Assembly (NCBI GenBank): GCA_003245715.1
Contig: QKCJ01000024.1
Span: 1-64,000, forward strand
Source of the DNA: a bacterium
GTDB taxonomy: Bacteria; Planctomycetota; SZUA-567
Direction: 5' to 3'
Length of the DNA stretch: 64,000 nucleotides
Part shown: positions 1 through 64,000 of the stretch, piece by piece
Layout: every line of letters begins with the position of its first letter
Numbering within the stretch: position 1 is the first letter of the stretch
The notes under the pieces: model-generated
Told to the model about the DNA's origin: nothing
Seen by the model: the letters and a program-made list of their open reading frames with translations, nothing else
Databases searched by the model: none
Translations under genes and position numbers: made by a program

Positions 1-1009
1 CTTCATACTCAACAACATAAACAGAAGTGTCATCTGAAATATACTTTGATATTAACTCGTTTAAATGAGTATCAAGACCAGAATATCCAAACAGAACAAG
101 GGTTTTACTTTCTTTTATAGATTCTGCAAATTTCTTCCAATAAGTCATCAATAAATTTGATTTTCTAATATTTTGTACTTTATAGTCACTATGAGTAAGG
201 ACAATATGCATACCATGTTGATCAGGACAAAAAACAGAATTAAGTAATTCATTGCGTTTGTACTTTTTAACAGTTTCTCCATCATTGTAAAAAAGTGGTG
301 ATCCATGTAAATGCATATAATAACCAAAACCAAATTGCCTACGTTCTAGATTTTTTGAGCTAAAACCCTTGGTCGTAAATCCGTCCGCAAGAAATGTTTC
401 ATTATATTTCCCAAATGATATTTCCTTGTCAAGAAATGCATCATAGAGAATTGTATCATAATTTAATGTCGCAACATTAACTTTTCGATTACTCGATTTA
501 ATATACACACAAAGATCATCCATAAAATCATTGAACTTTTTAATCTTTTCAAGCAACACTTCATCACACTCAAACTCTTCCCCCTTGTGTTCAGCAATTA
601 ATGATTTTACGATATGTTCACCTTTTGCTGAATTAAGAACTAAGCTTCTTCGAGCTAATTGCTTTGCAATTAAAAAATTAAATTTATTTAAAAGTTCTGG
701 AATTTTTTTACCTTCAGTGGTTAACCATTCCCCCCTCCCAACATTTTGAATTAAATTGAATGTATTAACAATTTCTTGAATTTTTTTTAAATCTGGCTCT
801 GAAAATAAGTTTTTAGACTTAGTATCCTCACCATCAGAAATATTATAACTATTAACGAAATCGCTAATAATTCTTTCTTCATCTTCTTCTAGCCAATCAC
901 AATATTCCTTTGCATCTTTGATTGCATTATGCAATCGAAAATGCATGTCATCAACAGCCATACCCAAGCCATTGCCAATTATAATTGTGATATGATCTCT
1001 GTCGCTCAT
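1..1009 (-). CDS. SIR2-like domain protein, C-terminus cut by window edge
   Basis: An open frame runs from an ATG at 1009 to the left window edge without a stop (336 codons). Residues 9-14 read IIIGNG, like the nucleotide-binding start of SIR2-family folds. LNYD at about 182, HLHGS at about 233 and LFGYSGLD at about 306 match the order of motifs in bacterial SIR2_2-type proteins, which bind NAD and often act as NAD-depleting effectors in anti-phage systems. The start has AAAGGGCAGGA just upstream. It is the last visible gene of the phage early operon, 63 bp after a small hypothetical gene. Its DNA is very AT-rich (about 22-32% GC in two lines I counted) compared with the replication genes, which suggests acquired cargo. 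The SIR2 assignment rests on motifs read by eye; a role in defence or in superinfection exclusion is inferred. Confidence 0.72.
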   Translation of the reverse strand, partial: MSDRDHITIIIGNGLGMAVDDMHFRLHNAIKDAKEYCDWLEEDEERIISDFVNSYNISDGEDTKSKNLFSEPDLKKIQEIVNTFNLIQNVGRGEWLTTEGKKIPELLNKFNFLIAKQLARRSLVLNSAKGEHIVKSLIAEHKGEEFECDEVLLEKIKKFNDFMDDLCVYIKSSNRKVNVATLNYDTILYDAFLDKEISFGKYNETFLADGFTTKGFSSKNLERRQFGFGYYMHLHGSPLFYNDGETVKKYKRNELLNSVFCPDQHGMHIVLTHSDYKVQNIRKSNLLMTYWKKFAESIKESKTLVLFGYSGLDTHLNELISKYISDDTSVYVVEYE

Positions 1010-1072
1010 TCCTGCCCTTTCGTTTGACACAACGTATTCAATATTGATCGACAAAAATCCAGCTTTATATAA

Positions 1073-1288
1073 CTAAAAGTTAACAACTATTTTTAGTTGC
1101 TCAAATTTTTCGCGCCTTTCATCCCCATGCGGCAAGCCCGATACATATTCTGTAAGTCGATCAAACATATTTGCGTTGAGCCGCCGAAAGACTGTATCGA
1201 GTATAGTCACTTCCTTGGCCCACATCTGCGGTTCAGTGGTCGCCCAGAATTCAAGGCCTTGGGAAATATAGATTACGTTATCGTTCAT
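1073..1288 (-). CDS. Small hypothetical phage protein (71 aa)
   Basis: A 71-residue frame whose start lies inside the last codons of the upstream glutaredoxin-like gene (11-bp overlap), as expected for translational coupling in a compact phage operon. The protein is soluble and charged, with no transmembrane segment and no motif I recognise. Base composition is intermediate between the AT-rich SIR2 gene downstream and the replication genes. The overlap and the lack of any other frame here make it a plausible gene, but the function is unknown. Confidence 0.5.
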   Translation of the reverse strand: MNDNVIYISQGLEFWATTEPQMWAKEVTILDTVFRRLNANMFDRLTEYVSGLPHGDERREKFEQLKIVVNF

Positions 1289-1748
1289 TATTCATTACCA
1301 TTTTCGATAAATAATTCCTTTTGAAGCTGTCAGAGTCCATTGCCATATTCTTATACCAGACAACAGGCAGGCCCATATTATTTAAGCTAAGTTCTGCGTT
1401 AATGTCACTGTGATTTGGGTGACAGTAGATAAAGCGATAAGACATTTCGATATACTTGACACCATGATTATTACACCACTGTTTCAGCATTTCACACTCT
1501 GGGCAATCCGGCCATTCGGGGTGTTCACCAATAGTGAAGATAACTGTCAGCGAAGTATCACTCATTACGTATTTGGCATCGATTTCATCAACAGCTTGCT
1601 TAACATCGCTTCTATTCCAACAATCAACTTTGTCATATGGTTGAATCTGGTTCTCCTTCATAATATCATGATTATTTCCAGAATCGAAACCATCATAATA
1701 AGCTAGTTTTACAAGTTGTTTCACTCGTTTAATTTCTTCATCTGTCAT
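1278..1748 (-). CDS. Glutaredoxin/thioredoxin-fold phage protein
   Basis: A 156-aa protein. The central part (residues about 68-130) looks like a glutaredoxin or NrdH-type fold: a beta strand VIFTIG, then a CPEC redox motif at the start of a helix, and later GLPVVWY, which has the cis-proline expected in the fold. The N-terminal 65 residues are helical and charged and match nothing I know. Phage glutaredoxins usually reduce a ribonucleotide reductase; none is in the window, so the partner is unknown. It lies 12 bp downstream of the primase-helicase gene in the same operon and overlaps the next small gene. Confidence 0.6.
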   Translation of the reverse strand: MTDEEIKRVKQLVKLAYYDGFDSGNNHDIMKENQIQPYDKVDCWNRSDVKQAVDEIDAKYVMSDTSLTVIFTIGEHPEWPDCPECEMLKQWCNNHGVKYIEMSYRFIYCHPNHSDINAELSLNNMGLPVVWYKNMAMDSDSFKRNYLSKMVMNNER

Positions 1749-1760
1749 TATAATTTTCCT

Positions 1761-4049
1761 TTATTGTTTAATTCGATAATAAGTTTTCTTCTTGCCTTCT
1801 ACTATTACACTCTCAATTTGCTCACCTTCAATTAAAGCATAAATGATTTCGTCACGTACCCTTCCTGTCAAAAACTGAGTCTTACGTGTAAGTAGACTTT
1901 TATTTATTGGTTTCCTATGGTCACGAATGATCTGCAAGATCTTCTGGTGATTGCGTTCGACATCGTTCTCGGCAACATTATTTTTTACTTCTTCTATCAT
2001 GTACTCTGTAAGAAGCATAGATAATTCACACCCCCATTTAGCAGATTCAAGTGTGACCTTCGGGCAAAGATAGTTCTGGCAACATGCGTGAATCAAAGAA
2101 ATACGCTGTCCTTTTTCGATGGCACGTGTCCATAATGTTGCTAAAGGTTCACCTACCTTGCGCCCAAGTTGACGGGCGTGTTTGCGCATTGAACGGTAAT
2201 ACTCAGCGACACCTTCACCATATGGAACATTGATAAGCGTTGGATTAAGATCCTGCGCAATACCACCAAGTATTCCTTGACCTACATATTTATTCTGTAT
2301 TTCATTAAGAACTGACACAAGATTTTCAGGGATATAGTCACTATTACCATCTTGATCTTTAGGATTGCTACGCCCATTAATAATGAGAACACGAGCAAGA
2401 AAACCATTGGAAATATTTTCCTTCGGCATTTTATCATAAAGCGAATCAGCCACTGTGCAGCCATAAATTCCTAAACATGGCTGCACAATATCGTCTATGG
2501 AATAACCAGCTGCAGCTTGTGGAGTATAAACACTGTTTGAGCATGAATACATTTCCATCAAGTTCTTTACTATTTCTGCTAAATGTGGATTACTTTTGCC
2601 AGCCATATTAACGCCACGTAAATACAAACCAGCTTCATCAATAAGAGACAATATCCTTGGCCGTTCACTGAGAGTTTTAATCAATGCACTACCAGATCGA
2701 AAACCAGAAGGCCCTAAAATATTCTTCATTTCTGATATGGGTAATATTTTTTGAATAGCTTCAAGCGCCCTGTTTTTACCACCGCCACTAGGCGCAGTAC
2801 CAAAGATATACAAATTTGTTCGGCAACCCTGTTCATCTTTATAAAGCCGACCAAAGACAACACCAAAGAAAGCAAGTGCAGCCCCCAATGATAATTCTGG
2901 TTGCAAACACCATGCTCCTTGATCCATATAGTCACACATTTGACTGAGCAATCCACCCGCATTTAAGAATGGGCGCATTCTTTTTAAGAATTCTTTTTCA
3001 GAATAAATACCTGGTGTATGTACTGGTGCTTCCACTTCCTGAACTGTCACTGTCGGCAAGGGGATATCAATTTCCTCGACGATCTTGTTGCCGGAATCTT
3101 TCTTGTGATACTTTACGGCGTTGTTAATGATCTTCTGCAGTTCCGGGTATCCATACTTCGGGTCATTCTGTATCGGCGGGTTATTGCTCATTAGATCCCA
3201 GCCGGTCAGAATCGTCAGTGCCTGCTGGTTATCCAGCTGATAATCATTGACCAGGACCGCCGCCACCCGGAAGGCTGTATTGGTGCGGCCGCCTTCGTTG
3301 CTGCCCTCGATGCTGGCAACATACTTCTTTGCCCGGCTGATTGTATCATCATCCTGACTAATTGGTGCGACCGGAGCGCCCGGTGCGACCGGCGTTACTG
3401 TTGGCGATGGCTGAGTCTCCCACGGCTTGATATTTACTGCCGGTTGTACGACTGGAGTTGAAACTTCCGGCAAAAAAGAGAGAAGTTCATCCAGTGAGTA
3501 CGGGCTTTCATGGTCAGCGAAGATAATTCCTGACTCGGCAATTGGCGGTTTATGATTGGTGAAACCCGGAAGGCGCAGAATTCTTGCAGGGTCCTTGACT
3601 GATTTGTCACAATCAAAAGCCTGAATGATCCGGGTAACGCACTCGCAGATCCGTTCCTTTGTTTCCCATTTATCCAGCTTCCAGAATAAATGCGCACCAT
3701 GACCGGTGTTGACAGCCATTGACGGTGGCGGGAATTCCTGCCTGCCGGTTCGTTCAATCGCTTCTTCTGGTGTCATATGGTCAAAGTCTGCCCAGACAAC
3801 ACGACCGCCTTCGACGTCTTCTGCCCTGCCCCCTTCTTTAATTCTCGGCAGAACCCCAGCGTAGATATTGGCGACACGGTTCTCAGCAATCAGCCGTTGA
3901 ACCCGGTCGGGGTGCGTAATATCTTTGGCCAGAATCCATTCACGTTTACCCATGCCTGCCGGAAGTGGCCGGATCTCGATCAGATCATTCTCTGACCAGA
4001 CAACTTTGGCATAAGCTGCAAGCTCACTTGTTACTTCACCCCCGTTCAT
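1761..4049 (-). CDS. Phage primase-helicase: AEP-like primase + DUF3987 helicase
   Basis: A 762-aa replication protein. The N-terminal part has the three signatures of archaeo-eukaryotic-type primases of plasmids and phages: acidic pair ADFDH (D88, D90), NTGHGAH (about 114-120) and RILRLPG (about 156-162). A PriCT-like helical segment follows at about 235-315. Residues from about 350 resemble DUF3987 helicases, with Walker A GTAPSGGGK at about 417-425. The likely role is primer synthesis and unwinding at the element's origin. It starts 29 bp after the SF2 helicase gene. Base composition changes sharply inside the gene: lines coding for residues 215-290 reach 63-67% GC, while most of the DUF3987 part is about 37-47%. 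The step falls at the domain boundary near 3000, suggesting domain shuffling. Confidence 0.8.
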   Translation of the reverse strand: MNGGEVTSELAAYAKVVWSENDLIEIRPLPAGMGKREWILAKDITHPDRVQRLIAENRVANIYAGVLPRIKEGGRAEDVEGGRVVWADFDHMTPEEAIERTGRQEFPPPSMAVNTGHGAHLFWKLDKWETKERICECVTRIIQAFDCDKSVKDPARILRLPGFTNHKPPIAESGIIFADHESPYSLDELLSFLPEVSTPVVQPAVNIKPWETQPSPTVTPVAPGAPVAPISQDDDTISRAKKYVASIEGSNEGGRTNTAFRVAAVLVNDYQLDNQQALTILTGWDLMSNNPPIQNDPKYGYPELQKIINNAVKYHKKDSGNKIVEEIDIPLPTVTVQEVEAPVHTPGIYSEKEFLKRMRPFLNAGGLLSQMCDYMDQGAWCLQPELSLGAALAFFGVVFGRLYKDEQGCRTNLYIFGTAPSGGGKNRALEAIQKILPISEMKNILGPSGFRSGSALIKTLSERPRILSLIDEAGLYLRGVNMAGKSNPHLAEIVKNLMEMYSCSNSVYTPQAAAGYSIDDIVQPCLGIYGCTVADSLYDKMPKENISNGFLARVLIINGRSNPKDQDGNSDYIPENLVSVLNEIQNKYVGQGILGGIAQDLNPTLINVPYGEGVAEYYRSMRKHARQLGRKVGEPLATLWTRAIEKGQRISLIHACCQNYLCPKVTLESAKWGCELSMLLTEYMIEEVKNNVAENDVERNHQKILQIIRDHRKPINKSLLTRKTQFLTGRVRDEIIYALIEGEQIESVIVEGKKKTYYRIKQ

Positions 4050-4078
4050 ACATTCCCTTCAATTACGAATTGTTCAAT

Positions 4079-6280
4079 TTAAAATGGTATATCATCCTGG
4101 TTAAACCAGTCGATTAGATTGGTGCCTTCACCGATTCCCGCTTCTTCAGCCATGACCTGACGCTCGATATCAGCGGCGGCAAGTTTCTCGTCGATTTCTT
4201 CGTGGCTTAACATCGGACCGAATTCATAGCCAATGATCTCAGGGAAGTTCTTTCCCGCTTCTTCACGGACTGTGATCTTCTTGACCTGCCTGAATACCCC
4301 AGCGTCGGCAAGCTCAATCGCTTCCATTACAGTGGATGGGCATTCCAAAGGACACATTTCTACCCACCAGTTTTCTGCCTGCTGTCTGGCAAAGCCCTGA
4401 TGCTCGATGCACACCCACTTACGGTATACTTCCATGCTCATGCCGCCGGTTCTGAACTCCACGCGCAATGTCGGCGGTACTTCTGGATCATCTTCAAAGC
4501 CACGCTTGCGGTGCATGAAACATCTTGTTTCAGCGATAACGACGTCATAGGTGTTGATCTCCCCAGAGACGACGCCCTTATTTCCGGCGATATGATTATG
4601 CAGAATGGTATCAGCTGCAAACTCATGGTTGCATTCCGGGCAAAGCTTGTAACCGGCGAAGACAATTTCGTGACAGTTCGGGCATTCCTTGGTGGCTGCT
4701 TCTCCATCACCGTCAGACTGCTTACCCTTTGGCGGCCGGATCATATCAATCGGGCCATGCGTTGCTACGTTCTCACCATAGTCAAGGACCAGGCAATCCT
4801 TCTTACCCTCGCAGATCCGCAGGCCACGACCAACCATCTGATAATAAAGACCAGGCGAAAGGGTTGAGCGAAGCAAGGCCACACAGTCAACATTAGGCGC
4901 GTCAAAGCCGGTGGTCAGTACATTGACATTGGAGAGGTATTGCAACTTCCCTTCTTTAAATGCTAAAAGAATTTTCGCACGTTCATCTTTGGGTGTATCT
5001 CCGCAGACAAATCCGCAGGAATATCCGGCTTCAATGATTGCTTCCTGAATTTTTTTACCGTGATCCACGCTTGCACCAAAGATCAGGGTTGACTTTCTGC
5101 CTTGCGTTACAGTCATGCGCAGGATTTCGTCGATAGCCGCCAGCATGATCTCGTCAAACTTGGCTGCCATTTCACTGCTGACGTATTCCCCACCACGGAC
5201 TGAGACATTAGCCATGTCAGCGTGTTCACAACCACGTTTTGTTTTGAGTGGTGAAAGATACCCCTGCAGGATCAGCTGTTTGAGTGGAGCTTCATAAACT
5301 TTATCCGTGAAAATATCATCCTTGCCGCCGTAAATGATACCGGAATCCAGTCGGTAAGGCGTCGCAGTCAAGCCGATAACAACAGCATTAGGATTCGCAA
5401 TAAGAATATCCGTCAAAAACTTGCGGTACATGGTCGCGTCTTTGCTGGAAATTAAATGACATTCGTCTACGATAATAATATTGAACGGGTTTGGATTGCA
5501 GAGTTTGAACGCCTTCTTATAAACTGACTGAATACCGGCAACAACAACAGGGTTATCCGTATTACGACGATTCATTCCAGCAGAATACAGACCGACGGTA
5601 GGATTGTTAATCGGGCCTGCAGGCAGGAAGTGAGCCAGTTTGTCGGCAGCCTGCTCAAGAAGTTCCTTGACGTGAGCAAGCACACACACCCGGCCGCCCC
5701 ATTTGGTAACCACATCACTGCAGATCTGCGAGAGTAATGGTGTCTTACCGCTATTATGATGAACTAAAGACTGTTCATCAAGATAAAGATGGTCGCCGTC
5801 CAGAGTGAAGCCATAGAAATCACCAACCCCGACAGGCTTAATATCAAATATGTATTCATGTCGATATGTTTTACGTTCAAGAAATTTCTTTTGCATGAAA
5901 AATTTACAATTTAGTTTTTTCATTGCTTCATATACAAACTTAACGTCTAGATTCTTCATAGAGTAATTCAGGGTCACATGAAGAATATGATCTTGATTGA
6001 CAATAAAACTATGATCTTCGAGAAACACCTCATACATATGGTGACGTCCGCGGCAAAGCTGCAATACATTACGCGGGTTTCCGTCGGCTCCCATCAACAT
6101 ATCACCAACAACAATGTCTTCAACATTTTTAATGTTGCCATTGAACATCATTATGCCATACCCTTTAGCATGACAACCCGTTGGCAGAACCGCGCAGGGG
6201 TGGCCGCCTTTGGTCTTGCGCATATAAGCGTAGATCGCGTCCAGCGCTTCCTGTTGGTACCATCGCAATGAGAAAGCCAT
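4079..6280 (-). CDS. SF2 DEAD/DEAH helicase interrupted by a mini-intein in the P-loop
   Basis: A 733-aa precursor. Without the intein the protein is about 592 aa with superfamily 2 motifs: Walker A PTG/SGKT (split by the intein), DECH in IIIVDECHLIS, GLTATPYR, and motif VI QMVGRGLR. A C-terminal CPNC...CPEC zinc site follows. Such helicases sit in phage replication modules beside RusA and Sak4-like recombinases and probably unwind DNA during replication or recombination. The start codon follows GGGGGTAAT and directly abuts the stop of the 58-aa gene. The enzyme needs protein splicing to have a P-loop at all, so splicing is presumably active. Host exteins are GC-rich (one flanking line is 63% GC) while the intein is as low as 22%. 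Confidence 0.88.
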   Translation of the reverse strand: MAFSLRWYQQEALDAIYAYMRKTKGGHPCAVLPTGCHAKGYGIMMFNGNIKNVEDIVVGDMLMGADGNPRNVLQLCRGRHHMYEVFLEDHSFIVNQDHILHVTLNYSMKNLDVKFVYEAMKKLNCKFFMQKKFLERKTYRHEYIFDIKPVGVGDFYGFTLDGDHLYLDEQSLVHHNSGKTPLLSQICSDVVTKWGGRVCVLAHVKELLEQAADKLAHFLPAGPINNPTVGLYSAGMNRRNTDNPVVVAGIQSVYKKAFKLCNPNPFNIIIVDECHLISSKDATMYRKFLTDILIANPNAVVIGLTATPYRLDSGIIYGGKDDIFTDKVYEAPLKQLILQGYLSPLKTKRGCEHADMANVSVRGGEYVSSEMAAKFDEIMLAAIDEILRMTVTQGRKSTLIFGASVDHGKKIQEAIIEAGYSCGFVCGDTPKDERAKILLAFKEGKLQYLSNVNVLTTGFDAPNVDCVALLRSTLSPGLYYQMVGRGLRICEGKKDCLVLDYGENVATHGPIDMIRPPKGKQSDGDGEAATKECPNCHEIVFAGYKLCPECNHEFAADTILHNHIAGNKGVVSGEINTYDVVIAETRCFMHRKRGFEDDPEVPPTLRVEFRTGGMSMEVYRKWVCIEHQGFARQQAENWWVEMCPLECPSTVMEAIELADAGVFRQVKKITVREEAGKNFPEIIGYEFGPMLSHEEIDEKLAAADIERQVMAEEAGIGEGTNLIDWFNQDDIPF
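5753..6175 (-). other. Mini-intein coding segment (141 residues)
   Basis: In-frame insertion encoding residues 36-176 of the helicase precursor. It begins with Cys (block A, CHAKGYG), has the block B-like stretch NQDHILHV with a conserved His, an F-like block VGVGDFYGFTLDGDHLYL, and ends in VHHN, the usual penultimate His and terminal Asn. The next extein residue is Ser, in SGKT. Removing it restores a canonical PTGSGKT. At 141 residues there is no room for a homing endonuclease. In block B the usual Thr is replaced by Asn. The segment is strongly AT-rich compared with its flanks, consistent with separate ancestry. Confidence 0.92.
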
Positions 6281-6281
6281 A

Positions 6282-6458
6282 TTACCCCCTAACCTCTTTA
6301 CTCTGCAGTATCCGAATACTGGTATTCATAATCCGGTATTGATCGTCAGAACTGATAGCCTTGTCGTCAAAGAATTCTTTTGTCGCACCGTCATGTGGAG
6401 ACATGAAAACAAAATCGTTCAACTCCTTGGCTGTCTTTAAAATTTCAAGTGGTGACAT
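6282..6458 (-). CDS. Small phage protein (58 aa)
   Basis: A 58-residue frame beginning MSPLEILKTAKEL and ending at a TAA whose last base is one base before the helicase ATG (TAATATG). A good ribosome binding site, AAAGGATAAAA, precedes the ATG. The start lies two bases past the stop of the preceding 68-aa gene. The protein is charged and soluble with no recognisable family. Tight packing and the binding site make it very likely translated, and it may couple expression of the helicase. Confidence 0.65.
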   Translation of the reverse strand: MSPLEILKTAKELNDFVFMSPHDGATKEFFDDKAISSDDQYRIMNTSIRILQSKEVRG

Positions 6459-6460
6459 TT

Positions 6461-6667
6461 TTATCCTTTCAGTTGTTTTATTTCAGACGCAAAAGCAAGC
6501 TGGCACTCAGAAGGAAAATATTGAAATGGATTTTTAACAAGTTGATGTTGCTGGTATAGAGCATCAAGCGCCGTTACTGCGTCAACCAAATCAATCTTTT
6601 GCGTAACGTTTTCAACCAACCTTCTTAACGCCAAACTGCTAGCGTTGAACATATTTGAATTTTGCAT
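6461..6667 (-). CDS. Small phage protein (68 aa)
   Basis: A 68-residue frame starting MQNSNMFNASSLALRRL, placed nine bases after the RusA stop and two bases before the next small gene. An AAAGG lies about 12 bases upstream of the ATG, a little far for a strong site. It appears mostly helical and has no motif I recognise. Position in an unbroken chain of minus-strand early genes supports it being real. Confidence 0.55.
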   Translation of the reverse strand: MQNSNMFNASSLALRRLVENVTQKIDLVDAVTALDALYQQHQLVKNPFQYFPSECQLAFASEIKQLKG

Positions 6668-6676
6668 TACAGTTAT

Positions 6677-7093
6677 CTAGCCTTTCAACCAGGCGCCGGC
6701 CTTGGCGACCGTTACGCCTTTATCCATTTGCTGAACCTTGACAACTACCCGCCCCATTCCGTCCGCTGCTTTGTATTTGAATGCCGGATCACAGACGATA
6801 AAGGAATCATCCTCCCAGAAACCGGCCTTACTCAAGGCGTCATACAGCGGCTTGCGGATATTGTCGATATCACGACGACGGGCATCAGGGCAATAGACAT
6901 ACAGCTTGATTGCTATTGCCCCGGTGATCGTCTTGACGCCTGAAGCCATAACCACCCGCGCAACATCTTCAGTAAACTTACGTCCTTCAGCACTCAGCTT
7001 GACCGTTACAAACATCTTTCGGCCTTTTCTGGTGGGAACGTGTCGCCAGTAATGGTTGGCGCTGGGCGGGTATGGCAGTTCAAGCTCAATCAT
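6677..7093 (-). CDS. rusA: RusA-family Holliday junction resolvase
   Basis: A 138-aa protein of typical RusA size. RusA is a phage endonuclease that cuts four-way DNA junctions made during recombination and replication. The N-terminal ELPYPPSANHYW and the central RRRDIDNIRKPLYDAL are the family's most recognisable segments; the aspartates in DIDN belong to the metal site. A further acidic pair, EDDSFI, follows. The ATG overlaps the stop of the preceding gene (ATGA), so the two are coupled. It sits with the Sak4-like ATPase, DUF669 protein and SF2 helicase in a recombination and replication module. Confidence 0.9.
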   Translation of the reverse strand: MIELELPYPPSANHYWRHVPTRKGRKMFVTVKLSAEGRKFTEDVARVVMASGVKTITGAIAIKLYVYCPDARRRDIDNIRKPLYDALSKAGFWEDDSFIVCDPAFKYKAADGMGRVVVKVQQMDKGVTVAKAGAWLKG

Positions 7094-7617
7094 TTGTCGT
7101 CGTCCTCGTCTTCTTCATCTTCGATACCGAGCATATCTTCGGTGTCGTTATGGAAGTCTTCGGGATCATCGTCCTGATCGTCGTCTTCTTCGGCAGCGTC
7201 GGCGTTTTCTTCTTCCAGTTCCTGGTCAAAGAAAAGTTCATCACGCTTGGCAAGCTCAGATTCAGTCATTTGACGTTCTTCCTCAACCTCGCCTGTATCA
7301 AGACGAATAACTTTGACAAGGCCAAGATCATAGTCCTCGATCACTTCACATTCGACATCGCGGAACTCATAACCGTCGCGAATCGTGCGGGTAAGAATCT
7401 GAAGTTCTGCGTCATTGGTTGAGATCTTCCCCTTGATCCGGTCATTGAATGATTTCTTATCAGCTTCAAGATCCTCGTTCTTTTCAAGAAGTGACGCCTG
7501 TTTTTTGGCGTTCTCGCGGTATTCATCATCAGAAAGAATACATTTGAGATTCATATTCTTTTTTCTGGTGATGATGCGGGCTTCTGCTGCGGTTGCTTCT
7601 TCTTCTTCTGGGTGCAT
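7090..7617 (-). CDS. Phage protein with long acidic tail (175 aa)
   Basis: No family recognised. The first 30 residues are rich in Glu, Arg and Lys. The middle (about 25-110) is a compact domain with EVIEDYDLGLVKVIR and an RQMTESEL helix. The last 50 residues are almost entirely Asp and Glu, a tail of the sort seen on proteins that mimic or compete for DNA, or on ssDNA-binding partners. The ATG is preceded by AAAGGA with eight bases of spacing, which supports the long start; a second Met at residue 22 is possible. The gene lies between DUF669 and RusA. Confidence 0.65.
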   Translation of the reverse strand: MHPEEEEATAAEARIITRKKNMNLKCILSDDEYRENAKKQASLLEKNEDLEADKKSFNDRIKGKISTNDAELQILTRTIRDGYEFRDVECEVIEDYDLGLVKVIRLDTGEVEEERQMTESELAKRDELFFDQELEEENADAAEEDDDQDDDPEDFHNDTEDMLGIEDEEDEDDDK

Positions 7618-7663
7618 TGTTTCAATCCTTTATAAAAATGGTTGGTTGATACCCCTCACGCTA

Positions 7664-8158
7664 CTATGCGTAAGGCGGTGTGTTATCCTGCTGCTGGTTA
7701 TTCTGGTTGTTCTGAGCAGGCGGGTTGTTCGGCTGCTGATTGTTGGCCTGACCGACGGGAGCATAATCGGTGATGTTGTTGGTCTTGCCCATCGTGCCGT
7801 CATTCTTTTTGTACTCAGCAACGACGACGGTAATGTTCACCGGGATATTATGAAGCTGTTGTGTGTCCTGAACTGGTGGAATTCCCATTGCCTTGAGCAT
7901 ACAGCCATATTCCTGCTTGGCCATGTTGCGGGCTGCCGTGTTCTGGTGCCAGAGATTAAGATTGGTGGTAATGCTTTGACCAGCATACTCACCCTGCTGA
8001 ATTGTGAATTTCAAAGCGAGAAGTTCCCCGTCATTTTTCTTGGTTTTTCTGCGCTCGCTGCCGGTTACAACGACACGATATACATCATTAGGTACGACTG
8101 AACCAGAAGGCATTTCAGCCCTTACGTTTTCCATGTTTACATCATTCATTTGTGCCAT
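7664..8158 (-). CDS. DUF669-like phage protein, probable ssDNA-binding
   Basis: A 164-aa protein. Residues 20-110 follow the DUF669 pattern: a beta strand with DVYRVVVTGSE, then LALKFTIQQGEYAGQ, then LNLWHQNTAARNMAKQEYG. DUF669 proteins occur in phage recombination operons and are thought to bind single-stranded DNA. The last 40 residues are almost all Gln, Asn and Pro and presumably disordered, like the tails of ssDNA-binding proteins that recruit partners. The start is set by AAGGAGAAAATC directly upstream. It is next to the Sak4-like ATPase, the usual arrangement. Confidence 0.75.
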   Translation of the reverse strand: MAQMNDVNMENVRAEMPSGSVVPNDVYRVVVTGSERRKTKKNDGELLALKFTIQQGEYAGQSITTNLNLWHQNTAARNMAKQEYGCMLKAMGIPPVQDTQQLHNIPVNITVVVAEYKKNDGTMGKTNNITDYAPVGQANNQQPNNPPAQNNQNNQQQDNTPPYA

Positions 8159-8230
8159 GATTTTCTCCTTATGAAAATTGGCGATTAAAAATAGACTTTA
8201 GTTGTCTGTGAAATTAATTACTGTGAAGTG

Positions 8231-9124
8231 TTACTGTGCTGCGGTTTCCGGTACGGCTTCCACATCGACAGGCTGAGTGTCAGCTGCAGGCTGTTCTTTC
8301 TTCTGGAAAACCGGACTGTTACAGAAGGCGTTCCAGAAGATCCCGAAGTCAGCCTGACCTTCTCCCATGCAGATTTCAGACGGAAGACTGTAGCGGTTCT
8401 TGGCGTTGTAGCTTGGGCCTTTGTTGGTGTAAAGCATACGGCGGCCAAGTCCTGTCACGCGGGTAACTTCTTTACCGAAGCCTTCCTTGTCTTTGTTGAT
8501 ATATTCCTCATATCTGGCAAACATCAGAATATCGGCCCACTCGCAAAGTTCCTCACCGATCCCGACGCCTTTGCTGTTGGTGTGAAGCTTTGGCGTAAAG
8601 CAGTCGTATGTTTTTTCCGGCGTCTCAATCTTCTGGATTGCAGCGTGAGCCATGAGGACAACCATCATGCGGCGTTTGCTGATAAGGTCGTCAAAAATTT
8701 CAATGAAGTCCTGCCAGAGTCCACGGGCATAACCATAGCCTTTGCCGTAATCAATGTTGGAAAGATCCTTGCATCCGAAGTGAAGGCAAGCTTCATTCCA
8801 GATCAATTTTTCCAGCCAGTCAAGCGTATCAACGCCGAGCATGGTAAACTCATGCTTGTCATTCAGAAGGGCCTTGAGATATCCCATTGCTTCCTGCATG
8901 GTTTTACAGACCGGAGTCTTTGCACATTGGAGTTGTTTTGCTCCATCTTCAGTCAGCATAAGGATAGGGTTATGACCATACCTAGCTGCGGACGCAAGCC
9001 ATGAAGACTTACCAATGCCGTGAACTCCATACACAAATGCTTTTGGTGGCGACTTCTCAACATCATAGACAACATTGTCTAACATGCTGAGTGTACCCTG
9101 TTGCTCAAACGTTCCATTTCCCAT
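8231..9124 (-). CDS. Sak4-like RecA-fold phage ATPase
   Basis: A 297-aa protein from the chosen start. Walker A GVHGIGKS is near residue 32, and a Walker B-like strand, TMLGVDTLDWLE, follows. These proteins are single-strand annealing recombinases or accessory ATPases found beside DUF669 and RusA genes. I chose the ATG at 9124 because AAAGGAAACTATT lies just upstream. An in-frame start at 9208 would add 28 residues, but has only a weak binding site and is not needed for the fold. The C-terminal 25 residues are Pro, Glu and Ala rich. Confidence 0.75.
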   Translation of the reverse strand: MGNGTFEQQGTLSMLDNVVYDVEKSPPKAFVYGVHGIGKSSWLASAARYGHNPILMLTEDGAKQLQCAKTPVCKTMQEAMGYLKALLNDKHEFTMLGVDTLDWLEKLIWNEACLHFGCKDLSNIDYGKGYGYARGLWQDFIEIFDDLISKRRMMVVLMAHAAIQKIETPEKTYDCFTPKLHTNSKGVGIGEELCEWADILMFARYEEYINKDKEGFGKEVTRVTGLGRRMLYTNKGPSYNAKNRYSLPSEICMGEGQADFGIFWNAFCNSPVFQKKEQPAADTQPVDVEAVPETAAQ

Positions 9125-9209
9125 AATAGTTTCCTTTCTCTGTTTCCATCTTGCTGAGCCATGAAGGACATACCCTCTACGCTCAAAATCATCAAATGCA
9201 TCGCCCATT

Positions 9210-9566
9210 AAAGTATTCCTAAATAAAAATCAGGCTTGTACGGCTGTCTGGATTTGAACCAGATTTGATTGCTTGCCGTTGGTCTTTTCGGCTTCGATAT
9301 GGTTTCAACCAGCTCAGGGGAAGGCTGTCCACCGCATATTTTCCCGCAATCAGGAAGTGTACATAAGTACCCGTATACACTATTCAGCAACCTTGCGTGT
9401 TCCCACCACGCCGCAACCGCACTTACCTGAAAACAAATTGAAAATATCCCGGCGTTGCTGGTCTTTGCTATATGCAATTAGAGAAGGTACAAGACTATCA
9501 AATCAGGTTGATTTAATTTCTTTGGTTTTTGCCATGCCCACTGCGGGCCGCCGGGATGATATTTTG
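9210..9566. other. Intergenic region inside the early operon, no convincing gene
   Basis: A gap between Gp157 and the Sak4-like ATPase. Both strands have open frames of 89-108 codons here, but each needs a TTG start, lacks a ribosome binding site and matches nothing known. A tRNA T-arm-like hairpin (TCTGG, loop TTCAAAT, CCAGA on the minus strand) lies at about 9247-9263 but has no matching acceptor or anticodon arm. The region may hold a promoter that restarts transcription after the terminator upstream, or the remains of a lost gene. Confidence 0.45.
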
Positions 9567-9609
9567 AAAAAGGTGGGCTTTAATTTTAAAGACTTTTGAG
9601 AAGCCCACC
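9567..9609 (-). terminator. Intrinsic terminator after the Gp157 gene
   Basis: Read on the minus strand, a 9-bp stem (GGTGGGCTT with AAGCCCACC) and a 20-base loop is followed directly by TTTTT. It follows the Gp157 stop and would separate the regulatory early genes from the recombination and replication genes, possibly as an antitermination or attenuation point. Confidence 0.7.
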
Positions 9610-9685
9610 GAAACTTGTCTGGGTCATTTTTATTTTGTTGATCAGCTGATTTTAAAAAATGACAAAAGACTCATTCAGCTTAAAC

Positions 9686-10204
9686 CTATTTAACCCGGAA
9701 GCTTGTTCCACGTTCTTTAAGAATGCAGCCAGGTACTGTCTGACCAGCAACCAAAGCTTCGCGGATCGCTTCATTGTTACAGACAATAAGTGTCTTCTGG
9801 AATTCCGTCGGAAGTTCTTCCGGTTCGCAATTGATTTCCAACGGCTGAAGTCCACCATTTTTGGCAACACTCAAGCGGAAGCGATTCGTTTCCAATTTCT
9901 TGATACCACGACGGTCGAAGATAAACTTCAAGTGTTCTTTCAGACGCTTGGCATTATTCTCGTCCACGGTGGCCAGGCTGCTCATGCGCTTGGCTTCATT
10001 CTTGCGAAGCTCTGCCCGGCCTAGCCATTCCTGAATAAGCGCACCGGCATTATCCATCTTGGTATCGAAGGCTTCCGTGTTTTCTTCTGCCCACTGGCAA
10101 ATGATTTCCTGTACTGCCGGATCATCAAAGTCAAGGCCTTCATCGGCCAGAAGCTGGTCGAGCGCTTCCATATCCTCGGTGATCTGTAAACTCGTTTTTG
10201 ACAT
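9686..10204 (-). CDS. Gp157-family phage protein
   Basis: A 172-aa protein. Its helical, charged middle (ALIQEWLGRAELRKNEAKR, then RLKEHLKFIFDRRG) followed by KKLETNRFRLSVAKNGG, and the C-terminal PEELPTEFQ and PGCILKERGTSFRVK, are the pattern of the Siphovirus Gp157 family. These proteins are common in temperate phage early regions; a role in host resistance or regulation has been proposed, but the biochemical function is unknown. AGGAGAAAGA precedes the ATG. Its first 64 bases are overlapped out of frame by the end of a small membrane-protein gene. A terminator follows. Confidence 0.8.
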   Translation of the reverse strand: MSKTSLQITEDMEALDQLLADEGLDFDDPAVQEIICQWAEENTEAFDTKMDNAGALIQEWLGRAELRKNEAKRMSSLATVDENNAKRLKEHLKFIFDRRGIKKLETNRFRLSVAKNGGLQPLEINCEPEELPTEFQKTLIVCNNEAIREALVAGQTVPGCILKERGTSFRVK

Positions 10205-10328
10205 CGTTCTTTCTCCTGTTTAGATTTTCGTGTGTACCGCCCAAAATACATAAAATACAAGCTGCTATTACAAATATGATTAAGACCTTGCGCATGTCTG
10301 GTTGTTCGTTTTCATACATTGGATTCAC
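10140..10328 (-). CDS. Small single-span membrane protein overlapping the Gp157 gene
   Basis: A 62-aa frame with one hydrophobic segment, VLIIFVIAACILCILGG, at about residues 15-31 and a basic, polar C-terminus. Its ATG overlaps the stop of the upstream helix-turn-helix gene (ATGA-type coupling), a sign of real translation. The last 21 codons run out of frame through the start of the Gp157 gene. Function unknown; small phage membrane proteins often act in superinfection exclusion, which is only a guess here. Confidence 0.5.
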   Translation of the reverse strand: MNPMYENEQPDMRKVLIIFVIAACILCILGGTHENLNRRKNDVKNEFTDHRGYGSARPASGR

Positions 10329-10531
10329 CCTGAAATTGATTTACGTTCGTCGTAATTCTTGATTCCCGCCCTAAGAATTTTCTTCCAGTTAAAGCTGCGT
10401 TTGCTGCCGATTTCAAAGACACTACCTACAGGAAAGATGCAGTTCACCGCATAGCGATGTATGGTTGAAACACTTAGTCCTGTAATTTTTGATAACTTTT
10501 TTGCATTACAAAATTCAACTTCATCATTCAT
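10325..10531 (-). CDS. Small helix-turn-helix DNA-binding protein
   Basis: A 68-aa protein consisting of one helix-turn-helix: AKKLSKITGLSVSTIHRYA at about residues 10-28, with a following wing-like SVFEIGSKRSFNW. This resembles MerR-like or excisionase-type domains. Position next to another small DNA-binding protein and near the antirepressor suggests a Cro, excisionase or early-regulator role. Its stop overlaps the next gene's start. It starts three bases after the stop of the upstream helix-turn-helix gene. Confidence 0.65.
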   Translation of the reverse strand: MNDEVEFCNAKKLSKITGLSVSTIHRYAVNCIFPVGSVFEIGSKRSFNWKKILRAGIKNYDERKSISG

Positions 10532-10534
10532 AAT

Positions 10535-10786
10535 CTATATTCCTTTAAATCCAATAACAGTTTTCTTCGCTTCCCAAATTTCAAGCGCTTCGTTTGGCTC
10601 TAATGTTCCTATTATCACTGACGATATGATTTTTAAATGCTCTATGTGATAGCGAGGACCATATGAAAACTCTGTCATAATAGGCTGAAATATTTCGTGC
10701 TTCTTTTTCAACCGGTAAAAGCTTGCTATTGGTAAGCCCAAATACTCAGCAGCTTTTTTGCAGTTATACAAGAGTTTGGTTTCCAT
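10535..10786 (-). CDS. Small helix-turn-helix protein (excisionase-like)
   Basis: An 83-aa protein from the internal start METKLL, chosen because CGGAG lies eight bases upstream; an upstream in-frame start at 10843 would add 19 residues with no binding site. Residues 6-30, including CKKAAEYLGLPIASFYRLKK, form a helix-turn-helix typical of excisionase or AlpA-like proteins. The leader contains a nested hairpin just before the ribosome binding site, so translation may be controlled. A role in excision or early transcription is inferred from position. Confidence 0.6.
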   Translation of the reverse strand: METKLLYNCKKAAEYLGLPIASFYRLKKKHEIFQPIMTEFSYGPRYHIEHLKIISSVIIGTLEPNEALEIWEAKKTVIGFKGI

Positions 10787-10810
10787 TTCTCGCTCCGAAA
10801 AGTTAATATT

Positions 10811-10853
10811 CACCCTTCCACTGAATACAGTGGTTTTCTTCAATGAAAGGGTG
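10811..10853 (-). promoter_or_regulatory. Nested hairpin in the leader of the HTH gene
   Basis: An outer inverted repeat (CACCCTT with AAGGGTG) encloses an inner one (CCACTG, AATA, CAGTGG). On the minus-strand transcript it sits about 25 bases before the start codon of the helix-turn-helix gene, with no T-run, so it is more likely a protein-binding site or mRNA structure than a terminator. Confidence 0.45.
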
Positions 10854-10908
10854 CCTTCTGATTTGCCTTACTCTCTGGCTCTGAAGGAAGGGGAATAAAT
10901 GTTAGGTG

Positions 10909-11772
10909 TTATCCGTTGTGCGCCCGACGCATTAAGCGAACAGCTTTTGGTGAAAACAAGAAATCGCCTTCGCCTGTTTTTCGAACCAGGTCTTTTGAAA
11001 TTGCTTTATGAGTTAATGAGCCACCATCATGTAATAGCCTAGCAGCACCAGCAAGACGCCATACATCATTCACCGGGCCACATAGAGCTACGGCAACTTG
11101 CTCGATATTCAACCATGTGGTGATTGGTTGATTTTTAAAAGATGAAGTATCATGGGGTAATAGTTTTTGCGATTCACCAATAGCGTTAAGCTGATCCTTA
11201 ATATCAAATGCCTCCATACGAGCATTAATTGCTGCTATGGCTGTATTATCAAGATCGATTGCCATTTTTTTTAGTGTTGACTCAATTCGGTCAAGTCTAT
11301 CATAAAGCGGCTTTATCGCTTCAGACATTACCGCCATCACCACATTTGAGACTTCTTTTTGCATTGCAGAAGCAAGCTGCTTTGTTTTGTTTTCAAAATC
11401 AATGAAGTATTGACGAACACGACGGCCAGCATCATTACGTTCCATCATGGCAATGTGTTTGGCAGCATCAATTGAAAGAGCGTACTCCATGCGATTGTGT
11501 CCGCCTTGAGGTTTTCCCCCATTTTTGGGAAAACCCCCACTCTGTGTTTTGCCGCTCAAATTTGAGCAGCAAACAAAATCCTGATTTTCAAGCAGTTGTG
11601 CTTCAGCAAGCCTTCGCTTAATCCAGTCCTTGAACTGTGTCTTTACTTTTAACTGTTCATGAAGCTCACGGGCATCAACACCGTTTTGCTGTTCACCGTT
11701 GAAAGGAACGAGGTTGAATGTAACGTTTCCAGAATTGACATTTTTTGAGATTTCCATTACAATACCGCCCAT
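10909..11772 (-). CDS. AntA/AntB-type phage antirepressor
   Basis: A 287-aa protein. Residues 25-110 follow the AntA pattern: GVDARELHEQLKVKTQFKDW then LLENQDF, and later EYALSIDAAKHIAMMER. A helical linker is followed by a C-terminal domain with PVNDVWRLAGAA and FLFSPKAVRLMRRA. Antirepressors of this type bind the CI-like repressor and favour lytic growth. It is the first gene of the early operon, divergent from the repressor. Two starts are possible (Met1 and Met6); neither has a clear binding site. A strong hairpin lies 12 bases upstream of the first, suggesting control of its expression. Confidence 0.8.
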   Translation of the reverse strand: MGGIVMEISKNVNSGNVTFNLVPFNGEQQNGVDARELHEQLKVKTQFKDWIKRRLAEAQLLENQDFVCCSNLSGKTQSGGFPKNGGKPQGGHNRMEYALSIDAAKHIAMMERNDAGRRVRQYFIDFENKTKQLASAMQKEVSNVVMAVMSEAIKPLYDRLDRIESTLKKMAIDLDNTAIAAINARMEAFDIKDQLNAIGESQKLLPHDTSSFKNQPITTWLNIEQVAVALCGPVNDVWRLAGAARLLHDGGSLTHKAISKDLVRKTGEGDFLFSPKAVRLMRRAHNG

Positions 11773-11783
11773 AGTCTAAAAAT

Positions 11784-11823
11784 GAACCCCCAGTCCAAGC
11801 CTCGACTCTCGGAAAGGGGGTTC
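11784..11823 (-). promoter_or_regulatory. Hairpin/attenuator in the antirepressor leader
   Basis: An 8-bp stem (GAACCCCC with GGGGGTTC) with a 24-base loop. On the minus strand it is followed by ATTTTTAG and then the antirepressor start, so it could terminate or attenuate the early transcript, or hide the start region. Phage antirepressor genes are often controlled at this level. Confidence 0.5.
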
Positions 11824-12066
11824 TTATGGTAAATCCGTTTGGTCGAGGTACAGAAATTTAATTTTTTGGTTGCTGCATAGAAAAACGCTAATTAACTTCT
11901 TCAGCGTGAACGTAGAAACTAATTACCGTTCTTCTGATTTTTTAAATCCCGTTTTTGTTGCCATTGGATGGTACAGGGGCTTGCAACAACCTGCGTTTTT
12001 TGTTTTTCCGTTTCCGGGGGCCGGCAGGTTTTTCTTCCTGCCTTCCATCGATCATGAAAAAAAATT

Positions 12067-12174
12067 CAGAACGTTTGGGATTTTTATTTAAGTTCTGGTT
12101 TCCCTCATGTCGATGAAGCCGAGTATAGCGTTCTAAAATATAGAACGCAAGGACTAAATACTAAATTTTAGAAC
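12067..12174. promoter_or_regulatory. Repressor operator array between divergent early and repressor genes
   Basis: The divergent region holds five AGAAC or GTTCT half-sites. The clearest is a perfect inverted repeat at 12128-12148 with 7-base arms GCGTTCT and AGAACGC separated by 7 bases. A second pair (CAGAAC at 12067, GTTCTG at 12092) and a half-site (TTTTAGAAC, ending 12174) flank it. These are the expected sites for the S24 repressor, which begins 15 bases after the last one. The rest of the 417-bp gap holds the antirepressor leader hairpin and no gene I can support. Confidence 0.6.
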
Positions 12175-12189
12175 ATAAAGGATGCCAGC

Positions 12190-13269
12190 ATGGCTAAGTA
12201 CTCTGCTCCCAATGGTTTAATAGAAAGATTTTTTTCACTATTCCCTGATACTACCTATGATAAACTTTCCGAAATTTTCGAACTGAGTAAGAGTGTAATT
12301 GCTGGATGGAAAAAAGGAGTGAGTGTTCCCAAGCTATCCGAATTAGAAAAAACCTGCCAGATATGTAAAGTTGATTGGGAATGGTTGCTTACAGGAAGGA
12401 CCTTTGATACAACATCAATAACTTATGCTTTTTTCCCTTTATTCAAAAAAGTTATTCACGAAAACATCTACAGTGAAGCTCGGCATCTAAGTGGCTATGC
12501 TATACATGCTGATCCAGAAAAAGGTCTTAACTCTATTGTTTATGCTGTTGCAGCTTTGCTTAGAGCTTCAACGGTAGAAAATGCCCCCGACCCCATGGCA
12601 AAAATCAGAGGTAGAGATCAATGGCCAGACGAATATGAATACATAGACTTTTGCAGCTACACAGAAGTTCCAAAAGTTTTTTTAAAAAACGTAAAATCTA
12701 CAATTAGCAAAATGCGCAAAAGTGCAATAAAACAGGAAGAGCTTAAAATTGCGCTTTCCAATTCTGAAAATTTGAGTAACACCACAAGCCTTTTTCCTTG
12801 TGAATCGCAGCCCTTTGAGCTTCCAGTTATCGGCATGGCAGCCGCTGACAATAGCGAATACAGTAAGGCTGAATTGTTTGCTGATGAATATAATCTTGAG
12901 ACAGTACAGGTTGTTAAAGAGCATGATAGGCTGATTCAGATCCGTGGTAACAGCATGGAACCGGTTGTTCTTGACGGCCAGTATGTGATTATCGGTGACG
13001 AGATCGGAAAAACGGAGCATATTCGCAAGAAAGGCTGGATCGGAGTTGTGCAATTTGATTGCGAGAATGCGGACCTACCGGAGGAATACGCATGTAACGG
13101 CATTTGCACGCTCTGTAAGCGCGTCTACCCAATAAATGGCACTCAGCTACTCCTGACAAGCATAAACAGCGCAGAATGCCCTCCTATCACGGTTAGTCGG
13201 GCTAACGTGATGCACCTCTGGCCAGTTAAGGGCGTATTGTTTGCAGGGAACGGCTATATACCGCATTAA
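12190..13269 (+). CDS. CI-like phage repressor, HTH + S24 peptidase domain
   Basis: A 359-aa protein. An N-terminal helix-turn-helix spans about residues 22-55 (YDKLSEIFELSKSVIAGW). A long middle region (75-205) is unlike typical CI and is unassigned. The C-terminal S24 domain starts near 208; Ser255 in GNSMEP and a Lys at about 310 in CKRVYP form the likely catalytic dyad, and GMAAAD at about 215-220 is the probable self-cleavage site. It keeps the element silent and would be cut after RecA activation or bound by the antirepressor. AAAGGA precedes the start. Autoregulation through the AGAAC sites is likely. Confidence 0.85.
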   Translation: MAKYSAPNGLIERFFSLFPDTTYDKLSEIFELSKSVIAGWKKGVSVPKLSELEKTCQICKVDWEWLLTGRTFDTTSITYAFFPLFKKVIHENIYSEARHLSGYAIHADPEKGLNSIVYAVAALLRASTVENAPDPMAKIRGRDQWPDEYEYIDFCSYTEVPKVFLKNVKSTISKMRKSAIKQEELKIALSNSENLSNTTSLFPCESQPFELPVIGMAAADNSEYSKAELFADEYNLETVQVVKEHDRLIQIRGNSMEPVVLDGQYVIIGDEIGKTEHIRKKGWIGVVQFDCENADLPEEYACNGICTLCKRVYPINGTQLLLTSINSAECPPITVSRANVMHLWPVKGVLFAGNGYIPH

Positions 13270-13294
13270 GTAGAAAAAAACGAAAGGAAAGAGA

Positions 13295-13546
13295 ATGTCA
13301 ATTGAGTCAAGAGCAAAAGAAGAAGTAGAAAAGGGCGCACCGCCAGAAATGTTTGAAAAAGATGGCAATCATTTTCTTATCGGTGCTGTTGTATGGTTTG
13401 TTATTGCAATAATTGCTACTGCATCTTCTGGACAAATTGCAGTTTTGGGTGTTCTTGGAGCCATTGGGATTATCTGCCTAATCGTTGGAGGGCGAAATAA
13501 GCTTATTGCAGAAAAAATGAGATCATATTACAACAAAAAGCGATAA
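13295..13546 (+). CDS. Small two-span membrane protein
   Basis: An 83-aa protein with two hydrophobic segments, about residues 27-43 (FLIGAVVWFVIAIIATA) and 46-66 (GQIAVLGVLGAIGIICLIVGG), a charged N-terminus and a basic tail. CGAAAGGAAAGAGA precedes the ATG. It follows the repressor by 25 bases on the same strand, so it is probably expressed in the lysogen, where such proteins often act in superinfection immunity. That role is inferred. It converges with the integrase gene with only three bases between the stops. Confidence 0.6.
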   Translation: MSIESRAKEEVEKGAPPEMFEKDGNHFLIGAVVWFVIAIIATASSGQIAVLGVLGAIGIICLIVGGRNKLIAEKMRSYYNKKR

Positions 13547-13549
13547 GCA

Positions 13550-14602
13550 CTATAACAAGTCGATATCTTTGTCTTTTTTGTCTTTAGGTATGAATCTAGC
13601 ATAATACCGCTTACAGACGTCAATTGAATGTCCGGCCCACATTGCGATTTTATCCAGTGAGACGCCGGACTGCACTAAAAGACTACAGAAGGTATGGCGA
13701 AATGGGTTCCAGCCAATGCAGTCAGGATCAATCTCTTTGCAATGAGTTCGCAGTGTCTTAACCAAAGCCCTCTGACTGCCCTTATACGAGCCTGAACTAA
13801 ACACAAGCCCCTTACCCCTTGGGATTGCCGCCAAACGCTCTAAGAGGGGCTTTGCAAGCGGAATTGTGCGTACGTTTCCCTTCTTGGACTGAGCAACAAC
13901 TGTCTCTGATTCAAAATTGATATCTTCCCAGCGTAAACCAAAGACTTCGCCACACCGCATTCCGGTATAAACAGCCACCCAGACAGCAAGGCCGTATTTG
14001 TATTTCCCAGCAACCTCAAGCACCTTCTCCCGTTCATCCCTGGTCAGGTAATGAATTTCTTTGTTCACTTTCACCGCACGAGTCTTTTTGATATCTTTGA
14101 ATGGGTTGTTAGGCCAGTAATGAGTTTGGCAGGCCCACTTGTAAAATTTCTTCAGGCACATGAGCTTTTTATTTCTGGTTTCTACTGACTGCTTTAAACC
14201 AATTTCAGAGATATATTTCTGGGCTGTGATATCGGAAACCTCGGAGAGATCACCAAATTGCTTTTCAAAACCCCGTAAATATGCTTCTGAAGTTTTCAGC
14301 CAGCCATGGGTAACATCACCGGCAATCACTTTTAAGTAAACATCAATAATGCTTTGCCCTGGCTTCAACGAAACTGATTTGGTTTTGATGTATCGCTGTA
14401 CTGCAGGTTTAGTCAACAACTCTGGCGGCCATGGCGCGGCTTCCACAAGAGCGAGCTTGACTTGAGCTGCGCATAATTGAGCTTCCGGGAGAGAATCACA
14501 GACAATGGCATACTGCACACGATCCTTACGCCAAACGACACGGCGCTTGGTGCCTTTGTGCGTCAGGATCTTAACTGATGAAGTTTTCGCTTTAGTTCTC
14601 AT
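13550..14602 (-). CDS. int: Tyrosine recombinase (integrase)
   Basis: A 350-aa phage-type integrase. Core-binding domain is at about 75-165 and the catalytic domain at about 185-340. Visible active-site residues: Arg216 in TGMRCGEV, Lys240 or 241, Arg302-His303 in FRHTF, His325 in AGHS, and the nucleophile Tyr in YYAR (333 or 334). The first His of the usual HxxR box is replaced by Asn299. It catalyses site-specific integration and excision. The start is 126 bp from the 3' end of a tRNA-Leu, the usual place for the attachment site. Confidence 0.93.
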   Translation of the reverse strand: MRTKAKTSSVKILTHKGTKRRVVWRKDRVQYAIVCDSLPEAQLCAAQVKLALVEAAPWPPELLTKPAVQRYIKTKSVSLKPGQSIIDVYLKVIAGDVTHGWLKTSEAYLRGFEKQFGDLSEVSDITAQKYISEIGLKQSVETRNKKLMCLKKFYKWACQTHYWPNNPFKDIKKTRAVKVNKEIHYLTRDEREKVLEVAGKYKYGLAVWVAVYTGMRCGEVFGLRWEDINFESETVVAQSKKGNVRTIPLAKPLLERLAAIPRGKGLVFSSGSYKGSQRALVKTLRTHCKEIDPDCIGWNPFRHTFCSLLVQSGVSLDKIAMWAGHSIDVCKRYYARFIPKDKKDKDIDLL

Positions 14603-14680
14603 ATCTTCTCATGGATTATCTATTTGTGTTCATAACGTGTGTTCACACAGTATAAAACATGAGATTTAAGCTGTCAAATG

Positions 14681-14722
14681 CAAAAAGAAAAACGCCTACA
14701 AGTCGTTGACCTGTAGGCGTTT
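14681..14722 (-). terminator. Intrinsic terminator of tRNA-Leu
   Basis: A perfect 11-bp stem (AAACGCCTACA with TGTAGGCGTTT) with an 11-base loop lies seven bases past the tRNA 3' end and, on the minus strand, is followed by TTTTTCTTTTT. It lies on the element side of the tRNA, so after integration the element may supply or replace the tRNA's terminator. Confidence 0.8.
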
Positions 14723-14728
14723 AATATT

Positions 14729-14814
14729 TGGTGCGGAAGAGAGGATTTGAACCTCCACGATATTGCTATCACTAGCTCCTGAAGCTAGCGCGTCTGCCGT
14801 TCCGCCACTTCCGC
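14729..14814 (-). tRNA. tRNA-Leu (anticodon CAG)
   Basis: An 86-nt cloverleaf read on the minus strand: acceptor GCGGAAG pairs with CTTCCGC, the anticodon arm is CTAGC-TTCAGGA-GCTAG with anticodon CAG, there is a long variable arm, a T-arm GGAGG-TTCAAAT-CCTCT, and an encoded CCA. Its 3' end faces the integrase and is the likely attachment site of the element. Confidence 0.97.
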
Positions 14815-14901
14815 GTGGTTTTTCAGCGCTAAAAAAGTATATTTCTGGCCGTTTTTAAGTCAAGGGATAATTATAGAATTATTCTAACATAAATTAAATT
14901 C

Positions 14902-15543
14902 TTACCAAACCAAATCAGAAGCTGACTTGACAACCAATGCAAACCGATCACTCATCGCTGCTAGAATTGCAGCCTTGAGTACTTTTGCCTCAATCACACC
15001 GCCCCCAACTCCCGGCAAATCACGTGTCGCTGTAAACTCCTCAACAATGGTACAATTATAACCAGACTCAGTAGCAGCACGAACTGTCGAACTAACACAC
15101 ATATGCGTCATATAACCGCATACCAGCAGGTTCGTTCGCCCCAAATTATCCAAATGTTCTCGAAGTGTCGTGCCCGTAAAAGATGACGGAAAACTCTTTA
15201 CAACGACTTCCTCATTCACTAACGGGGCAAGCTCATCAATAATCTCGGCTGTTTTGCTTCCAGTTGCAAAAACCTCTGACGATGCAAGTGCATGGTGTAC
15301 AATGTGGATGATAGGCACCCCCTTCTCACGGGCTGTTTCAATAAATTTCGCCAGCGCCAAAACAGAACTATCGATACCGTCCAATGGCAGGCGGCCAACA
15401 GTATATTCCTTTTGAGCATCCACAATAAGTATTACACTCTCTGAAAGCGGTGCCGGGGTTTTAGGCAGTCCGGCAATCTGCCTTAAAGTTTCAACCATTT
15501 TTCTATCTTTCGTAAGCCCAAAAAAAACATTTATACATGACAC
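14902..15543 (-). CDS. Isochorismatase-family cysteine hydrolase
   Basis: A 213-aa alpha/beta hydrolase of the isochorismatase superfamily, whose members cleave amides or vinyl ethers (nicotinamidase, isochorismatase and others). The triad is visible: Asp42 in VDAQKEY, Lys116 in VVVKSF, Cys149 in THMCVSS, with the usual cis-peptide before the Cys region. The substrate cannot be told from sequence. Start is GTG, chosen because GGAGG lies seven bases upstream. The gene stands alone beyond the tRNA, outside the element, with no operon partner. Confidence 0.85.
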   Translation of the reverse strand: MSCINVFFGLTKDRKMVETLRQIAGLPKTPAPLSESVILIVDAQKEYTVGRLPLDGIDSSVLALAKFIETAREKGVPIIHIVHHALASSEVFATGSKTAEIIDELAPLVNEEVVVKSFPSSFTGTTLREHLDNLGRTNLLVCGYMTHMCVSSTVRAATESGYNCTIVEEFTATRDLPGVGGGVIEAKVLKAAILAAMSDRFALVVKSASDLVW

Positions 15544-15693
15544 TTATAAACCTCCATAATTTGAAGTATAGTACAAATTACTGCCACAAGGGCAAATAAA
15601 TAATGAGCATTGCCTGATTGACCTCAATTTTGTATAATCAACTTTGATCGAGCAGTAACCAGAAAAGTTAACCACAATTATGGTAAATAAGGG

Positions 15694-17346
15694 ATGAACA
15701 CAAGTATGGAACTTGAAAAAGAAACATTGGACGATTCGGCAAAATATGCCAAATGGGTTTTCTGGCTGATTCTATTAACTACAGCGCTACGCATATTTAT
15801 CGCCGGAGTCACCGGCCTTGGTTATGGCGAATCGTATTATGCGATGGGAGCGGTAAATCCTCAGCTCAGTTACTTCGACCAACCTCCTCTGGCTTTCTGG
15901 ATTGCCTCGCTTTCAATGAACGCTTTTGGCAGTATGAGCGCCCTCTCCCTGCGCCTGCCATCTGTTTTATTCTTCGCAGGCACCTGTTATTTCATGTATT
16001 GCATTACCCGGCGTTTGTACTCGGCACGGGCAGCTTTTTACGCGGTTCTCGCGATAAACCTTTCTGCTGTCTTCACCTTCACCGGCTCAACCTGGATGCA
16101 GCCTGATGCACCGTTGATGTTTTTCTGGATGGCCACGACTTACTGCCTGATAAATATTTTCTTCCATCAGTACCAGTCTGAAGAAGAGAAAAAAAGCTGG
16201 CGCTGGAGCGCTAAGTGCTGGGGCTGGTGGCTGCTTGCGGGGGTAATGCTCGGCCTTACAACCCTGAGTAAATACCACGCGGGCTTTCTCTTTGCCGGCG
16301 TAGGAATTTTTGCCTTGTCACGAAAAGAGGACCGCAACTGGGTATGGCATCCGGGCCCATATCTGGCTTTCATTATTAATATGATTATTTCTCTGCCGAT
16401 TCTACTCTGGAATAACGAAAACGGCTGGGTATCCTTTCTCTTTCAGGCAGGACGGGCTGGCGCGGGGGAAAAGTTTGCGCTGCATTTTAACTGGTTTGCA
16501 CAATCATTCGGCGGACAGGCAATGTGGCTGCTGCCTTGGATCTGGCTACCGCTGATCTACGCGCTTTATTACTGCTTCAAACAGGGCGCATCCAGCAAAA
16601 AGACCTGGTTCTTTGCCTGCACCGCGATCCTGCCCATAGCCTTTTTCACCATTGTAACCCTTTGGTCTAACCTGGGTTTCCACTTCCACTGGCAGGCTCC
16701 CGGGTACATGATGCTCTTCCCGCCGCTGGGGATGCTTTTAAGTACTGGTCTGCAGAAAAGCAGAACTCTGGGGAAATTTGTCAAAGCTGGAGTTATTGCC
16801 TCTGTAGTATTTACAGTATTTTTCGGAGTAATCCTGCAATTGCACACAGCAACGGGTTTCTGGAGCTTTTACGGGCCTAAATGGTTTGGGCAGCTATTGG
16901 GGGAAAAATATGACCCGACTATGGAAGGCTATGATTATGACGATCTGATGGCACGCTTTAAAAAAGAAGGCTGGCTTGACAATGACAATATCTTTGTCTG
17001 CACCGACCGCTGGTATCTGGCTGGTAAAATTGACTGGGCGCTGCGCGGCAAAAAGGCGGTATTCTGCTTCAGCGGCGATCCGCGGAATGTTGCGTTCTTC
17101 AATGACCAGAAAGATTTCCTCGGTAAAGACGCCATTTATATCACCCACGACGAACGGGCGCCTGATTATATTGAAAGAAATTTCGCTTCACTTTTTGAGT
17201 CACTCACTCCGAAAAATAATCAGGAAATTATTCGCGGCGGAGTGCCGGAGCTGACCCTCAAATTATTTTATGGAAAAAATTTCAATAAACCCTTCCCGCG
17301 CTTCAATTACGGCAAAGGGATCAACGACAAACCGCGAAACCCATAA
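15694..17346 (+). CDS. GT39/ArnT-like membrane glycosyltransferase
   Basis: A 550-aa integral membrane protein with about nine to eleven hydrophobic segments between residues 20 and 400 and a soluble C-terminal domain (about 405-550). The loop after the first segment, GYGESYYAMG then YFDQPPLAFW, matches the GT39 / PMT_2 family signature, where acidic residues there bind the metal or the sugar phosphate. These enzymes move a sugar from a polyprenyl phosphate onto a lipid or protein in the periplasm. Acceptor unknown. Two starts are possible, Met1 and Met5; AAGGG is better spaced for Met5 at 15706. Confidence 0.82.
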   Translation: MNTSMELEKETLDDSAKYAKWVFWLILLTTALRIFIAGVTGLGYGESYYAMGAVNPQLSYFDQPPLAFWIASLSMNAFGSMSALSLRLPSVLFFAGTCYFMYCITRRLYSARAAFYAVLAINLSAVFTFTGSTWMQPDAPLMFFWMATTYCLINIFFHQYQSEEEKKSWRWSAKCWGWWLLAGVMLGLTTLSKYHAGFLFAGVGIFALSRKEDRNWVWHPGPYLAFIINMIISLPILLWNNENGWVSFLFQAGRAGAGEKFALHFNWFAQSFGGQAMWLLPWIWLPLIYALYYCFKQGASSKKTWFFACTAILPIAFFTIVTLWSNLGFHFHWQAPGYMMLFPPLGMLLSTGLQKSRTLGKFVKAGVIASVVFTVFFGVILQLHTATGFWSFYGPKWFGQLLGEKYDPTMEGYDYDDLMARFKKEGWLDNDNIFVCTDRWYLAGKIDWALRGKKAVFCFSGDPRNVAFFNDQKDFLGKDAIYITHDERAPDYIERNFASLFESLTPKNNQEIIRGGVPELTLKLFYGKNFNKPFPRFNYGKGINDKPRNP

Positions 17347-17419
17347 AAACCGCCTTTTATCACAATTTCTGTTATAAATATTTTTACGACCGATATTCAA
17401 GAAGGAAGATATATTTTTA

Positions 17420-17465
17420 TTGACACTAAAATTGTGTTGACAGTTTGTAAAAGATAATATAGACT
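17420..17465 (+). promoter_or_regulatory. Putative promoter for the metal-response locus
   Basis: Two TTGACA hexamers (17420-17425, 17437-17442) are spaced 17 bases apart start to start, separated by CTAAAATTGTG with a CAC...GTG inverted repeat between them. The second could be a -35 box with TATAGA at 15 bases or TAGACT at 17 bases. The short spacing and repeat suggest a metal regulator binding here. -10 assignment is uncertain. Confidence 0.4.
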
Positions 17466-17495
17466 GGTCAGTATAACGACTTTAGGATGACCATT

Positions 17496-17942
17496 ATGAA
17501 GATTTTCACAACAGCCATAGCAATAATCGCTCTTCTGCTATCCATCGTGCCACAGGCACGCTGCAGAGGCACGGCTGATTGTGAGTGTGGACATTCTGCA
17601 AATACTCAAACAACGGCAAGTGATACCGCCCAAAATTCTGACTCTGATGAATGCTGCAATGATAAGCCGATGGGGCTTATGATAAATGAGCATTTGCAGA
17701 AAACCGCTTTAAATATTAAGGTAGACAACCGTTGCAACTGTAAGCTCACCAACGGCTCAGAAGCTGTTATTTTTGAACCTTTCCGAATCAACCACAATAT
17801 CGGTTATCAGCCGGTAGCCATACTTGCGGATAATAATGCCGTCAGTTTTGCGCTGCTGAAATCTTCTGAAGCAACCTACACCCGCGGGAACGAACCGCCT
17901 GGTGTACATTACTGCATCTCAACAACAATCCTCAGAATCTGA
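17496..17942 (+). CDS. Cys-rich exported protein of the metal locus
   Basis: A 148-aa protein from Met at 17496; TTAGGATG upstream fits that start better than the ATG at 17487. Residues 1-23 are a signal peptide ending VPQARC. The mature part has Cys pairs (CECGH, ECCND, RCNC) and one late Cys, in keeping with metal binding in the periplasm. I recognise no family. It precedes the small TRASH-like protein, CusB-like adaptor and CusA-like pump. Being separated from them by a 320-bp gap, it may be a separate transcript. A CopL- or CopZ-like metal-sensing or buffering role is only inferred. Confidence 0.6.
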   Translation: MKIFTTAIAIIALLLSIVPQARCRGTADCECGHSANTQTTASDTAQNSDSDECCNDKPMGLMINEHLQKTALNIKVDNRCNCKLTNGSEAVIFEPFRINHNIGYQPVAILADNNAVSFALLKSSEATYTRGNEPPGVHYCISTTILRI

Positions 17943-18262
17943 CTTACCGCCCCAAAAAATGGCGGAAGTTAGGGCATTACTTTTATATGTGGGCAAACAA
18001 GCTGAATTATAACACTTAGACTAAAGTGCAGAGATACGTCCACATCTTCCTAGAATTTTGAAATTGCTGTAATCTGACCTTGTTTACAAAAGACCGGATA
18101 AGCTAAATCGGTTAAGGGTAAAAGTTTCGGCAGTTACAAATGAGTTCCGCCTTTTCCGATACATGCAATATTGAAATTAACTTAAATAGCCAATACCTGA
18201 TGGCTGCCATGTAGGCAGCCGGGTAATTGCGTAAAAAAAACAATACAATACAAAGGAAAAAA
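17943..18262. other. Intergenic leader region with hairpins upstream of the efflux operon
   Basis: No gene seen. Two hairpins stand out: CCGCC and GGCGG around an A-rich loop just after the upstream stop, without a T-run, and a perfect 7-bp stem GGCTGCC / GGCAGCC at 18202-18220, about 40 bases before the next start. The second may be an operator or a leader structure for the efflux operon. An in-frame GTG-like extension upstream of 18263 is not supported by a binding site. Confidence 0.4.
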
Positions 18263-18610
18263 ATGAAAACACTTATCGCAATTGCAGCCGTTATTACCCT
18301 TGGAGTAAGCGCCTATACCTTTGCCGGTTCATCAGAAACATTTGATACCATGTTTACAGCCGGTTCATGTTGCGGCGGACAGCAGGCAGTTACCGACGAG
18401 AAGGTGAAAATTGTTTACGAAGGAAAAGAGCAGACCATCTGCCCTATCATGGGTAACACGCTCTCAAGCAAAAACCTTTACGTAGACTACAAGGGCAAGA
18501 GAATCTATGTCTGCTGCCCTCCATGTGTCAATGCAGTCAAGAAAGACCCTGAAGCAGCCATCAAGAAGATTGAACAAAATGGCGAAACTGTAGGGATAAT
18601 CAAAAAATAA
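18263..18610 (+). CDS. Small exported metal-site (TRASH/YHS-like) protein
   Basis: A 115-aa protein from Met at 18263, chosen because AAAGGAAAAAA lies upstream. Residues 1-20 are a signal peptide. The mature part has SCCGG early, then CPIMG, then YVDYKGKRIYVCCPPC with following KDPEAAIKKI. This pattern is that of TRASH or YHS-like domains which bind heavy metals through cysteines. It is 13 bases before the CusB-like gene, so it is likely an accessory metal carrier or sensor of the efflux system. Confidence 0.75.
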   Translation: MKTLIAIAAVITLGVSAYTFAGSSETFDTMFTAGSCCGGQQAVTDEKVKIVYEGKEQTICPIMGNTLSSKNLYVDYKGKRIYVCCPPCVNAVKKDPEAAIKKIEQNGETVGIIKK

Positions 18611-18623
18611 CAGGAAGGCTACA

Positions 18624-20603
18624 ATGAAAAAGATTCTGAAAACCAAAACAGCCAGAATCGTCATTCCTCTTGCGTTGCTTGTTATGATTGTTGCTGCGGG
18701 GGTTGGCATGATTTTCGCCTCCCCCCCCGGCAGCGCTCAAAAACCGGAAACCGCCGGGGATAAAAATTCTGATACAGCAAACGCGCACAGTGATGAAGAC
18801 GGCCACAACCATAAGAACCAGTTGTATATCTGCCCGATGATGTGCATCGACCCTCAGCCAAAGCCCGGTCGTTGCCCGGTGTGCAGCATGGACCTTGTAC
18901 CGATGCCTGAAGGCATGGCCGGTAATCTGAATGAGCCGACAGTTATCATGTCTCTGGCGGCACAGAAACTTGCGCATGTCGAGACAGCTCCGGTAACGGA
19001 AGGATTTGCGGTATTACCGGTGCGATTCAGCGGCAAGGTCGGCTTTGATGAAACACGCGAGAAGGTTATCAGTGCGTGGGTTCCGGGCAGGCTTGAGAAG
19101 GTCTATGTCGACAACACGGGAACTTACGTCAAGGAAGGGCAGCCACTTGTTGAGATTTACAGCAAGAAACTAAACGGTGAGAAAGCAATCTACCTTTCAA
19201 CCCTCAACGACACCATCAGAGATGGCGAGAGTAAAGAACGGCGTAAGGAGCTTAACCGCGCCCGTCTTAAGCTTATGGGACTGGCTGAAAAGCAGATTGA
19301 TAATATTGAGAAACGCGCAAAAATCAATTTCACCGAAGAAATTCTCGCACCGATTTCTGGCACTGTAATAAGCAAGAATGCCAAAGAGGGAATGTATGTG
19401 ACAGAGGGTCAACAGCTCTATACTGTTGCCGATCTCTCACGTGTCTGGGTGTGGCTTGATGCTTATGAAATTGATCTGCCTTTTATCCGTTACGGTCAGG
19501 AGGTTGAGATTATACCGCTGGCAATACCGGGGCATAAATTCAAGGGAATGGTCTCGTTTATCGAGCCGGTTCTTAACAATACAACAAGAACAGCCAAGGT
19601 TCGCGTTCAGGTAAAGAATGAGAACAACCTGCTCAAGCCGAACATGATTGTGCGCGCGGTAATAAAAACAAAGGTCGGCAAGAACGGAGCGGTTGTTGCT
19701 GCAAGTGATCTGGAAGGCAAATGGATATGTCCGCGCCACCCTGAAGAAATCAGTGACAAGCCTGGAATTTGTCCTGAAAGCGGCCTGAAACTTGTAAAGC
19801 CTCAGGAACTTGGCTACTATATCGAAACAAAACCACAGCCGGCAATTCTTGCTCCCGCAAACGCCATATTGTTCACCGGCAAACGCGGTTTTGCCTATAA
19901 GGCGGAAAAGGATAATAAATTCCGAGGTGTCGAGGTTGAGCTTGGTCCACGAGCCGGTGACTATTACATTATCAATTCCGGCCTTGAAAAGGGAGACAAC
20001 ATCGCAGTAAATGGTGCTTTCAGGATTGACTCTGCATTGCAGCTCTCAGGCCGTCCGAGCATGATGCGCCGTAAAGACAACGCAACCGAAGCAGCGGCAA
20101 AGAAGAATAATGACACGCAGATAATTAAAGCAGACAGCCCGTTTCGTACTGCTTTTAAGGATACTGTGCGCGATTATTTCAAACTCCAATACGCTCTTGG
20201 CGCCGACAATACTGACAATGCGCTGACAGCAATCAAGATTCTGGCCAGCTCATATAACAATCTTCCCGATACAGGGCTAACTGATGACCAGAAGACACAT
20301 CTGCCGGCGGCAAAAATAGAGTTTGCTAAGCTTGCGGGGAAAATCAGCGCGACAACAGATATTGAAGAGATGCGGAAATTTTTCGAACCGTTGTCAAAGA
20401 TCATAGAAAGCGGCGTCCGTGAGTTCGGCCCCTTTGAAGGGCTTGACATCTTCTATGTTTTCTGCCCGATGGCTTTCAAGGACAAGGGTGCATACTGGCT
20501 ACAGGAAACCGATCAGGTACACAATCCTTATGAAGGCAAGCGTATGAGAAAGTGCGGATTTGTGCAAGAGCAGCTATCAGGCACGAAAAAAGAAAAAGAA
20601 TAA
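18624..20603 (+). CDS. cusB: CusB-like efflux RND periplasmic adaptor with two metal-binding domains and DUF3347
   Basis: A 659-aa periplasmic adaptor. An N-terminal signal/anchor (about 10-31) is followed by a heavy-metal-binding domain (YICPMMC...CPVCSMDLVPM, about 70-93), then the HlyD-type lipoyl and barrel segments (about 130-350). A second copy of the metal domain near 370-393 (WICPRHPEE, CPESGLKL) has lost one cysteine. The C-terminus (about 515-650) is a DUF3347-like domain with VFCPMAFKDKGAYWLQ. It links the CusA pump to an outer-membrane channel and passes metal to it. The pump starts 12 bases downstream. No outer-membrane channel gene (CusC) is in the window. Confidence 0.88.
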   Translation: MKKILKTKTARIVIPLALLVMIVAAGVGMIFASPPGSAQKPETAGDKNSDTANAHSDEDGHNHKNQLYICPMMCIDPQPKPGRCPVCSMDLVPMPEGMAGNLNEPTVIMSLAAQKLAHVETAPVTEGFAVLPVRFSGKVGFDETREKVISAWVPGRLEKVYVDNTGTYVKEGQPLVEIYSKKLNGEKAIYLSTLNDTIRDGESKERRKELNRARLKLMGLAEKQIDNIEKRAKINFTEEILAPISGTVISKNAKEGMYVTEGQQLYTVADLSRVWVWLDAYEIDLPFIRYGQEVEIIPLAIPGHKFKGMVSFIEPVLNNTTRTAKVRVQVKNENNLLKPNMIVRAVIKTKVGKNGAVVAASDLEGKWICPRHPEEISDKPGICPESGLKLVKPQELGYYIETKPQPAILAPANAILFTGKRGFAYKAEKDNKFRGVEVELGPRAGDYYIINSGLEKGDNIAVNGAFRIDSALQLSGRPSMMRRKDNATEAAAKKNNDTQIIKADSPFRTAFKDTVRDYFKLQYALGADNTDNALTAIKILASSYNNLPDTGLTDDQKTHLPAAKIEFAKLAGKISATTDIEEMRKFFEPLSKIIESGVREFGPFEGLDIFYVFCPMAFKDKGAYWLQETDQVHNPYEGKRMRKCGFVQEQLSGTKKEKE

Positions 20604-20615
20604 CCTGGACAGACT

Positions 20616-23600
20616 ATGGATAATAACAATAAAAAACTCTATTCGCATGGCGACGGGCTGCTATCACTTATCATAGCCTTTCTGCTTGAGAACAAACTGG
20701 TTGTTGCGCTACTGGCAGTTATAATAATTGCCGGCGGGATATACACTGCTCCCTTTGACTGGAATATCGCAGGAATCACCCGTGATCCTGTTCCGGTTGA
20801 CGCAATCCCCGACCTTGGCGAGAACCAGCAAATAGTTTATACGGAATGGGACGGACGCTCACCCAAGGATGTCGAGGATCAGATAACCTACCCTCTCAGC
20901 TCCCGCCTGCTTTCCATCAGCGGAGTCAAGACCGTCCGCAGTCAGTCGATGTTTGGCTTTTCGACAATCTATGTGATCTTTGATGATTCGGTTGATTTTT
21001 ATTTCTCACGTGACCGCGTACAGGAGAAACTTAATTCACTTCCTGCCGGTGAGTTGCCGGAGAATGTTGTACCACGCCTCGGCCCGGACGCCACTCCGCT
21101 TGGACAGGTCTTCTGGTATACGCTTGAAGGACGCGATAAAAATGGTCAGCCTGCCGGTGGCTGGGACCAGCAGCAGCTTCGCAGTATTCAGGACTGGCTC
21201 ATAAAGTATGAACTGATGGGCGTACCGGGTGTTTCTGAGGTTGCATCTGTTGGCGGGTTTGTAAAGGAATATCAGGTGGAGGCGGATCCTGATGCGATGC
21301 GTGAGCATGGGGTTACACTGGCGCAACTTCAGAGTGCCGTCAGGAACAGTAACCTTGATGTCGGCGCGCGTACCATGGAAATAAACAAAGTCGAGTACAT
21401 TATCCGCGGTCTTGGTAACGTACAGAAAATCAGCGATATCGAGCAAGCGGTGTTAAAAGTCAGCGACAATGTCCCCATCCGTGTAAAGGACGTGGCGCGG
21501 GTATTTCTCGGCCCTGCCCTGCGCAGAGGTGCGCTCGACAAAAATGGTCTTGAAGCGGTTGGCGGGGTTGTCGTCGCCCAGTATGGCGAGAACCCGATGG
21601 AGGTTATAAGAAATGTCAAAAAGAAGCTGAGTAATATCGCCGCGTCGCTGCCAGAGAAAGAGATCACGGTTATCGACAATAACGGTCAGAAGAAAACAGC
21701 TGTAAGCAAGGTTACGGTTGTGCCTTTTTATGACCGTTCCGGGCTTATTGAAGAAACGCTTGGGACACTTGAAAGCGCACTCAGCCAGCAGATAATGGTC
21801 ACCATAATTGTTGTACTGGCCATGCTTCTTCATCTTCGCAGCTCCCTGATTATTTCAATGACGCTGCCACTGGCTGTTCTTTTATGCTTCATTCTGATGA
21901 AGGTATTTAATGTCACGGCAAATGTCGTTGCTCTTGCCGGTATTGCTATTGCCATCGGTACAATTGTCGATATGGGAATTGTGCTGACTGAAAATATAAT
22001 CAAACAGCTCAACGCCGCACCAGAAGGTGAAAGCAGGTTACATTCGGTATACTACGCAACAAAGGAGGTAGCCTCAGCGGTCGGCGCAGCAGTAGCTACT
22101 ACGATTGTCGGTTTTATGCCGGTAATTTTTCTAACCGGCGACCAGGGCAAACTATACCGCCCCCTTGCCTACACCAAGACCTTTGCTCTTGGCGCGTCGT
22201 TAATTGTGGCGATAATTCTGATCCCGACCTTTGCCAACTGGCTGCTCCACAAAGACCATGACAATGAGCATCACCACCGTGGTTTATACATGCGTATAGG
22301 CGCGAGTGTAATAGCCTGTATGGTTGCCCTCTGGTTTTTATCACAGGACTGGATACCCCTTGGCCTTGGTGCTGGCAGCATAAGGAATTTTCTTTTCTGC
22401 TCTGTAGTTATTATTGTCCTGATTGGCGCGTTCTATTTGTTTTATAAATTATACCCGACAACTCTGCGCTGGTGTCTGAATCATAAATTGCTCTTCCTGC
22501 TTCTGCCGGCCACGCTTACGCTCGCAGGTTTAAGCATCTGGCGCACCTTGAAACCGGAACTGATGCCGCGCCTTGATGAAGGTTCATTCCTGTATATGCC
22601 TTCAACCATGCCCCATGCCTCAATTGGCGAGGTCGCGGAAGTTCTCAGCCAGCAAGATAAAAGACTTGAAAGCGTACCTGAAGTGCAGATGGCTGTCGGC
22701 AAACTGGGACGAGCTGACACCCCGCTTGACCCCGCTCCGGTTGACATGATTGAAACGGTCATTAATTATTACAGCGAGTATTATCATGACAGTAATGGCA
22801 GACTTGTTTTATTCAGGTATGATCCAGCGGATACTGACTATGAAAGAAATTTTACCGGACAAAAAGTTTCTGCGCCTGATGACAAGCCATATATAGTCAA
22901 AGGCAAATACCTGCGCAATTCCGATGGCAGCCTGATTGCCTCTGAGAGTGGCAAGCCTTTCAGACAATGGCGCAGAGCGCTTGATCCTGCTTTAAACGAA
23001 GGACGTGAGAAATGGGATGGCATCAAAAGTCCTGACGACATCTGGGCTGAGATTATTCGGGCGACCAATATTGCCGGTGTAACATCGGCAAGCAAGCTCG
23101 GCCCTATTGAGACACGTATTGTCATGCTTCAGAGCGGGATGAAAGGCGACACCGGTATCAAACTTATCGGCAGAGGCAACATTGACATCAGGCAGCTTCA
23201 AGAGGCGGGGGTTGAAATCCAGAACGCTCTTCGGACTGTTCCGGCCGTTTATCCTTCAAGCGTGAGCATGGACAGGATCATGGGTAAACCCTATCTGGAA
23301 CTTGAAATTGACCGCGATGCCATTTCAAGGCACGGGCTTAACATTTCAGATGTTCAGAATATTATCCAGACCGCAATTGGCGGCAACAAGGTAGGCAGAA
23401 CCATTGAGGGGCGTGAGCGGTACTCAATTCTGGTACGCTATATGCGTGAGCTTCGCGACTCACCTGAAGCCCTACTGCACATCATGGCTGACACTCCCTA
23501 TGGGGCGAAAATCCCGCTCAGCCAGTTACTGGTCAATCATCAGGTTCGCTTTGAACGCGGGCCTAAGATTATCAAGAGTGAAAATGGCGGGCTTGCCCTA

Positions 23601-24335
23601 TATATTACCTTCGACACCAACCCCGGCTACAGTTCAATTGAAGCGGTAAATGATGTGCGCAAAATCTTTACCCATATGCAGGAAAAAGGCGCACTCAAAC
23701 TGCCAGCTGGTATCACCTATGAATTTGTTGGCGCTTATCAGAAGTACCAACAGACCATGAAATACCTGATGCTGCTTGTGCCGTGCGCTTTACTGATTAT
23801 CTTCTTCATCCTTTATATGCAGTTTAAAAGTACGGTGACATCGCTGATTGTTTTCTCAGGTGTTGCGGCAGCGTGGATGGGTGGATTTGTCATGATCTGG
23901 TTGTATGGTCAGGACTGGTTCATGAATTTCTCGGTATTTGATGTCTCGATGCGTGAGTTATTCCAGATGCACGAAATCAGACTCAGTACTGCGGTATGGG
24001 TAGGATTTCTTGCACTATTTGGCATTGCCACTGATGACGGTGTTGTCATGGCAACCTATCTTGAACAGAAATACCGCCAGCACGCACCGGAATCTATTAT
24101 TGAAATGCGCGACACTACCCTAAAAGCAGCGTTGCGCAGAATTCGCCCGTGCCTGATGACAACCGCGACCACAATTCTCGCACTTTTGCCCGTACTCTCA
24201 AGTACAGGGCGCGGCTCCGAGATAATGGCGCCTATGGCAGTTCCGATTTTTGGAGGAATGGTCTTTGAGCTGATAACAATGTTTATTGTGCCGGTGGTCT
24301 GGTGCTGGTATCAGGAAATTCGCATCAGAAAATAG
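20616..24335 (+). CDS. cusA: CusA-like heavy-metal efflux RND transporter
   Basis: A 1239-aa inner-membrane proton-driven pump. Twelve transmembrane segments are expected; the first (about 29-47) and the groups at about 393-545 and 1040-1230 are visible. Heavy-metal RND hallmarks are DPVPVDAIPDLGENQQI near the start, DMGIV and ATDDGVVMATYLEQ in the membrane part. The usual length is about 1040; this protein is longer by a loop after the seventh segment containing polar, charged residues (about 715-830) and an extra segment pair near 550-610. It exports Cu(I), Ag(I) or similar ions. Metal preference cannot be read without alignment. Confidence 0.9.
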   Translation: MDNNNKKLYSHGDGLLSLIIAFLLENKLVVALLAVIIIAGGIYTAPFDWNIAGITRDPVPVDAIPDLGENQQIVYTEWDGRSPKDVEDQITYPLSSRLLSISGVKTVRSQSMFGFSTIYVIFDDSVDFYFSRDRVQEKLNSLPAGELPENVVPRLGPDATPLGQVFWYTLEGRDKNGQPAGGWDQQQLRSIQDWLIKYELMGVPGVSEVASVGGFVKEYQVEADPDAMREHGVTLAQLQSAVRNSNLDVGARTMEINKVEYIIRGLGNVQKISDIEQAVLKVSDNVPIRVKDVARVFLGPALRRGALDKNGLEAVGGVVVAQYGENPMEVIRNVKKKLSNIAASLPEKEITVIDNNGQKKTAVSKVTVVPFYDRSGLIEETLGTLESALSQQIMVTIIVVLAMLLHLRSSLIISMTLPLAVLLCFILMKVFNVTANVVALAGIAIAIGTIVDMGIVLTENIIKQLNAAPEGESRLHSVYYATKEVASAVGAAVATTIVGFMPVIFLTGDQGKLYRPLAYTKTFALGASLIVAIILIPTFANWLLHKDHDNEHHHRGLYMRIGASVIACMVALWFLSQDWIPLGLGAGSIRNFLFCSVVIIVLIGAFYLFYKLYPTTLRWCLNHKLLFLLLPATLTLAGLSIWRTLKPELMPRLDEGSFLYMPSTMPHASIGEVAEVLSQQDKRLESVPEVQMAVGKLGRADTPLDPAPVDMIETVINYYSEYYHDSNGRLVLFRYDPADTDYERNFTGQKVSAPDDKPYIVKGKYLRNSDGSLIASESGKPFRQWRRALDPALNEGREKWDGIKSPDDIWAEIIRATNIAGVTSASKLGPIETRIVMLQSGMKGDTGIKLIGRGNIDIRQLQEAGVEIQNALRTVPAVYPSSVSMDRIMGKPYLELEIDRDAISRHGLNISDVQNIIQTAIGGNKVGRTIEGRERYSILVRYMRELRDSPEALLHIMADTPYGAKIPLSQLLVNHQVRFERGPKIIKSENGGLALYITFDTNPGYSSIEAVNDVRKIFTHMQEKGALKLPAGITYEFVGAYQKYQQTMKYLMLLVPCALLIIFFILYMQFKSTVTSLIVFSGVAAAWMGGFVMIWLYGQDWFMNFSVFDVSMRELFQMHEIRLSTAVWVGFLALFGIATDDGVVMATYLEQKYRQHAPESIIEMRDTTLKAALRRIRPCLMTTATTILALLPVLSSTGRGSEIMAPMAVPIFGGMVFELITMFIVPVVWCWYQEIRIRK

Positions 24336-24371
24336 AAGGCATCTGGAGATAATAATTTTACCGATAGAAGA

Positions 24372-24400
24372 CGGCCGGAGTTTATTACGGCCGCTTTTAT
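24372..24400 (+). terminator. Putative terminator after cusA
   Basis: A 6-bp stem (CGGCCG twice, self-complementary) with a 10-base loop is followed by CTTTTAT, between the convergent cusA and kinase genes. The tail is short, so strength is uncertain. Confidence 0.5.
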
Positions 24401-24416
24401 CTTTCAGACAATTTTA

Positions 24417-25793
24417 TTACTGCGCCGGATATGAAGATTCATCCTCAATTTTTGGCGCGTTATCTGAATTTTTTTCTATCTGCTGACGCCGGGAATACCA
24501 GCTGTCAACCGCGTCAAATGCAAGATACACAAATGCCGCAGCTATCATGACCGCCAAAATAAAAACCAGATTTTCCCGCGAGGTGATAGTATGTAAAACT
24601 GACGGACGGTCTTCTGCAGAATCATAAAGCATTGATTCGCCCATCCCTGATGCTGAACTTTCTGCAGGCTTGCCCTCATTCTCATCATAGAAGCGCACAC
24701 TTCGGCCAACCCCGGCAGTTGAATCAGAACTGGGTTCAAGCCCTTTTAATGCCCGCTCAATTTCAGCAACCACCTCCACCGGTGTCTGAAATCTCTGGTC
24801 AGGATTCTTCTGCAGACAACGCTCAATAATAGAACGGGTTATATCAGACAAACCTGTCCGGATATTGTTTATATCAGGAATATCGGCATTGCGGTGCATC
24901 GACATGAGTTTGCGCATATTATCAGCAACATACGGAGGATCGCCACAGAGCATATGGTATAAGGTCGCCCCAAGGCTGTAAATATCGGCCCGGCAATCAA
25001 CCGAACGGCTGTCGCGGCTCTGCTCTGGTGCCATATACGCCGGCGTACCCATCGCGACATTACTCATTGTCAGCGAGGCATCGAAATTGTTATCAAGCAA
25101 TGTTTCGAGTGAGTTGAGATCGACAACAGTTGTATCTGAAGTATCATCATGTTCCTGCGTAGCCAGACCAAGATCGGCGAGCTTCGCAATACCGTCCTCA
25201 GATAGCATTATGTTATCAGGCTTAATGTCACGGTGAACAATACGCACCTTGGCTGCCTCAACAAGAGCCTGCGCCGTACCCAGAGCAATCTCAAGCGCTC
25301 TTTTCTCAGGGAGTGTTCCCTCTTTCAGCAGAAGCGTTTTTAACGAACCGCCACTTACATACTCAAGGACGATGTGATAAAAACCGTCTTTTTGTATAAA
25401 GCCGATTACATGCACAACATTTGGATGAGAAATTGCAGCCGCAAGGCGCGCCTCACGCAAAAAGCGCCGCGTATGGCTTGAACTGATTGAATCCGCACCT
25501 TTAATGGTCAGGCTTTTAATCGCGACAATCCTGCCACTCTTTATACTCTCGGCCTGATAGACAATCCCCATTCCACCGCTACCAATCCGCCGCGTAATCC
25601 GGTAACTGCCCAAGGTGTCGCCGGCCTTGAAAACCGGCGGCTTTAACGAAGATGTTGTCTCTGGATCAAAGGTGACAATCGTCGAGCATTTCTTGCAGCG
25701 GACACGACTTCCCGGCGGCACAGATTTATTCCTGTAGCGCTTGCCACACTTGGGGCAGATAAAATCAGCGTCATTTCCCTCAGCCTCAGTCAA
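24417..25793 (-). CDS. Membrane serine/threonine protein kinase with N-terminal zinc ribbon
   Basis: A 458-aa kinase. A zinc ribbon at the start (Cys13, Cys16, Cys33, Cys36) is followed by a full kinase domain at about 62-345: GSGGMG at 71-76, Lys93 in VAIKSL, HRDIKPDN at 187-194, DLG at 207-209 instead of DFG, and MAPEQ. A single transmembrane segment lies at about 408-428 and the tail is polar. Zinc-ribbon kinases of this type are frequent in planctomycete-related bacteria. No sensor domain lies outside the membrane. Target unknown. It is followed by nothing on the same strand. Confidence 0.88.
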   Translation of the reverse strand: MTEAEGNDADFICPKCGKRYRNKSVPPGSRVRCKKCSTIVTFDPETTSSLKPPVFKAGDTLGSYRITRRIGSGGMGIVYQAESIKSGRIVAIKSLTIKGADSISSSHTRRFLREARLAAAISHPNVVHVIGFIQKDGFYHIVLEYVSGGSLKTLLLKEGTLPEKRALEIALGTAQALVEAAKVRIVHRDIKPDNIMLSEDGIAKLADLGLATQEHDDTSDTTVVDLNSLETLLDNNFDASLTMSNVAMGTPAYMAPEQSRDSRSVDCRADIYSLGATLYHMLCGDPPYVADNMRKLMSMHRNADIPDINNIRTGLSDITRSIIERCLQKNPDQRFQTPVEVVAEIERALKGLEPSSDSTAGVGRSVRFYDENEGKPAESSASGMGESMLYDSAEDRPSVLHTITSRENLVFILAVMIAAAFVYLAFDAVDSWYSRRQQIEKNSDNAPKIEDESSYPAQ

Positions 25794-25810
25794 GTTTTTC
25801 TCCGTGGAAC

Positions 25811-26449
25811 CTAATCTTTAATGAGTAGCTCCGTGCCGAAAAATTCTTCCTCTAGCATCAGACATAACACATGGTAAGCCGGAAGATGCAACTCCTGAAT
25901 ACGGTGCGTCTCACTGTCAGGGGCAATGATATTAATATCAGACAATGCCTTGAGCTTTCCCCCGCCCTTGCCGGAAAATGAAACAACCTTCATTCCTTTG
26001 GCGCGCGCTGTCTGCGCAGCATATAAAACATTCTCTGAGTTACCGGAGGTTGAGAAGCAAAGAAGAATATCACCCTTCTGCCCCAGCGCCCAGACCAGTT
26101 GCGAAAAAACCAGCTGCGGCAGAGAATCATTTGCATATGCTGTAGCCAGTGAAATAAAACTTGTCAGCGGAATTGCGGCAAGCCCATTCTGAAGATTATC
26201 GGCGATAATATCAGGCAACCCTTCCCGCTGCCCGGAATCAAGCGGCCTGAGCGAACAAAACCCCTTAAGCAGCTCACCGCTGCAATGCTCAGCATCCGCC
26301 GCACTCCCGCCATTACCACAGAGAAGCAACTTTTTATTGTTTTTATATGAATCCCGACAAAGCTCAAAAGCAGACAGAATACTGTCCCGGCATACAGCCA
26401 GAGGCTTAACTCGCTCAATAAGCTTATCAAGATGGTATATCGGCTGCAT
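25811..26449 (-). CDS. gmhA: SIS-domain sugar isomerase (GmhA-like)
   Basis: A 212-aa protein from the ATG at 26449, chosen because GGGAG lies five bases upstream; a longer frame to 26548 lacks a binding site and adds an odd N-terminus. The SIS fold is seen in LLLCGNGGSAADAEH and FSTSGNSENV, the sugar-phosphate binding loops. It resembles phosphoheptose isomerase, the first enzyme of ADP-heptose synthesis for lipopolysaccharide. The catalytic residues (Glu and His of the GmhA active site) have candidates in DAEH and in the C-terminal IQELHL. It is coded just before the kinase on the same strand (17-bp gap), so the two are probably cotranscribed. Confidence 0.8.
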   Translation of the reverse strand: MQPIYHLDKLIERVKPLAVCRDSILSAFELCRDSYKNNKKLLLCGNGGSAADAEHCSGELLKGFCSLRPLDSGQREGLPDIIADNLQNGLAAIPLTSFISLATAYANDSLPQLVFSQLVWALGQKGDILLCFSTSGNSENVLYAAQTARAKGMKVVSFSGKGGGKLKALSDINIIAPDSETHRIQELHLPAYHVLCLMLEEEFFGTELLIKD

Positions 26450-26655
26450 CAACTCTCCCTTGTTTTTACAGAACCTCGATGCAAAAAAATATTCAAACTT
26501 AACCGTAACGACAACCGTATATAATCGCGTATAACTGATTATATTCATAATTTACCCGGCATACAAGAAACTTTAATTACAAGCATAAGCACATAACCAT
26601 AAAGTGTGATTTTCTCTCTTGCGGATACGAAAAATTTTCATTAATCATCCTGATT

Positions 26656-26764
26656 TGTAAGGACTTACCTACCATGATGTATCTAAGCTGAATAATTAAT
26701 GGTATTTCCGCTTGAAATAAAGGCCTGTGGTAGGTACATTCTTATATTCTGAGTGACAAGTTTC
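26656..26764 (+). ncRNA. Candidate structured small RNA
   Basis: A long imperfect hairpin: 26656-26674 pairs with 26728-26746, including the perfect 9-bp block TACCTACCA/TGGTAGGTA and a flanking block AAGGA/TTCTT with a symmetrical internal loop. Inside it an apical hairpin pairs AAGCTGAA (26685-26692) with TTTCCGCTT (26705-26713). An intrinsic terminator follows. A TATAAT box lies beyond the terminator for the sigma gene, so this RNA is probably a separate transcript. I cannot assign it to a known family; it could also be a riboswitch-like leader. Confidence 0.5.
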
Positions 26765-26794
26765 AGGCATTTTTTTTATATATGCCTTTTTTTT
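26765..26794 (+). terminator. Intrinsic terminator of the candidate RNA
   Basis: Stem AGGCAT / ATGCCT with an A/T-rich loop, followed by a run of eight Ts. It lies 101 bases before the sigma-factor gene and directly after the folded RNA described above, on the plus strand. Confidence 0.7.
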
Positions 26795-26817
26795 ACACCC
26801 AATGAGCTTTTTTTCCA

Positions 26818-26823
26818 TATAAT
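26818..26823 (+). promoter_or_regulatory. -10 box (TATAAT) for the sigma-factor gene
   Basis: A perfect TATAAT, 72 bases before the sigma start, lies past the terminator. No good -35 is at 17 bases (TACACC-like). The gene may thus need an activator or autoregulation by the ECF factor itself. AGGAA and GGAGC precede the start codon. Confidence 0.5.
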
Positions 26824-26895
26824 TTAAAGTGTTGCGGTAAAATTTAACCCTAATAACCCGTTTATGACGTATTTATATACAGGAAATGCTGGAGC

Positions 26896-27540
26896 ATGAC
26901 AGTTACAGCTGAAGATAATAACCCGACTGCCCCTACCGGAGAGGATTATGACTTTCTTACGCCGGAAGAGCTTTTAAACTCCTATCTTTCTGGGAACATA
27001 AAGGCTTTTGAGGTGCTGACCGGGCAATTTAACGGCAAATTATACGGCTTTTTATGCCGTTTTGTGCAGGATGAACATCTGGCGGAGGATGTCCATCAGG
27101 AGGTGCTGGTTAAGATCGCCGTCCATGCCCACAAATATGACGGAAGAGCCAAGCTCAGTACCTGGATCTTCCAGATAGCAAGAAACAGCGCACTTGACGC
27201 GATCAGAAAACGTAAACGCACCAAAGATTTTTCCGCCAGCGTTGACGTTGAAGAGAAGCATACAATTGAGGATGCGATCAGCTCAGACCTGACTCCCGAC
27301 ACCAAAGTTACTGTTGCAGAGCTTGGAGAGCGGATATCTGATGCGGTCATGAGATTGCCAGACGACCAACGGGAAGTTTTCCTGATGCGCGAAGATGCGG
27401 ATTTAAGTTTTGACGAAATTGCGCAGATTCTTGGTTGCAATAAAGAGACAGTCAAGAGCCGTATGCGTTATGCTGTAGAGAAGCTGCGAAATTCCCTTAA
27501 AGCCGAGGCGAAGTTGTACGGTCTGCTGGCAGGATTGTGA
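26896..27540 (+). CDS. ECF-type RNA polymerase sigma factor
   Basis: A 214-aa sigma-70 family factor. Region 2 spans about 33-105 (FLCRFVQDEHLAEDVHQEV, then LSTWIFQIARNSALDAIRK), which binds core and melts the -10 element. Region 4 at about 150-200 (LPDDQREVFLMREDADLSF, then EIAQILGCNKETVKSRM) contains the helix-turn-helix for the -35. The length and absence of region 3 match extracytoplasmic function factors. The anti-sigma-like membrane gene begins four bases after its stop. The cue and regulon are unknown. Confidence 0.88.
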   Translation: MTVTAEDNNPTAPTGEDYDFLTPEELLNSYLSGNIKAFEVLTGQFNGKLYGFLCRFVQDEHLAEDVHQEVLVKIAVHAHKYDGRAKLSTWIFQIARNSALDAIRKRKRTKDFSASVDVEEKHTIEDAISSDLTPDTKVTVAELGERISDAVMRLPDDQREVFLMREDADLSFDEIAQILGCNKETVKSRMRYAVEKLRNSLKAEAKLYGLLAGL

Positions 27541-27544
27541 TATT

Positions 27545-29983
27545 ATGGATAAAAACGAGATTACAGACAATATACTTGCGCACCTCTACGGTGAGATGAA
27601 TCCCGAAGAGGAAGACCATTTTCTTGCTGAGGCGGAGAATGACAAGGAGCTTGGCGATGAACTTGCCGAGACCCGTAAACTGCTTACAGCCTACCGTATT
27701 GCCCCGGAGAAAAAAGCTCCGGCAATTGATCTCAATGAGATAATGAAAGAAGCAGCGCGGGAGAAAGCACTGCGCACGCCACTTTATCAGGAAGAAGAGC
27801 CTGTCAGGGAAGAAACCGGACCTGTCATAACTGAAAAACATAAAGAAAAGAAAACAGCAAAGCAGGAAGCTGTAATCCCGGTAATTGACATGACCTCGAG
27901 TAAAGAGAGTCAGAAAAAGCCCGCTCAGGCTGATGAACCGGAAATGAAAACGGTTCTTGAAGTGCGGAATTCTGATACGCCAAAACCAGCTCAAGAAATG
28001 CCGGTAACTCAGGAAAATATCCCTGAAAAAACCGTCGAACTTTCGCAGAAAGAACCTTCCGTTCAAATCGCCGCTGCAGAACAGCCCGCAGAGAAGATCA
28101 TAACTATCCCTGAAATTGAAAAGAACGCAGCAGGCGGCGCATTCCCACTATTTAAGGTAGCGGCTGTTATTGCTGTTGTTGCCGGCGGGGCATTATTTTT
28201 TGCCATGACGCCAGAGTCGGCTCCGAAGAGTGAAAAAACAGACACAACAGTACGTCAGACAGAAGAACCGGTGCTTTCGCAGAATGTGCAGGAAAAGGCC
28301 GCCGTCAAGACTGCAGCAACTCCTGAACGTGCAGACAAGATTTCAGTTATGAAAGAACAGGAAACTGGCAAGGACACTATACTGGAAAAGCAAACCGCGG
28401 TTTTCGCCGAAACGCCTAACGCTCCTCTAGCGACCCCCGCACCTGCAAAAGCCGCAGAAACGCCCAAGGCTGCACCGACAGCAGATCTTGCCAAAATTGC
28501 GACACCAGAAATGCCTAAAGACAAAGAAACAGTGACAGCCCCGGTTGTTAATGATATTCCTGATACGCCAATGATTGCGACAGAAGCTATCGAAACGCCA
28601 AAAGTCAAGGCAATAGCGGACGAGATTGTTTTTGAGAAGGATCTGACTCAAGCCAAACCAGCGACAGGACAACCAAAGACCGTTGCCAGCAGCAATACAG
28701 AAAAAGAGAACGCAACCGTTGCTTCCGGCGTTCCGGCAATTGACCCTGTTGCAATCGAGAAGTTAGCGGCTAAAAACAGTGATTTCAATCAACTGACAAC
28801 CAGCGGCATTCCGGAGTTTACCGATTCTCTGCAACCGCATGAAAAACAAAAAGTGTCTGCACGGAATTCAGAAACAATAACAGAAACATCAGACACTACC
28901 GACAAGGATAAAACCGCAGCCTTACTAGCGGCAGCTCCGGCCAGCCCGGCAAACGTTGAGGGGGCATTGTCAAATATCGACGATAATACGCAAAAAATCC
29001 GCCATATTCTCAAACGCAGCAGTAAGAGCGATCAGGCCGAAGCAAAGAGAGAAAATAATAGAAGCACCCTCTCTTCTGCCCCAATAATGGCTGCTGAAAT
29101 ACAATCACCGGCAGTTGGCACAAGCCTTCCAGAGCCGCAAAAGGAGGTTGCTAAGACAACACTTAATGCGGATACCGCTCCAGGTATTCCCGGCATAATC
29201 AGTGAGGAAATAAAACCGGCGTCAATGCCTTCAACGCCAGCCATCACGTCTTCTACCGGCCTGCCGCCTGTTAATGACGAAGTGGAGGCCCCACAAAAAA
29301 TGACTGCGGCACTACCGCCGATGCCCAAACACAGTACCGAGACGAAAATGAGGGCTTTAACACCAACGTTAGCAAAAGAAGAAACGCAGCAATCATCTGC
29401 CCCGGAAGCAGAACCTGCTCAAGCACCGGCAGGCCTCGCTAAAGAATTCAAACCTGCTCCACTTGCATCAACAGGCAAAGCAGTAACTGACGAAGCTGCT
29501 GATAAGGATAACAATAACAAATTAAGCGATGCAGAAAAAATAAAAATGTTTAACATAACAGGACTTGAGAGTCCGGAGGAGTTGCTGAGCAAAGCACGTC
29601 TGCTCAATGAATATCAAGCATATATGCGCGCACTCTTTGCTGTCTCAGAAGCGCTAGACAAAGGACTTACCGGCAGCAATCTCCGCGAGGCGCTGACGAT
29701 GAAGGCACGGATGGAGTTCAAATTAAGGCAATATGACAATATGGGCAAGACTATTGACCGGCTGCGCGAATCTGACCCGACCGCTGCCAGCGCACTTGAA
29801 ATGTTACGAATGGCCGCTCAGTCAAGATTAAACAACAGGATTATAATTAGTCAGCCGTCAGTAAAATCGGCCGTCCCTGCAGCCCGTTCTAAACAGGCAC
29901 CGCTTCCTGGGACAAAGGCGTACTCCACAGAAGACAAGAATAAATTTAACCCAACCACCGATCCGTACTACAGAGACAATTAA
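27545..29983 (+). CDS. Very long membrane anti-sigma-like protein
   Basis: An 812-aa protein four bases after the sigma gene. Residues 1-50 (LAHLYGEMNPEEEDHFLAEA) look like a cytoplasmic anti-sigma helical domain, without the zinc-binding HxxxCxxC motif. A Lys/Glu/Pro-rich linker (about 75-195) leads to one transmembrane segment (about 200-222). The outside part is a low-complexity Pro/Ala/Thr/Glu region of about 430 residues and then a helical, TPR-like segment (about 655-760: LLSKARLLNEYQAYMRALF). Such a protein would hold the sigma factor at the membrane and sense wall or outer events. The length is unusual; the anti-sigma role is inferred from position and topology. Confidence 0.65.
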   Translation: MDKNEITDNILAHLYGEMNPEEEDHFLAEAENDKELGDELAETRKLLTAYRIAPEKKAPAIDLNEIMKEAAREKALRTPLYQEEEPVREETGPVITEKHKEKKTAKQEAVIPVIDMTSSKESQKKPAQADEPEMKTVLEVRNSDTPKPAQEMPVTQENIPEKTVELSQKEPSVQIAAAEQPAEKIITIPEIEKNAAGGAFPLFKVAAVIAVVAGGALFFAMTPESAPKSEKTDTTVRQTEEPVLSQNVQEKAAVKTAATPERADKISVMKEQETGKDTILEKQTAVFAETPNAPLATPAPAKAAETPKAAPTADLAKIATPEMPKDKETVTAPVVNDIPDTPMIATEAIETPKVKAIADEIVFEKDLTQAKPATGQPKTVASSNTEKENATVASGVPAIDPVAIEKLAAKNSDFNQLTTSGIPEFTDSLQPHEKQKVSARNSETITETSDTTDKDKTAALLAAAPASPANVEGALSNIDDNTQKIRHILKRSSKSDQAEAKRENNRSTLSSAPIMAAEIQSPAVGTSLPEPQKEVAKTTLNADTAPGIPGIISEEIKPASMPSTPAITSSTGLPPVNDEVEAPQKMTAALPPMPKHSTETKMRALTPTLAKEETQQSSAPEAEPAQAPAGLAKEFKPAPLASTGKAVTDEAADKDNNNKLSDAEKIKMFNITGLESPEELLSKARLLNEYQAYMRALFAVSEALDKGLTGSNLREALTMKARMEFKLRQYDNMGKTIDRLRESDPTAASALEMLRMAAQSRLNNRIIISQPSVKSAVPAARSKQAPLPGTKAYSTEDKNKFNPTTDPYYRDN

Positions 29984-30720
29984 TGAGTAAAAAACCACTA
30001 AAAGCTTTCTTTATGGATGTGGATGATACTGTTTACGGTATCACTGAGTTTGCTAAAATTGCCAGACAGAACGCAATAAACGCGATGATAAAGGCCGGCC
30101 TCAATATCCCTGAAGAAGAGGCACTACATGAACTCAATGAGGTTATCAGGGAATTTGGCAGTAACCATCATGAGCATTTTGACAAACTAATCAAGCGCAT
30201 GCCGCCTGAAGTTTACGCCGGGTCTAATCCGCTGCTGATAATGGTCGCCGGGGTTGCCGCTTACCATGATACAAAAGCACGCGAACTTTCACCATTTGGC
30301 GACGCAATTGAAGTTCTCAATATCCTTCGCGAGCGTGGCTTGCTGCTTGGCATAATTACTGCCGGCATGACAACCAAGCAGGCAGAAAAGATCCACCGTC
30401 TTGGCCTTGCCCGGCTGGTAGACCACAAATATATCTATATCACTGACCATGTAGGTATTGCCAAGCACAATCCGAAGATTTATTTACTCGCCTGTCGCGA
30501 TGCAAAAGCGCCGCCTGAACAGTGCATGTATATCGGCGATAACCCGCCTGTTGATATTGACGTTCCCGCACGTATCGGCATGCAGACCATTCTAAGCCGT
30601 CGTGGCGGCAAATACCGTGAAGTCGTCGGAGAAATGGAGCCAACCCACGTTGTTGATAATTTCTATGATGTCCTTGATATTATTGATGAGTTTTACGAAA
30701 TCGTTCCTCATAACGAATGA
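29983..30720 (+). CDS. HAD-family hydrolase
   Basis: A 245-aa HAD phosphatase-type protein. Motif I DVDDT (nucleophile Asp12, Asp14), motif II in GIITAG, a Lys in KHNPKIY and motif IV IGDNPPVDID are all present, with a helical cap of about 90 residues after motif I. Similar proteins are pyrimidine nucleotidases or phosphoglycolate-type phosphatases; substrate not predictable. The ATG overlaps the stop of the anti-sigma gene by one base (TAATG), so it is in that operon, followed by a terminator. This link with the sigma locus is unusual. Confidence 0.8.
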   Translation: MSKKPLKAFFMDVDDTVYGITEFAKIARQNAINAMIKAGLNIPEEEALHELNEVIREFGSNHHEHFDKLIKRMPPEVYAGSNPLLIMVAGVAAYHDTKARELSPFGDAIEVLNILRERGLLLGIITAGMTTKQAEKIHRLGLARLVDHKYIYITDHVGIAKHNPKIYLLACRDAKAPPEQCMYIGDNPPVDIDVPARIGMQTILSRRGGKYREVVGEMEPTHVVDNFYDVLDIIDEFYEIVPHNE

Positions 30721-30758
30721 ACAAGCAGCAATATGGCTAAAACGCTATAAATAATAAA

Positions 30759-30786
30759 AAGGAAGCCCCCAAAAAAAGGCTTCCTT
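30759..30786. terminator. Convergent terminator between the HAD gene and hisG
   Basis: Perfect 9-bp stem AAGGAAGCC / GGCTTCCTT with a 10-base loop. It has A-rich bases on the left and T-rich bases on the right, so it can serve both converging transcripts. Confidence 0.75.
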
Positions 30787-30818
30787 ATATATTGTGTACA
30801 ATATCTGTTGAGCAGAAA

Positions 30819-31691
30819 CTAGCGGATAACCTTATTTAAAGGCAACTCAATAATACCTTCCGCGCCGCTGCTCTTAAGAGCAGGAATAAGCGAACGAACC
30901 AGATACTCGTCGGCAATGGTTTCAACCGCAACCCAGCTTTCATCGGCAAGGTGACTGACTGTAGGTGAATTAAGGGAAGGAAGAGTCTTAAGGACCTCCT
31001 CAAGACGGTCACAAGGGACATTCATCTTGATAAGAACCTTCTCCTTGGCATCAAGCGCACCCTTAAGCATCAGGCAGAGCGCGTCAATTTTCGGCTTTTT
31101 CCATGAATCAGAATAAGATTTTTTATTGGCGACAACAACAGTCACAGACTCCTGAACTGTATCAATGATGCGAAGACGGTTGGCCCGCAGACTGCTTCCG
31201 GTTTCAGTAACATCAACAATAGCGTCAGCAAGGTGCGGAACCTTGACTTCAGTAGCACCATGTGAGAATTCAACAGTAACATTGACGTTACGCTCTTTGA
31301 AATACTTTCTGGTAAGCTCAACAACCTCTGTACTGATGACCTTACCCTCAAGATCCTTGGCATCGCGGATGTCGCTATCTTCCGGCACAGCCAGAACCCA
31401 GCGCACAGGCTGCCGGGTAGCTTTGGCATAAACAAGACGCTCAAGAACCTCAACGTCAGAACCATTCTCAAGAACCCAGTCAAGGCCGGTAATCGCAACA
31501 TCAAGGGTACCACGCTCAACATAACGGCTCATCTCCTGCGGACGGGCGAGCATTGCGCTGATATCAGGGTCATTACATGTAGGGTAATAGCTGCGTGAGC
31601 GTACGGTAAACTCCCAGCCAGCCTTTTTAAGTAGCGCAAATGTAGAATCCTGCAAACTTCCCTTAGGAAGGCCAATTGTCAATTCAGGCAT
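30819..31691 (-). CDS. hisG: ATP phosphoribosyltransferase (long form)
   Basis: A 290-aa HisG. It catalyses the first step of histidine synthesis, joining ATP and PRPP. Hallmarks are IGLPKGSLQ at the start, the substrate-binding loop DVAITGLDWV, and the PRPP-binding EVKVPHLADAIVDVTETGSS. The long form with a C-terminal ACT-like domain (about 210-290: VLIKMNVPCDRLEEVLKTL) is feedback-inhibited by histidine and does not need HisZ. No other his gene is nearby. It is 28 bp downstream of an HhH-like gene on the same strand. Confidence 0.95.
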   Translation of the reverse strand: MPELTIGLPKGSLQDSTFALLKKAGWEFTVRSRSYYPTCNDPDISAMLARPQEMSRYVERGTLDVAITGLDWVLENGSDVEVLERLVYAKATRQPVRWVLAVPEDSDIRDAKDLEGKVISTEVVELTRKYFKERNVNVTVEFSHGATEVKVPHLADAIVDVTETGSSLRANRLRIIDTVQESVTVVVANKKSYSDSWKKPKIDALCLMLKGALDAKEKVLIKMNVPCDRLEEVLKTLPSLNSPTVSHLADESWVAVETIADEYLVRSLIPALKSSGAEGIIELPLNKVIR

Positions 31692-31719
31692 TATTTTTCC
31701 TCACTTATTTTTCTATTTT

Positions 31720-32394
31720 CTATTTTTTCGTTGTCTTCGTGGTCGTACTTTTCTTTACGGCGGTAGAGCTTCTGGTGCTTTTCTTGGAAGATGTCTTCTC
31801 GACCAACTGCTGGGCCATACTCATCTCGATATAGTGCAGAACCTTTACCGCCTCGGTATGGTCCTCAACAGAAGTGAGTAATTTCTGAAGCTGCGCCTTG
31901 GTTCCGTTCTTTGTGATAACGCCAAGTTTTTTGGCTTCAGCAACAATCTCAGGGGTAATCGGCGGGGTCATTCCGGGCAGACATTGATAAAGCATCAGCC
32001 CCACCTCATCGCGCTTAAAGTCAGGATCAACTTCAAAAATAACCTTGCGCGCTTCAGTAACCTTCATATCCTCAAAGAAGTCAAGGCTAAGCTCGCCGCG
32101 AAGATCGAAAAGCCGGTTCAATGTATTACGCAAACGAATTGCAGCCTGGTCAGCATCATCTAGCGGGTCAAGCGCACGGGCAATTTCAACCCAGCGGGCA
32201 ACACGTGCTTCATTCCAGTCAAAAAAGACTTTCAGCACACTGGCCATCGCCTTCTCTACAGCAGCCGGTGACCGATTCTCCGAGAGAACGGCGTAAACCA
32301 AACGATCAAGCGGCGCCATAAACTTTGGCTTGATATTTAGCTTCTCAAGTTTATTGATAATACTGTCAAGTGACTTAGCCGAAGCAGATGGCAT
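31720..32394 (-). CDS. HhH-GPD-like protein with Lys/Thr/Ser-rich tail
   Basis: A 224-aa protein from the ATG at 32394, chosen because AGGAGG lies five bases upstream; a GTG two codons earlier has no better site. Residues 20-140 are helical and resemble endonuclease III-type HhH-GPD domains (PLDRLVYAVLSENRSPAAVE, then a short LPGMTPPITP), but I see no catalytic Lys/Asp set or iron-sulfur cysteines. The tail of about 30 residues is Lys, Thr and Ser rich and probably DNA-binding or disordered. Probably an HhH domain that has lost glycosylase activity. Link with hisG is only positional. Confidence 0.55.
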   Translation of the reverse strand: MPSASAKSLDSIINKLEKLNIKPKFMAPLDRLVYAVLSENRSPAAVEKAMASVLKVFFDWNEARVARWVEIARALDPLDDADQAAIRLRNTLNRLFDLRGELSLDFFEDMKVTEARKVIFEVDPDFKRDEVGLMLYQCLPGMTPPITPEIVAEAKKLGVITKNGTKAQLQKLLTSVEDHTEAVKVLHYIEMSMAQQLVEKTSSKKSTRSSTAVKKSTTTKTTKK

Positions 32395-32438
32395 CTGCAC
32401 CTCCTGTCATGATTAATAATTTGCGGTCTTTAAACGGC

Positions 32439-32470
32439 AAAAAAGGAGAATGCCTCCTAGGCAGTCTCCT
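32439..32470 (-). terminator. Intrinsic terminator before the HhH gene
   Basis: An imperfect stem AGGAGA / TCTCCT with inner TGCC / GGCA, followed on the minus strand by TTTTTT. It most likely ends the exporter operon transcript from the right, or attenuates the downstream gene. The rest of the 350-bp gap up to the substrate-binding protein gene holds no gene I can support. Confidence 0.7.
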
Positions 32471-32749
32471 GTGCAAAGCTTTAAATATACCAATTTTGCC
32501 CTGACTGTCAAGAATTATCGGCATTTATTACAGCGCTTTCGCCCATTTAGTTGAGTCATATTCATAAAATCCAGACAATCTATGCAAAGGCACAATAACC
32601 ACAACAAACACAGTAAACGTAACCAAGTGCCAGCAAAGAACTAATAACAAAACAACAAAACAATACACTTGCAGCACAACATTATATCACTAAGCTGTGA
32701 CATTACTTAAAGATAAACTCAGACAAAATAAATCCATTACAGATTGAGT

Positions 32750-33937
32750 TCATTGCTCTTTACGAGGCTTAAACTGAAGAATATTAATTTTTTTATTGGG
32801 ATCACCATTTTCCCTAAAACTGATTTTGCCTGACAAAGAATTAAATCCCTTGCTTTCATGCAAGACCTTTGCAACATCCGGCGCTGACGGGCAACCAGCC
32901 TGATTTATAGCCTGTGCAAGAATATATAAAGCTTCAAAAGAATCAAAGCCGACATAATTGGGTTTCTGGCCATACCTGCTATTAAACTTTTCAACAAACG
33001 CTCTGGTTAAGTCAGAGGCGGTGGCCATTTCAGGTTTGACATCAATCAGGTAAATCGAGTTTTTGTATGCGCCAAAAGGGTCATCTTTCTGGGCGGCAGA
33101 TACTTCGGGGGTTAAAATAATCGGCACATTAAGCTCTTTCTTCTTAACAGCCTCAATAAAACGAGCCTGTTTTTCCGGCGTCACAAAAACCCCTACAATA
33201 ACATCAAAAGAATAAAAGGATTTCCACTGTTCAATCATGTTTGAGAAATTACAGAATCCGGCGTCAAAGGAATCTCTTGCGGAAATTTCGATATCCGCCA
33301 AATCGGCGTTCGATTCAAGAGCGTTGGCAACCCCTCGGCCATAAACTGTCTCAGGATATACAAGAGCGATCTTTCTTGCATTAAGCTTGTCTGCAAGTTT
33401 TGCGATAAAAGCCCCGATCTCAGCATCATTTGGATAGTTTCGAAAAAACAATTTGCTTCCGTTAAAGCTTAGCCTTGGCGTGCTGGCTGAAGGGGTGAAA
33501 AAGATAATACCGTAAAAATCATAAATAGGCTGGACGTTAATGGCAATTGATGAGTCTGGATGCCCAATGACAATGTCAATATCCATGTCATCAGCAAAAG
33601 CCTGAGCGATTTTTCTGGCAGTATCAACTTTTCCATGATCGTCTTTTATCACCAGCTCAAGCTTGTAGTTTTTAAGCATGTTTTCCGAATTAATTACATC
33701 CACAGCCAGCGCAACGCCCTGCACCAGCTGATCGTAGGTAAGGTTTTCAGAGTTTGTGGCGACACCTATCTTTATTATGCCGCTTTTGTGTTCTCTGGCT
33801 TTACCGGCACGTATAGTAGCCGACTCATCAAGCACGGAAGCCCTGCGGTGCGAATCAATCGCCAGCTTTACAAACCATACACTGCAAAGCAGACTGAATA
33901 TAATTGTAATAATCAGCATTATGCGTTCTTTTAACAC
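32750..33937 (-). CDS. ABC-type substrate-binding protein (branched-chain amino-acid type)
   Basis: A 395-aa type I periplasmic-binding-protein fold. An N-terminal hydrophobic anchor lies at about 6-27 with no lipobox or clear cleavage site. The domain follows: IKIGVATNSEN, VIKDDHGKVDTARKIAQAF, the ligand-pocket area TPSASTPRL and YVGFDSFEALYILAQAI. It resembles leucine or amide-binding proteins, yet there is no Liv permease or ATPase nearby. It is the last gene of the exporter operon, 40 bases after the second ABC gene. It may be a ligand sensor or bind a secreted product. This is inferred. Confidence 0.75.
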   Translation of the reverse strand: MLKERIMLIITIIFSLLCSVWFVKLAIDSHRRASVLDESATIRAGKAREHKSGIIKIGVATNSENLTYDQLVQGVALAVDVINSENMLKNYKLELVIKDDHGKVDTARKIAQAFADDMDIDIVIGHPDSSIAINVQPIYDFYGIIFFTPSASTPRLSFNGSKLFFRNYPNDAEIGAFIAKLADKLNARKIALVYPETVYGRGVANALESNADLADIEISARDSFDAGFCNFSNMIEQWKSFYSFDVIVGVFVTPEKQARFIEAVKKKELNVPIILTPEVSAAQKDDPFGAYKNSIYLIDVKPEMATASDLTRAFVEKFNSRYGQKPNYVGFDSFEALYILAQAINQAGCPSAPDVAKVLHESKGFNSLSGKISFRENGDPNKKINILQFKPRKEQ

Positions 33938-33977
33938 GTCAGATTATCCTCATTTTAAAACCAAAACAAAACCGCGA

Positions 33978-36764
33978 CTAAGCCATCTGCCTGCGGCACA
34001 GATCAGCGAAAATTCCATCCTCTTCAAGCAACTGGTTATAGCTGCCCTCCTGCACAACCCGCCCCTTGTCAAGTACATAAATTCTGTCGGCGTTCATAAT
34101 TGTGCTCAAGCGATGCGCAATAACAATCCTTGTGAGATTAAGCCGTTCAATATTCTCGGAAACTTCTGCCTGCAAACGATTGTCAAGCGCGCTTGTCGCT
34201 TCATCAAAAAACAATATCCGTGGATTGGAGGCCAAAGCTCTGGCGATAACCAGACGCTGACGCTGCCCGCCGGAAAGGACCCCTCCTCCCTGCGGAAGAA
34301 CCGTATGAATCCCCATCGGCATCACACTGACCTCTTCTGCAAGACCAGCCATATCAAGAGCGTCCCAAGCCTGATCGATAGTAATATTTGTCGCCCCACA
34401 GACATTGCTGTAAATGCTGCCCTGCATAATCCCGCCATTCTGCAGCACCACCCCAAACTGCTTGCGCAGACTTTTAAGATCAAATGAGGAAATCTCCGCA
34501 TCATCAAAGACGACCGAACCGGCAGACTGTTTCTGCACGCCAAGCATAATTTTAAGTAATGTACTCTTGCCGGCGCCGGAAGAGCCGACAACAGCAATAA
34601 ATTCACCCGGCTCGGCAGAAATAGAAACCCCGGAAAGCACTTTTGCGCCGCTGCTGTAGGAAAACTCAATATTGCGCAACTCAACCCGTCCCTGCAATAT
34701 GGGGGCCTGATTGAGAAACGGCTGATGTTCTACTGGAGTATCAAGAATCGGCTGGGCGCGCTCATATTGCGGCAAAGCCTGAACAATCGACATAACCAAA
34801 GAAAACATAGAACTGAGCGCGGCCGATATCTGGGCTGCCGCAGCGCTAAAAGCCATATAAGCCCCAGTTGAAATACGCTCATCAGCATTCATGGAAACAA
34901 TAATATAAAAAACCACACCTGTCTGCACCAGAGGCAACGCCGAGAAGATCATCCCAGAAATCTGTGAAAAAATAGAATAGGTGAAATTAGACTTTTTCTG
35001 CCGGACAAATAACCTGCTCCAGAAAGAAAACGCCCTCACCTCCGAGCCGGAAATTCTGACCTTGGCAATTCCGGTAATAAGCTGGAGGACAAAACCTGAA
35101 AGGTCCCCCGAGATCTTCTGGATTTTCCGCTGATACTTCAACTGATAAAATGACAAAGCCAAACCGACCAGACACCCAACCAACGAAAACGCGATCGTAA
35201 CCAACGTCAGCTGCCAGGAATATACAAGCGCAACAATGACATTAAATGCACCGACAACAATTGCCAGTGACGAGGAGAGCAACTGCTGGCCAATAATCTC
35301 GCGGACAGCCTGTATCCCCATTGCCCGGCTGGCCAGATCCCCCGCGTCATATTTACCGAAAAAAGAAGCCGGAAGAGAAAGCAACCTGTCCCATATCGCA
35401 GCCTGCAGCCTGAAAGAACTGCGGGACGTGAAGCGCATCATGGCAAAATTCTCAACCATCGAAAACAGAGAACCCGCTACTGTCGCAGCAAGTAACCCCA
35501 GCCCCAACTCAAAGAGCATTGAATATTCACCCGCCGGAATAATATCACCAATAACAAGCCCCGTCATTGCAGGCGTTACCATTCCAAGCAGACCAGTAAC
35601 CAGCCCCAACATCATTATCCAGTATAAATCCGAACCGCCCCCCCTCCAGGAAAGGGAAATGATATCCCGCCTACGCACCTTCTTCTGAGGTAATCCCTCA
35701 AAAAAACTCCAGGCAAAATCATCAATTTTTTCAGCAATCGCAGAATCAACCCTGCAGGCTGGTTGTCCAGCCTGATACAGCAGGTAATGATCGTCTTTAT
35801 TGATTAGAGCAACAACCGCGCCATCATAAACGCCGACCAACGGCCCGCAGTCAGAGTTATACCACTCGTTATCAATCCGAACCGTCCGACAGCGAATTGA
35901 CTGGCGGGAAGCGAATTCTTCTACAGATTTCGAGTTGACCTGTTTGCGTTCATTCAGATGTATTCCCGACTTTTTCGCAACCATCATGCAGGCAAAATCA
36001 ACCGCATCACCACTACCCTCCGCAACGATTTCAGACTCCATAATAGTAGCCATATCACGCAGGGTAGAGCTGAATGAACCCAAACTGTTCTCCTTGCGCG
36101 ACCTGATCTCGTCGACCCATTTTTCATCCTGCGAGGAAGAAAACGTAAACATCGTCCGAGTCAAAAATCCGCAGATATTCTTTAATACATTTATTACTGT
36201 CTCATTATCCGCCTCAACTCTTCGGCACGTTATTCCGGAATCTGAAACAAGCCAGCTGCTTTTAGCCAGCAGCCAGACACTTCCACCCGAAATTTCATAA
36301 TCACCGCAAAACAGACAATCCCTTGAGACGGAAATAACCTCGGGAGTACTTCCAGCACGAAGAACCTCACCCTCTTCAAGGTCAACAACATTACCATCAA
36401 AAGACCTGCCACCAGGAGCGGCATGCAGAAAATCATAAACAAATGAATCAAAAAAATGTGCGACTGGCGAAATTATTAAATCAAGTTTGTCGCCAGTATT
36501 CCCAAGCTCAGAAAGAGCAACAGGTCTGACGGAACTGCCCTCTCGCCCGCTTATCTGCATCTGACCGACAGCAAGAAACAACTGCCCTTCCATGAACGAA
36601 TTGATCGGAAGAAGATCACCGTTCTCGCGGATATAGAACAGATCCGCTTCACCAGATGAGACCAAATATAGCGTCGCAGCAGTACATATTTCCGGCCTGT
36701 TTCCACTCAGAGCAACAGCCTCGCAACTACTGAATATTTTGTAAATATCTTCATTTATCGTCAT
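33978..36764 (-). CDS. NHLM-type exporter ABC protein, peptidase-free
   Basis: A 928-aa ABC transporter with a long N-terminal region (about 1-365) unlike the C39 peptidase, then a membrane domain (about 380-650) and an ATPase. ATPase motifs: GSSGAGKST, signature LSGGQRQRLVIARAL, Walker B RILFFDEATSALD. The N-terminal extension without catalytic residues matches the second ABC component (TIGR03797-like) of NHLM bacteriocin export systems. It starts one base after the stop of the C39-type ABC gene. Substrate presumably a leader-containing peptide. Confidence 0.8.
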   Translation of the reverse strand: MTINEDIYKIFSSCEAVALSGNRPEICTAATLYLVSSGEADLFYIRENGDLLPINSFMEGQLFLAVGQMQISGREGSSVRPVALSELGNTGDKLDLIISPVAHFFDSFVYDFLHAAPGGRSFDGNVVDLEEGEVLRAGSTPEVISVSRDCLFCGDYEISGGSVWLLAKSSWLVSDSGITCRRVEADNETVINVLKNICGFLTRTMFTFSSSQDEKWVDEIRSRKENSLGSFSSTLRDMATIMESEIVAEGSGDAVDFACMMVAKKSGIHLNERKQVNSKSVEEFASRQSIRCRTVRIDNEWYNSDCGPLVGVYDGAVVALINKDDHYLLYQAGQPACRVDSAIAEKIDDFAWSFFEGLPQKKVRRRDIISLSWRGGGSDLYWIMMLGLVTGLLGMVTPAMTGLVIGDIIPAGEYSMLFELGLGLLAATVAGSLFSMVENFAMMRFTSRSSFRLQAAIWDRLLSLPASFFGKYDAGDLASRAMGIQAVREIIGQQLLSSSLAIVVGAFNVIVALVYSWQLTLVTIAFSLVGCLVGLALSFYQLKYQRKIQKISGDLSGFVLQLITGIAKVRISGSEVRAFSFWSRLFVRQKKSNFTYSIFSQISGMIFSALPLVQTGVVFYIIVSMNADERISTGAYMAFSAAAAQISAALSSMFSLVMSIVQALPQYERAQPILDTPVEHQPFLNQAPILQGRVELRNIEFSYSSGAKVLSGVSISAEPGEFIAVVGSSGAGKSTLLKIMLGVQKQSAGSVVFDDAEISSFDLKSLRKQFGVVLQNGGIMQGSIYSNVCGATNITIDQAWDALDMAGLAEEVSVMPMGIHTVLPQGGGVLSGGQRQRLVIARALASNPRILFFDEATSALDNRLQAEVSENIERLNLTRIVIAHRLSTIMNADRIYVLDKGRVVQEGSYNQLLEEDGIFADLCRRQMA

Positions 36765-36766
36765 GA

Positions 36767-38962
36767 CTAATTGTCCGAAATAAGCGCAGCATAATAACCG
36801 CCTTGATTTTTCAAGAGCTGCTCATGCGTTCCGCGTTCAATAATCTTCCCCTTCTCAAGAACAATAATCTCATCAGCATCACGGATCGTACTGAGCCTGT
36901 GGGCAACAATTATGCAAGAACAACCACGCCTGCGCAGATTATTATCAACCAGACTCTCCGTTACCGGGTCAAGCGCACTACTGGCTTCATCAAGAATCAC
37001 AACACTCGGCTTTCTGCAGAGCGCTCTGGCAATCTCAAGCCGCTGGCACTGCCCGCCACTGAAATTTCCACCGCCTTCATCTACACGAGAATCATACCCC
37101 CCCTCACGCGAAACAATATCGTCATGAATACAGGCATCGCGCGCCGCGACAATAACATCCGAATCTTCCACGGAATCATCCCACATCGTCAGGTTGTCAC
37201 GTACAGTACCGGAAAAGAGGAAAATACTCTGATCTACAACTGAAAGAGAGTTGGAGATGGCTTCACGGTCATACTCAGAACGATCCCGGCCATCAAAATA
37301 AACCTTGCCCTCCCACGGCTCAAGCAAACCTGCGATGATTCTGGCAATTGTTGACTTACCACTGCCGGATCCGCCAACCAGTGCAATCCGTTTGCCGGGA
37401 TTAAGCTCAAGCGAAAAATCAGAAATAACCGGCGGCTCAAAACGGTTATAGCCAAAGGTGATATTAGCAACCTTGATGTTGCCACTCAGGCGTTTTATGA
37501 TCTTGCCGTCATCCCCGTCAACAACCCTCTCCGGCTCATACGCAAGAACATCTTCAATACGCCGAACATTCGCACACATTGAAGACATCGAGTTACCAAG
37601 GGATACAAACTTGCCAACCGAGGCCAGAAACACCCCGCTAAGCATCTGAAACGCCAGCAAGCCACCCATCGACAACTCACCCGACATCACCTTCAAACCT
37701 CCGGCAATCAGCACCACCGAAGAATTCAGAGCAATAAACATCGTCGGAATTGAACGGTAAATAGCCCCCTTTTGCGCGGTAAGGTTTTTGGTTGTGGCAT
37801 AGCGTGAATAGTAACCGCACCATTTACTGAAGAAATCATCCTCAAGTCCGCAGGCCTTGATCGTCTCAACCATCTGCAGTCCGCCCATGCTCAACGAGGA
37901 AAGCTGCCCATGCTCCTGCAACAACCGCATATTAACATCTGTCTGCCAACGCCAGAGCACCTGCATCGCAGTAACATTAACCAGCGCCATCAACACCGCC
38001 AGCAAGGTCAGAAAAACATCATACTGCAGCATTACAACAAGATAGAAGACCGCCGTAAGCAAACCGACAACCGCCTGCGCCAGTTCACCGCTGATAAAAG
38101 AAACAACCATGTCATTAAGTGCAACACGCGAACCAATCTCCGCGCCATAACGCTGAAGAAAAAACTGTACCGGCAGCCTGATTACATGCCACATAAAACG
38201 CGAACACTCTTTAACAGAAAGTCCGGTGTTAAGGCGCAGCAGATAATATCCCTGTATCCAGCCCAGCAGGTTCTGTGCCATAAAGGTCACAAAAACACCG
38301 ATAAGCAGTGGCCATATCCAGTCAGTAAGCCCGCCAACCATTATATCATCGACAAAGACCTGACTAAAGACCGGAGCAGCCAAGCCCGGCAAAACAAGCG
38401 CCAAACTCGCAATCACAATCATAACCAGTGACATCCGCCCCTTACCGATCCGCGACAACAGGCCACCAAAAACAGTAGGCTTTACTCCTTGCGGTTTGAA
38501 ATTGTCGCCGGGTTTGATAATCAGTACAACACCGGTGAATTTCCGGTCAAACTCATCCCAGCTGACAGAACGCGGGCCACAGGCAGGGTCATTGAAATAA
38601 ACCTTGTCACCCCGTCGCCCTTCGACAACCACAAAGTGATTGAAGTCCCAGAAGATGATGCAGGGAAAATCCGCTTTGTCTTCAAAAAAATCAGCTGCCT
38701 CAACCTTATAGCCATCAGCCTCAAAACCATACTGTCTAGCAACACGAAGAATATTTCCGGCTTTACTTCCATCACGGCTGACTCCACACTCAACCCTCAG
38801 TTTCTCAAGAGAAACCCAGACACCGTAATGATGCATTATCGTACCAAGAGCCGCTGCTCCACACTCAACCGCCTCCATCTGCAGTAAGGTCGGAGTACGC
38901 ACCCGGAATGCTTTTCCCGAAGGAGCAGTAACAGGCTCAACTTGTGTTTCTGAATCATCCAT
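36767..38962 (-). CDS. NHLM-type C39-peptidase ABC exporter
   Basis: A 731-aa peptidase-containing ABC transporter. The C39 peptidase (about 20-150) has catalytic Cys34 in VECGAAAL, His109 in DFNHFVVVEG and Asp125 in FNDPACG, and cuts leader peptides after a double Gly. Six membrane segments lie at about 175-430 and the ATPase at about 500-730: GGSGSGKST, FSGGQCQRLEIARAL, VVILDEASSALD. It matches the peptidase/ATP-binding component of NHLM bacteriocin export systems. Starts five bases after the HlyD gene stop. No precursor with a GG leader is seen in the flanking gaps. Confidence 0.88.
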   Translation of the reverse strand: MDDSETQVEPVTAPSGKAFRVRTPTLLQMEAVECGAAALGTIMHHYGVWVSLEKLRVECGVSRDGSKAGNILRVARQYGFEADGYKVEAADFFEDKADFPCIIFWDFNHFVVVEGRRGDKVYFNDPACGPRSVSWDEFDRKFTGVVLIIKPGDNFKPQGVKPTVFGGLLSRIGKGRMSLVMIVIASLALVLPGLAAPVFSQVFVDDIMVGGLTDWIWPLLIGVFVTFMAQNLLGWIQGYYLLRLNTGLSVKECSRFMWHVIRLPVQFFLQRYGAEIGSRVALNDMVVSFISGELAQAVVGLLTAVFYLVVMLQYDVFLTLLAVLMALVNVTAMQVLWRWQTDVNMRLLQEHGQLSSLSMGGLQMVETIKACGLEDDFFSKWCGYYSRYATTKNLTAQKGAIYRSIPTMFIALNSSVVLIAGGLKVMSGELSMGGLLAFQMLSGVFLASVGKFVSLGNSMSSMCANVRRIEDVLAYEPERVVDGDDGKIIKRLSGNIKVANITFGYNRFEPPVISDFSLELNPGKRIALVGGSGSGKSTIARIIAGLLEPWEGKVYFDGRDRSEYDREAISNSLSVVDQSIFLFSGTVRDNLTMWDDSVEDSDVIVAARDACIHDDIVSREGGYDSRVDEGGGNFSGGQCQRLEIARALCRKPSVVILDEASSALDPVTESLVDNNLRRRGCSCIIVAHRLSTIRDADEIIVLEKGKIIERGTHEQLLKNQGGYYAALISDN

Positions 38963-38967
38963 GAATA

Positions 38968-40224
38968 TTATGTTCCGAAGATATGTTTAATGATAGGCAG
39001 AACCAGTGAAAGCGGACGACGCTTCTCGACAATGATCTCGCCATCAGTGATCGTCCCGGTTTCGATTGTCGAAGCGGGTCCTTCAGAAGAAGTCCAACGG
39101 TAACCGCTGGGTGTATTAGGCGAGGGAACAAGGTCGATAAACGCGATGATCGGTGCGCCATTAGCCTGTTTGATAAACTGATCGGCCATTGTCTGGTTAC
39201 CAAGAAGCTCAACCAGAGCCTCAGGAGAGATCGAGTATGGAGACACTCTGGTAACAACCCCAAGAACACCGCCAAACTCTTCGCGCTTGACAGTACTGGG
39301 GAAAATCCGCGCCGTCATGCCGGGGCGGACCTTTTTGCCCTCAGCGCCGTCAAGGAACAGAACCGCGCTTTTCTTCTCTTCAGGATCCTCAAGCATGGCG
39401 ATAACATGGCCGGCCCCAACAATATTTCCGGGCTTTGAACGGATCTCAACCACCCTGCCCTTAAATGGCGCAATGACAGAAGTATTGATTTCAAGCTGCT
39501 GTATTATCTCTGCAACCTTCCGCTGGTCTTCCGCCACCAGCTCCGCGCTCTTAAGAATCTCAAGCTCGGCATCAGTACGTGTCCTGAATTTTTCACGCAG
39601 AGCATCAGAAAGCTCAACACGGGTATTATTTATCCTATTAACCGTCTCAAGCAGATTGCTGCGCACCTCCTGAACCTTGATGGGAGTAATAATCTTACCC
39701 TTACTCAATTTTTCCATGCTGTTAAGGTGATTGTTCAGAAACTCCTCCTGCGCGAGCAATTTATCTGACAACTCCTTAAGAGCGTCAGATTTCTGCTTAC
39801 TCAGGGCATCATGGATATTCAAATTTTTTCGGAGGAAAATTTCCAGTTGCCTGTGGATTTGCGAAGCGTTATTAAGTGTCATTCTGGCGTTACGTAATTT
39901 TATAAGAATATCAGGGCGACGTATTCGCGCAATAACCTGACCACGCCTGACATCCTGCCCCAGGGTAACCAGCACCGCTTCAACCTGCCCCTCGCCAAGA
40001 GCCACAACCCCCTTGAGCCCGCCTTCCCGGATAACAAGCCCAGCCGCATTAACCTTTACCGGTATCCGTCCAAACCAACTCCAAACAACACCAAAACAAA
40101 GACAGACAAGTATGGCAAAAAGCGCAATCCATCCCTTGCGATCAGCCAGACGCATAACCTGGTCAATATCATCAGGAGACTGCAAATGCTCCAAAGCCTT
40201 CTTTCGAAATATTTTGTCACTCAT
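38968..40224 (-). CDS. NHLM-type HlyD secretion protein
   Basis: A 418-aa membrane fusion protein, first gene of the exporter operon. One transmembrane segment at about 29-51 (GWIALFAILVCLCFGVVW), a lipoyl-like half (VVALGEGQVEAVLVTLGQDV), a long coiled-coil of about 125 residues (KLRNARMTLNNASQ onward), and the second half APFKGRVVEIRSKPGNIV. Length fits the NHLM secretion protein family. It bridges the ABC exporter and outer membrane or outside. An upstream A/T-rich gap of about 285 bp has no obvious precursor gene. Confidence 0.85.
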   Translation of the reverse strand: MSDKIFRKKALEHLQSPDDIDQVMRLADRKGWIALFAILVCLCFGVVWSWFGRIPVKVNAAGLVIREGGLKGVVALGEGQVEAVLVTLGQDVRRGQVIARIRRPDILIKLRNARMTLNNASQIHRQLEIFLRKNLNIHDALSKQKSDALKELSDKLLAQEEFLNNHLNSMEKLSKGKIITPIKVQEVRSNLLETVNRINNTRVELSDALREKFRTRTDAELEILKSAELVAEDQRKVAEIIQQLEINTSVIAPFKGRVVEIRSKPGNIVGAGHVIAMLEDPEEKKSAVLFLDGAEGKKVRPGMTARIFPSTVKREEFGGVLGVVTRVSPYSISPEALVELLGNQTMADQFIKQANGAPIIAFIDLVPSPNTPSGYRWTSSEGPASTIETGTITDGEIIVEKRRPLSLVLPIIKHIFGT

Positions 40225-40439
40225 TTTATCTCATTAATAAATTTTCAGATAACAGCAAAATAGCTGATTTGCCACCATTAATTAATCAAATTACCGACAC
40301 AGATATAATATTAATTTCGACAACATATAACAATTATTTTCTGAATCAAGAGCAATTTATATATTCAGCTTATCCATATAACCTCAAAACAACCAACTGG
40401 ATAAAAATTATTAGAATTATTATCAGCACATTACGCAAA

Positions 40440-40470
40440 CAGCCGGAAATGCGACAGGCATCTCCGGCTG
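40440..40470 (-). terminator. Hairpin after the sulfatase gene
   Basis: Perfect 8-bp stem CAGCCGGA / TCCGGCTG with a 15-base loop. On the minus strand only TTTGCG follows, so termination would be weak. It stands between the sulfatase operon end and the HlyD gene. The rest of the 40,225-40,509 gap is A/T-rich with a 71-codon plus-strand frame I do not believe. Confidence 0.5.
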
Positions 40471-40509
40471 AGAATATAATTTAAACTCTATAAATAAACG
40501 ATTTGACTT

Positions 40510-41874
40510 TTAATACCTGAAAAATCCCGGTTTCATAAAGTCTTTAACAAAGCACCCCCGTTCCGGTGTCTTTCGGTCGGTGCAGGTAAAACGCCACTTC
40601 AGCAACTCATCCTTGAGTCTTGAAATATGCTCCACAACATCTGAATTACCAGCAAGATTTTTCCATTCATAAGGATCATTATCAAGGTCATAAAGCTCCT
40701 GCCGCCCATTACTGTAATACACTAATTTCCACCGTTTATCCTGCGCAACCATCCAGCTGTCAAAGTGGTCATAATGTTCTTCGCTGAAAGCATACTCCCT
40801 GACCGTCTGACCATTATCAAACAACTCAACCATGCTCTTACCCTGCACGCCTGAGGGAATGGCAATACCGGCAAGTTCAGCCAGTGTCGGGAAGAGGTCG
40901 ACATTCTGCACAAGATTGTCATCAACCCTTGCGCTCCAGCGTTTGGGGTAATTAACAATAAGCGGGACACGTAGCAGATTATCCGCAGAGCTTATACACT
41001 TACCAAGTGAACGGTAATTCCCCAGATGATCGCCATGATCTGAGGTTATAATGATTATCGTATTATCACGCTGCCCCGTTTCCTCAAGTGCCTTGAGGAG
41101 TTTTTCAACATTATTATCAACGATCTTGATAAGAGTCTGGTAAATCTTGATTGCATACTTAAGCTTCTCATCCGTATCAGCAGCCATCGCGCGTTTCTCA
41201 AGATAAGCCTTCAGCTCCGGGTGTTTACTTTCAAGCGCATCATCAGGAATCTCAGGCAAAGCAATATCATCAGTACTCAAAAAATCCTTATATTTTTCCG
41301 GGATCGTCCATGGAGAGTGCGGTGCCTCATGACTCATGAAGAGCAGAAACGGTTCTTTTTTACCAGCCATGTCCCGGATAAAACGGTCAGCAATATTACC
41401 AAGTATGTTCTCCGAGAAATCCTCATCAGGAATCGCTGAAATACCGGCACATAAATCAGCTACCGGCGGACGTTCCGGATAAGCAACAGCACTGCCCCGC
41501 CCCTTGAGGTAACGGTTATAATCCGGATACAGATCAAAGACATCATCCCACTCCTCCTGATTAACGGAATGGGTCTTGCCGTAATATGCACAACGGTAAC
41601 CGGCCTTGCCAAACTCCTTGGCAATTGTCGGGTATACAGGATCAAGTTCCTCAGTACCATTATTTCTGACATTATGCCCTGTCACGTAACACCCCGTATG
41701 CAAACTCGCACGTGAAGGCTGGCAGACAGGATTTGCCGAAATACAATTGGTGAAGCGTACACCTTCAGAAGCAAGTTTATCAATAACCGGAGATACATCG
41801 TTAGGGTTACCGTAACAGCCTAAAGCATGCGCTGTCAGTGAATCAGGATATATCAGTATTATGTTTGGCTTCAT
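40510..41874 (-). CDS. Cytoplasmic-type sulfatase (S1 family, Cys-type)
   Basis: A 454-aa sulfatase from Met at 41874, chosen because GGAG lies five bases upstream. It begins directly with the catalytic domain (MKPNIILIYPDS) and has no signal peptide. The modified residue is Cys51 in CQPSR (51-55), which must be oxidised to formylglycine. Metal ligands are seen in LIYPDS (Asp11) and IIITSDHGDHLG. It would remove sulfate from carbohydrate esters before or during glycosidase action. It is the last gene of the minus-strand catabolic operon. No maturase (anaerobic SME or FGE) is in the window. Confidence 0.92.
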   Translation of the reverse strand: MKPNIILIYPDSLTAHALGCYGNPNDVSPVIDKLASEGVRFTNCISANPVCQPSRASLHTGCYVTGHNVRNNGTEELDPVYPTIAKEFGKAGYRCAYYGKTHSVNQEEWDDVFDLYPDYNRYLKGRGSAVAYPERPPVADLCAGISAIPDEDFSENILGNIADRFIRDMAGKKEPFLLFMSHEAPHSPWTIPEKYKDFLSTDDIALPEIPDDALESKHPELKAYLEKRAMAADTDEKLKYAIKIYQTLIKIVDNNVEKLLKALEETGQRDNTIIIITSDHGDHLGNYRSLGKCISSADNLLRVPLIVNYPKRWSARVDDNLVQNVDLFPTLAELAGIAIPSGVQGKSMVELFDNGQTVREYAFSEEHYDHFDSWMVAQDKRWKLVYYSNGRQELYDLDNDPYEWKNLAGNSDVVEHISRLKDELLKWRFTCTDRKTPERGCFVKDFMKPGFFRY

Positions 41875-41935
41875 TTTATCTCCGAACATGCAAGTCGCTA
41901 AATTTCAAAATACAAACAACCGCTCGCAATGCACA

Positions 41936-43975
41936 TTATTTTGCCGAGAAAGAATAGAGCTGGAATTCAAAGTCAGATGCGAAGTTCGCAGTTATACCTG
42001 CAGAAGACGCTTCAAGACCAGAACCAACAACAGAAACAAATTCAAGATCATAATTATCAAGAACACTCTTTATAACTGTCGTTCTATCTGCTGCGCCGTT
42101 ATTATAAAGGCCAATATACCCCTCAAGCTTATTCGGAAACTCAGAAGAAACGGAAACAATCGCGCTGCAGTTACCAAGATCAGGCATATCTCCGGCAGTA
42201 AAGACCAGTCCATCAAGTATCTCTTTGCGGTGCGGTGCAAGAATCGAATAAAACTCTTTCATTATTTTCTGTTTATCAGCCGACATCTCGCAGAGTGCCC
42301 CCCAGTAGAGAGGGTTGCCAAAAAGAGTAGTTCCGAGGATATAACTAAGGTCATACTCTTTGTCTTCAATCTGCGGCATCATCTCAATTTCAAGTTTGTT
42401 AGCCGGTGCGTACTTTATAACCGACCAGAGATTGCGCAGTGTAAGGTAAGGCTGGTAATAGCGTTGATCTTTCTCATCCCGGCCGCGGTTCTCAACAAAG
42501 AGCCGACCATAATCAAGGCCGAAATCAAAATTCGGGCGGTTACGTCTGGTCACATCCATTGATATAATCATATCAGGGATGGCAATTTTAAGATCGTGCA
42601 GCAACTGACGATACATCTCATAATGAATATTGGCATCTCCAAGAAGGGTATTAAACTTATGAAGCTGATATAAATCAAACTTGAAATGCCTAATCGAAAA
42701 ATCAGTATACATTGCAATTACTTTATTCTTGATGTGGTTGTAATATTCGCTGTTACAAAGGTCAACGCCATGATAGCCACGGCCACCACCAAGATTACGA
42801 AACTCAACAGGAGCAAAGTCATTGGAACGGGCAACATAATTCCAGTTATTACCCTCTGTGATCGTATCATGACACTCCGCCCCATCCCACTCTTTGGCAA
42901 TAACAAGAGACGTATCCATGCCAAGCGGATTCATCCAGATACCGACATTAATGCCAAGTTCCTTCGCACGCTTCTGAATCGGCGTAAGCAGATTCGGGAA
43001 TTTTTTGGTATCAAAATCACCCATGAACGTTTCAAACCAGCCATCATCAATAAACACCGTATCAACACCAGAAGCATAGGCATTCTCAACCTCCGCAAGA
43101 ATACGCTCTTCATTGACATTATGACGGAAGGCCGGCCATGAGTTTGTAAGAATATCTATATGTTTTTGCACATCACACTTATAACGACATTTCTGATAGC
43201 GGTGCAAACCGGCAAGCGATGCGGCATCTTCAAGAAAACCTATGACAACACCATTCGCGCGGCGCGGCTGATTGGCAAATATCGAATCAAAACCCAAACC
43301 GACTGCATTTACAGTCTTGCGCGCAGCATCCCAGACAAAATCATAATCACCCTTTATCGGCTGACAATCAGGCATCGGCCCTTCTTTATAAACAAATATG
43401 CCCGCATCGCCGCTTCCACCAACAGCATCAACCCTCGGTAATACCATAATACCGGCCTGATTCTTACATTCCGCTTTAAACTCAGAAAGGCGATGGTTTG
43501 ACTGGTCAGAGCAGCTAAAGTAATTGACACAATAAGGTGCGCTTTGATAATCAAGAACAACACTGCCGAGGTCAGAGTAGTACAAGCCAGAAAAACAATT
43601 ATCACTTTCAAAAGAATCGTACCAGCGAACTGCGGCAGAATTATCAAAGACCGTGACACGGCGAACAAGTGTCAATTCACCATGACGCGTGGAAAGTTTA
43701 TATACTAAAGAAATTTCCTTGCCCGGCTCTGAATAAAGCTCAGCGACATCAACAATTTCTCTTGATATAAGCGATGAATTACCCTCCTTATTCAAGCTAA
43801 ATACATTCCGGTCAATCGTGAGTATGGCTTCAGAGCCCTTTACCACAGAACCAGTTCTTTTGTCTTGCAGAGAGTTTAACAGGAAAAACGGAGAAAGCTT
43901 AATCTCAGCTTTCAACAAATTATTTTCAATTAACAGAACATCATCTTTTACTTCAGCTTTTGTTTGGCACGACAT
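41936..43975 (-). CDS. GH36-like alpha-galactosidase
   Basis: A 679-aa retaining glycosidase. An N-terminal beta-sandwich domain precedes the TIM barrel. Barrel motifs: TVFIDDGW at about 306-313, GINVGIWMNP at about 341-350, the nucleophile Asp434 in FKFDLYQ, and the acid/base Asp488 in GLDYGRLF. GH36 enzymes release alpha-linked galactose or N-acetylgalactosamine. No signal peptide. Operon position next to GH42 and a sulfatase suggests a sulfated galactose-containing oligosaccharide. Substrate specificity is inferred. Confidence 0.85.
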   Translation of the reverse strand: MSCQTKAEVKDDVLLIENNLLKAEIKLSPFFLLNSLQDKRTGSVVKGSEAILTIDRNVFSLNKEGNSSLISREIVDVAELYSEPGKEISLVYKLSTRHGELTLVRRVTVFDNSAAVRWYDSFESDNCFSGLYYSDLGSVVLDYQSAPYCVNYFSCSDQSNHRLSEFKAECKNQAGIMVLPRVDAVGGSGDAGIFVYKEGPMPDCQPIKGDYDFVWDAARKTVNAVGLGFDSIFANQPRRANGVVIGFLEDAASLAGLHRYQKCRYKCDVQKHIDILTNSWPAFRHNVNEERILAEVENAYASGVDTVFIDDGWFETFMGDFDTKKFPNLLTPIQKRAKELGINVGIWMNPLGMDTSLVIAKEWDGAECHDTITEGNNWNYVARSNDFAPVEFRNLGGGRGYHGVDLCNSEYYNHIKNKVIAMYTDFSIRHFKFDLYQLHKFNTLLGDANIHYEMYRQLLHDLKIAIPDMIISMDVTRRNRPNFDFGLDYGRLFVENRGRDEKDQRYYQPYLTLRNLWSVIKYAPANKLEIEMMPQIEDKEYDLSYILGTTLFGNPLYWGALCEMSADKQKIMKEFYSILAPHRKEILDGLVFTAGDMPDLGNCSAIVSVSSEFPNKLEGYIGLYNNGAADRTTVIKSVLDNYDLEFVSVVGSGLEASSAGITANFASDFEFQLYSFSAK

Positions 43976-44000
43976 GATAAATCCTTATAAATAAAATTGA

Positions 44001-45056
44001 TTAATTTGTTTTGATATAATGACATGAATTTCTGTGAATCAGCTTAACCGGAAATGACTGATCGGACATTTTATAAGTGCATTTCTTTTTGGCATTAATG
44101 TTTTTTATCAACAGCTCCGTAGCGGCTGCAGCAATTGCGGAATTATCATATTGCATTGAAGTCAGAGAAGGTGAGAGATAAGCAAAAAGATCATACTCGT
44201 AATTACTGACAACACTTAAATCACCCGGAATAGAAATATTGTTTTTTAACGCGAGATCAATTATCCCCATGCAGGTCTGCGGATTGGTTATAACCGCAGT
44301 AGGTCTGGATTCAGGCGACGTACTCAAATATTTGTCAAAAAACTCGACCGCGGAAGATTCATCGCACCTGTTATCTGAAGTGCATTGCGTCTGAAGATCA
44401 ATTTCATCAGCAGTGAATTTTTCCTTTGTTACAACTTTTAGATGATATAGCAACGAACTCATGTGTTCACTGCCGCCCTCAAATAGAACTATACGCCGAT
44501 GCCCGAGTTCTTTTAAATAACGCAGTGTTTCCAGCAAACCATCGAGTAAATTCGGAGAAAACATTGGAATCGAACAATTCGCCCCGCCACCCGATGCGCC
44601 AACCCGCACGCACGGCAGCTTTATTTCCTCAAAGCGCTTAAGAATCTGACTGGATGCAGAATTACTGATAATCAAACCATCAACATTGCACTCACGTACC
44701 CCCTGCGGAATAATAAATTCCAGAACATTCTGCAGGTTGCAGCAATGCACAAACAATCCGAAATTATTCTTGCTGCAGACCTCTTCAATCCCATTAAGGA
44801 AATCAGAGTAATACGGGTTAGACCAACGCCCTGATGAATATTCCGGTATAATAAATGCGAGATTATTGGTTCGTTTGGTAGCCAGCGCCCGTGCTGCGGC
44901 ATTGGGTGTATAACCAAGGCGTGCTGCGACTGCACGGATTTTACTTCTGGTTTCTTCGGTAAAAGATTCCGCCTTGGGATGATTATTTAAAACCATTGAT
45001 ACCGTGCAAACCTGCACACCAACCTCAGCAGCAATATCTTTGAGCGTTATCGCCAT
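44001..45056 (-). CDS. LacI-family transcriptional regulator
   Basis: A 351-aa repressor. Helix-turn-helix at about 3-25 (TLKDIAAEVGVQVCTVSMVL) and hinge YTPNAAARALATKRT, then a periplasmic-binding-type sensor with VDGLIISNSAS and PTAVITNPQTCMGIIDLAL. It is inside the catabolic operon and the perfect palindrome at its promoter is the likely operator, giving negative autoregulation. The inducer is presumably a sugar released by the pathway. Confidence 0.92.
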   Translation of the reverse strand: MAITLKDIAAEVGVQVCTVSMVLNNHPKAESFTEETRSKIRAVAARLGYTPNAAARALATKRTNNLAFIIPEYSSGRWSNPYYSDFLNGIEEVCSKNNFGLFVHCCNLQNVLEFIIPQGVRECNVDGLIISNSASSQILKRFEEIKLPCVRVGASGGGANCSIPMFSPNLLDGLLETLRYLKELGHRRIVLFEGGSEHMSSLLYHLKVVTKEKFTADEIDLQTQCTSDNRCDESSAVEFFDKYLSTSPESRPTAVITNPQTCMGIIDLALKNNISIPGDLSVVSNYEYDLFAYLSPSLTSMQYDNSAIAAAATELLIKNINAKKKCTYKMSDQSFPVKLIHRNSCHYIKTN

Positions 45057-45094
45057 CTTCTCTCCATGAAAAAATCGCCAACCAAACCCACGTT

Positions 45095-45724
45095 TTATTT
45101 CTTCAGCAACATCTTTTCAATCTGCTCAAACATAAATTTATGACCGTGATTATTAGGATGCGCTCCATCGTGCATGAATTTCATGTGTTCATTATTGCTA
45201 ACATCAAGCACTTCCTCCTGCCAGCTTTTAGTTATATCAACCAGATCCACCCCAAGCTTCTGAGCACATTTACGGACCTCTTCCATAAACTTAGGCAACT
45301 CAGGACGGCGCTTAACCGGATCGAGATTACAGGCGTAGTCAACCGGATTCTGGGTAAGAAGGACAGGAATTGAATTTTCCGCACGGACAAATTCCACCAT
45401 CTCTTCAAGTGCCTGACGGTAAACATCAACACCCTGTCCGCCTTCAACAGAGTCATTCATGCCAAACATCAACGTTGTTATCTCAGGCTTGAAACGTTTA
45501 ATCAACCCCTTGAGAAATTCCTGCGAATCACTTATACGACTCCCACCAATACCGGCATTAATAATAACAAATTTTTTCTTGCTGCAGGCAAGGCGCAACG
45601 CTTCATCAAGAAGACCGACATACCCGGGATGGCCTTCGCTGCAGTGATTGGCCTCAGTGATACTGTCTCCAAGACAGAGAATCACCGTGTATTTGTTATT
45701 ATTAACATAATCAATCAAATTCAT
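45095..45724 (-). CDS. SGNH/GDSL hydrolase (probable sugar acetyl- or acyl-esterase)
   Basis: A 209-aa SGNH hydrolase without signal peptide. Blocks are all visible: I CLGDSIT with nucleophile Ser21, II NAGIGGS, III GMND, V DGAHPNNHGH. Such enzymes often remove acetyl groups from oligosaccharides; placed between a ManA-like isomerase and a LacI regulator, it probably de-esterifies the substrate glycan. Specificity cannot be told. Confidence 0.85.
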   Translation of the reverse strand: MNLIDYVNNNKYTVILCLGDSITEANHCSEGHPGYVGLLDEALRLACSKKKFVIINAGIGGSRISDSQEFLKGLIKRFKPEITTLMFGMNDSVEGGQGVDVYRQALEEMVEFVRAENSIPVLLTQNPVDYACNLDPVKRRPELPKFMEEVRKCAQKLGVDLVDITKSWQEEVLDVSNNEHMKFMHDGAHPNNHGHKFMFEQIEKMLLKK

Positions 45725-45735
45725 ATTATTATCCT

Positions 45736-46818
45736 TTATCTAAGTGGCGGCAACGCAATAATTGCCTGTATCGTTTCAGCAGCCTTAACGGTAAACTCTT
45801 TAGTATTATGCGGAATCAGAAGACGTGTACCAGAGCTAACCTCAAATTCCTCTCCGGCGCTTTCAATCGTACCGCAACCACTTTCAATAATTATTGACCT
45901 GAAACCAGAATGTGCAACGGTCATTTCACCGCTGACGGCGATACGCTCCGCCCTGAAACAATTGGTATAGCGCTTATCAAACAAAGACCAGCGCTTACCT
46001 CCTGGCTGCTCATCAATCAACTCAGGCGTAACAAAGAATTTCTTCTGCAAATCGGTAAAACTGTACTCGGAGAAATCAAACATACTCAGCGCAAAATCAG
46101 CATCACGCCCCATGAAACGCGACTCCTCCGGCAGAACATATCCGCCACGCTCAAACTCAATACGCACAGCAAAATCAGTAGGCTCCATAATCTCAATCAT
46201 GAAGACCCCTTCACCAATTGCGTGCGGCAGTCCACCAGGCACAAGAAATACATCCCCCGCCTTTACCGAAATTTTATCAAAATGCGAAAGAATGTAATCA
46301 GTATCCTGACTAGTTATTGCCTCTTTGAATTTCTGCTGGTCCGGTGAGCGCTGAAAGCCCATATAAATATACGGATCAACACCCTCACGATGCCCAAGAA
46401 TAATATAACCTTCTGTCTTGCCCGCATTGGCATTCAGGTGCTGACGTGAAAACCCCGCAGTCGGATGACACTGCATATGAAGACGGATTGACGAGTCGAG
46501 GTACTTCAAAAGAAAACCCGCATTTGTTCTAAGAGACGCAACATGCTCCTCGCCAAGCATTATTTCCGGATACTCGGCAAAGAGGTCTCGCAGGAAATAT
46601 TCTTTACTACCGATAACAGTGCGCGACAGTCCCTCTTCTGTAAACTCCTCACGTCCTTTATTGATGGCATTGGTTGTAGAGATAATCCAGTCTTCAGGAA
46701 AGTGGCTGTCAACCGGATTTTCTTTATTTTCCATTATATCAAGAGTCCTGCCGCCGCTGTAGGTGCGCCAGACACGATTTGGCAGTAATGGCAGGATCGG
46801 TGGTATTTGCAGAGTCAT
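45736..46818 (-). CDS. Mannose-6-phosphate isomerase-like (ManA, class I)
   Basis: A 360-aa cupin-type isomerase from the ATG at 46818; a TTG five codons upstream is less plausible. Zinc-site elements: QCHPTAGFS (His), KTEGYIIL (Glu) and LPHAIGEGVFMIEI (His), matching the QxH, E, HAIG pattern of type I phosphomannose isomerases. It interconverts mannose-6-P or a related sugar and fructose-6-P, feeding glycolysis. Fits as the step after release of monomers, though a kinase for the free sugar is missing. Confidence 0.8.
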   Translation of the reverse strand: MTLQIPPILPLLPNRVWRTYSGGRTLDIMENKENPVDSHFPEDWIISTTNAINKGREEFTEEGLSRTVIGSKEYFLRDLFAEYPEIMLGEEHVASLRTNAGFLLKYLDSSIRLHMQCHPTAGFSRQHLNANAGKTEGYIILGHREGVDPYIYMGFQRSPDQQKFKEAITSQDTDYILSHFDKISVKAGDVFLVPGGLPHAIGEGVFMIEIMEPTDFAVRIEFERGGYVLPEESRFMGRDADFALSMFDFSEYSFTDLQKKFFVTPELIDEQPGGKRWSLFDKRYTNCFRAERIAVSGEMTVAHSGFRSIIIESGCGTIESAGEEFEVSSGTRLLIPHNTKEFTVKAAETIQAIIALPPLR

Positions 46819-46822
46819 TATT

Positions 46823-48817
46823 TTACTTTCCAAGTCTGATTACAGCGTTTGCAAGATTATTAAAACTTAAAATATTTCCTTCAAATTTCACTTCACAATC
46901 ACCAAAAATCAATTCATAACCTTTGTAATTATTTTTCAGTTTAACACTGCCACCCGCTAATTCCTGATAGTTTCCGACAAAAAGATAATCAGCGTCTTTA
47001 CCCTCAGTCAAGACAACATTTAACTCAGAGTCCGCCGGGCAGATTTCAGGGATTTCATTCAAGAGAACACCAAGAATCTTTTTCGCATTGTCATCATTAC
47101 CATCATGAGCCGCGTTCCATAGAGCTGTTGCAATATAAAAGACCTGCCCCGCCCCAACCTTTCTGCGGAAGATCAGCGGATCACCTGCCAACTCACAGAT
47201 AACGTCCGCCCCGTCATCAATGGCGAGTTGCTGGATCTCTTCGCCGTCAGCAACCAGATTATCAAGATGCGTCGCACCTATCAGGTCATTAAGCGGACCA
47301 CCCGGCAACGCCTCATAAAGTCGGCCATTAGAATCAATATCAACAAAAGGATAATTGGCTACCAGAGTCCCCCCCGCATTGACAAACGCACGAACAGCGT
47401 TACAGCTCTCTTCAGACAGTGAAACCTGATAAGGAACAAAGAGAACCCTGCTTTTCTCATAAAGACCTTCAAGTTCTTCGGGGATAATCACAGACAGCGG
47501 AATATTATTTTCCCAGCATAAACGGTACAAGCCATAACGGGCCTTCACCGGCTGGTCATCACCGATGATATGTTTAACACGGTTATTAATCGCCTTAACG
47601 GTGAAATTATTCTCGCGGTCATACAGAACAGCAGCACTGGCATAGGGCTTTAGTGAATTAAGCTGCGGATTGTCTTTAACCAGTTTGCCGATTTTTTCCG
47701 CTGCACCTGAGCGTTTGCTGAGACTGCCGTCAGCCAGCACAAGTCCTCGCCCACCAAGCTGGAAACCGGTCTTGAACGGCGCCCATTTCCAGTAGATACA
47801 GCCAGCGCAACCCTGTGAGAGTGCTTCAAGATTCCAGTTGACAATATCCTCAGAAGTCACGCGCTCGGTTGTAAAAATTTCAGAGTAATAATGGCTCTGC
47901 ATTTCTGAGACAATAAAACTTCCCTTACCAGCCGCCGCCGCAGCAGCAAAGGTCAGGCAACGCAGCCACGCTGTATTGTCAGGCAGCAACCGTCCACCGG
48001 TTTTGGGATAAAATGAAATACCGTAACGATCGGCAGACGCCGCAACCTTCCAGTCGTCTGTGCCACGGTCAAACTCACCCCACACCGCATTTGACATTAC
48101 ATTGTCAGCCGTTGTAGGATGCTTGCCGTCAAACTCCTTTATCCACCCTGTCCAGCTTGCTGAAATCTCAGCAAGGTTGTCTGTGCGGAATTCCTCCCAG
48201 TCACAATCAGGCATGATTGACGCCCAGGTAACAGGGTCATGACGCACCTGATTAAACGCATTGTAACTCTTCTTCCATGAAGCATTGAGCTTTCCTATTG
48301 TCCCGTACTTCCGCTCAAGCCATGACTGGAACACGCAAAAAGTATACTCATCGTAGGACTTGAAATGAGTCTCATTCCAGACATCCCACCCCGCAAGCGC
48401 CTCATGTTCTTTGAGCGCCTCGACAGTATCCCGGAAAAATTCTTTCAGTGCAGATTTTACTTCCGGATGATTGTAATTAAGCTCGCCAAGGCCGTTCTGC
48501 ATCTTCTCAATTTTGCCATCAGCATTAACCACCGCATATTCGTCTTTATAAGCACAGTCAGGCAGATACTCAAGGTTGAAAATCTGCCCCGTAAGCTCAA
48601 CAACCACATCAAGCCCGTGCATCTGCGCAACATCCAGAAAACGCTTCTGTACCGAATAATCACGTTCACCATCAACATAAAAAACAGGCGGCCAGACAAC
48701 AACCGTATTCATGTGCAGGCTGCACATCTTCCTGCAGCAGTCATTCCAGTAATTCTCATCCTGTTCCTGTTCAAGGAGTAGCACCGTACCATACGTATAA
48801 CGTTGTGTATTATCCAT
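46823..48817 (-). CDS. GH42-like beta-galactosidase
   Basis: A 664-aa glycosidase from the ATG at 48817, with GGAAATAAAA just upstream (the TTG four codons before is less likely). The barrel carries acid/base Glu149 in WDVWNETH and nucleophile Glu305 in FIVSEMQSH. A middle glutamine-amidotransferase-like domain (RVLFVPYQVSLSEESCNAV, then GTLVANYPF) is typical of GH42. It would cleave beta-linked galactose from oligosaccharides. No signal peptide. The gene starts two bases after the DUF2264 gene. Confidence 0.88.
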   Translation of the reverse strand: MDNTQRYTYGTVLLLEQEQDENYWNDCCRKMCSLHMNTVVVWPPVFYVDGERDYSVQKRFLDVAQMHGLDVVVELTGQIFNLEYLPDCAYKDEYAVVNADGKIEKMQNGLGELNYNHPEVKSALKEFFRDTVEALKEHEALAGWDVWNETHFKSYDEYTFCVFQSWLERKYGTIGKLNASWKKSYNAFNQVRHDPVTWASIMPDCDWEEFRTDNLAEISASWTGWIKEFDGKHPTTADNVMSNAVWGEFDRGTDDWKVAASADRYGISFYPKTGGRLLPDNTAWLRCLTFAAAAAAGKGSFIVSEMQSHYYSEIFTTERVTSEDIVNWNLEALSQGCAGCIYWKWAPFKTGFQLGGRGLVLADGSLSKRSGAAEKIGKLVKDNPQLNSLKPYASAAVLYDRENNFTVKAINNRVKHIIGDDQPVKARYGLYRLCWENNIPLSVIIPEELEGLYEKSRVLFVPYQVSLSEESCNAVRAFVNAGGTLVANYPFVDIDSNGRLYEALPGGPLNDLIGATHLDNLVADGEEIQQLAIDDGADVICELAGDPLIFRRKVGAGQVFYIATALWNAAHDGNDDNAKKILGVLLNEIPEICPADSELNVVLTEGKDADYLFVGNYQELAGGSVKLKNNYKGYELIFGDCEVKFEGNILSFNNLANAVIRLGK

Positions 48818-48819
48818 TT

Positions 48820-50535
48820 TTATTTCCAACCAAGGCTATATGAAAACGAATTATCCGCTAATGACGAAATTTCTGCGACAATCGCCGGAGACTGCGCCGC
48901 ATAAATGGACGGCCCCTGTACTTCCTGTCGCCAATTAACTTCCGGCGCATCTACTTCGAAATCTAAACTGAAACCAGCACCATTTACAGAGGCGCATTTA
49001 CCTTCACTTTTTACTGCCGCGCCGCCAATGTAGAGATAAGTTTTTATTATATAACCATCCGGCAGACTCTGAGAAAAATCAAAGTTATAGCTAAGCCCGT
49101 CAATACCGATACTCAGTTCGGCAACAAAACCAACCGGTGAGACCGTCTCAAACTCGGCTGGCTTGCAGTAATTAAATCTCTGTCTGCTCACAAGCCTGCC
49201 GTCTTTCTCAAGAACCTCAATATCAAGCGGCTCAAGGTTACGCGGAACCAGCACCTCCTCGCCCTTGCAGAGCAGCGGCAAAAACGGAATGTGATAATCA
49301 GCATAAGGCGCTGGCAAGAGCTTGCCGAAGTAAGGGATAGGCATGAATTTCGCGCTCATATCAACCGAAACATCATTCTCGCGGGTGATCCGGTTATGCC
49401 AGAGATACATCAGCTTGGTCAGACGGTTAGTCAGCGGCACAATGCAGTGCAGTCCGCTTTTAGCGTGGTTTACAGTTATAATTTCAGGCCCTGAAAGATG
49501 ACGGACATAATCACTCTTTTGCGCCGGAAGCTCATTTATTCCGTCCTTGTCAGTCACAAAATGCAGCGCCATCGCCAGGCCATACGCGCCATAACCCTGC
49601 GCCTGAACATGGGTGGTGTACTCATCCCAGAGACCTTTATTCTCAGCCTTGTCCTTATAAACCTGACCAGCGTCGCTGATACCGTTTTCAATGAAAAAGT
49701 CATACTGCATCTGCGCAGCCGCAAGACCGTCGCCAGCATTAGCAACCAGTCCCCGCCCTTCCGCATATTCCCAGATAAACAGCTTCTTCGCTTCAGCCTC
49801 GCCACGCAATGAACGTCCCCACTTGGCGTACTCACCCCTAGCATCAACCAGATAGCGGTTCTCCTCGCAAAACTCTTTAACTATCATCTCTATCTTTTCA
49901 TGCCAGACACTCTTCCAGTCATTGATTTCATCATAATGAAGAAGCAGGCCTATAATCTCAGCGCTATAGGCATCAATGCGGCGGTCAAGAGAACTTCCCC
50001 GGATATCATCATCATTAAAGAAACCATCCCCAAGATAACCATCAAGCATAACCTTGATACTGTCTTCCGGCGGACAGTCTGGCTCAGTTATATAACCAAA
50101 CTGCAGGCGCAACTGGTTGATAATCCCAGCGGCGACCTGATAGTTCCGTGACGCTTCACGCAAAAACTTCATATCAATCTTCATGAAAAAGTCATCAAGA
50201 CACCTGCGTTCCTTCTCATCAAGCGAGGAATAGAAGAAACCATCCTTGCCACCACTCAGATACATCGAGTACAGTAACGCGAAAGTCGTCCATGCACTGC
50301 GTTTGTCATCAACATTACTTGAGCTGTAGGTCCACTTCCCCAAGACGTCCTGCAACGAATAATCAACAGGATACTCGCCGGCATGCAGCAGTCGGATAAC
50401 ACCAGACAAGATCATCCAGCCAGAATCCTTACAGTCAATCTCCTCCTCAATGACCACCCGGCCAAGCCCATCTGTATGCTCAATGGCAAACTTCAAAACC
50501 TTGTCCAATTCCTTAATTAATGTGCTTTTTTTCAT
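48820..50535 (-). CDS. DUF2264 protein, possible GH154-type glycosidase
   Basis: A 571-aa protein, first gene of the catabolic operon. An (alpha/alpha) helical N-terminal half includes ASRNYQVAAGIINQL and YAKWGRSLRGEAEAKKLF, diagnostic for DUF2264; the C-terminal half is a beta domain. As I recall, members of this family were shown to be beta-glucuronidases (CAZy GH154), which would fit an operon for an acidic, sulfated glycan; I have not checked this. No signal peptide. The start is ATG with AATTAAGGAATT-type upstream bases rather than a strong site. Confidence 0.7.
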   Translation of the reverse strand: MKKSTLIKELDKVLKFAIEHTDGLGRVVIEEEIDCKDSGWMILSGVIRLLHAGEYPVDYSLQDVLGKWTYSSSNVDDKRSAWTTFALLYSMYLSGGKDGFFYSSLDEKERRCLDDFFMKIDMKFLREASRNYQVAAGIINQLRLQFGYITEPDCPPEDSIKVMLDGYLGDGFFNDDDIRGSSLDRRIDAYSAEIIGLLLHYDEINDWKSVWHEKIEMIVKEFCEENRYLVDARGEYAKWGRSLRGEAEAKKLFIWEYAEGRGLVANAGDGLAAAQMQYDFFIENGISDAGQVYKDKAENKGLWDEYTTHVQAQGYGAYGLAMALHFVTDKDGINELPAQKSDYVRHLSGPEIITVNHAKSGLHCIVPLTNRLTKLMYLWHNRITRENDVSVDMSAKFMPIPYFGKLLPAPYADYHIPFLPLLCKGEEVLVPRNLEPLDIEVLEKDGRLVSRQRFNYCKPAEFETVSPVGFVAELSIGIDGLSYNFDFSQSLPDGYIIKTYLYIGGAAVKSEGKCASVNGAGFSLDFEVDAPEVNWRQEVQGPSIYAAQSPAIVAEISSLADNSFSYSLGWK

Positions 50536-50592
50536 GCCAGACTATTCCATCAGTAAACGGTAAATATTCGATAAAAACGACAAAAATACCCA

Positions 50593-50608
50593 GGTAAAGC
50601 GCTTTACC
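50593..50608. promoter_or_regulatory. LacI-type operator (perfect palindrome)
   Basis: GGTAAAGCGCTTTACC is a perfect 16-bp palindrome with a central CG, the form bound by LacI-family repressors. It starts just after the -10 box of the minus-strand operon promoter, so binding would block the transcription start. The LacI gene in that operon is the expected ligand. Confidence 0.85.
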
Positions 50609-50610
50609 AA

Positions 50611-50638
50611 AGAATACCCGACAATTTCCATTTGTCAA
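50611..50638 (-). promoter_or_regulatory. Promoter of the catabolic operon
   Basis: Read on the minus strand: -35 TTGACA (perfect), 16-base spacer, -10 TATTCT. The transcript starts about 70 bases before the DUF2264 gene and runs leftward through seven genes. The operator lies immediately downstream. Confidence 0.8.
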
Positions 50639-50715
50639 TATTTTTTTGCATATCATAAGAAATTATGAAAATTTCCGGGAGAAAGGGTGCGATATCAGTA
50701 CTAAAATATTAAGAA

Positions 50716-51825
50716 TCAGACACCAAAAGCAGGGTCTATTTCAAGTTTATAGGGCAGGATATAATTGCTTTCTGAATTTTTATTTGCAGCGATTATGTCA
50801 TTTATTAAATGAACGGCCTTGTGGCCGATTTTTTCAAGCGGCTGGATGATACCGGCCACCTGCCCCGGAACTGAGCCAGGCATGGCGTCAAAGGTGACTT
50901 TGGGTAAACCGGCAATGGTCGCGCTGCCAAAATCATCGCAAAACACCTTTACGCCATCAAGTATCTCCTTATCTGTACAGAAGATCCCCTGAGCCGGAAT
51001 TTTACGAGAGACCATCAGCGCCGTGCAGTCACGCCCGATATCCTGCAAACGGCCATAGTCAACTTTAAGAATGAACTCATCGCGTACCGGCAAACCGTTC
51101 TCCCTGAGAGCCTCACAATATCCATCAATCCGCTCCCGCCGGGCAACAGTATCAGGCTCACGTGAAAAACAGGCAATATCCGTTATCCCGCGCTCAATCA
51201 GCACATTAACCAGATCCCGGGCTGCCTTGCAATTATCAATATCAACGCAATTTCCCGGAATATTATCAGAGGCCGAGGCAAGAGCCCAGACCACCGGACA
51301 GCTTACATTCTGCAGAAACGGCAAAAGCCTGTTCTGATCTGAGATAAAAGCATTTGTAACGATAATCCCAGTTGTAAGCCGTGGGTTATATAAAGACTGA
51401 ATTTTGGAAATCTCAAAGGAGTTGCTGCTGATCGCCCGGCAAGGCGCCCACAAAACCGGCAACTCAAGCTCCATGGATGTCCGCTGGATGCTGGTGTAAA
51501 GTGGGAAAAAGAAGTCCGGCTTGCCACTACCACCTGAAATAACCGCAGGCGCACCGCTTATCACCAGAATAAAACCGGTTTTATGATTCGAGGGTTTATG
51601 CAGGAGTTTGGTTCCCATGCCGGCTTTTCTGAACAAATACCCCTCGCTAGCCAGAGTATTGAGCGCCTTGGAAACCGTCAGACGGTTTAATGATAACTTT
51701 CTGGCAATCTCGGTCTCAGAAGGCAATAACTGCCCCTCCTCCAGATCATCATTGATAATCCGCCAAATCTCATCATATGCCAATGTAAACTTTTTACCCT
51801 TTGATTTATCCAAATCAACCCTCAC
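50716..51825 (-). CDS. AraR-like GntR-family regulator with sugar-binding sensor
   Basis: A 369-aa regulator. The N-terminal winged helix (about 12-75: LAYDEIWRIINDDLEEGQLL, then SETEIARKLSLNRLTVSKAL) is GntR-type; the rest (80-365) is a LacI-type sugar sensor (ILVISGAP, GIIVTNAFI, ALMVSRKIPAQGIFCTD). This layout is that of AraR and related repressors. Start is GTG as drawn, but a TTG four codons later has a better-spaced GAGGG, so the true N-terminus is uncertain. It diverges from the GH5-like gene, and TTGTAC sites lie between them. Confidence 0.82.
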   Translation of the reverse strand: MRVDLDKSKGKKFTLAYDEIWRIINDDLEEGQLLPSETEIARKLSLNRLTVSKALNTLASEGYLFRKAGMGTKLLHKPSNHKTGFILVISGAPAVISGGSGKPDFFFPLYTSIQRTSMELELPVLWAPCRAISSNSFEISKIQSLYNPRLTTGIIVTNAFISDQNRLLPFLQNVSCPVVWALASASDNIPGNCVDIDNCKAARDLVNVLIERGITDIACFSREPDTVARRERIDGYCEALRENGLPVRDEFILKVDYGRLQDIGRDCTALMVSRKIPAQGIFCTDKEILDGVKVFCDDFGSATIAGLPKVTFDAMPGSVPGQVAGIIQPLEKIGHKAVHLINDIIAANKNSESNYILPYKLEIDPAFGV

Positions 51826-51832
51826 ATTCTAA

Positions 51833-51956
51833 TTGTACATCAATCATTATCAGTAATATTAGTTTGTATAATCCCAAATGCAATATTTTTTTAATTTATT
51901 TGACAAAGTAACATACCTGACGTATTGTACAACTAAATAAAATCCAATTGATGTAC
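51833..51956. promoter_or_regulatory. AraR-like operators and divergent promoters
   Basis: Three TTGTAC-type sites: TTGTACATCAAT at 51833-51844, the palindrome TTGTACAA at 51925-51932, and CAATTGATGTAC at 51945-51956; the 10-mer GTACATCAAT of the first is the exact inverse of part of the third. The TTGTAC core matches known AraR operators. The plus promoter is TTGACA (51900-51905), 17 bases, TATTGT (51923-51928), with the palindrome over its -10. A minus promoter is TTGCAT / TAATAT (complements at 51878-51883 and 51856-51861), spacer 16. Confidence 0.75.
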
Positions 51957-51998
51957 TTTTAAAAACAAAATATCATATTTTACAATAAAGGCAATACA

Positions 51999-53954
51999 AT
52001 GACAAAAAATGAAATGATTAGTTCTGAATCCGAAAAGATAAACAATGGTGATAACATCACAAAAAGTGGTGAATTTGTAGTCGGCTGCAATTACTGGGCA
52101 AGTCATGCGGGAATGCTGATGTGGAGCAAGTGGGATGAGGCAGTAGTAAAGGAGGATTTCCGTCAGTTATCAGAAAACGGCCTGCAGGTTCTGCGGGTTT
52201 TTCCATTATGGCCTGATTTTCAACCGCTCACCCGTACGACAAATGCCATGGGACACACTATTGATCTGCGCTTTGGTGAAGAACCGCTTCCACTTACTGA
52301 GGCAGGTCAGGCGGGTGTGGATGAAACGATGATGCAGCGCTTTGAGACTATGGCGGATTATGCTCAGGAGTACGGCCTGCAGCTTATTGTCGGACTGATA
52401 ACCGGCTGGATGAGCGGGCGTTTATTTATTCCGACGGCCTTTAACAATAAAAACGTAATCACTGATCCGGAGGTTATTAAGTGGCAGACACGTTTTGTGC
52501 GATATTTTGTCAAGAGCCTCAAGCATCACCCGGCAATTTGCGGCTGGGATCTGGGAAATGAGTGTAATTGCATGGCGCCGGCAGACCGAGATCAGGCTTG
52601 GTGCTGGGCAAATACAATCTCCTCAGCTATCCGCGTTGAAGACCAGACGCGTCCGGTAGTCTCAGGCATGCACAGCCTTACCCCGGCAAAAGACGGTCAA
52701 TCATGGAAGATACAGGATCAGGGAGAACTCACCGACCTTCTGACCACTCACCCCTATCCGCTTTTCACTCCGCACTGTAATCAGGAACCGCTGAACAGAC
52801 TCCGGAACTGTCTGCACGCAACCGCCGAGAGCCGCATGTATGCAGACATCTCCGGCAAACCCTGCATTGCCGAGGAATTAGGCAACCTCGGCCCGAATAT
52901 CTGTAGCGACCGTATTGCCGCCGAATATGCCCGCACCGCCCTCTTCTCACTCTGGGCCAATGACTGTCAGGGCTTTCTCTGGTGGTGCGCCTATGATCAG
53001 GACAAACTGACAAATTCACCATATGACTGGAATGCGATTGAGCGAGAGTTGGGGTTAGTAACATCAGCGAGAGAACCAAAGCCGGTGATAAAAGAAATCA
53101 AAAAATTCGCGGATGTTGTTCACAGCATGCCGTTTAAAAGGCTTCCCAAAAGAAAAGCCGAGGCCGTCTGCATACTTACAGAGGATTCAAAGCCCTGGAC
53201 TTCAGCTTTCAGCGCATTCATTCTGGCAAAACAGGCTGGCTTTGATCTTGAATTTGTCTTTGTCGGTCAGAAAATCCCTGAAGCTCAACTTTATATCGTT
53301 CCGTCAGTTGCAGGCGTCAGGCACTCAAACAAAGAACTATGGGATATGCTTTACGCAAAGGCCGAGAAAGGCGCAAGTATTTATGTCTCCTGTGATGACG
53401 GCGTTTTCTCACCATTTAAAGACTTTTTCGGTGCAGAAGTTATCAGCCGGGAAATCCGGAACTGTGAAGAAGATTTTGATTTCGGCGACTTCAAGGTTAA
53501 GGGCAAGGCAAGCTTCAAGCTTAATCTGGAAATGACTGACGCTGAGGTTATCGGCAAGTTCAGCGACGGTAAACCCGCCCTCATTAGACGCAATGTCGGA
53601 AATGGCCATATCTATTTTCTGGGTATGCCACTTGAAAAATATATGTCTGAAACCAAAGACTCGTTTGCCGAAAACAATGATCCGGCCTGGAAGATCTACC
53701 GGATAATTGGCAAAGACATCATTGAGAAAAGAAGCCTGAAAATTACCGATCCTATGCTCTGTGTAACAGAACATAAGTTAGATTCGGGCGAAGAGATTGC
53801 CATTATAATCAACGGTTCTGAGATTGAACGAAAACTTGAATACAGCCTTAAAGACAATATGACAGTGAATAAAGTGTTATACGGAGAAAGTAACTGGAAT
53901 AGCAAAGTTATCAGCCCGAATAACGCAATTGTCATAGGTATTTCTGGTTGCTGA
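51999..53954 (+). CDS. GH5-like (clan GH-A) glycosidase
   Basis: A 651-aa enzyme. The TIM barrel (about 25-370) has a clan GH-A acid/base Glu188 in WDLGNECN and a nucleophile Glu near 293 in CIAEELGNLG. This resembles mannanase or endoglycosidase families GH5. A C-terminal region (about 390-640) has the amidotransferase-like fold and small beta domain found in GH42-type enzymes (EAVCILTEDSKPW, GHIYFLGMPLEKY). No signal peptide. It stands alone under the AraR-like regulator and probably makes smaller oligosaccharides in the cytoplasm. Confidence 0.78.
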   Translation: MTKNEMISSESEKINNGDNITKSGEFVVGCNYWASHAGMLMWSKWDEAVVKEDFRQLSENGLQVLRVFPLWPDFQPLTRTTNAMGHTIDLRFGEEPLPLTEAGQAGVDETMMQRFETMADYAQEYGLQLIVGLITGWMSGRLFIPTAFNNKNVITDPEVIKWQTRFVRYFVKSLKHHPAICGWDLGNECNCMAPADRDQAWCWANTISSAIRVEDQTRPVVSGMHSLTPAKDGQSWKIQDQGELTDLLTTHPYPLFTPHCNQEPLNRLRNCLHATAESRMYADISGKPCIAEELGNLGPNICSDRIAAEYARTALFSLWANDCQGFLWWCAYDQDKLTNSPYDWNAIERELGLVTSAREPKPVIKEIKKFADVVHSMPFKRLPKRKAEAVCILTEDSKPWTSAFSAFILAKQAGFDLEFVFVGQKIPEAQLYIVPSVAGVRHSNKELWDMLYAKAEKGASIYVSCDDGVFSPFKDFFGAEVISREIRNCEEDFDFGDFKVKGKASFKLNLEMTDAEVIGKFSDGKPALIRRNVGNGHIYFLGMPLEKYMSETKDSFAENNDPAWKIYRIIGKDIIEKRSLKITDPMLCVTEHKLDSGEEIAIIINGSEIERKLEYSLKDNMTVNKVLYGESNWNSKVISPNNAIVIGISGC

Positions 53955-53983
53955 AATCAAGACGTTAATCAGGCATTCATCTG

Positions 53984-54014
53984 ACGCTCCCGGATCTTAC
54001 AGGTCTGGGGGCGT
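53984..54014 (+). terminator. Putative terminator after the GH5-like gene
   Basis: An 8-bp stem (ACGCTCCC with GGGGGCGT, one T-G pair) with a 15-base loop, followed by TAATAATAAAAT. T-run weak. Confidence 0.45.
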
Positions 54015-54093
54015 TAATAATAAAATATGTTTGTTCTCGCATTTGTGCTGTGTATAATGAAATAATCTTATAAACATTATACAGGCTTTTTTT

Positions 54094-56043
54094 ATGTGCG
54101 GTATTACCGGCTTTATACATAACCTTTCGGCTGATGCCAGGGATTTCGGCCAGAAAATGGCGGCCAGCATGATCCACCGGGGGCCAGACTCACAGGGCGT
54201 CTGGACTGGGGATGATATCTGCCTTGCCCACGCAAGACTCTCAATCCTTGACCTCTCGGACGCAGGCAGTCAACCGATGCTCTCAGCCTGCGAACGCTTT
54301 GCGATTGTTTATAACGGCGAGGTCTATAACCATCTTGAACTTCGCGAGAAACTTCCCGCGCATAATTACCGTGGACATAGCGATACCGAAACAATCCTGC
54401 AAGCCTTCAGCCAGTGGGGCGTTGAGAAAACTATTAATGAACTTAACGGCATGTTTGCCATTGCCCTGTGGGATCGCCAGAAGAAAGAACTGCACCTTAT
54501 CCGTGACCGTATCGGCATCAAACCACTCTTTTACGGCTGGGTTGCTGGAGCGTTTGTCTTCGGCTCAGAGCTCAAACCGATCAGGCTTTTTCCCGGCTTT
54601 ACGCCAAGAATATCACATGACAATCTGGCGCTGTATCTGCGTTATAACTACTACCCATGCCCGTACTCAGTTTACGAAGACATTTACAAACTGCCGCAGG
54701 GAACGCACCTTACAGTAACATCAAGAAACAAGCCAGCCGATTTCTCACCACTCGCGGATAAGTCTGAAAACTCGCCAAAGAGTTACTGGTCGCTTGAAGA
54801 AGTCACTATGGCAGCGATGGCGAATCCCTTTACCGGAAGTATTGAAGAAGCGGAAAATGAACTTGATAGCCTTTTAAGCAAGGCAGTCAGCAGCCGGATG
54901 CTTTCCGATGTCAGCCTTGGCGCGTTTCTGTCAGGCGGAATTGACTCATCTGTCACCGTTGCCATGATGCAGAAGAACAGCACCAAACCGGTCAAGACCT
55001 TTACAATCGGCAATACCGAAAAGAATTACAATGAAGCGTACTACGCCTCGGAAGTTGCCAACCATCTCGGTACCGACCACACAGAGCTTTACATCGAACC
55101 TGCTGATGCGTTAGCTGTTGTACCAAAACTGTCGGGAATTTACGATGAGCCTTTCGCCGACTCTTCACAGATTCCGACCTTTCTGGTTTCAAAACTCGCC
55201 CGGCAGGAGGTGACAGTAGCCCTCTCCGGAGACGGTGGTGATGAATTATTTGCCGGCTACCGCAGACATTTTCAGGCCGCACCGTTTTTCAACAAAACCC
55301 GCCGCCTGCCCTCCGCGCTGCGCAGGATTATCTCCGGCACCGGCAGATTTTACGTAAGCTCGGGAATTGCCGACCTGACTTCGCGCTACGCTCCGTTTCT
55401 GCTTCCCAAAAGTTTCAGGAGCGGCTCGGTTACTGACTCGATAATCAAGGCAGCGGACGTGCTTGATGCAGAATCAGCGCAGGAGTACTACACCAGGCTG
55501 ATCTCGCAGAACCAGAACCCCGCCGATATTATAAAAGGCGCGCCACAACCTCCGCAAATCTTCGCTCTGCCGGGGTTTATTAATAATGACATCCGCAAGA
55601 TGATGTACATGGATCTGATAAGCTATCACCCGGATGACATACTCGTCAAAGTTGACCGGGCAAGCATGGCCAATTCTCTGGAAGCGCGAGTACCGCTTAT
55701 TGACTACCACATTGTCGAGTTTGCCGCGCGCCTGCCATTTTCCTTTATGATAAATCAGGGACGGGGAAAATACCTGCTGCGCCGGGTTCTGGCCAGATAT
55801 GTTCCGCCGCATCTTACAGACCGGCCAAAAATGGGCTTCAGTATCCCGCTTGACAGCTGGCTGCGTAATGATCTGCGTGACTGGTGTGAGGAGCTTTTAT
55901 CGGAGAAAACACTAAATGACAACTCACTGCTGAATACAAAAGCGATAAGAAAGATGTGGGATAACCACCTGACTAGCAGGGAGGACTGTAAATATCAGCT
56001 ATGGGCGGTACTTATGCTTCAGAGCTGGATAAAAGGCCTTTGA
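54094..56043 (+). CDS. asnB: Asparagine synthetase (glutamine-hydrolysing)
   Basis: A 649-aa AsnB. The N-terminal glutaminase starts with MCGITGF, where Cys2 is the nucleophile, and has RGPDSQGVW and YNGEVYNHLELR. The ATP pyrophosphatase domain has the P-loop LSGGIDSSV and SGDGGDELFAGY. It makes asparagine from aspartate, glutamine and ATP, or in some paralogues modifies a peptide or glycan. Its neighbours give no hint of the latter. Stands 140 bp after the GH5-like gene, as its own transcription unit or leading the downstream cluster. Confidence 0.94.
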   Translation: MCGITGFIHNLSADARDFGQKMAASMIHRGPDSQGVWTGDDICLAHARLSILDLSDAGSQPMLSACERFAIVYNGEVYNHLELREKLPAHNYRGHSDTETILQAFSQWGVEKTINELNGMFAIALWDRQKKELHLIRDRIGIKPLFYGWVAGAFVFGSELKPIRLFPGFTPRISHDNLALYLRYNYYPCPYSVYEDIYKLPQGTHLTVTSRNKPADFSPLADKSENSPKSYWSLEEVTMAAMANPFTGSIEEAENELDSLLSKAVSSRMLSDVSLGAFLSGGIDSSVTVAMMQKNSTKPVKTFTIGNTEKNYNEAYYASEVANHLGTDHTELYIEPADALAVVPKLSGIYDEPFADSSQIPTFLVSKLARQEVTVALSGDGGDELFAGYRRHFQAAPFFNKTRRLPSALRRIISGTGRFYVSSGIADLTSRYAPFLLPKSFRSGSVTDSIIKAADVLDAESAQEYYTRLISQNQNPADIIKGAPQPPQIFALPGFINNDIRKMMYMDLISYHPDDILVKVDRASMANSLEARVPLIDYHIVEFAARLPFSFMINQGRGKYLLRRVLARYVPPHLTDRPKMGFSIPLDSWLRNDLRDWCEELLSEKTLNDNSLLNTKAIRKMWDNHLTSREDCKYQLWAVLMLQSWIKGL

Positions 56044-56101
56044 ACAACCAGAAAAAACTTGCCAGAACACGGCAATAATATACAATATTTTACTCTGGAT
56101 T

Positions 56102-56118
56102 CTTTAGAGCCTCTAAAG
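56102..56118. promoter_or_regulatory. Perfect 8-bp inverted repeat before the membrane cluster
   Basis: CTTTAGAG and CTCTAAAG separated by one base, 26 bases before the TTG start of the first membrane gene. It could be a regulator-binding site; there is no T-run for a terminator. Confidence 0.35.
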
Positions 56119-56143
56119 CAGAGAATAATCGCAAGGGGTAAAA

Positions 56144-57130
56144 TTGTCGAACAAAAATACAGTCGAATACAGCATCTCCGGAATATTAAACCGGGCTATC
56201 CGGCAATTGCAGGAAAATTTGCTGCCACTGGTCAAGATCAGTCTGGCCATAGCCCTGCCGCTAAATCTGATATTCAATCTTATCCTGGCATACTTGAATC
56301 CGGCACAAACCGGCAAGGGTGCGATGCAGATGATTATCTCGGCTGCGGAAAACCAGGAATTATCGGCAATAACAAAAGACCTTGCATCAAGCACCATTAC
56401 AACCCAAATCCTGCAACTTGTCTATGCAGTTATTTTTTACCTACTGATAATGCCAATTACAGATGCGGCAATTTGCAAGATGATCCATATCCTCAAAACG
56501 GGCAAAACAATCACCTATAAGCGTTCACTCAAATGGGCCTTAAACAAATATGCAGAAGTCTTGCTTTCACTGTTAGTTTTGGCATTAGTTTATACAATTA
56601 TCTTCTTGTCGCTTGCGGCAATTGTCTTGGCCAGTGTATACATTATTGATAATTTCGGACAGTCACTGCAGGGGTTGCAGGGGATGTCAATCTTTTTCCT
56701 GGTAATGATGGTTTCGTTTTTTGTCATCTACCTTGCCTGCAGATTATGGCTGTTCTTTCCTGTGGTAATTGTAGAAGAAATCTATTTTTTTGCCGCAGTC
56801 AAACGAAGCATGGCGCTGACCAAAGGAAACGTCAGCAAGATTTTCTGGCTTTATACTCTCCTTGGCATCACCAACACCATGCTTATGAGCATACCATATT
56901 TCACCCCGGTTATTTTCCTAAGCGTAATCCTGATCTGCGTAACCATTATGCTCAACAACACCTTCTACCATACAGTAATGATGAACACCTACTACGCCTG
57001 CCGTAACAACCTTGAAAATTATGACATCCACGAACTGACACGTCTGGCCTTTGAGAAGGTTGAGGAACAGAAGAAGGAAGACGAATCAGAGAACACCATC
57101 AACTATGCTGAAAGGCCAAACAATGCCTGA
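56144..57130 (+). CDS. Polytopic membrane protein of the MoxR/DUF58 cluster
   Basis: A 328-aa protein with about six hydrophobic segments at about 30-52, 90-110, 140-165, 185-205, 210-235 and 255-280. Start is TTG, supported by AAGGGG four bases upstream. Similar polytopic proteins accompany DUF4129 genes. No catalytic motif. The end overlaps the next start (ATGCCTGA). Confidence 0.7.
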   Translation: MSNKNTVEYSISGILNRAIRQLQENLLPLVKISLAIALPLNLIFNLILAYLNPAQTGKGAMQMIISAAENQELSAITKDLASSTITTQILQLVYAVIFYLLIMPITDAAICKMIHILKTGKTITYKRSLKWALNKYAEVLLSLLVLALVYTIIFLSLAAIVLASVYIIDNFGQSLQGLQGMSIFFLVMMVSFFVIYLACRLWLFFPVVIVEEIYFFAAVKRSMALTKGNVSKIFWLYTLLGITNTMLMSIPYFTPVIFLSVILICVTIMLNNTFYHTVMMNTYYACRNNLENYDIHELTRLAFEKVEEQKKEDESENTINYAERPNNA

Positions 57131-57785
57131 GCAGTTGGTAACCAGCACCGAACTGCCATCGGTCTATGACATAAAAGAAGCCGTACAGGTACTTGGCAAT
57201 TCAGAGACCTTCAATACAGAACTCTACCATCCGCCACAAACCCAGTGGCTGGTAAAGCTGGCGGAATTTCTTGACTGGCTCTGGAGCCCAGTTAAAAATA
57301 TCGGCGAGACGCTTTACAACGCCTCACCGGTGGTTTATTACTTTGTTATCGTTATTCTTCTGATTCTGCTTATGATATTCATCTGGCATATTATTAAATC
57401 ATTCAAAATTGCTTTTGCCAGAAAAACCGTTATCCAGTACAACCCAACCCAAAAAACCCGCGCCCTAACCCCTGATGACTATATAAAACAGGCAAACGAC
57501 GCAGGTAAACGTGAAGACTATATAACGGCTATCCGTTTGCTGTTCCGGTGCTGCCTGATCCATCTTGAACAGGGAAAATTCCGTCCTGCCGTTACCAATC
57601 GGCAATATATAAAACGACATCTGAACACTGCAGCAGAAGCACCACTAAGAACGTTTGTCAATCTTGTTGATTACAAATGGTATGGCGGCAGGGAGTGCAA
57701 CAAGGAAGACTGGCTGGAAGCCAAAAGAGCCTCCGGAATTATTTTTAATTACACAAAATCTGAAACCGTATCTGACAAGCACTGA
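57123..57785 (+). CDS. DUF4129-domain membrane protein
   Basis: A 220-aa protein from Met at 57123, whose start lies inside the stop region of the previous gene (8-base overlap) and is preceded by GAAAGG. One membrane segment at about 68-93. The cytoplasmic C-terminal DUF4129 domain (about 130-215: DDYIKQANDAGKREDYITAI, then VTNRQYIKRHL) is the family's mark. DUF4129 genes travel with MoxR and DUF58 genes; function unclear. Confidence 0.78.
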   Translation: MPEQLVTSTELPSVYDIKEAVQVLGNSETFNTELYHPPQTQWLVKLAEFLDWLWSPVKNIGETLYNASPVVYYFVIVILLILLMIFIWHIIKSFKIAFARKTVIQYNPTQKTRALTPDDYIKQANDAGKREDYITAIRLLFRCCLIHLEQGKFRPAVTNRQYIKRHLNTAAEAPLRTFVNLVDYKWYGGRECNKEDWLEAKRASGIIFNYTKSETVSDKH

Positions 57786-57804
57786 AAATAAACGGTAACC
57801 AATT

Positions 57805-59133
57805 ATGTTACGCACAAAATTCATCATTATCGCAGCGCTTTTAATCTTCCTGATTTCAGTAGGTTCGGCTGTTATCGAAACTCTCAGCGAACCAAACAGT
57901 AACGGCAAAAACCTTGACAGCTATGGAACCGAGTTTTACGGGATGCGGGGTATGTATGACACGGCCCAGATGCTCAACCTGCCGGTTGCGCGCAACTTCA
58001 CCCCGCCCGACTCACTTCCGGAAAACACAGCGACTGTATTTTTGTGTTCCCCGTCAGCCACCCTTATTTACCTTGAACCGAAATACATCCACAGCCTTAA
58101 GGAATGGGTGGCCAAAGAAGGAGGAAGGCTGGTTATAGCCCCAAACCGCCATGGCAATACCAGTGCGCTCAAAAAAGACAAAAATCAGAAATTTGACAAT
58201 ATCCTAGCACTTCCCGGCATAAGGACCTCATACATAACCAAACAGAAAGAGACAAAAGAAGAACTGGAAAATCCAGAGGACATTCCGCAAGGCAGCGAAA
58301 AAGAAGAGAACAATTCCTACAAAGTAAAACTTGAAAAAGCACTTATGCAAAACGAGCTTTACAAAGAAATAAAAATATTAAAACTCAGCCCGAACAAGAA
58401 AAACGATATCTTTAATGATGTTGACGAACTCGCTTTGCCGGCGAATTTTCGTTACATCACAAACTTCGGAAAACGAAAACCAAAATATGTCTTCAGTCTC
58501 TTTAATAAAAATGGAACATCATACCCCTTCACCGCAATCTTTAGCTATGGCAAAGGCGAAATTATCTATGTAGCAGACCCGTCAGTATTTTTCAACCGCT
58601 TTTATTTCAACGCCGACAACGCGGTATTTGCCATGCGTTTGCTCTATCCTGATAAAAAGCCCATGGTCATTGATGAGTTTTACCACGGCCTTAATATCAA
58701 GGGCAAACCATTCTGGCTTTTGACCCGCATGCCTTATACCTTCATCACCATGCTGATGCTGGCAACGATTTGCGTCTGGATTCTTCGCAGCTCGGTACGT
58801 CTGGGGCCACCGGTAAAACTAATCGCGGAAAACCGCCGGAGCCTGCATGAATATATCTCGGCAATGAGCAGGGTCTTCGCCAGAGCTGATGCACGCAAAT
58901 ACATCCTTCAGGAAGCCTATGAAGGTATTCTATGGCATATAAGGCGCGACTTGAAGCTCCCGCCAAAGTGCCAGAACCCTTATGACCTTTCAAGGATAAT
59001 CGCCAGAAATGACCCGGAACGTGCGGCCAGACTTCTTGGCATTTCAGAAAAAATAGAAACAATTTTAACCTTACGGCATATTAAAAAAAATGATGCGATA
59101 AACTTAATCAGGGAGATAAACCAATGTCTGTAG
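57805..59133 (+). CDS. DUF4350-domain membrane protein
   Basis: A 442-aa protein. A membrane anchor at about 6-26, an external DUF4350 domain (about 35-140, SYGTEFYGMRGMYDTAQML, then WVAKEGGRLVIAPNR), a charged loop, and a second membrane segment at about 303-325 followed by a cytoplasmic helical tail. The stop overlaps the MoxR start by 10 bases. It is a usual member of MoxR clusters; its role is unknown. Confidence 0.75.
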   Translation: MLRTKFIIIAALLIFLISVGSAVIETLSEPNSNGKNLDSYGTEFYGMRGMYDTAQMLNLPVARNFTPPDSLPENTATVFLCSPSATLIYLEPKYIHSLKEWVAKEGGRLVIAPNRHGNTSALKKDKNQKFDNILALPGIRTSYITKQKETKEELENPEDIPQGSEKEENNSYKVKLEKALMQNELYKEIKILKLSPNKKNDIFNDVDELALPANFRYITNFGKRKPKYVFSLFNKNGTSYPFTAIFSYGKGEIIYVADPSVFFNRFYFNADNAVFAMRLLYPDKKPMVIDEFYHGLNIKGKPFWLLTRMPYTFITMLMLATICVWILRSSVRLGPPVKLIAENRRSLHEYISAMSRVFARADARKYILQEAYEGILWHIRRDLKLPPKCQNPYDLSRIIARNDPERAARLLGISEKIETILTLRHIKKNDAINLIREINQCL

Positions 59134-60077
59134 ATATCAGCGAGCTGTATCCGAAGATAAAAGCTGAGATTCAAAAAGTAATTGTCGGCCAGGATGAGAT
59201 AATCAATCAGGTCCTTGCGGTCTTCTTCAGTGGCGGGCATGCGCTACTTGAAGGGATGCCAGGAACTGCCAAAACCCTACTTATCAGAACCATCGCCTCG
59301 GCCTTGCAGATGAGTTATGGCCGGGTACAAATGACCCCTGACCTGCTCCCTGGCGACATTACCGGTTCAAGCATTTACCGTGAAGATATGCACCAGTTTG
59401 AGTTCCATCCTGGACCGGTATTCAATAATTTTCTGCTGGCTGATGAAATCAACAGAGCGTCAGCCAAAACACAGTCCGCGCTCCTTGAATCAATGCAGGA
59501 ACTTAATGTCACTTACGGCGGGCAGACCTACAATCTTCCCGAACCGTTTATGGTCTTTGCCACGCAAAACCCGATTGAGCAGGAAGGAACTTATCCTCTG
59601 CCAATTGCCCAGCTCGACCGTTTCATGTTTAAAATTATTATCGACTATCCTCAAGCAGACGTTGAAGAGCAGATTTACCGCCAGCATCACGCCAGCAGCT
59701 TTTGCCATGATCTTTCTGAATCTGGTATTGAAGAGGTCATAACTCCGGAAGATATTTTGGCAGCCCGTGATATTATCCGCCAGACATTCGTCAGAGACGA
59801 AGTCATTTCATATGTACAGATGCTTATGACGGCAACTCGAAATGATGACGCATTACTCTCAGGAGGAAGTCCGCGGGCGGGGCTGATGCTCCTTATGGGG
59901 GCAAAGAGTCTGGCGCGTTTTGCCGGGCGGGATTTCGTTGTGCCGGATGACATCAAGGAATCATTTCTTCCTGGACTGCGCCACCGGGTAGTACTAAGCC
60001 CCTCTTCAGAGCTTGAAGGTTTTACAACTGAAGATGTCCTGCTGCGAATTCTTGAAACAATAGACGTACCCAGATAA
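59124..60077 (+). CDS. MoxR-family AAA+ ATPase
   Basis: A 317-aa AAA+ protein. Walker A GMPGTAKT at about 40-47, Walker B LLADEINRASAKTQSALLES, sensor 1 area FATQNPIEQEGTYPLP, and arginine AQLDRF. MoxR proteins act as chaperones that assemble or activate membrane or metal enzymes, often with von Willebrand-type partner proteins. Here the DUF58 gene follows, as usual. Start overlaps the DUF4350 gene. Confidence 0.92.
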   Translation: MSVDISELYPKIKAEIQKVIVGQDEIINQVLAVFFSGGHALLEGMPGTAKTLLIRTIASALQMSYGRVQMTPDLLPGDITGSSIYREDMHQFEFHPGPVFNNFLLADEINRASAKTQSALLESMQELNVTYGGQTYNLPEPFMVFATQNPIEQEGTYPLPIAQLDRFMFKIIIDYPQADVEEQIYRQHHASSFCHDLSESGIEEVITPEDILAARDIIRQTFVRDEVISYVQMLMTATRNDDALLSGGSPRAGLMLLMGAKSLARFAGRDFVVPDDIKESFLPGLRHRVVLSPSSELEGFTTEDVLLRILETIDVPR

Positions 60078-60159
60078 TTATCAAAGGCAAGAATATCTAA
60101 ATACTGAAACCACTAATTCCTTGCCTTTATAAACAACAGAATAAATTAACCGTGAACTG

Positions 60160-61506
60160 ATGACAAAAGAAAAAACTAAAAATCCAACATTGCGAATAAT
60201 GCCGGGACGAAATCTGATTTTTGTTCTTTGCATTTTCTGTGTGCTGTCTTTTACCGCTTTCTGGTGGGACGGCACATTCAACATCATGGTTAACGCCATG
60301 ATTATTATTGTCGCTGTCAGCGCTTATGATCTCATAAAAATCAGTGCCGCCGATAATCATATCATAACCAGCCTCAACATACCGACCAAGGCAGGTCGCG
60401 GACTGGAGTTCAACCTTGAGATTTCGATAACCAACCATCTTGAGCGTAATATCACCGTTGACTGCCGGACCATCATTCCGCCAGTAGCTGGCAGTGACCT
60501 CCGTGCTGACCACATAAAAATAAAGTCAGAATACATAGAGACAATCACCTACCCGCTAGAAATATCACAGAGAGGAAAATACACAATCGGCGAAACATGG
60601 ATAAGAATTTCCGGGCCACTCAACTTCATAGACCTCCAGTGGAACGCGGCTGCCGCAGACGATATTATGATTTATCCTGAGAGTATCATCACCAATAACG
60701 AGTTCATTGACCATCTTGGTTCGAGACAGACAGAAAAAATAAAACATTTTCAGCGCCGCGGCGAAGGAATGGAATTTGACACTGTGACAAATTTCAAACC
60801 CGGTGATGACATCAGGCATATTGACTGGCGTTCAAGCGCCCGCCATAGATCCCTTCTGGTAAAACGCCACACTATCGAGCAACACCGTGAAGTTATTATT
60901 CTTCTTGACTGTGGCAGGCTGATGGGATCGGACACCGGTAACGGCACAAAGCTCGACCGTGGGGTTGATTCGGCGCTGATGCTTTCCGAGGTTGCACTAA
61001 ACCGTGGAGACCGGTGCGGTTTTGGCGTCTTTGATGACAGGATCATAACTTACCTTCCACCACAGGGTGGCAACCGGGCAAGAAAAATTATCCTCAACAG
61101 CGTCTATGATGTGCGCTCGGAGTTTCGTGAAAGCAACTTTGCCGAAATCTTCGCCATGCTACAATCAAAACAACGTAAGCGCTCACTGGTCATTATCATC
61201 TCCGACCTGACTGACGGAGACACGTCAATCAAGTTCCGCTCTGCCATGTTATCGCTTTCCCAGCGGCATATGGTGGTCTTCGCCGCACTGCGCACCCCGC
61301 TTCTCAATCAATATGCAACTGACGCGGTAGAAAACTACCAGCAGCTTTGCCAGAAAGCATTGGCCCTCAGGCTTGAAAGGCAACGCGAGGACACATTACA
61401 CAAACTTTCTCACTCAGGGGTACGGGTTCTTGATGTACATCCCAATGAGCTGACCGTCCCGCTGATAAATGAATATTTATACTTGCGTGAATCAAATCTC
61501 GTTTGA
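60160..61506 (+). CDS. DUF58-domain protein
   Basis: A 448-aa protein. Two N-terminal hydrophobic segments at about 17-30 and 42-58, an immunoglobulin-like middle, then the DUF58 core GDDIRHIDWRSSARHRSLLVK near 205-228 and a von Willebrand-like domain from about 245 (VIILLDCGRLMG). It is the expected MoxR partner, in a system often tied to cell-surface or stress functions. Gap of 82 bp after moxR. Confidence 0.88.
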   Translation: MTKEKTKNPTLRIMPGRNLIFVLCIFCVLSFTAFWWDGTFNIMVNAMIIIVAVSAYDLIKISAADNHIITSLNIPTKAGRGLEFNLEISITNHLERNITVDCRTIIPPVAGSDLRADHIKIKSEYIETITYPLEISQRGKYTIGETWIRISGPLNFIDLQWNAAAADDIMIYPESIITNNEFIDHLGSRQTEKIKHFQRRGEGMEFDTVTNFKPGDDIRHIDWRSSARHRSLLVKRHTIEQHREVIILLDCGRLMGSDTGNGTKLDRGVDSALMLSEVALNRGDRCGFGVFDDRIITYLPPQGGNRARKIILNSVYDVRSEFRESNFAEIFAMLQSKQRKRSLVIIISDLTDGDTSIKFRSAMLSLSQRHMVVFAALRTPLLNQYATDAVENYQQLCQKALALRLERQREDTLHKLSHSGVRVLDVHPNELTVPLINEYLYLRESNLV

Positions 61507-61590
61507 TTTTTTATTTATTGACAGCAACAGACACATCTGCGATCATCTATTTATAAACAAAATATGTCATCATTATTACAGGAGAAGATA

Positions 61591-62061
61591 ATGCAAAGGA
61601 CACTGGTAATTTTGAAACCTGACTGTGTTGCCCGCGGACTTATCGGTGAAGTCCTTGGCAGATTTGAAAAACGAGGGCTGCGTATTATCGCCATGAAAAT
61701 GTGCAAACCGGGAAAACGCCTTATCCATCAGCATTATATCGATCACGTCAAGAAACCCTTCTTTCCGGCCCTTTATGAATACATAACCTCAGGCCCGATT
61801 GTCATCATGGTTGTTGAAGGTAAAAACGCAATCAGCTTAACCAGAATGATGATGGGTGCTACCGACTGTGCAGTTGCCGCTCCGGGAACTATTCGCGGCG
61901 ATCTTGGCAAGAGTATGCGCATGAATATAATCCACGGCAGCGATAGCCCCAAAAGCGCGCTACGTGAGATAAAAGTATGGTTTAAACCTTCAGAAATAAT
62001 CCGGACCAGTATTGATGACTACCGCCACATTCTGGCATTTGAAGAAGGCAAACCGTTATAA
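61591..62061 (+). CDS. ndk: Nucleoside diphosphate kinase
   Basis: A 156-aa enzyme from Met at 61591, supported by AGGAGAAGATA just upstream; longer starts lack a site. It transfers the gamma phosphate between nucleotides through a phosphohistidine. The active-site His115 lies in NIIHGSDS, and TLVILKPDCVARGLIG and TRMMMGATDCAVAAPGTIR are typical. It is slightly longer than the usual 140 residues at the C-terminus. Ends the cluster, 85 bp after DUF58, followed by a strong terminator. Confidence 0.95.
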   Translation: MQRTLVILKPDCVARGLIGEVLGRFEKRGLRIIAMKMCKPGKRLIHQHYIDHVKKPFFPALYEYITSGPIVIMVVEGKNAISLTRMMMGATDCAVAAPGTIRGDLGKSMRMNIIHGSDSPKSALREIKVWFKPSEIIRTSIDDYRHILAFEEGKPL

Positions 62062-62083
62062 AATATTTATCCGTAAAAAAACA

Positions 62084-62112
62084 AACACCCTGCCGGATCA
62101 AGGCAGGGTGTT
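62084..62112. terminator. Bidirectional terminator between ndk and the TPR gene
   Basis: Perfect 11-bp stem AACACCCTGCC / GGCAGGGTGTT with a 7-base loop, flanked by A-run on the left and TTTT on the right, between convergent genes. Confidence 0.85.
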
Positions 62113-62126
62113 TTAACTTGTAAGGT

Positions 62127-64000
62127 TTAACGGCCAAGACGGTTTCGTATCCGCTTACTCAGCGCCTCCCTTTCAGGAGTATCTTCAAGCAGTCGCGCTT
62201 CTTCGTTATATTGTAACGCTTCCTGCGGACGGTCAAGATCAAACAATGCCTGTGCGCAATACGTAAGTGCCTGCGGACTCTTTCTGCCACTGATCTCAAC
62301 TGCCGATTTTGCCGCATTAAGAGCCAGCTCAGAGGCAGCAGGAATAACCTTGCCGTCAAAGTCCTTACCTGGAGAGAGGAAGAATGCCACCGCCGCAAGG
62401 CGTAAATCAAGGCTATCAGGCAACGATCTGAAGGCTTCATCAAAGGCTACCACACCGTCAATTGTCGCCCGGTTACGCCGGTACAGAAGTCTCGCGCGTT
62501 CAAAAAGCGGCAGATGCCATCCCTGAGCCAACTCTATTGCCTGACGGTAAATCGCCTCTGCCTCTCCATATTTACCGGCTTTTACAAGATTCTCGGCCAG
62601 AGTATTGTAGCGCAAAGCAAGTTCTTTGCCAGCTGTGTCTGAACTGAGAGTCCGGATTCCTTCAAGCATACTCCAGGAAGAGGGAATCATCTTCGGATCA
62701 GCCAAAAGTTCATCCGCTTTAAGCATCATATAGTTGACTGCACCACGGGCTTTCAGTACGCGCGAATACCGGCCGGCAAGCAATTCAAGCGTACCATCAC
62801 GCTGAAGCGCACTCAGAGCATCAACTCCATTCTTGCTTCGCCCTTGCCTGAACTCAAGCAAAGCCAGATCAAGCTTGGAAAGCAAGCCAAAAACATTGGC
62901 ATAGGCAATCCCTGTTCTAGTCGCATTAATCCAGAACTTAACCGCTTTCTTAGCAGCCGGAACCTCAAGCAGTACTATATTATCCCCCTGAATAAACTTC
63001 CCGCCAGCAACCAACTGACTTTTGTCATCATTCAGATCTGCCTTCATAGCCCGACCATTGATCCATAACCTGCAGTACGGCGGAAAAGAAATTTCAACAT
63101 CCGACTTATTCTCTGATGTATATAATTGCGCTGAAAAATATACCCCTTCATTTTCAGACATTAACGGTGGCAAGTGGAAATTATTCTCAGAATCACGATA
63201 AATCATCTCCCAGCCCTGCTCACCTTCATTAGTCACAAAAACCTCTGAGGGGTTAAATACCGAAAGCTGGCTTGGCGGGGGAAATTTATTATTTGAGAAC
63301 GGGCCACACCAAAACGACGCATCCGGAGTAACCTGACGTCTTGCCGATGCCAGAGCAAGTTTTATTGAACGCTTGAAATAGTTTATCGCTTCACTCTCAG
63401 AGACAGGGGCATGAACCAAGCCCTGCAGATATTCGCTCTCACCAGCACTTAACCGTCGGCTCTTGCTCTGCTTGATACTCTCGAGAAGTTCGCGTGATTC
63501 ATTTTTGATAATTTTAATATCTTTTGGAAGGCAGGCAGCAAAACCGGTATAGGCCTGAACAAGGGTGTTGACCGGAGCATCCTCACGCAATACTCGTTCA
63601 TACAAACGAAGCGCCAGAGTTTTGTCACGAGGCTGGGTGAGCAGGCTGTCACCCATTTCAAGAAGACTGCGCATCATTTCAGTACTCATCCCGCGAATGT
63701 CACAACTAAGGCTCAACAACTGAATATCCCCCCCCTGAGCGCCCAGAGCAAGATACGTATCATCCGCAGATGACGTTTCTGTTGAACCTTCAAAATTAAG
63801 GACAACTTCCTGATTGATAGTCAAAGTCAAGCGTGGCGTGGCAACATTACGGGTAACCTCAATATCGTAGACCTTATCCGCTTGAAGTGCAAAAGAGCTG
63901 TTCTCAACAAGAGAAGTTTTATCCCAAAACAACCGCGCCCCCAGAACCCCTTCGCCACCGATACTGAGAATCCGGGTCGTATCAATCTGACTGAAGCGCC
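62127..64000 (-). CDS. Large TPR-repeat protein, N-terminus beyond window edge
   Basis: The frame is open from its stop to the right window edge (at least 624 codons); the ATG- or TTG-like start inside is not the true one since codons continue upstream. The visible N-terminal part (VYDIEVTRNVATPRLTLTIN, then VVLNFEGS) looks like a jelly-roll ligand-binding domain. TPR-like helices follow, at about 85-170 and 425-600 (AEAIYRQAIELAQGWHLPLF, AAKSAVEISGRKSPQALTYC). A middle beta-rich stretch (PPYCRLWINGRAMKADL) separates them. This plan is seen at the C-terminus of planctomycete-type kinases; whether a kinase domain lies upstream cannot be seen. Confidence 0.75.
   Translation of the reverse strand, partial: RFSQIDTTRILSIGGEGVLGARLFWDKTSLVENSSFALQADKVYDIEVTRNVATPRLTLTINQEVVLNFEGSTETSSADDTYLALGAQGGDIQLLSLSCDIRGMSTEMMRSLLEMGDSLLTQPRDKTLALRLYERVLREDAPVNTLVQAYTGFAACLPKDIKIIKNESRELLESIKQSKSRRLSAGESEYLQGLVHAPVSESEAINYFKRSIKLALASARRQVTPDASFWCGPFSNNKFPPPSQLSVFNPSEVFVTNEGEQGWEMIYRDSENNFHLPPLMSENEGVYFSAQLYTSENKSDVEISFPPYCRLWINGRAMKADLNDDKSQLVAGGKFIQGDNIVLLEVPAAKKAVKFWINATRTGIAYANVFGLLSKLDLALLEFRQGRSKNGVDALSALQRDGTLELLAGRYSRVLKARGAVNYMMLKADELLADPKMIPSSWSMLEGIRTLSSDTAGKELALRYNTLAENLVKAGKYGEAEAIYRQAIELAQGWHLPLFERARLLYRRNRATIDGVVAFDEAFRSLPDSLDLRLAAVAFFLSPGKDFDGKVIPAASELALNAAKSAVEISGRKSPQALTYCAQALFDLDRPQEALQYNEEARLLEDTPEREALSKRIRNRLGR

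What the first reader, a model, noticed from the sequence alone, without database searches (positions are those of the whole stretch)
5753..6175. AT-rich mini-intein splitting the P-loop of a phage SF2 helicase
The helicase is unable to bind ATP unless the 141-residue insert is spliced out: PTG and SGKT are separated by it. The insert has Cys1, a block B His, VHHN and Ser +1, and is far more AT-rich than its flanks (22% versus 63% GC in counted lines). It lacks room for a homing nuclease. A spliced P-loop could act as a post-translational switch on element replication.
Basis: partly seen in the sequence, partly recalled or inferred. Interest (0 to 1): 0.75.

Follow-up and report, generated by a model that had tools for sequence, protein, structure and literature searches.

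The report
Mini-intein in a prophage helicase P-loop
A prophage DNA helicase gene carries a small self-splicing protein insert (an intein that has lost its homing nuclease) in the middle of its ATP-binding loop; it is a clear but ordinary new member of a large, known group of phage P-loop inteins.

Summary
Confirmed. Codons 36-176 of the helicase ORF 4079-6280(-), window 5753-6175, encode a 141-aa mini-intein: PTG|CHAK...VHHN|SGKT. It matches Pfam Hom_end_hint (9e-20), aligns with PI-SceI at both ends, and its AlphaFold model matches the Prp8 mini-intein (6mwy, TM 0.86) and many other inteins. Cys1, Asn60/His63 (block B), His140, Asn141 and Ser+1 are present; the first five are invariant in 20 related inteins. 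At least 35 homologous helicases, the closest (53%) in the same bacterial family, have an uninterrupted P-loop. Others, including two in genomes of the same phylum, have a full-length 345-350 aa intein with a LAGLIDADG-type endonuclease at exactly the same position. The window's copy is therefore an endonuclease-deleted allele of a widespread P-loop homing intein. That splicing is needed for ATP binding is a sound inference; the proposed regulatory switch has no specific support here. The AT-rich claim is real but overstated: 36% GC against 49-58% in the flanks; 22% is only the lowest 60-base stretch, in the old endonuclease linker. P-loop mini-inteins in helicases and phage ATPases are already known (DnaB, RadA, TerL). 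New member of a known kind; low-to-moderate interest.

The parts
4079..6280 (-). precursor gene: SF2 DNA helicase (PHROG_16; ResIII + Helicase_C) interrupted by the intein; 733 aa precursor, 592 aa after splicing
6176..6280 (-). N-extein, residues 1-35, ending ...AVLPTG
5753..6175 (-). mini-intein, 141 aa, Cys1 to Asn141
6173..6175 (-). Cys1 codon (TGT), N-terminal splice junction
   Evidence: invariant in 20 inteins
5987..5998 (-). block B N60-Q-D-H63 (N-x-x-H)
   Evidence: N60 and H63 invariant in 20 inteins
5858..5935 (-). linker (about residues 81-106; 22% GC at residues 81-100) where the LAGLIDADG endonuclease sits in full-length relatives; low model confidence at 88-102
5753..5821 (-). 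C-terminal splicing blocks: FYGFTLDGDHLYLDEQSLVHH140-N141, C-terminal splice junction
4079..5752 (-). C-extein, beginning with Ser+1 of SGKT (rest of the Walker A motif), then DECH motif II and Helicase_C

Best explanation
The insert is a class 1 mini-intein of the Hom_end_hint (VMA/Prp8-like) type. After translation it should splice itself out by the standard route: acyl shift at Cys1 helped by block B His63, transfer to Ser+1, Asn141 cyclisation helped by His140. This joins ...AVLPTG to SGKT..., restores the Walker A motif PTGSGKT, and makes the prophage's SF2 replication/recombination helicase able to bind ATP. It descends from full-length LAGLIDADG inteins that home into this P-loop codon in related phage helicases. 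It has lost the endonuclease, so it no longer spreads by its own nuclease and is inherited with the gene; any imprecise loss would destroy the P-loop. Shown by sequence: homology, predicted fold, catalytic residues, exact insertion, empty and full-length alleles. Inferred: that splicing occurs, that the precursor is inactive, and the direction of change (full-length to mini).
For: Pfam PF05203 9e-20; PI-SceI match at both termini; AlphaFold model pLDDT 82, pTM 0.75, best PDB matches Prp8 intein 6mwy (TM 0.86), PI-SceI domain I, gp41-1, Msm DnaB inteins; Cys1, N60, H63, H140, N141 invariant in 20 inteins. At least 35 homologues with continuous P-loops such as PTG(S/G/A)GKT, closest L035 (53%, same bacterial family). 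Same-codon full-length inteins (345-350 aa, LAGLIDADG-like motif) in helicases 42-48% identical: L059, L076, L078, L124, L128, and in two genomes of the same phylum, G351 and G364. A splicing-domain tree places the window among P-loop helicase inteins of the same register; highest identity is to L059, 54%.
Against: No expression or mass spectrometry evidence of splicing. Only one copy of this allele is known, so purifying selection could not be measured; a recently inactivated intein with intact motifs cannot be excluded. The tree has few columns and weak support at the window's own fork, so which full-length intein is its nearest parent is open.
Confidence: 0.95

Rival explanations
1. Conditional splicing: the intein has been kept because splicing is regulated (by redox state, DNA or another signal) and works as a post-translational switch on the helicase.
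For: Precedents exist: Msm DnaBi1, a P-loop mini-intein whose splicing is inhibited by H2O2 (PMC6195587), and P. horikoshii RadA, a P-loop mini-intein activated by ssDNA in which the loop that once held the endonuclease acts as a hinge (PMC5790916). This copy is a P-loop mini-intein with a retained linker and two extra cysteines, C41 and C90.
Against: Only one copy exists. The N-extein cysteine at -7 (PC-x-V-x-PTG) is also present in intein-free homologues, so it is not an intein-linked sensor; C41 recurs as 'LC' in several full-length inteins of the family. Nothing specific to regulation was found.
Confidence: 0.1
2. A decaying intein: splicing is lost, the precursor helicase is dead and the prophage is defective.
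For: No endonuclease; single copy; the prophage is cut by the contig end, so its completeness is unknown.
Against: All catalytic residues are intact, the frame is open and the profile score is high; the exteins are also intact, with DECH and Helicase_C.
Confidence: 0.04
3. An ordinary domain insertion or a Hint-like autoprocessing domain (bacterial intein-like or hedgehog type) rather than an intein.
For: Hint folds are shared by BIL and hedgehog domains, which also appear in the fold search.
Against: The insert breaks Walker A exactly, has Asn141 and a Ser+1 nucleophile, and is absent from at least 35 homologues; the best matches are true inteins.
Confidence: 0.01

Closest known systems
Full-length LAGLIDADG inteins in the P-loop of phage SF2 helicases (e.g. 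Listonella phage phiHSIC ORF42, Klebsiella phage YX3973, Escherichia phage PJ16; IMG/VR loci L059, L076)
   Same: same insertion codon, (A/P)TG|C...HHN|(S/C/T)GK(S/T), same splicing blocks, homologous exteins
   Different: they carry about 200 more residues with an endonuclease domain; the window's copy does not
Proteus phage vB_Pmi_BCPPmi_001 helicase mini-intein (annotated hypothetical protein)
   Same: 140-aa mini-intein at the same codon of a related helicase
   Different: 40% identical intein; Cys+1 in place of Ser+1; possibly a separate loss of the endonuclease
Mycobacterium smegmatis DnaBi1 (PMC6195587)
   Same: mini-intein in a helicase P-loop; the P-loop Ser doubles as splicing residue
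   Different: class 3 intein with a different catalytic route (6bs8 title), in a replicative DnaB; regulation shown experimentally
P. horikoshii / T. sibericus RadA mini-inteins (PMC5790916)
   Same: P-loop mini-inteins with a short loop where the endonuclease was
   Different: archaeal recombinase; control of splicing by ssDNA and temperature shown experimentally
Mycobacteriophage TerL P-loop inteins (PMC5050341)
   Same: phage ATPase P-loop inteins
   Different: terminase exteins; inserted between Lys and Thr, or one residue away
PI-SceI (VMA1 intein) and Prp8 inteins
   Same: sequence family (PF05203) and fold of the splicing domain
   Different: eukaryotic hosts, other insertion sites

Membership tests
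class 1 intein (Hint superfamily) | nucleophile Cys/Ser at position 1 | tested here: met
   Cys1, invariant in 20 relatives
class 1 intein (Hint superfamily) | block B histidine | tested here: met
   H63 invariant, with invariant N60 at H-3
class 1 intein (Hint superfamily) | C-terminal Asn (with penultimate His) and Cys/Ser/Thr at +1 | tested here: met
   H140-N141-Ser+1
class 1 intein (Hint superfamily) | Hint fold | tested here: met
   AlphaFold model; Foldseek 6mwy TM 0.86; linker 88-102 is low confidence
class 1 intein (Hint superfamily) | in-frame insertion absent from homologous host proteins | tested here: met
   at least 35 intein-free homologues
class 1 intein (Hint superfamily) | self-splicing with ligation of exteins | not testable with these tools
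   needs expression and mass spectrometry
mini-intein | no homing endonuclease domain | tested here: met
   141 aa; alignment lacks about 205 residues of the endonuclease domain; no LAGLIDADG_3 or HNH_3 match elsewhere in the assembly
phage SF2 DNA helicase (PHROG_16) | ResIII/DEAD + Helicase_C domains, phage neighbourhood | tested here: met
   PHROG_16 4e-95; primase-like, RusA, SSB, Sak4-like annealing protein, Mu Gam-like, anti-repressor and integrase neighbours
RadD (NCBIfam equivalog) | score over curated cut-off | tested here: not met
   271.7 bits against cut-off 720
conditionally splicing intein | splicing depends on a signal | not testable with these tools

The most novel reading that the evidence does not exclude
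The endonuclease-free intein has been co-opted: splicing of the P-loop is timed by a signal (for example ssDNA, or oxidation of C41/C90) so that the prophage helicase stays silent until induction. Several P-loop phage inteins of this family seem to have lost the endonuclease separately, which could reflect repeated co-option rather than decay.
Probability: 0.08. Interest if true: 0.55.

Novelty: new member of a known kind. Interest (0 to 1): 0.22.

Why it matters
It gives a clean series of empty, full-length and mini alleles at one P-loop insertion site in phage-type helicases of one bacterial phylum. That makes it a usable test case for how inteins lose their endonuclease and whether the remaining splicing domain is kept by chance or for regulation. 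By itself it changes no existing view.

Tried and rejected
Exact-pattern search of IMG/VR with the window intein alone found nothing; the profile search found 339 relatives. A search of the host assembly for further Hom_end_hint inteins, LAGLIDADG_3 and HNH_3 found only this intein, so an endonuclease acting in trans is not seen, although the assembly is only about 91% complete. The redox-sensor idea using the cysteine at -7 was dropped because intein-free homologues have it too. The tail-tape-measure mini-intein of Ruegeria phages (43% over its full length, the top-ranked hit in isolate phages) was considered as nearest relative, but on splicing-domain columns L059 (same helicase family, 54%) has the higher identity. 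A first profile script gave no scores for file-format reasons and was rerun. A literature search for phiHSIC with intein found no paper in the library.

Full report
Observation. ORF 4079-6280 on the minus strand encodes 733 residues. Residues 36-176 (window 5753-6175, 141 codons, no stop) lie between PTG and SGKT, so the Walker A motif PTGSGKT is continuous only without them. The insert has 36.4% GC against 49.0% and 58.1% in the two flanks of the same gene and 45.6% for the window; the 22% quoted is the lowest 60-base stretch, residues 81-100. Inteins in related phage contigs are also often somewhat poorer in GC than their flanks, so composition is supportive but not decisive.

What it is. 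Pfam identifies ResIII and Helicase_C in the exteins and Hom_end_hint (PF05203) in the insert, E=9e-20, above its curated cut-off. PI-SceI aligns with the first 53 residues and again with the last 34. A profile built from 19 related inteins, window excluded, scores the insert at 140 bits; the best shuffled copy scores 4.7. The AlphaFold model (20-row alignment, pLDDT 82.4, pTM 0.75) is confident for most of the Hint core and poor mainly at 88-102. Foldseek returns inteins as best matches: Prp8 intein 6mwy (E=1e-10, TM 0.86), PI-SceI domain I, gp41-1, DnaB inteins. Cys1, Asn60, His63, His140 and Asn141 are invariant in the 20 aligned inteins.

Empty sites. The closest helicases are intein-free. 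At least 35 distinct homologues with a continuous P-loop were read, from genomes of the same phylum and from phages; the closest, L035, is 53% identical and comes from the same bacterial family. This excludes the reading that the insert is a normal domain.

Full-length alleles. A profile search of viral contigs returned 339 places that encode relatives (80 kept). Nearly all sit in P-loops, in one of two registers: G|C...N|(S/T/C)GK, as in the window, or GK|C...N|(T/S). Most are 282-358 aa, nearly all with a LAGLIDADG-like motif; a minority are 146-160 aa. Five contigs (L059, L076, L078, L124, L128) have full-length inteins at the same codon of helicases 42-48% identical to the window's exteins, and two genomes of the same phylum (G351, G364) have them at the same codon of homologous helicases. 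In the alignment the window lacks about 205 residues that form the endonuclease, and the gap falls in its AT-rich linker.

History. A splicing-domain tree (109 columns, weak support) puts the window among helicase inteins of the same register; by identity L059 is nearest, 54%. Mini-inteins need several separate changes on that tree, so endonuclease loss has probably happened more than once, although starred branches do not force it. The best-supported account is a homing intein that invaded the P-loop codon, then lost its nuclease. The direction of that change is inferred.

How it works. By established class 1 chemistry (general knowledge), Cys1 and His63 start the N-S acyl shift, the chain is passed to Ser+1, and Asn141 with His140 releases the intein; the product has PTGSGKT. 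Nothing here shows that splicing takes place, but all residues needed are present. An unspliced precursor would lack a contiguous Walker A motif, so it should not bind ATP; this is an inference that agrees with the published finding that the P-loop intein of P. horikoshii RadA disrupts ATPase function (cited in PMC6195587).

Context. The gene lies in a replication module: primase-like protein, this helicase, RusA resolvase, SSB-like protein, Sak4-like annealing protein, Mu Gam-like protein, anti-repressor, S24-type repressor and integrase at 13550-14602. From about 14.9 kb on the genes are of host type. The contig starts at window base 1, so the rest of the prophage is missing. The host phylum is very probably Planctomycetota: a same-phylum genome (G163) holds a 57,109-base contig with the same helicase as a Phycisphaerae MAG record of the same length.

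Known or new. P-loop inteins in phage and bacterial ATPases are well described: TerL (PMC5050341), DnaB (PMC6195587), RadA (PMC5790916); phage helicase inteins are annotated in deposited genomes, for example St162 'putative intein-containing helicase'. This is a new member of that kind. The switch idea has precedent but no evidence in this case.

Noticed in passing
L017 (Vibrio phage 13VV501A), helicase ORF at 1881-4391: Apparently two mini-inteins in one SF2 helicase: one in the P-loop in the GK|C...N|T register (147 aa) and one in motif II, DE|CFPAGT...VVHN|CHH.
   Followed up: partly
L036 (G177:C16), ORF starting at 352: A homologue of the window's helicase from the same phylum with an intact P-loop but an intein-like insert of about 300 aa in motif II, VDE|CFPAGT...AHN|CHL. 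The window's helicase has the same DECH site empty.
   Followed up: partly
L055-L134: One intein family recurs in P-loops of many phage ATPases in two registers, G|C..N|xGK and GK|C..N|T; the two registers are largely separate on the splicing-domain tree, with mini forms scattered in both.
   Followed up: partly
L067, L074, L079, L087, L093, L095, L096, L114: A cluster of closely similar 149-aa mini-inteins at an SGHG|C...HN|TGKT P-loop in several contigs, on a long branch of their own.
   Followed up: no
L014 2001-2417 (Ruegeria phage vB_RpoS-V18): A 139-aa mini-intein of this family inside a tail tape measure protein, KG|C...HHN|T, not a P-loop ATPase.
   Followed up: no
L021 (MT835760.1, human fecal phage), 2480-2884 and ORF from 4193: Mini-intein in the P-loop of an apparent large terminase (GAGK|C...HN|S); the next ORF may carry another intein-like insert right after GTGK (ALTLDSKILTP...).
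   Followed up: no
L015 1448-2044 (Roseobacter phage CRP-902): A free-standing HNH endonuclease gene directly upstream of an intein-free copy of this helicase.
   Followed up: no
window 13550-14602: Integrase marking the inner edge of the prophage; the rest of the prophage is cut off by the contig start at base 1.
   Followed up: partly
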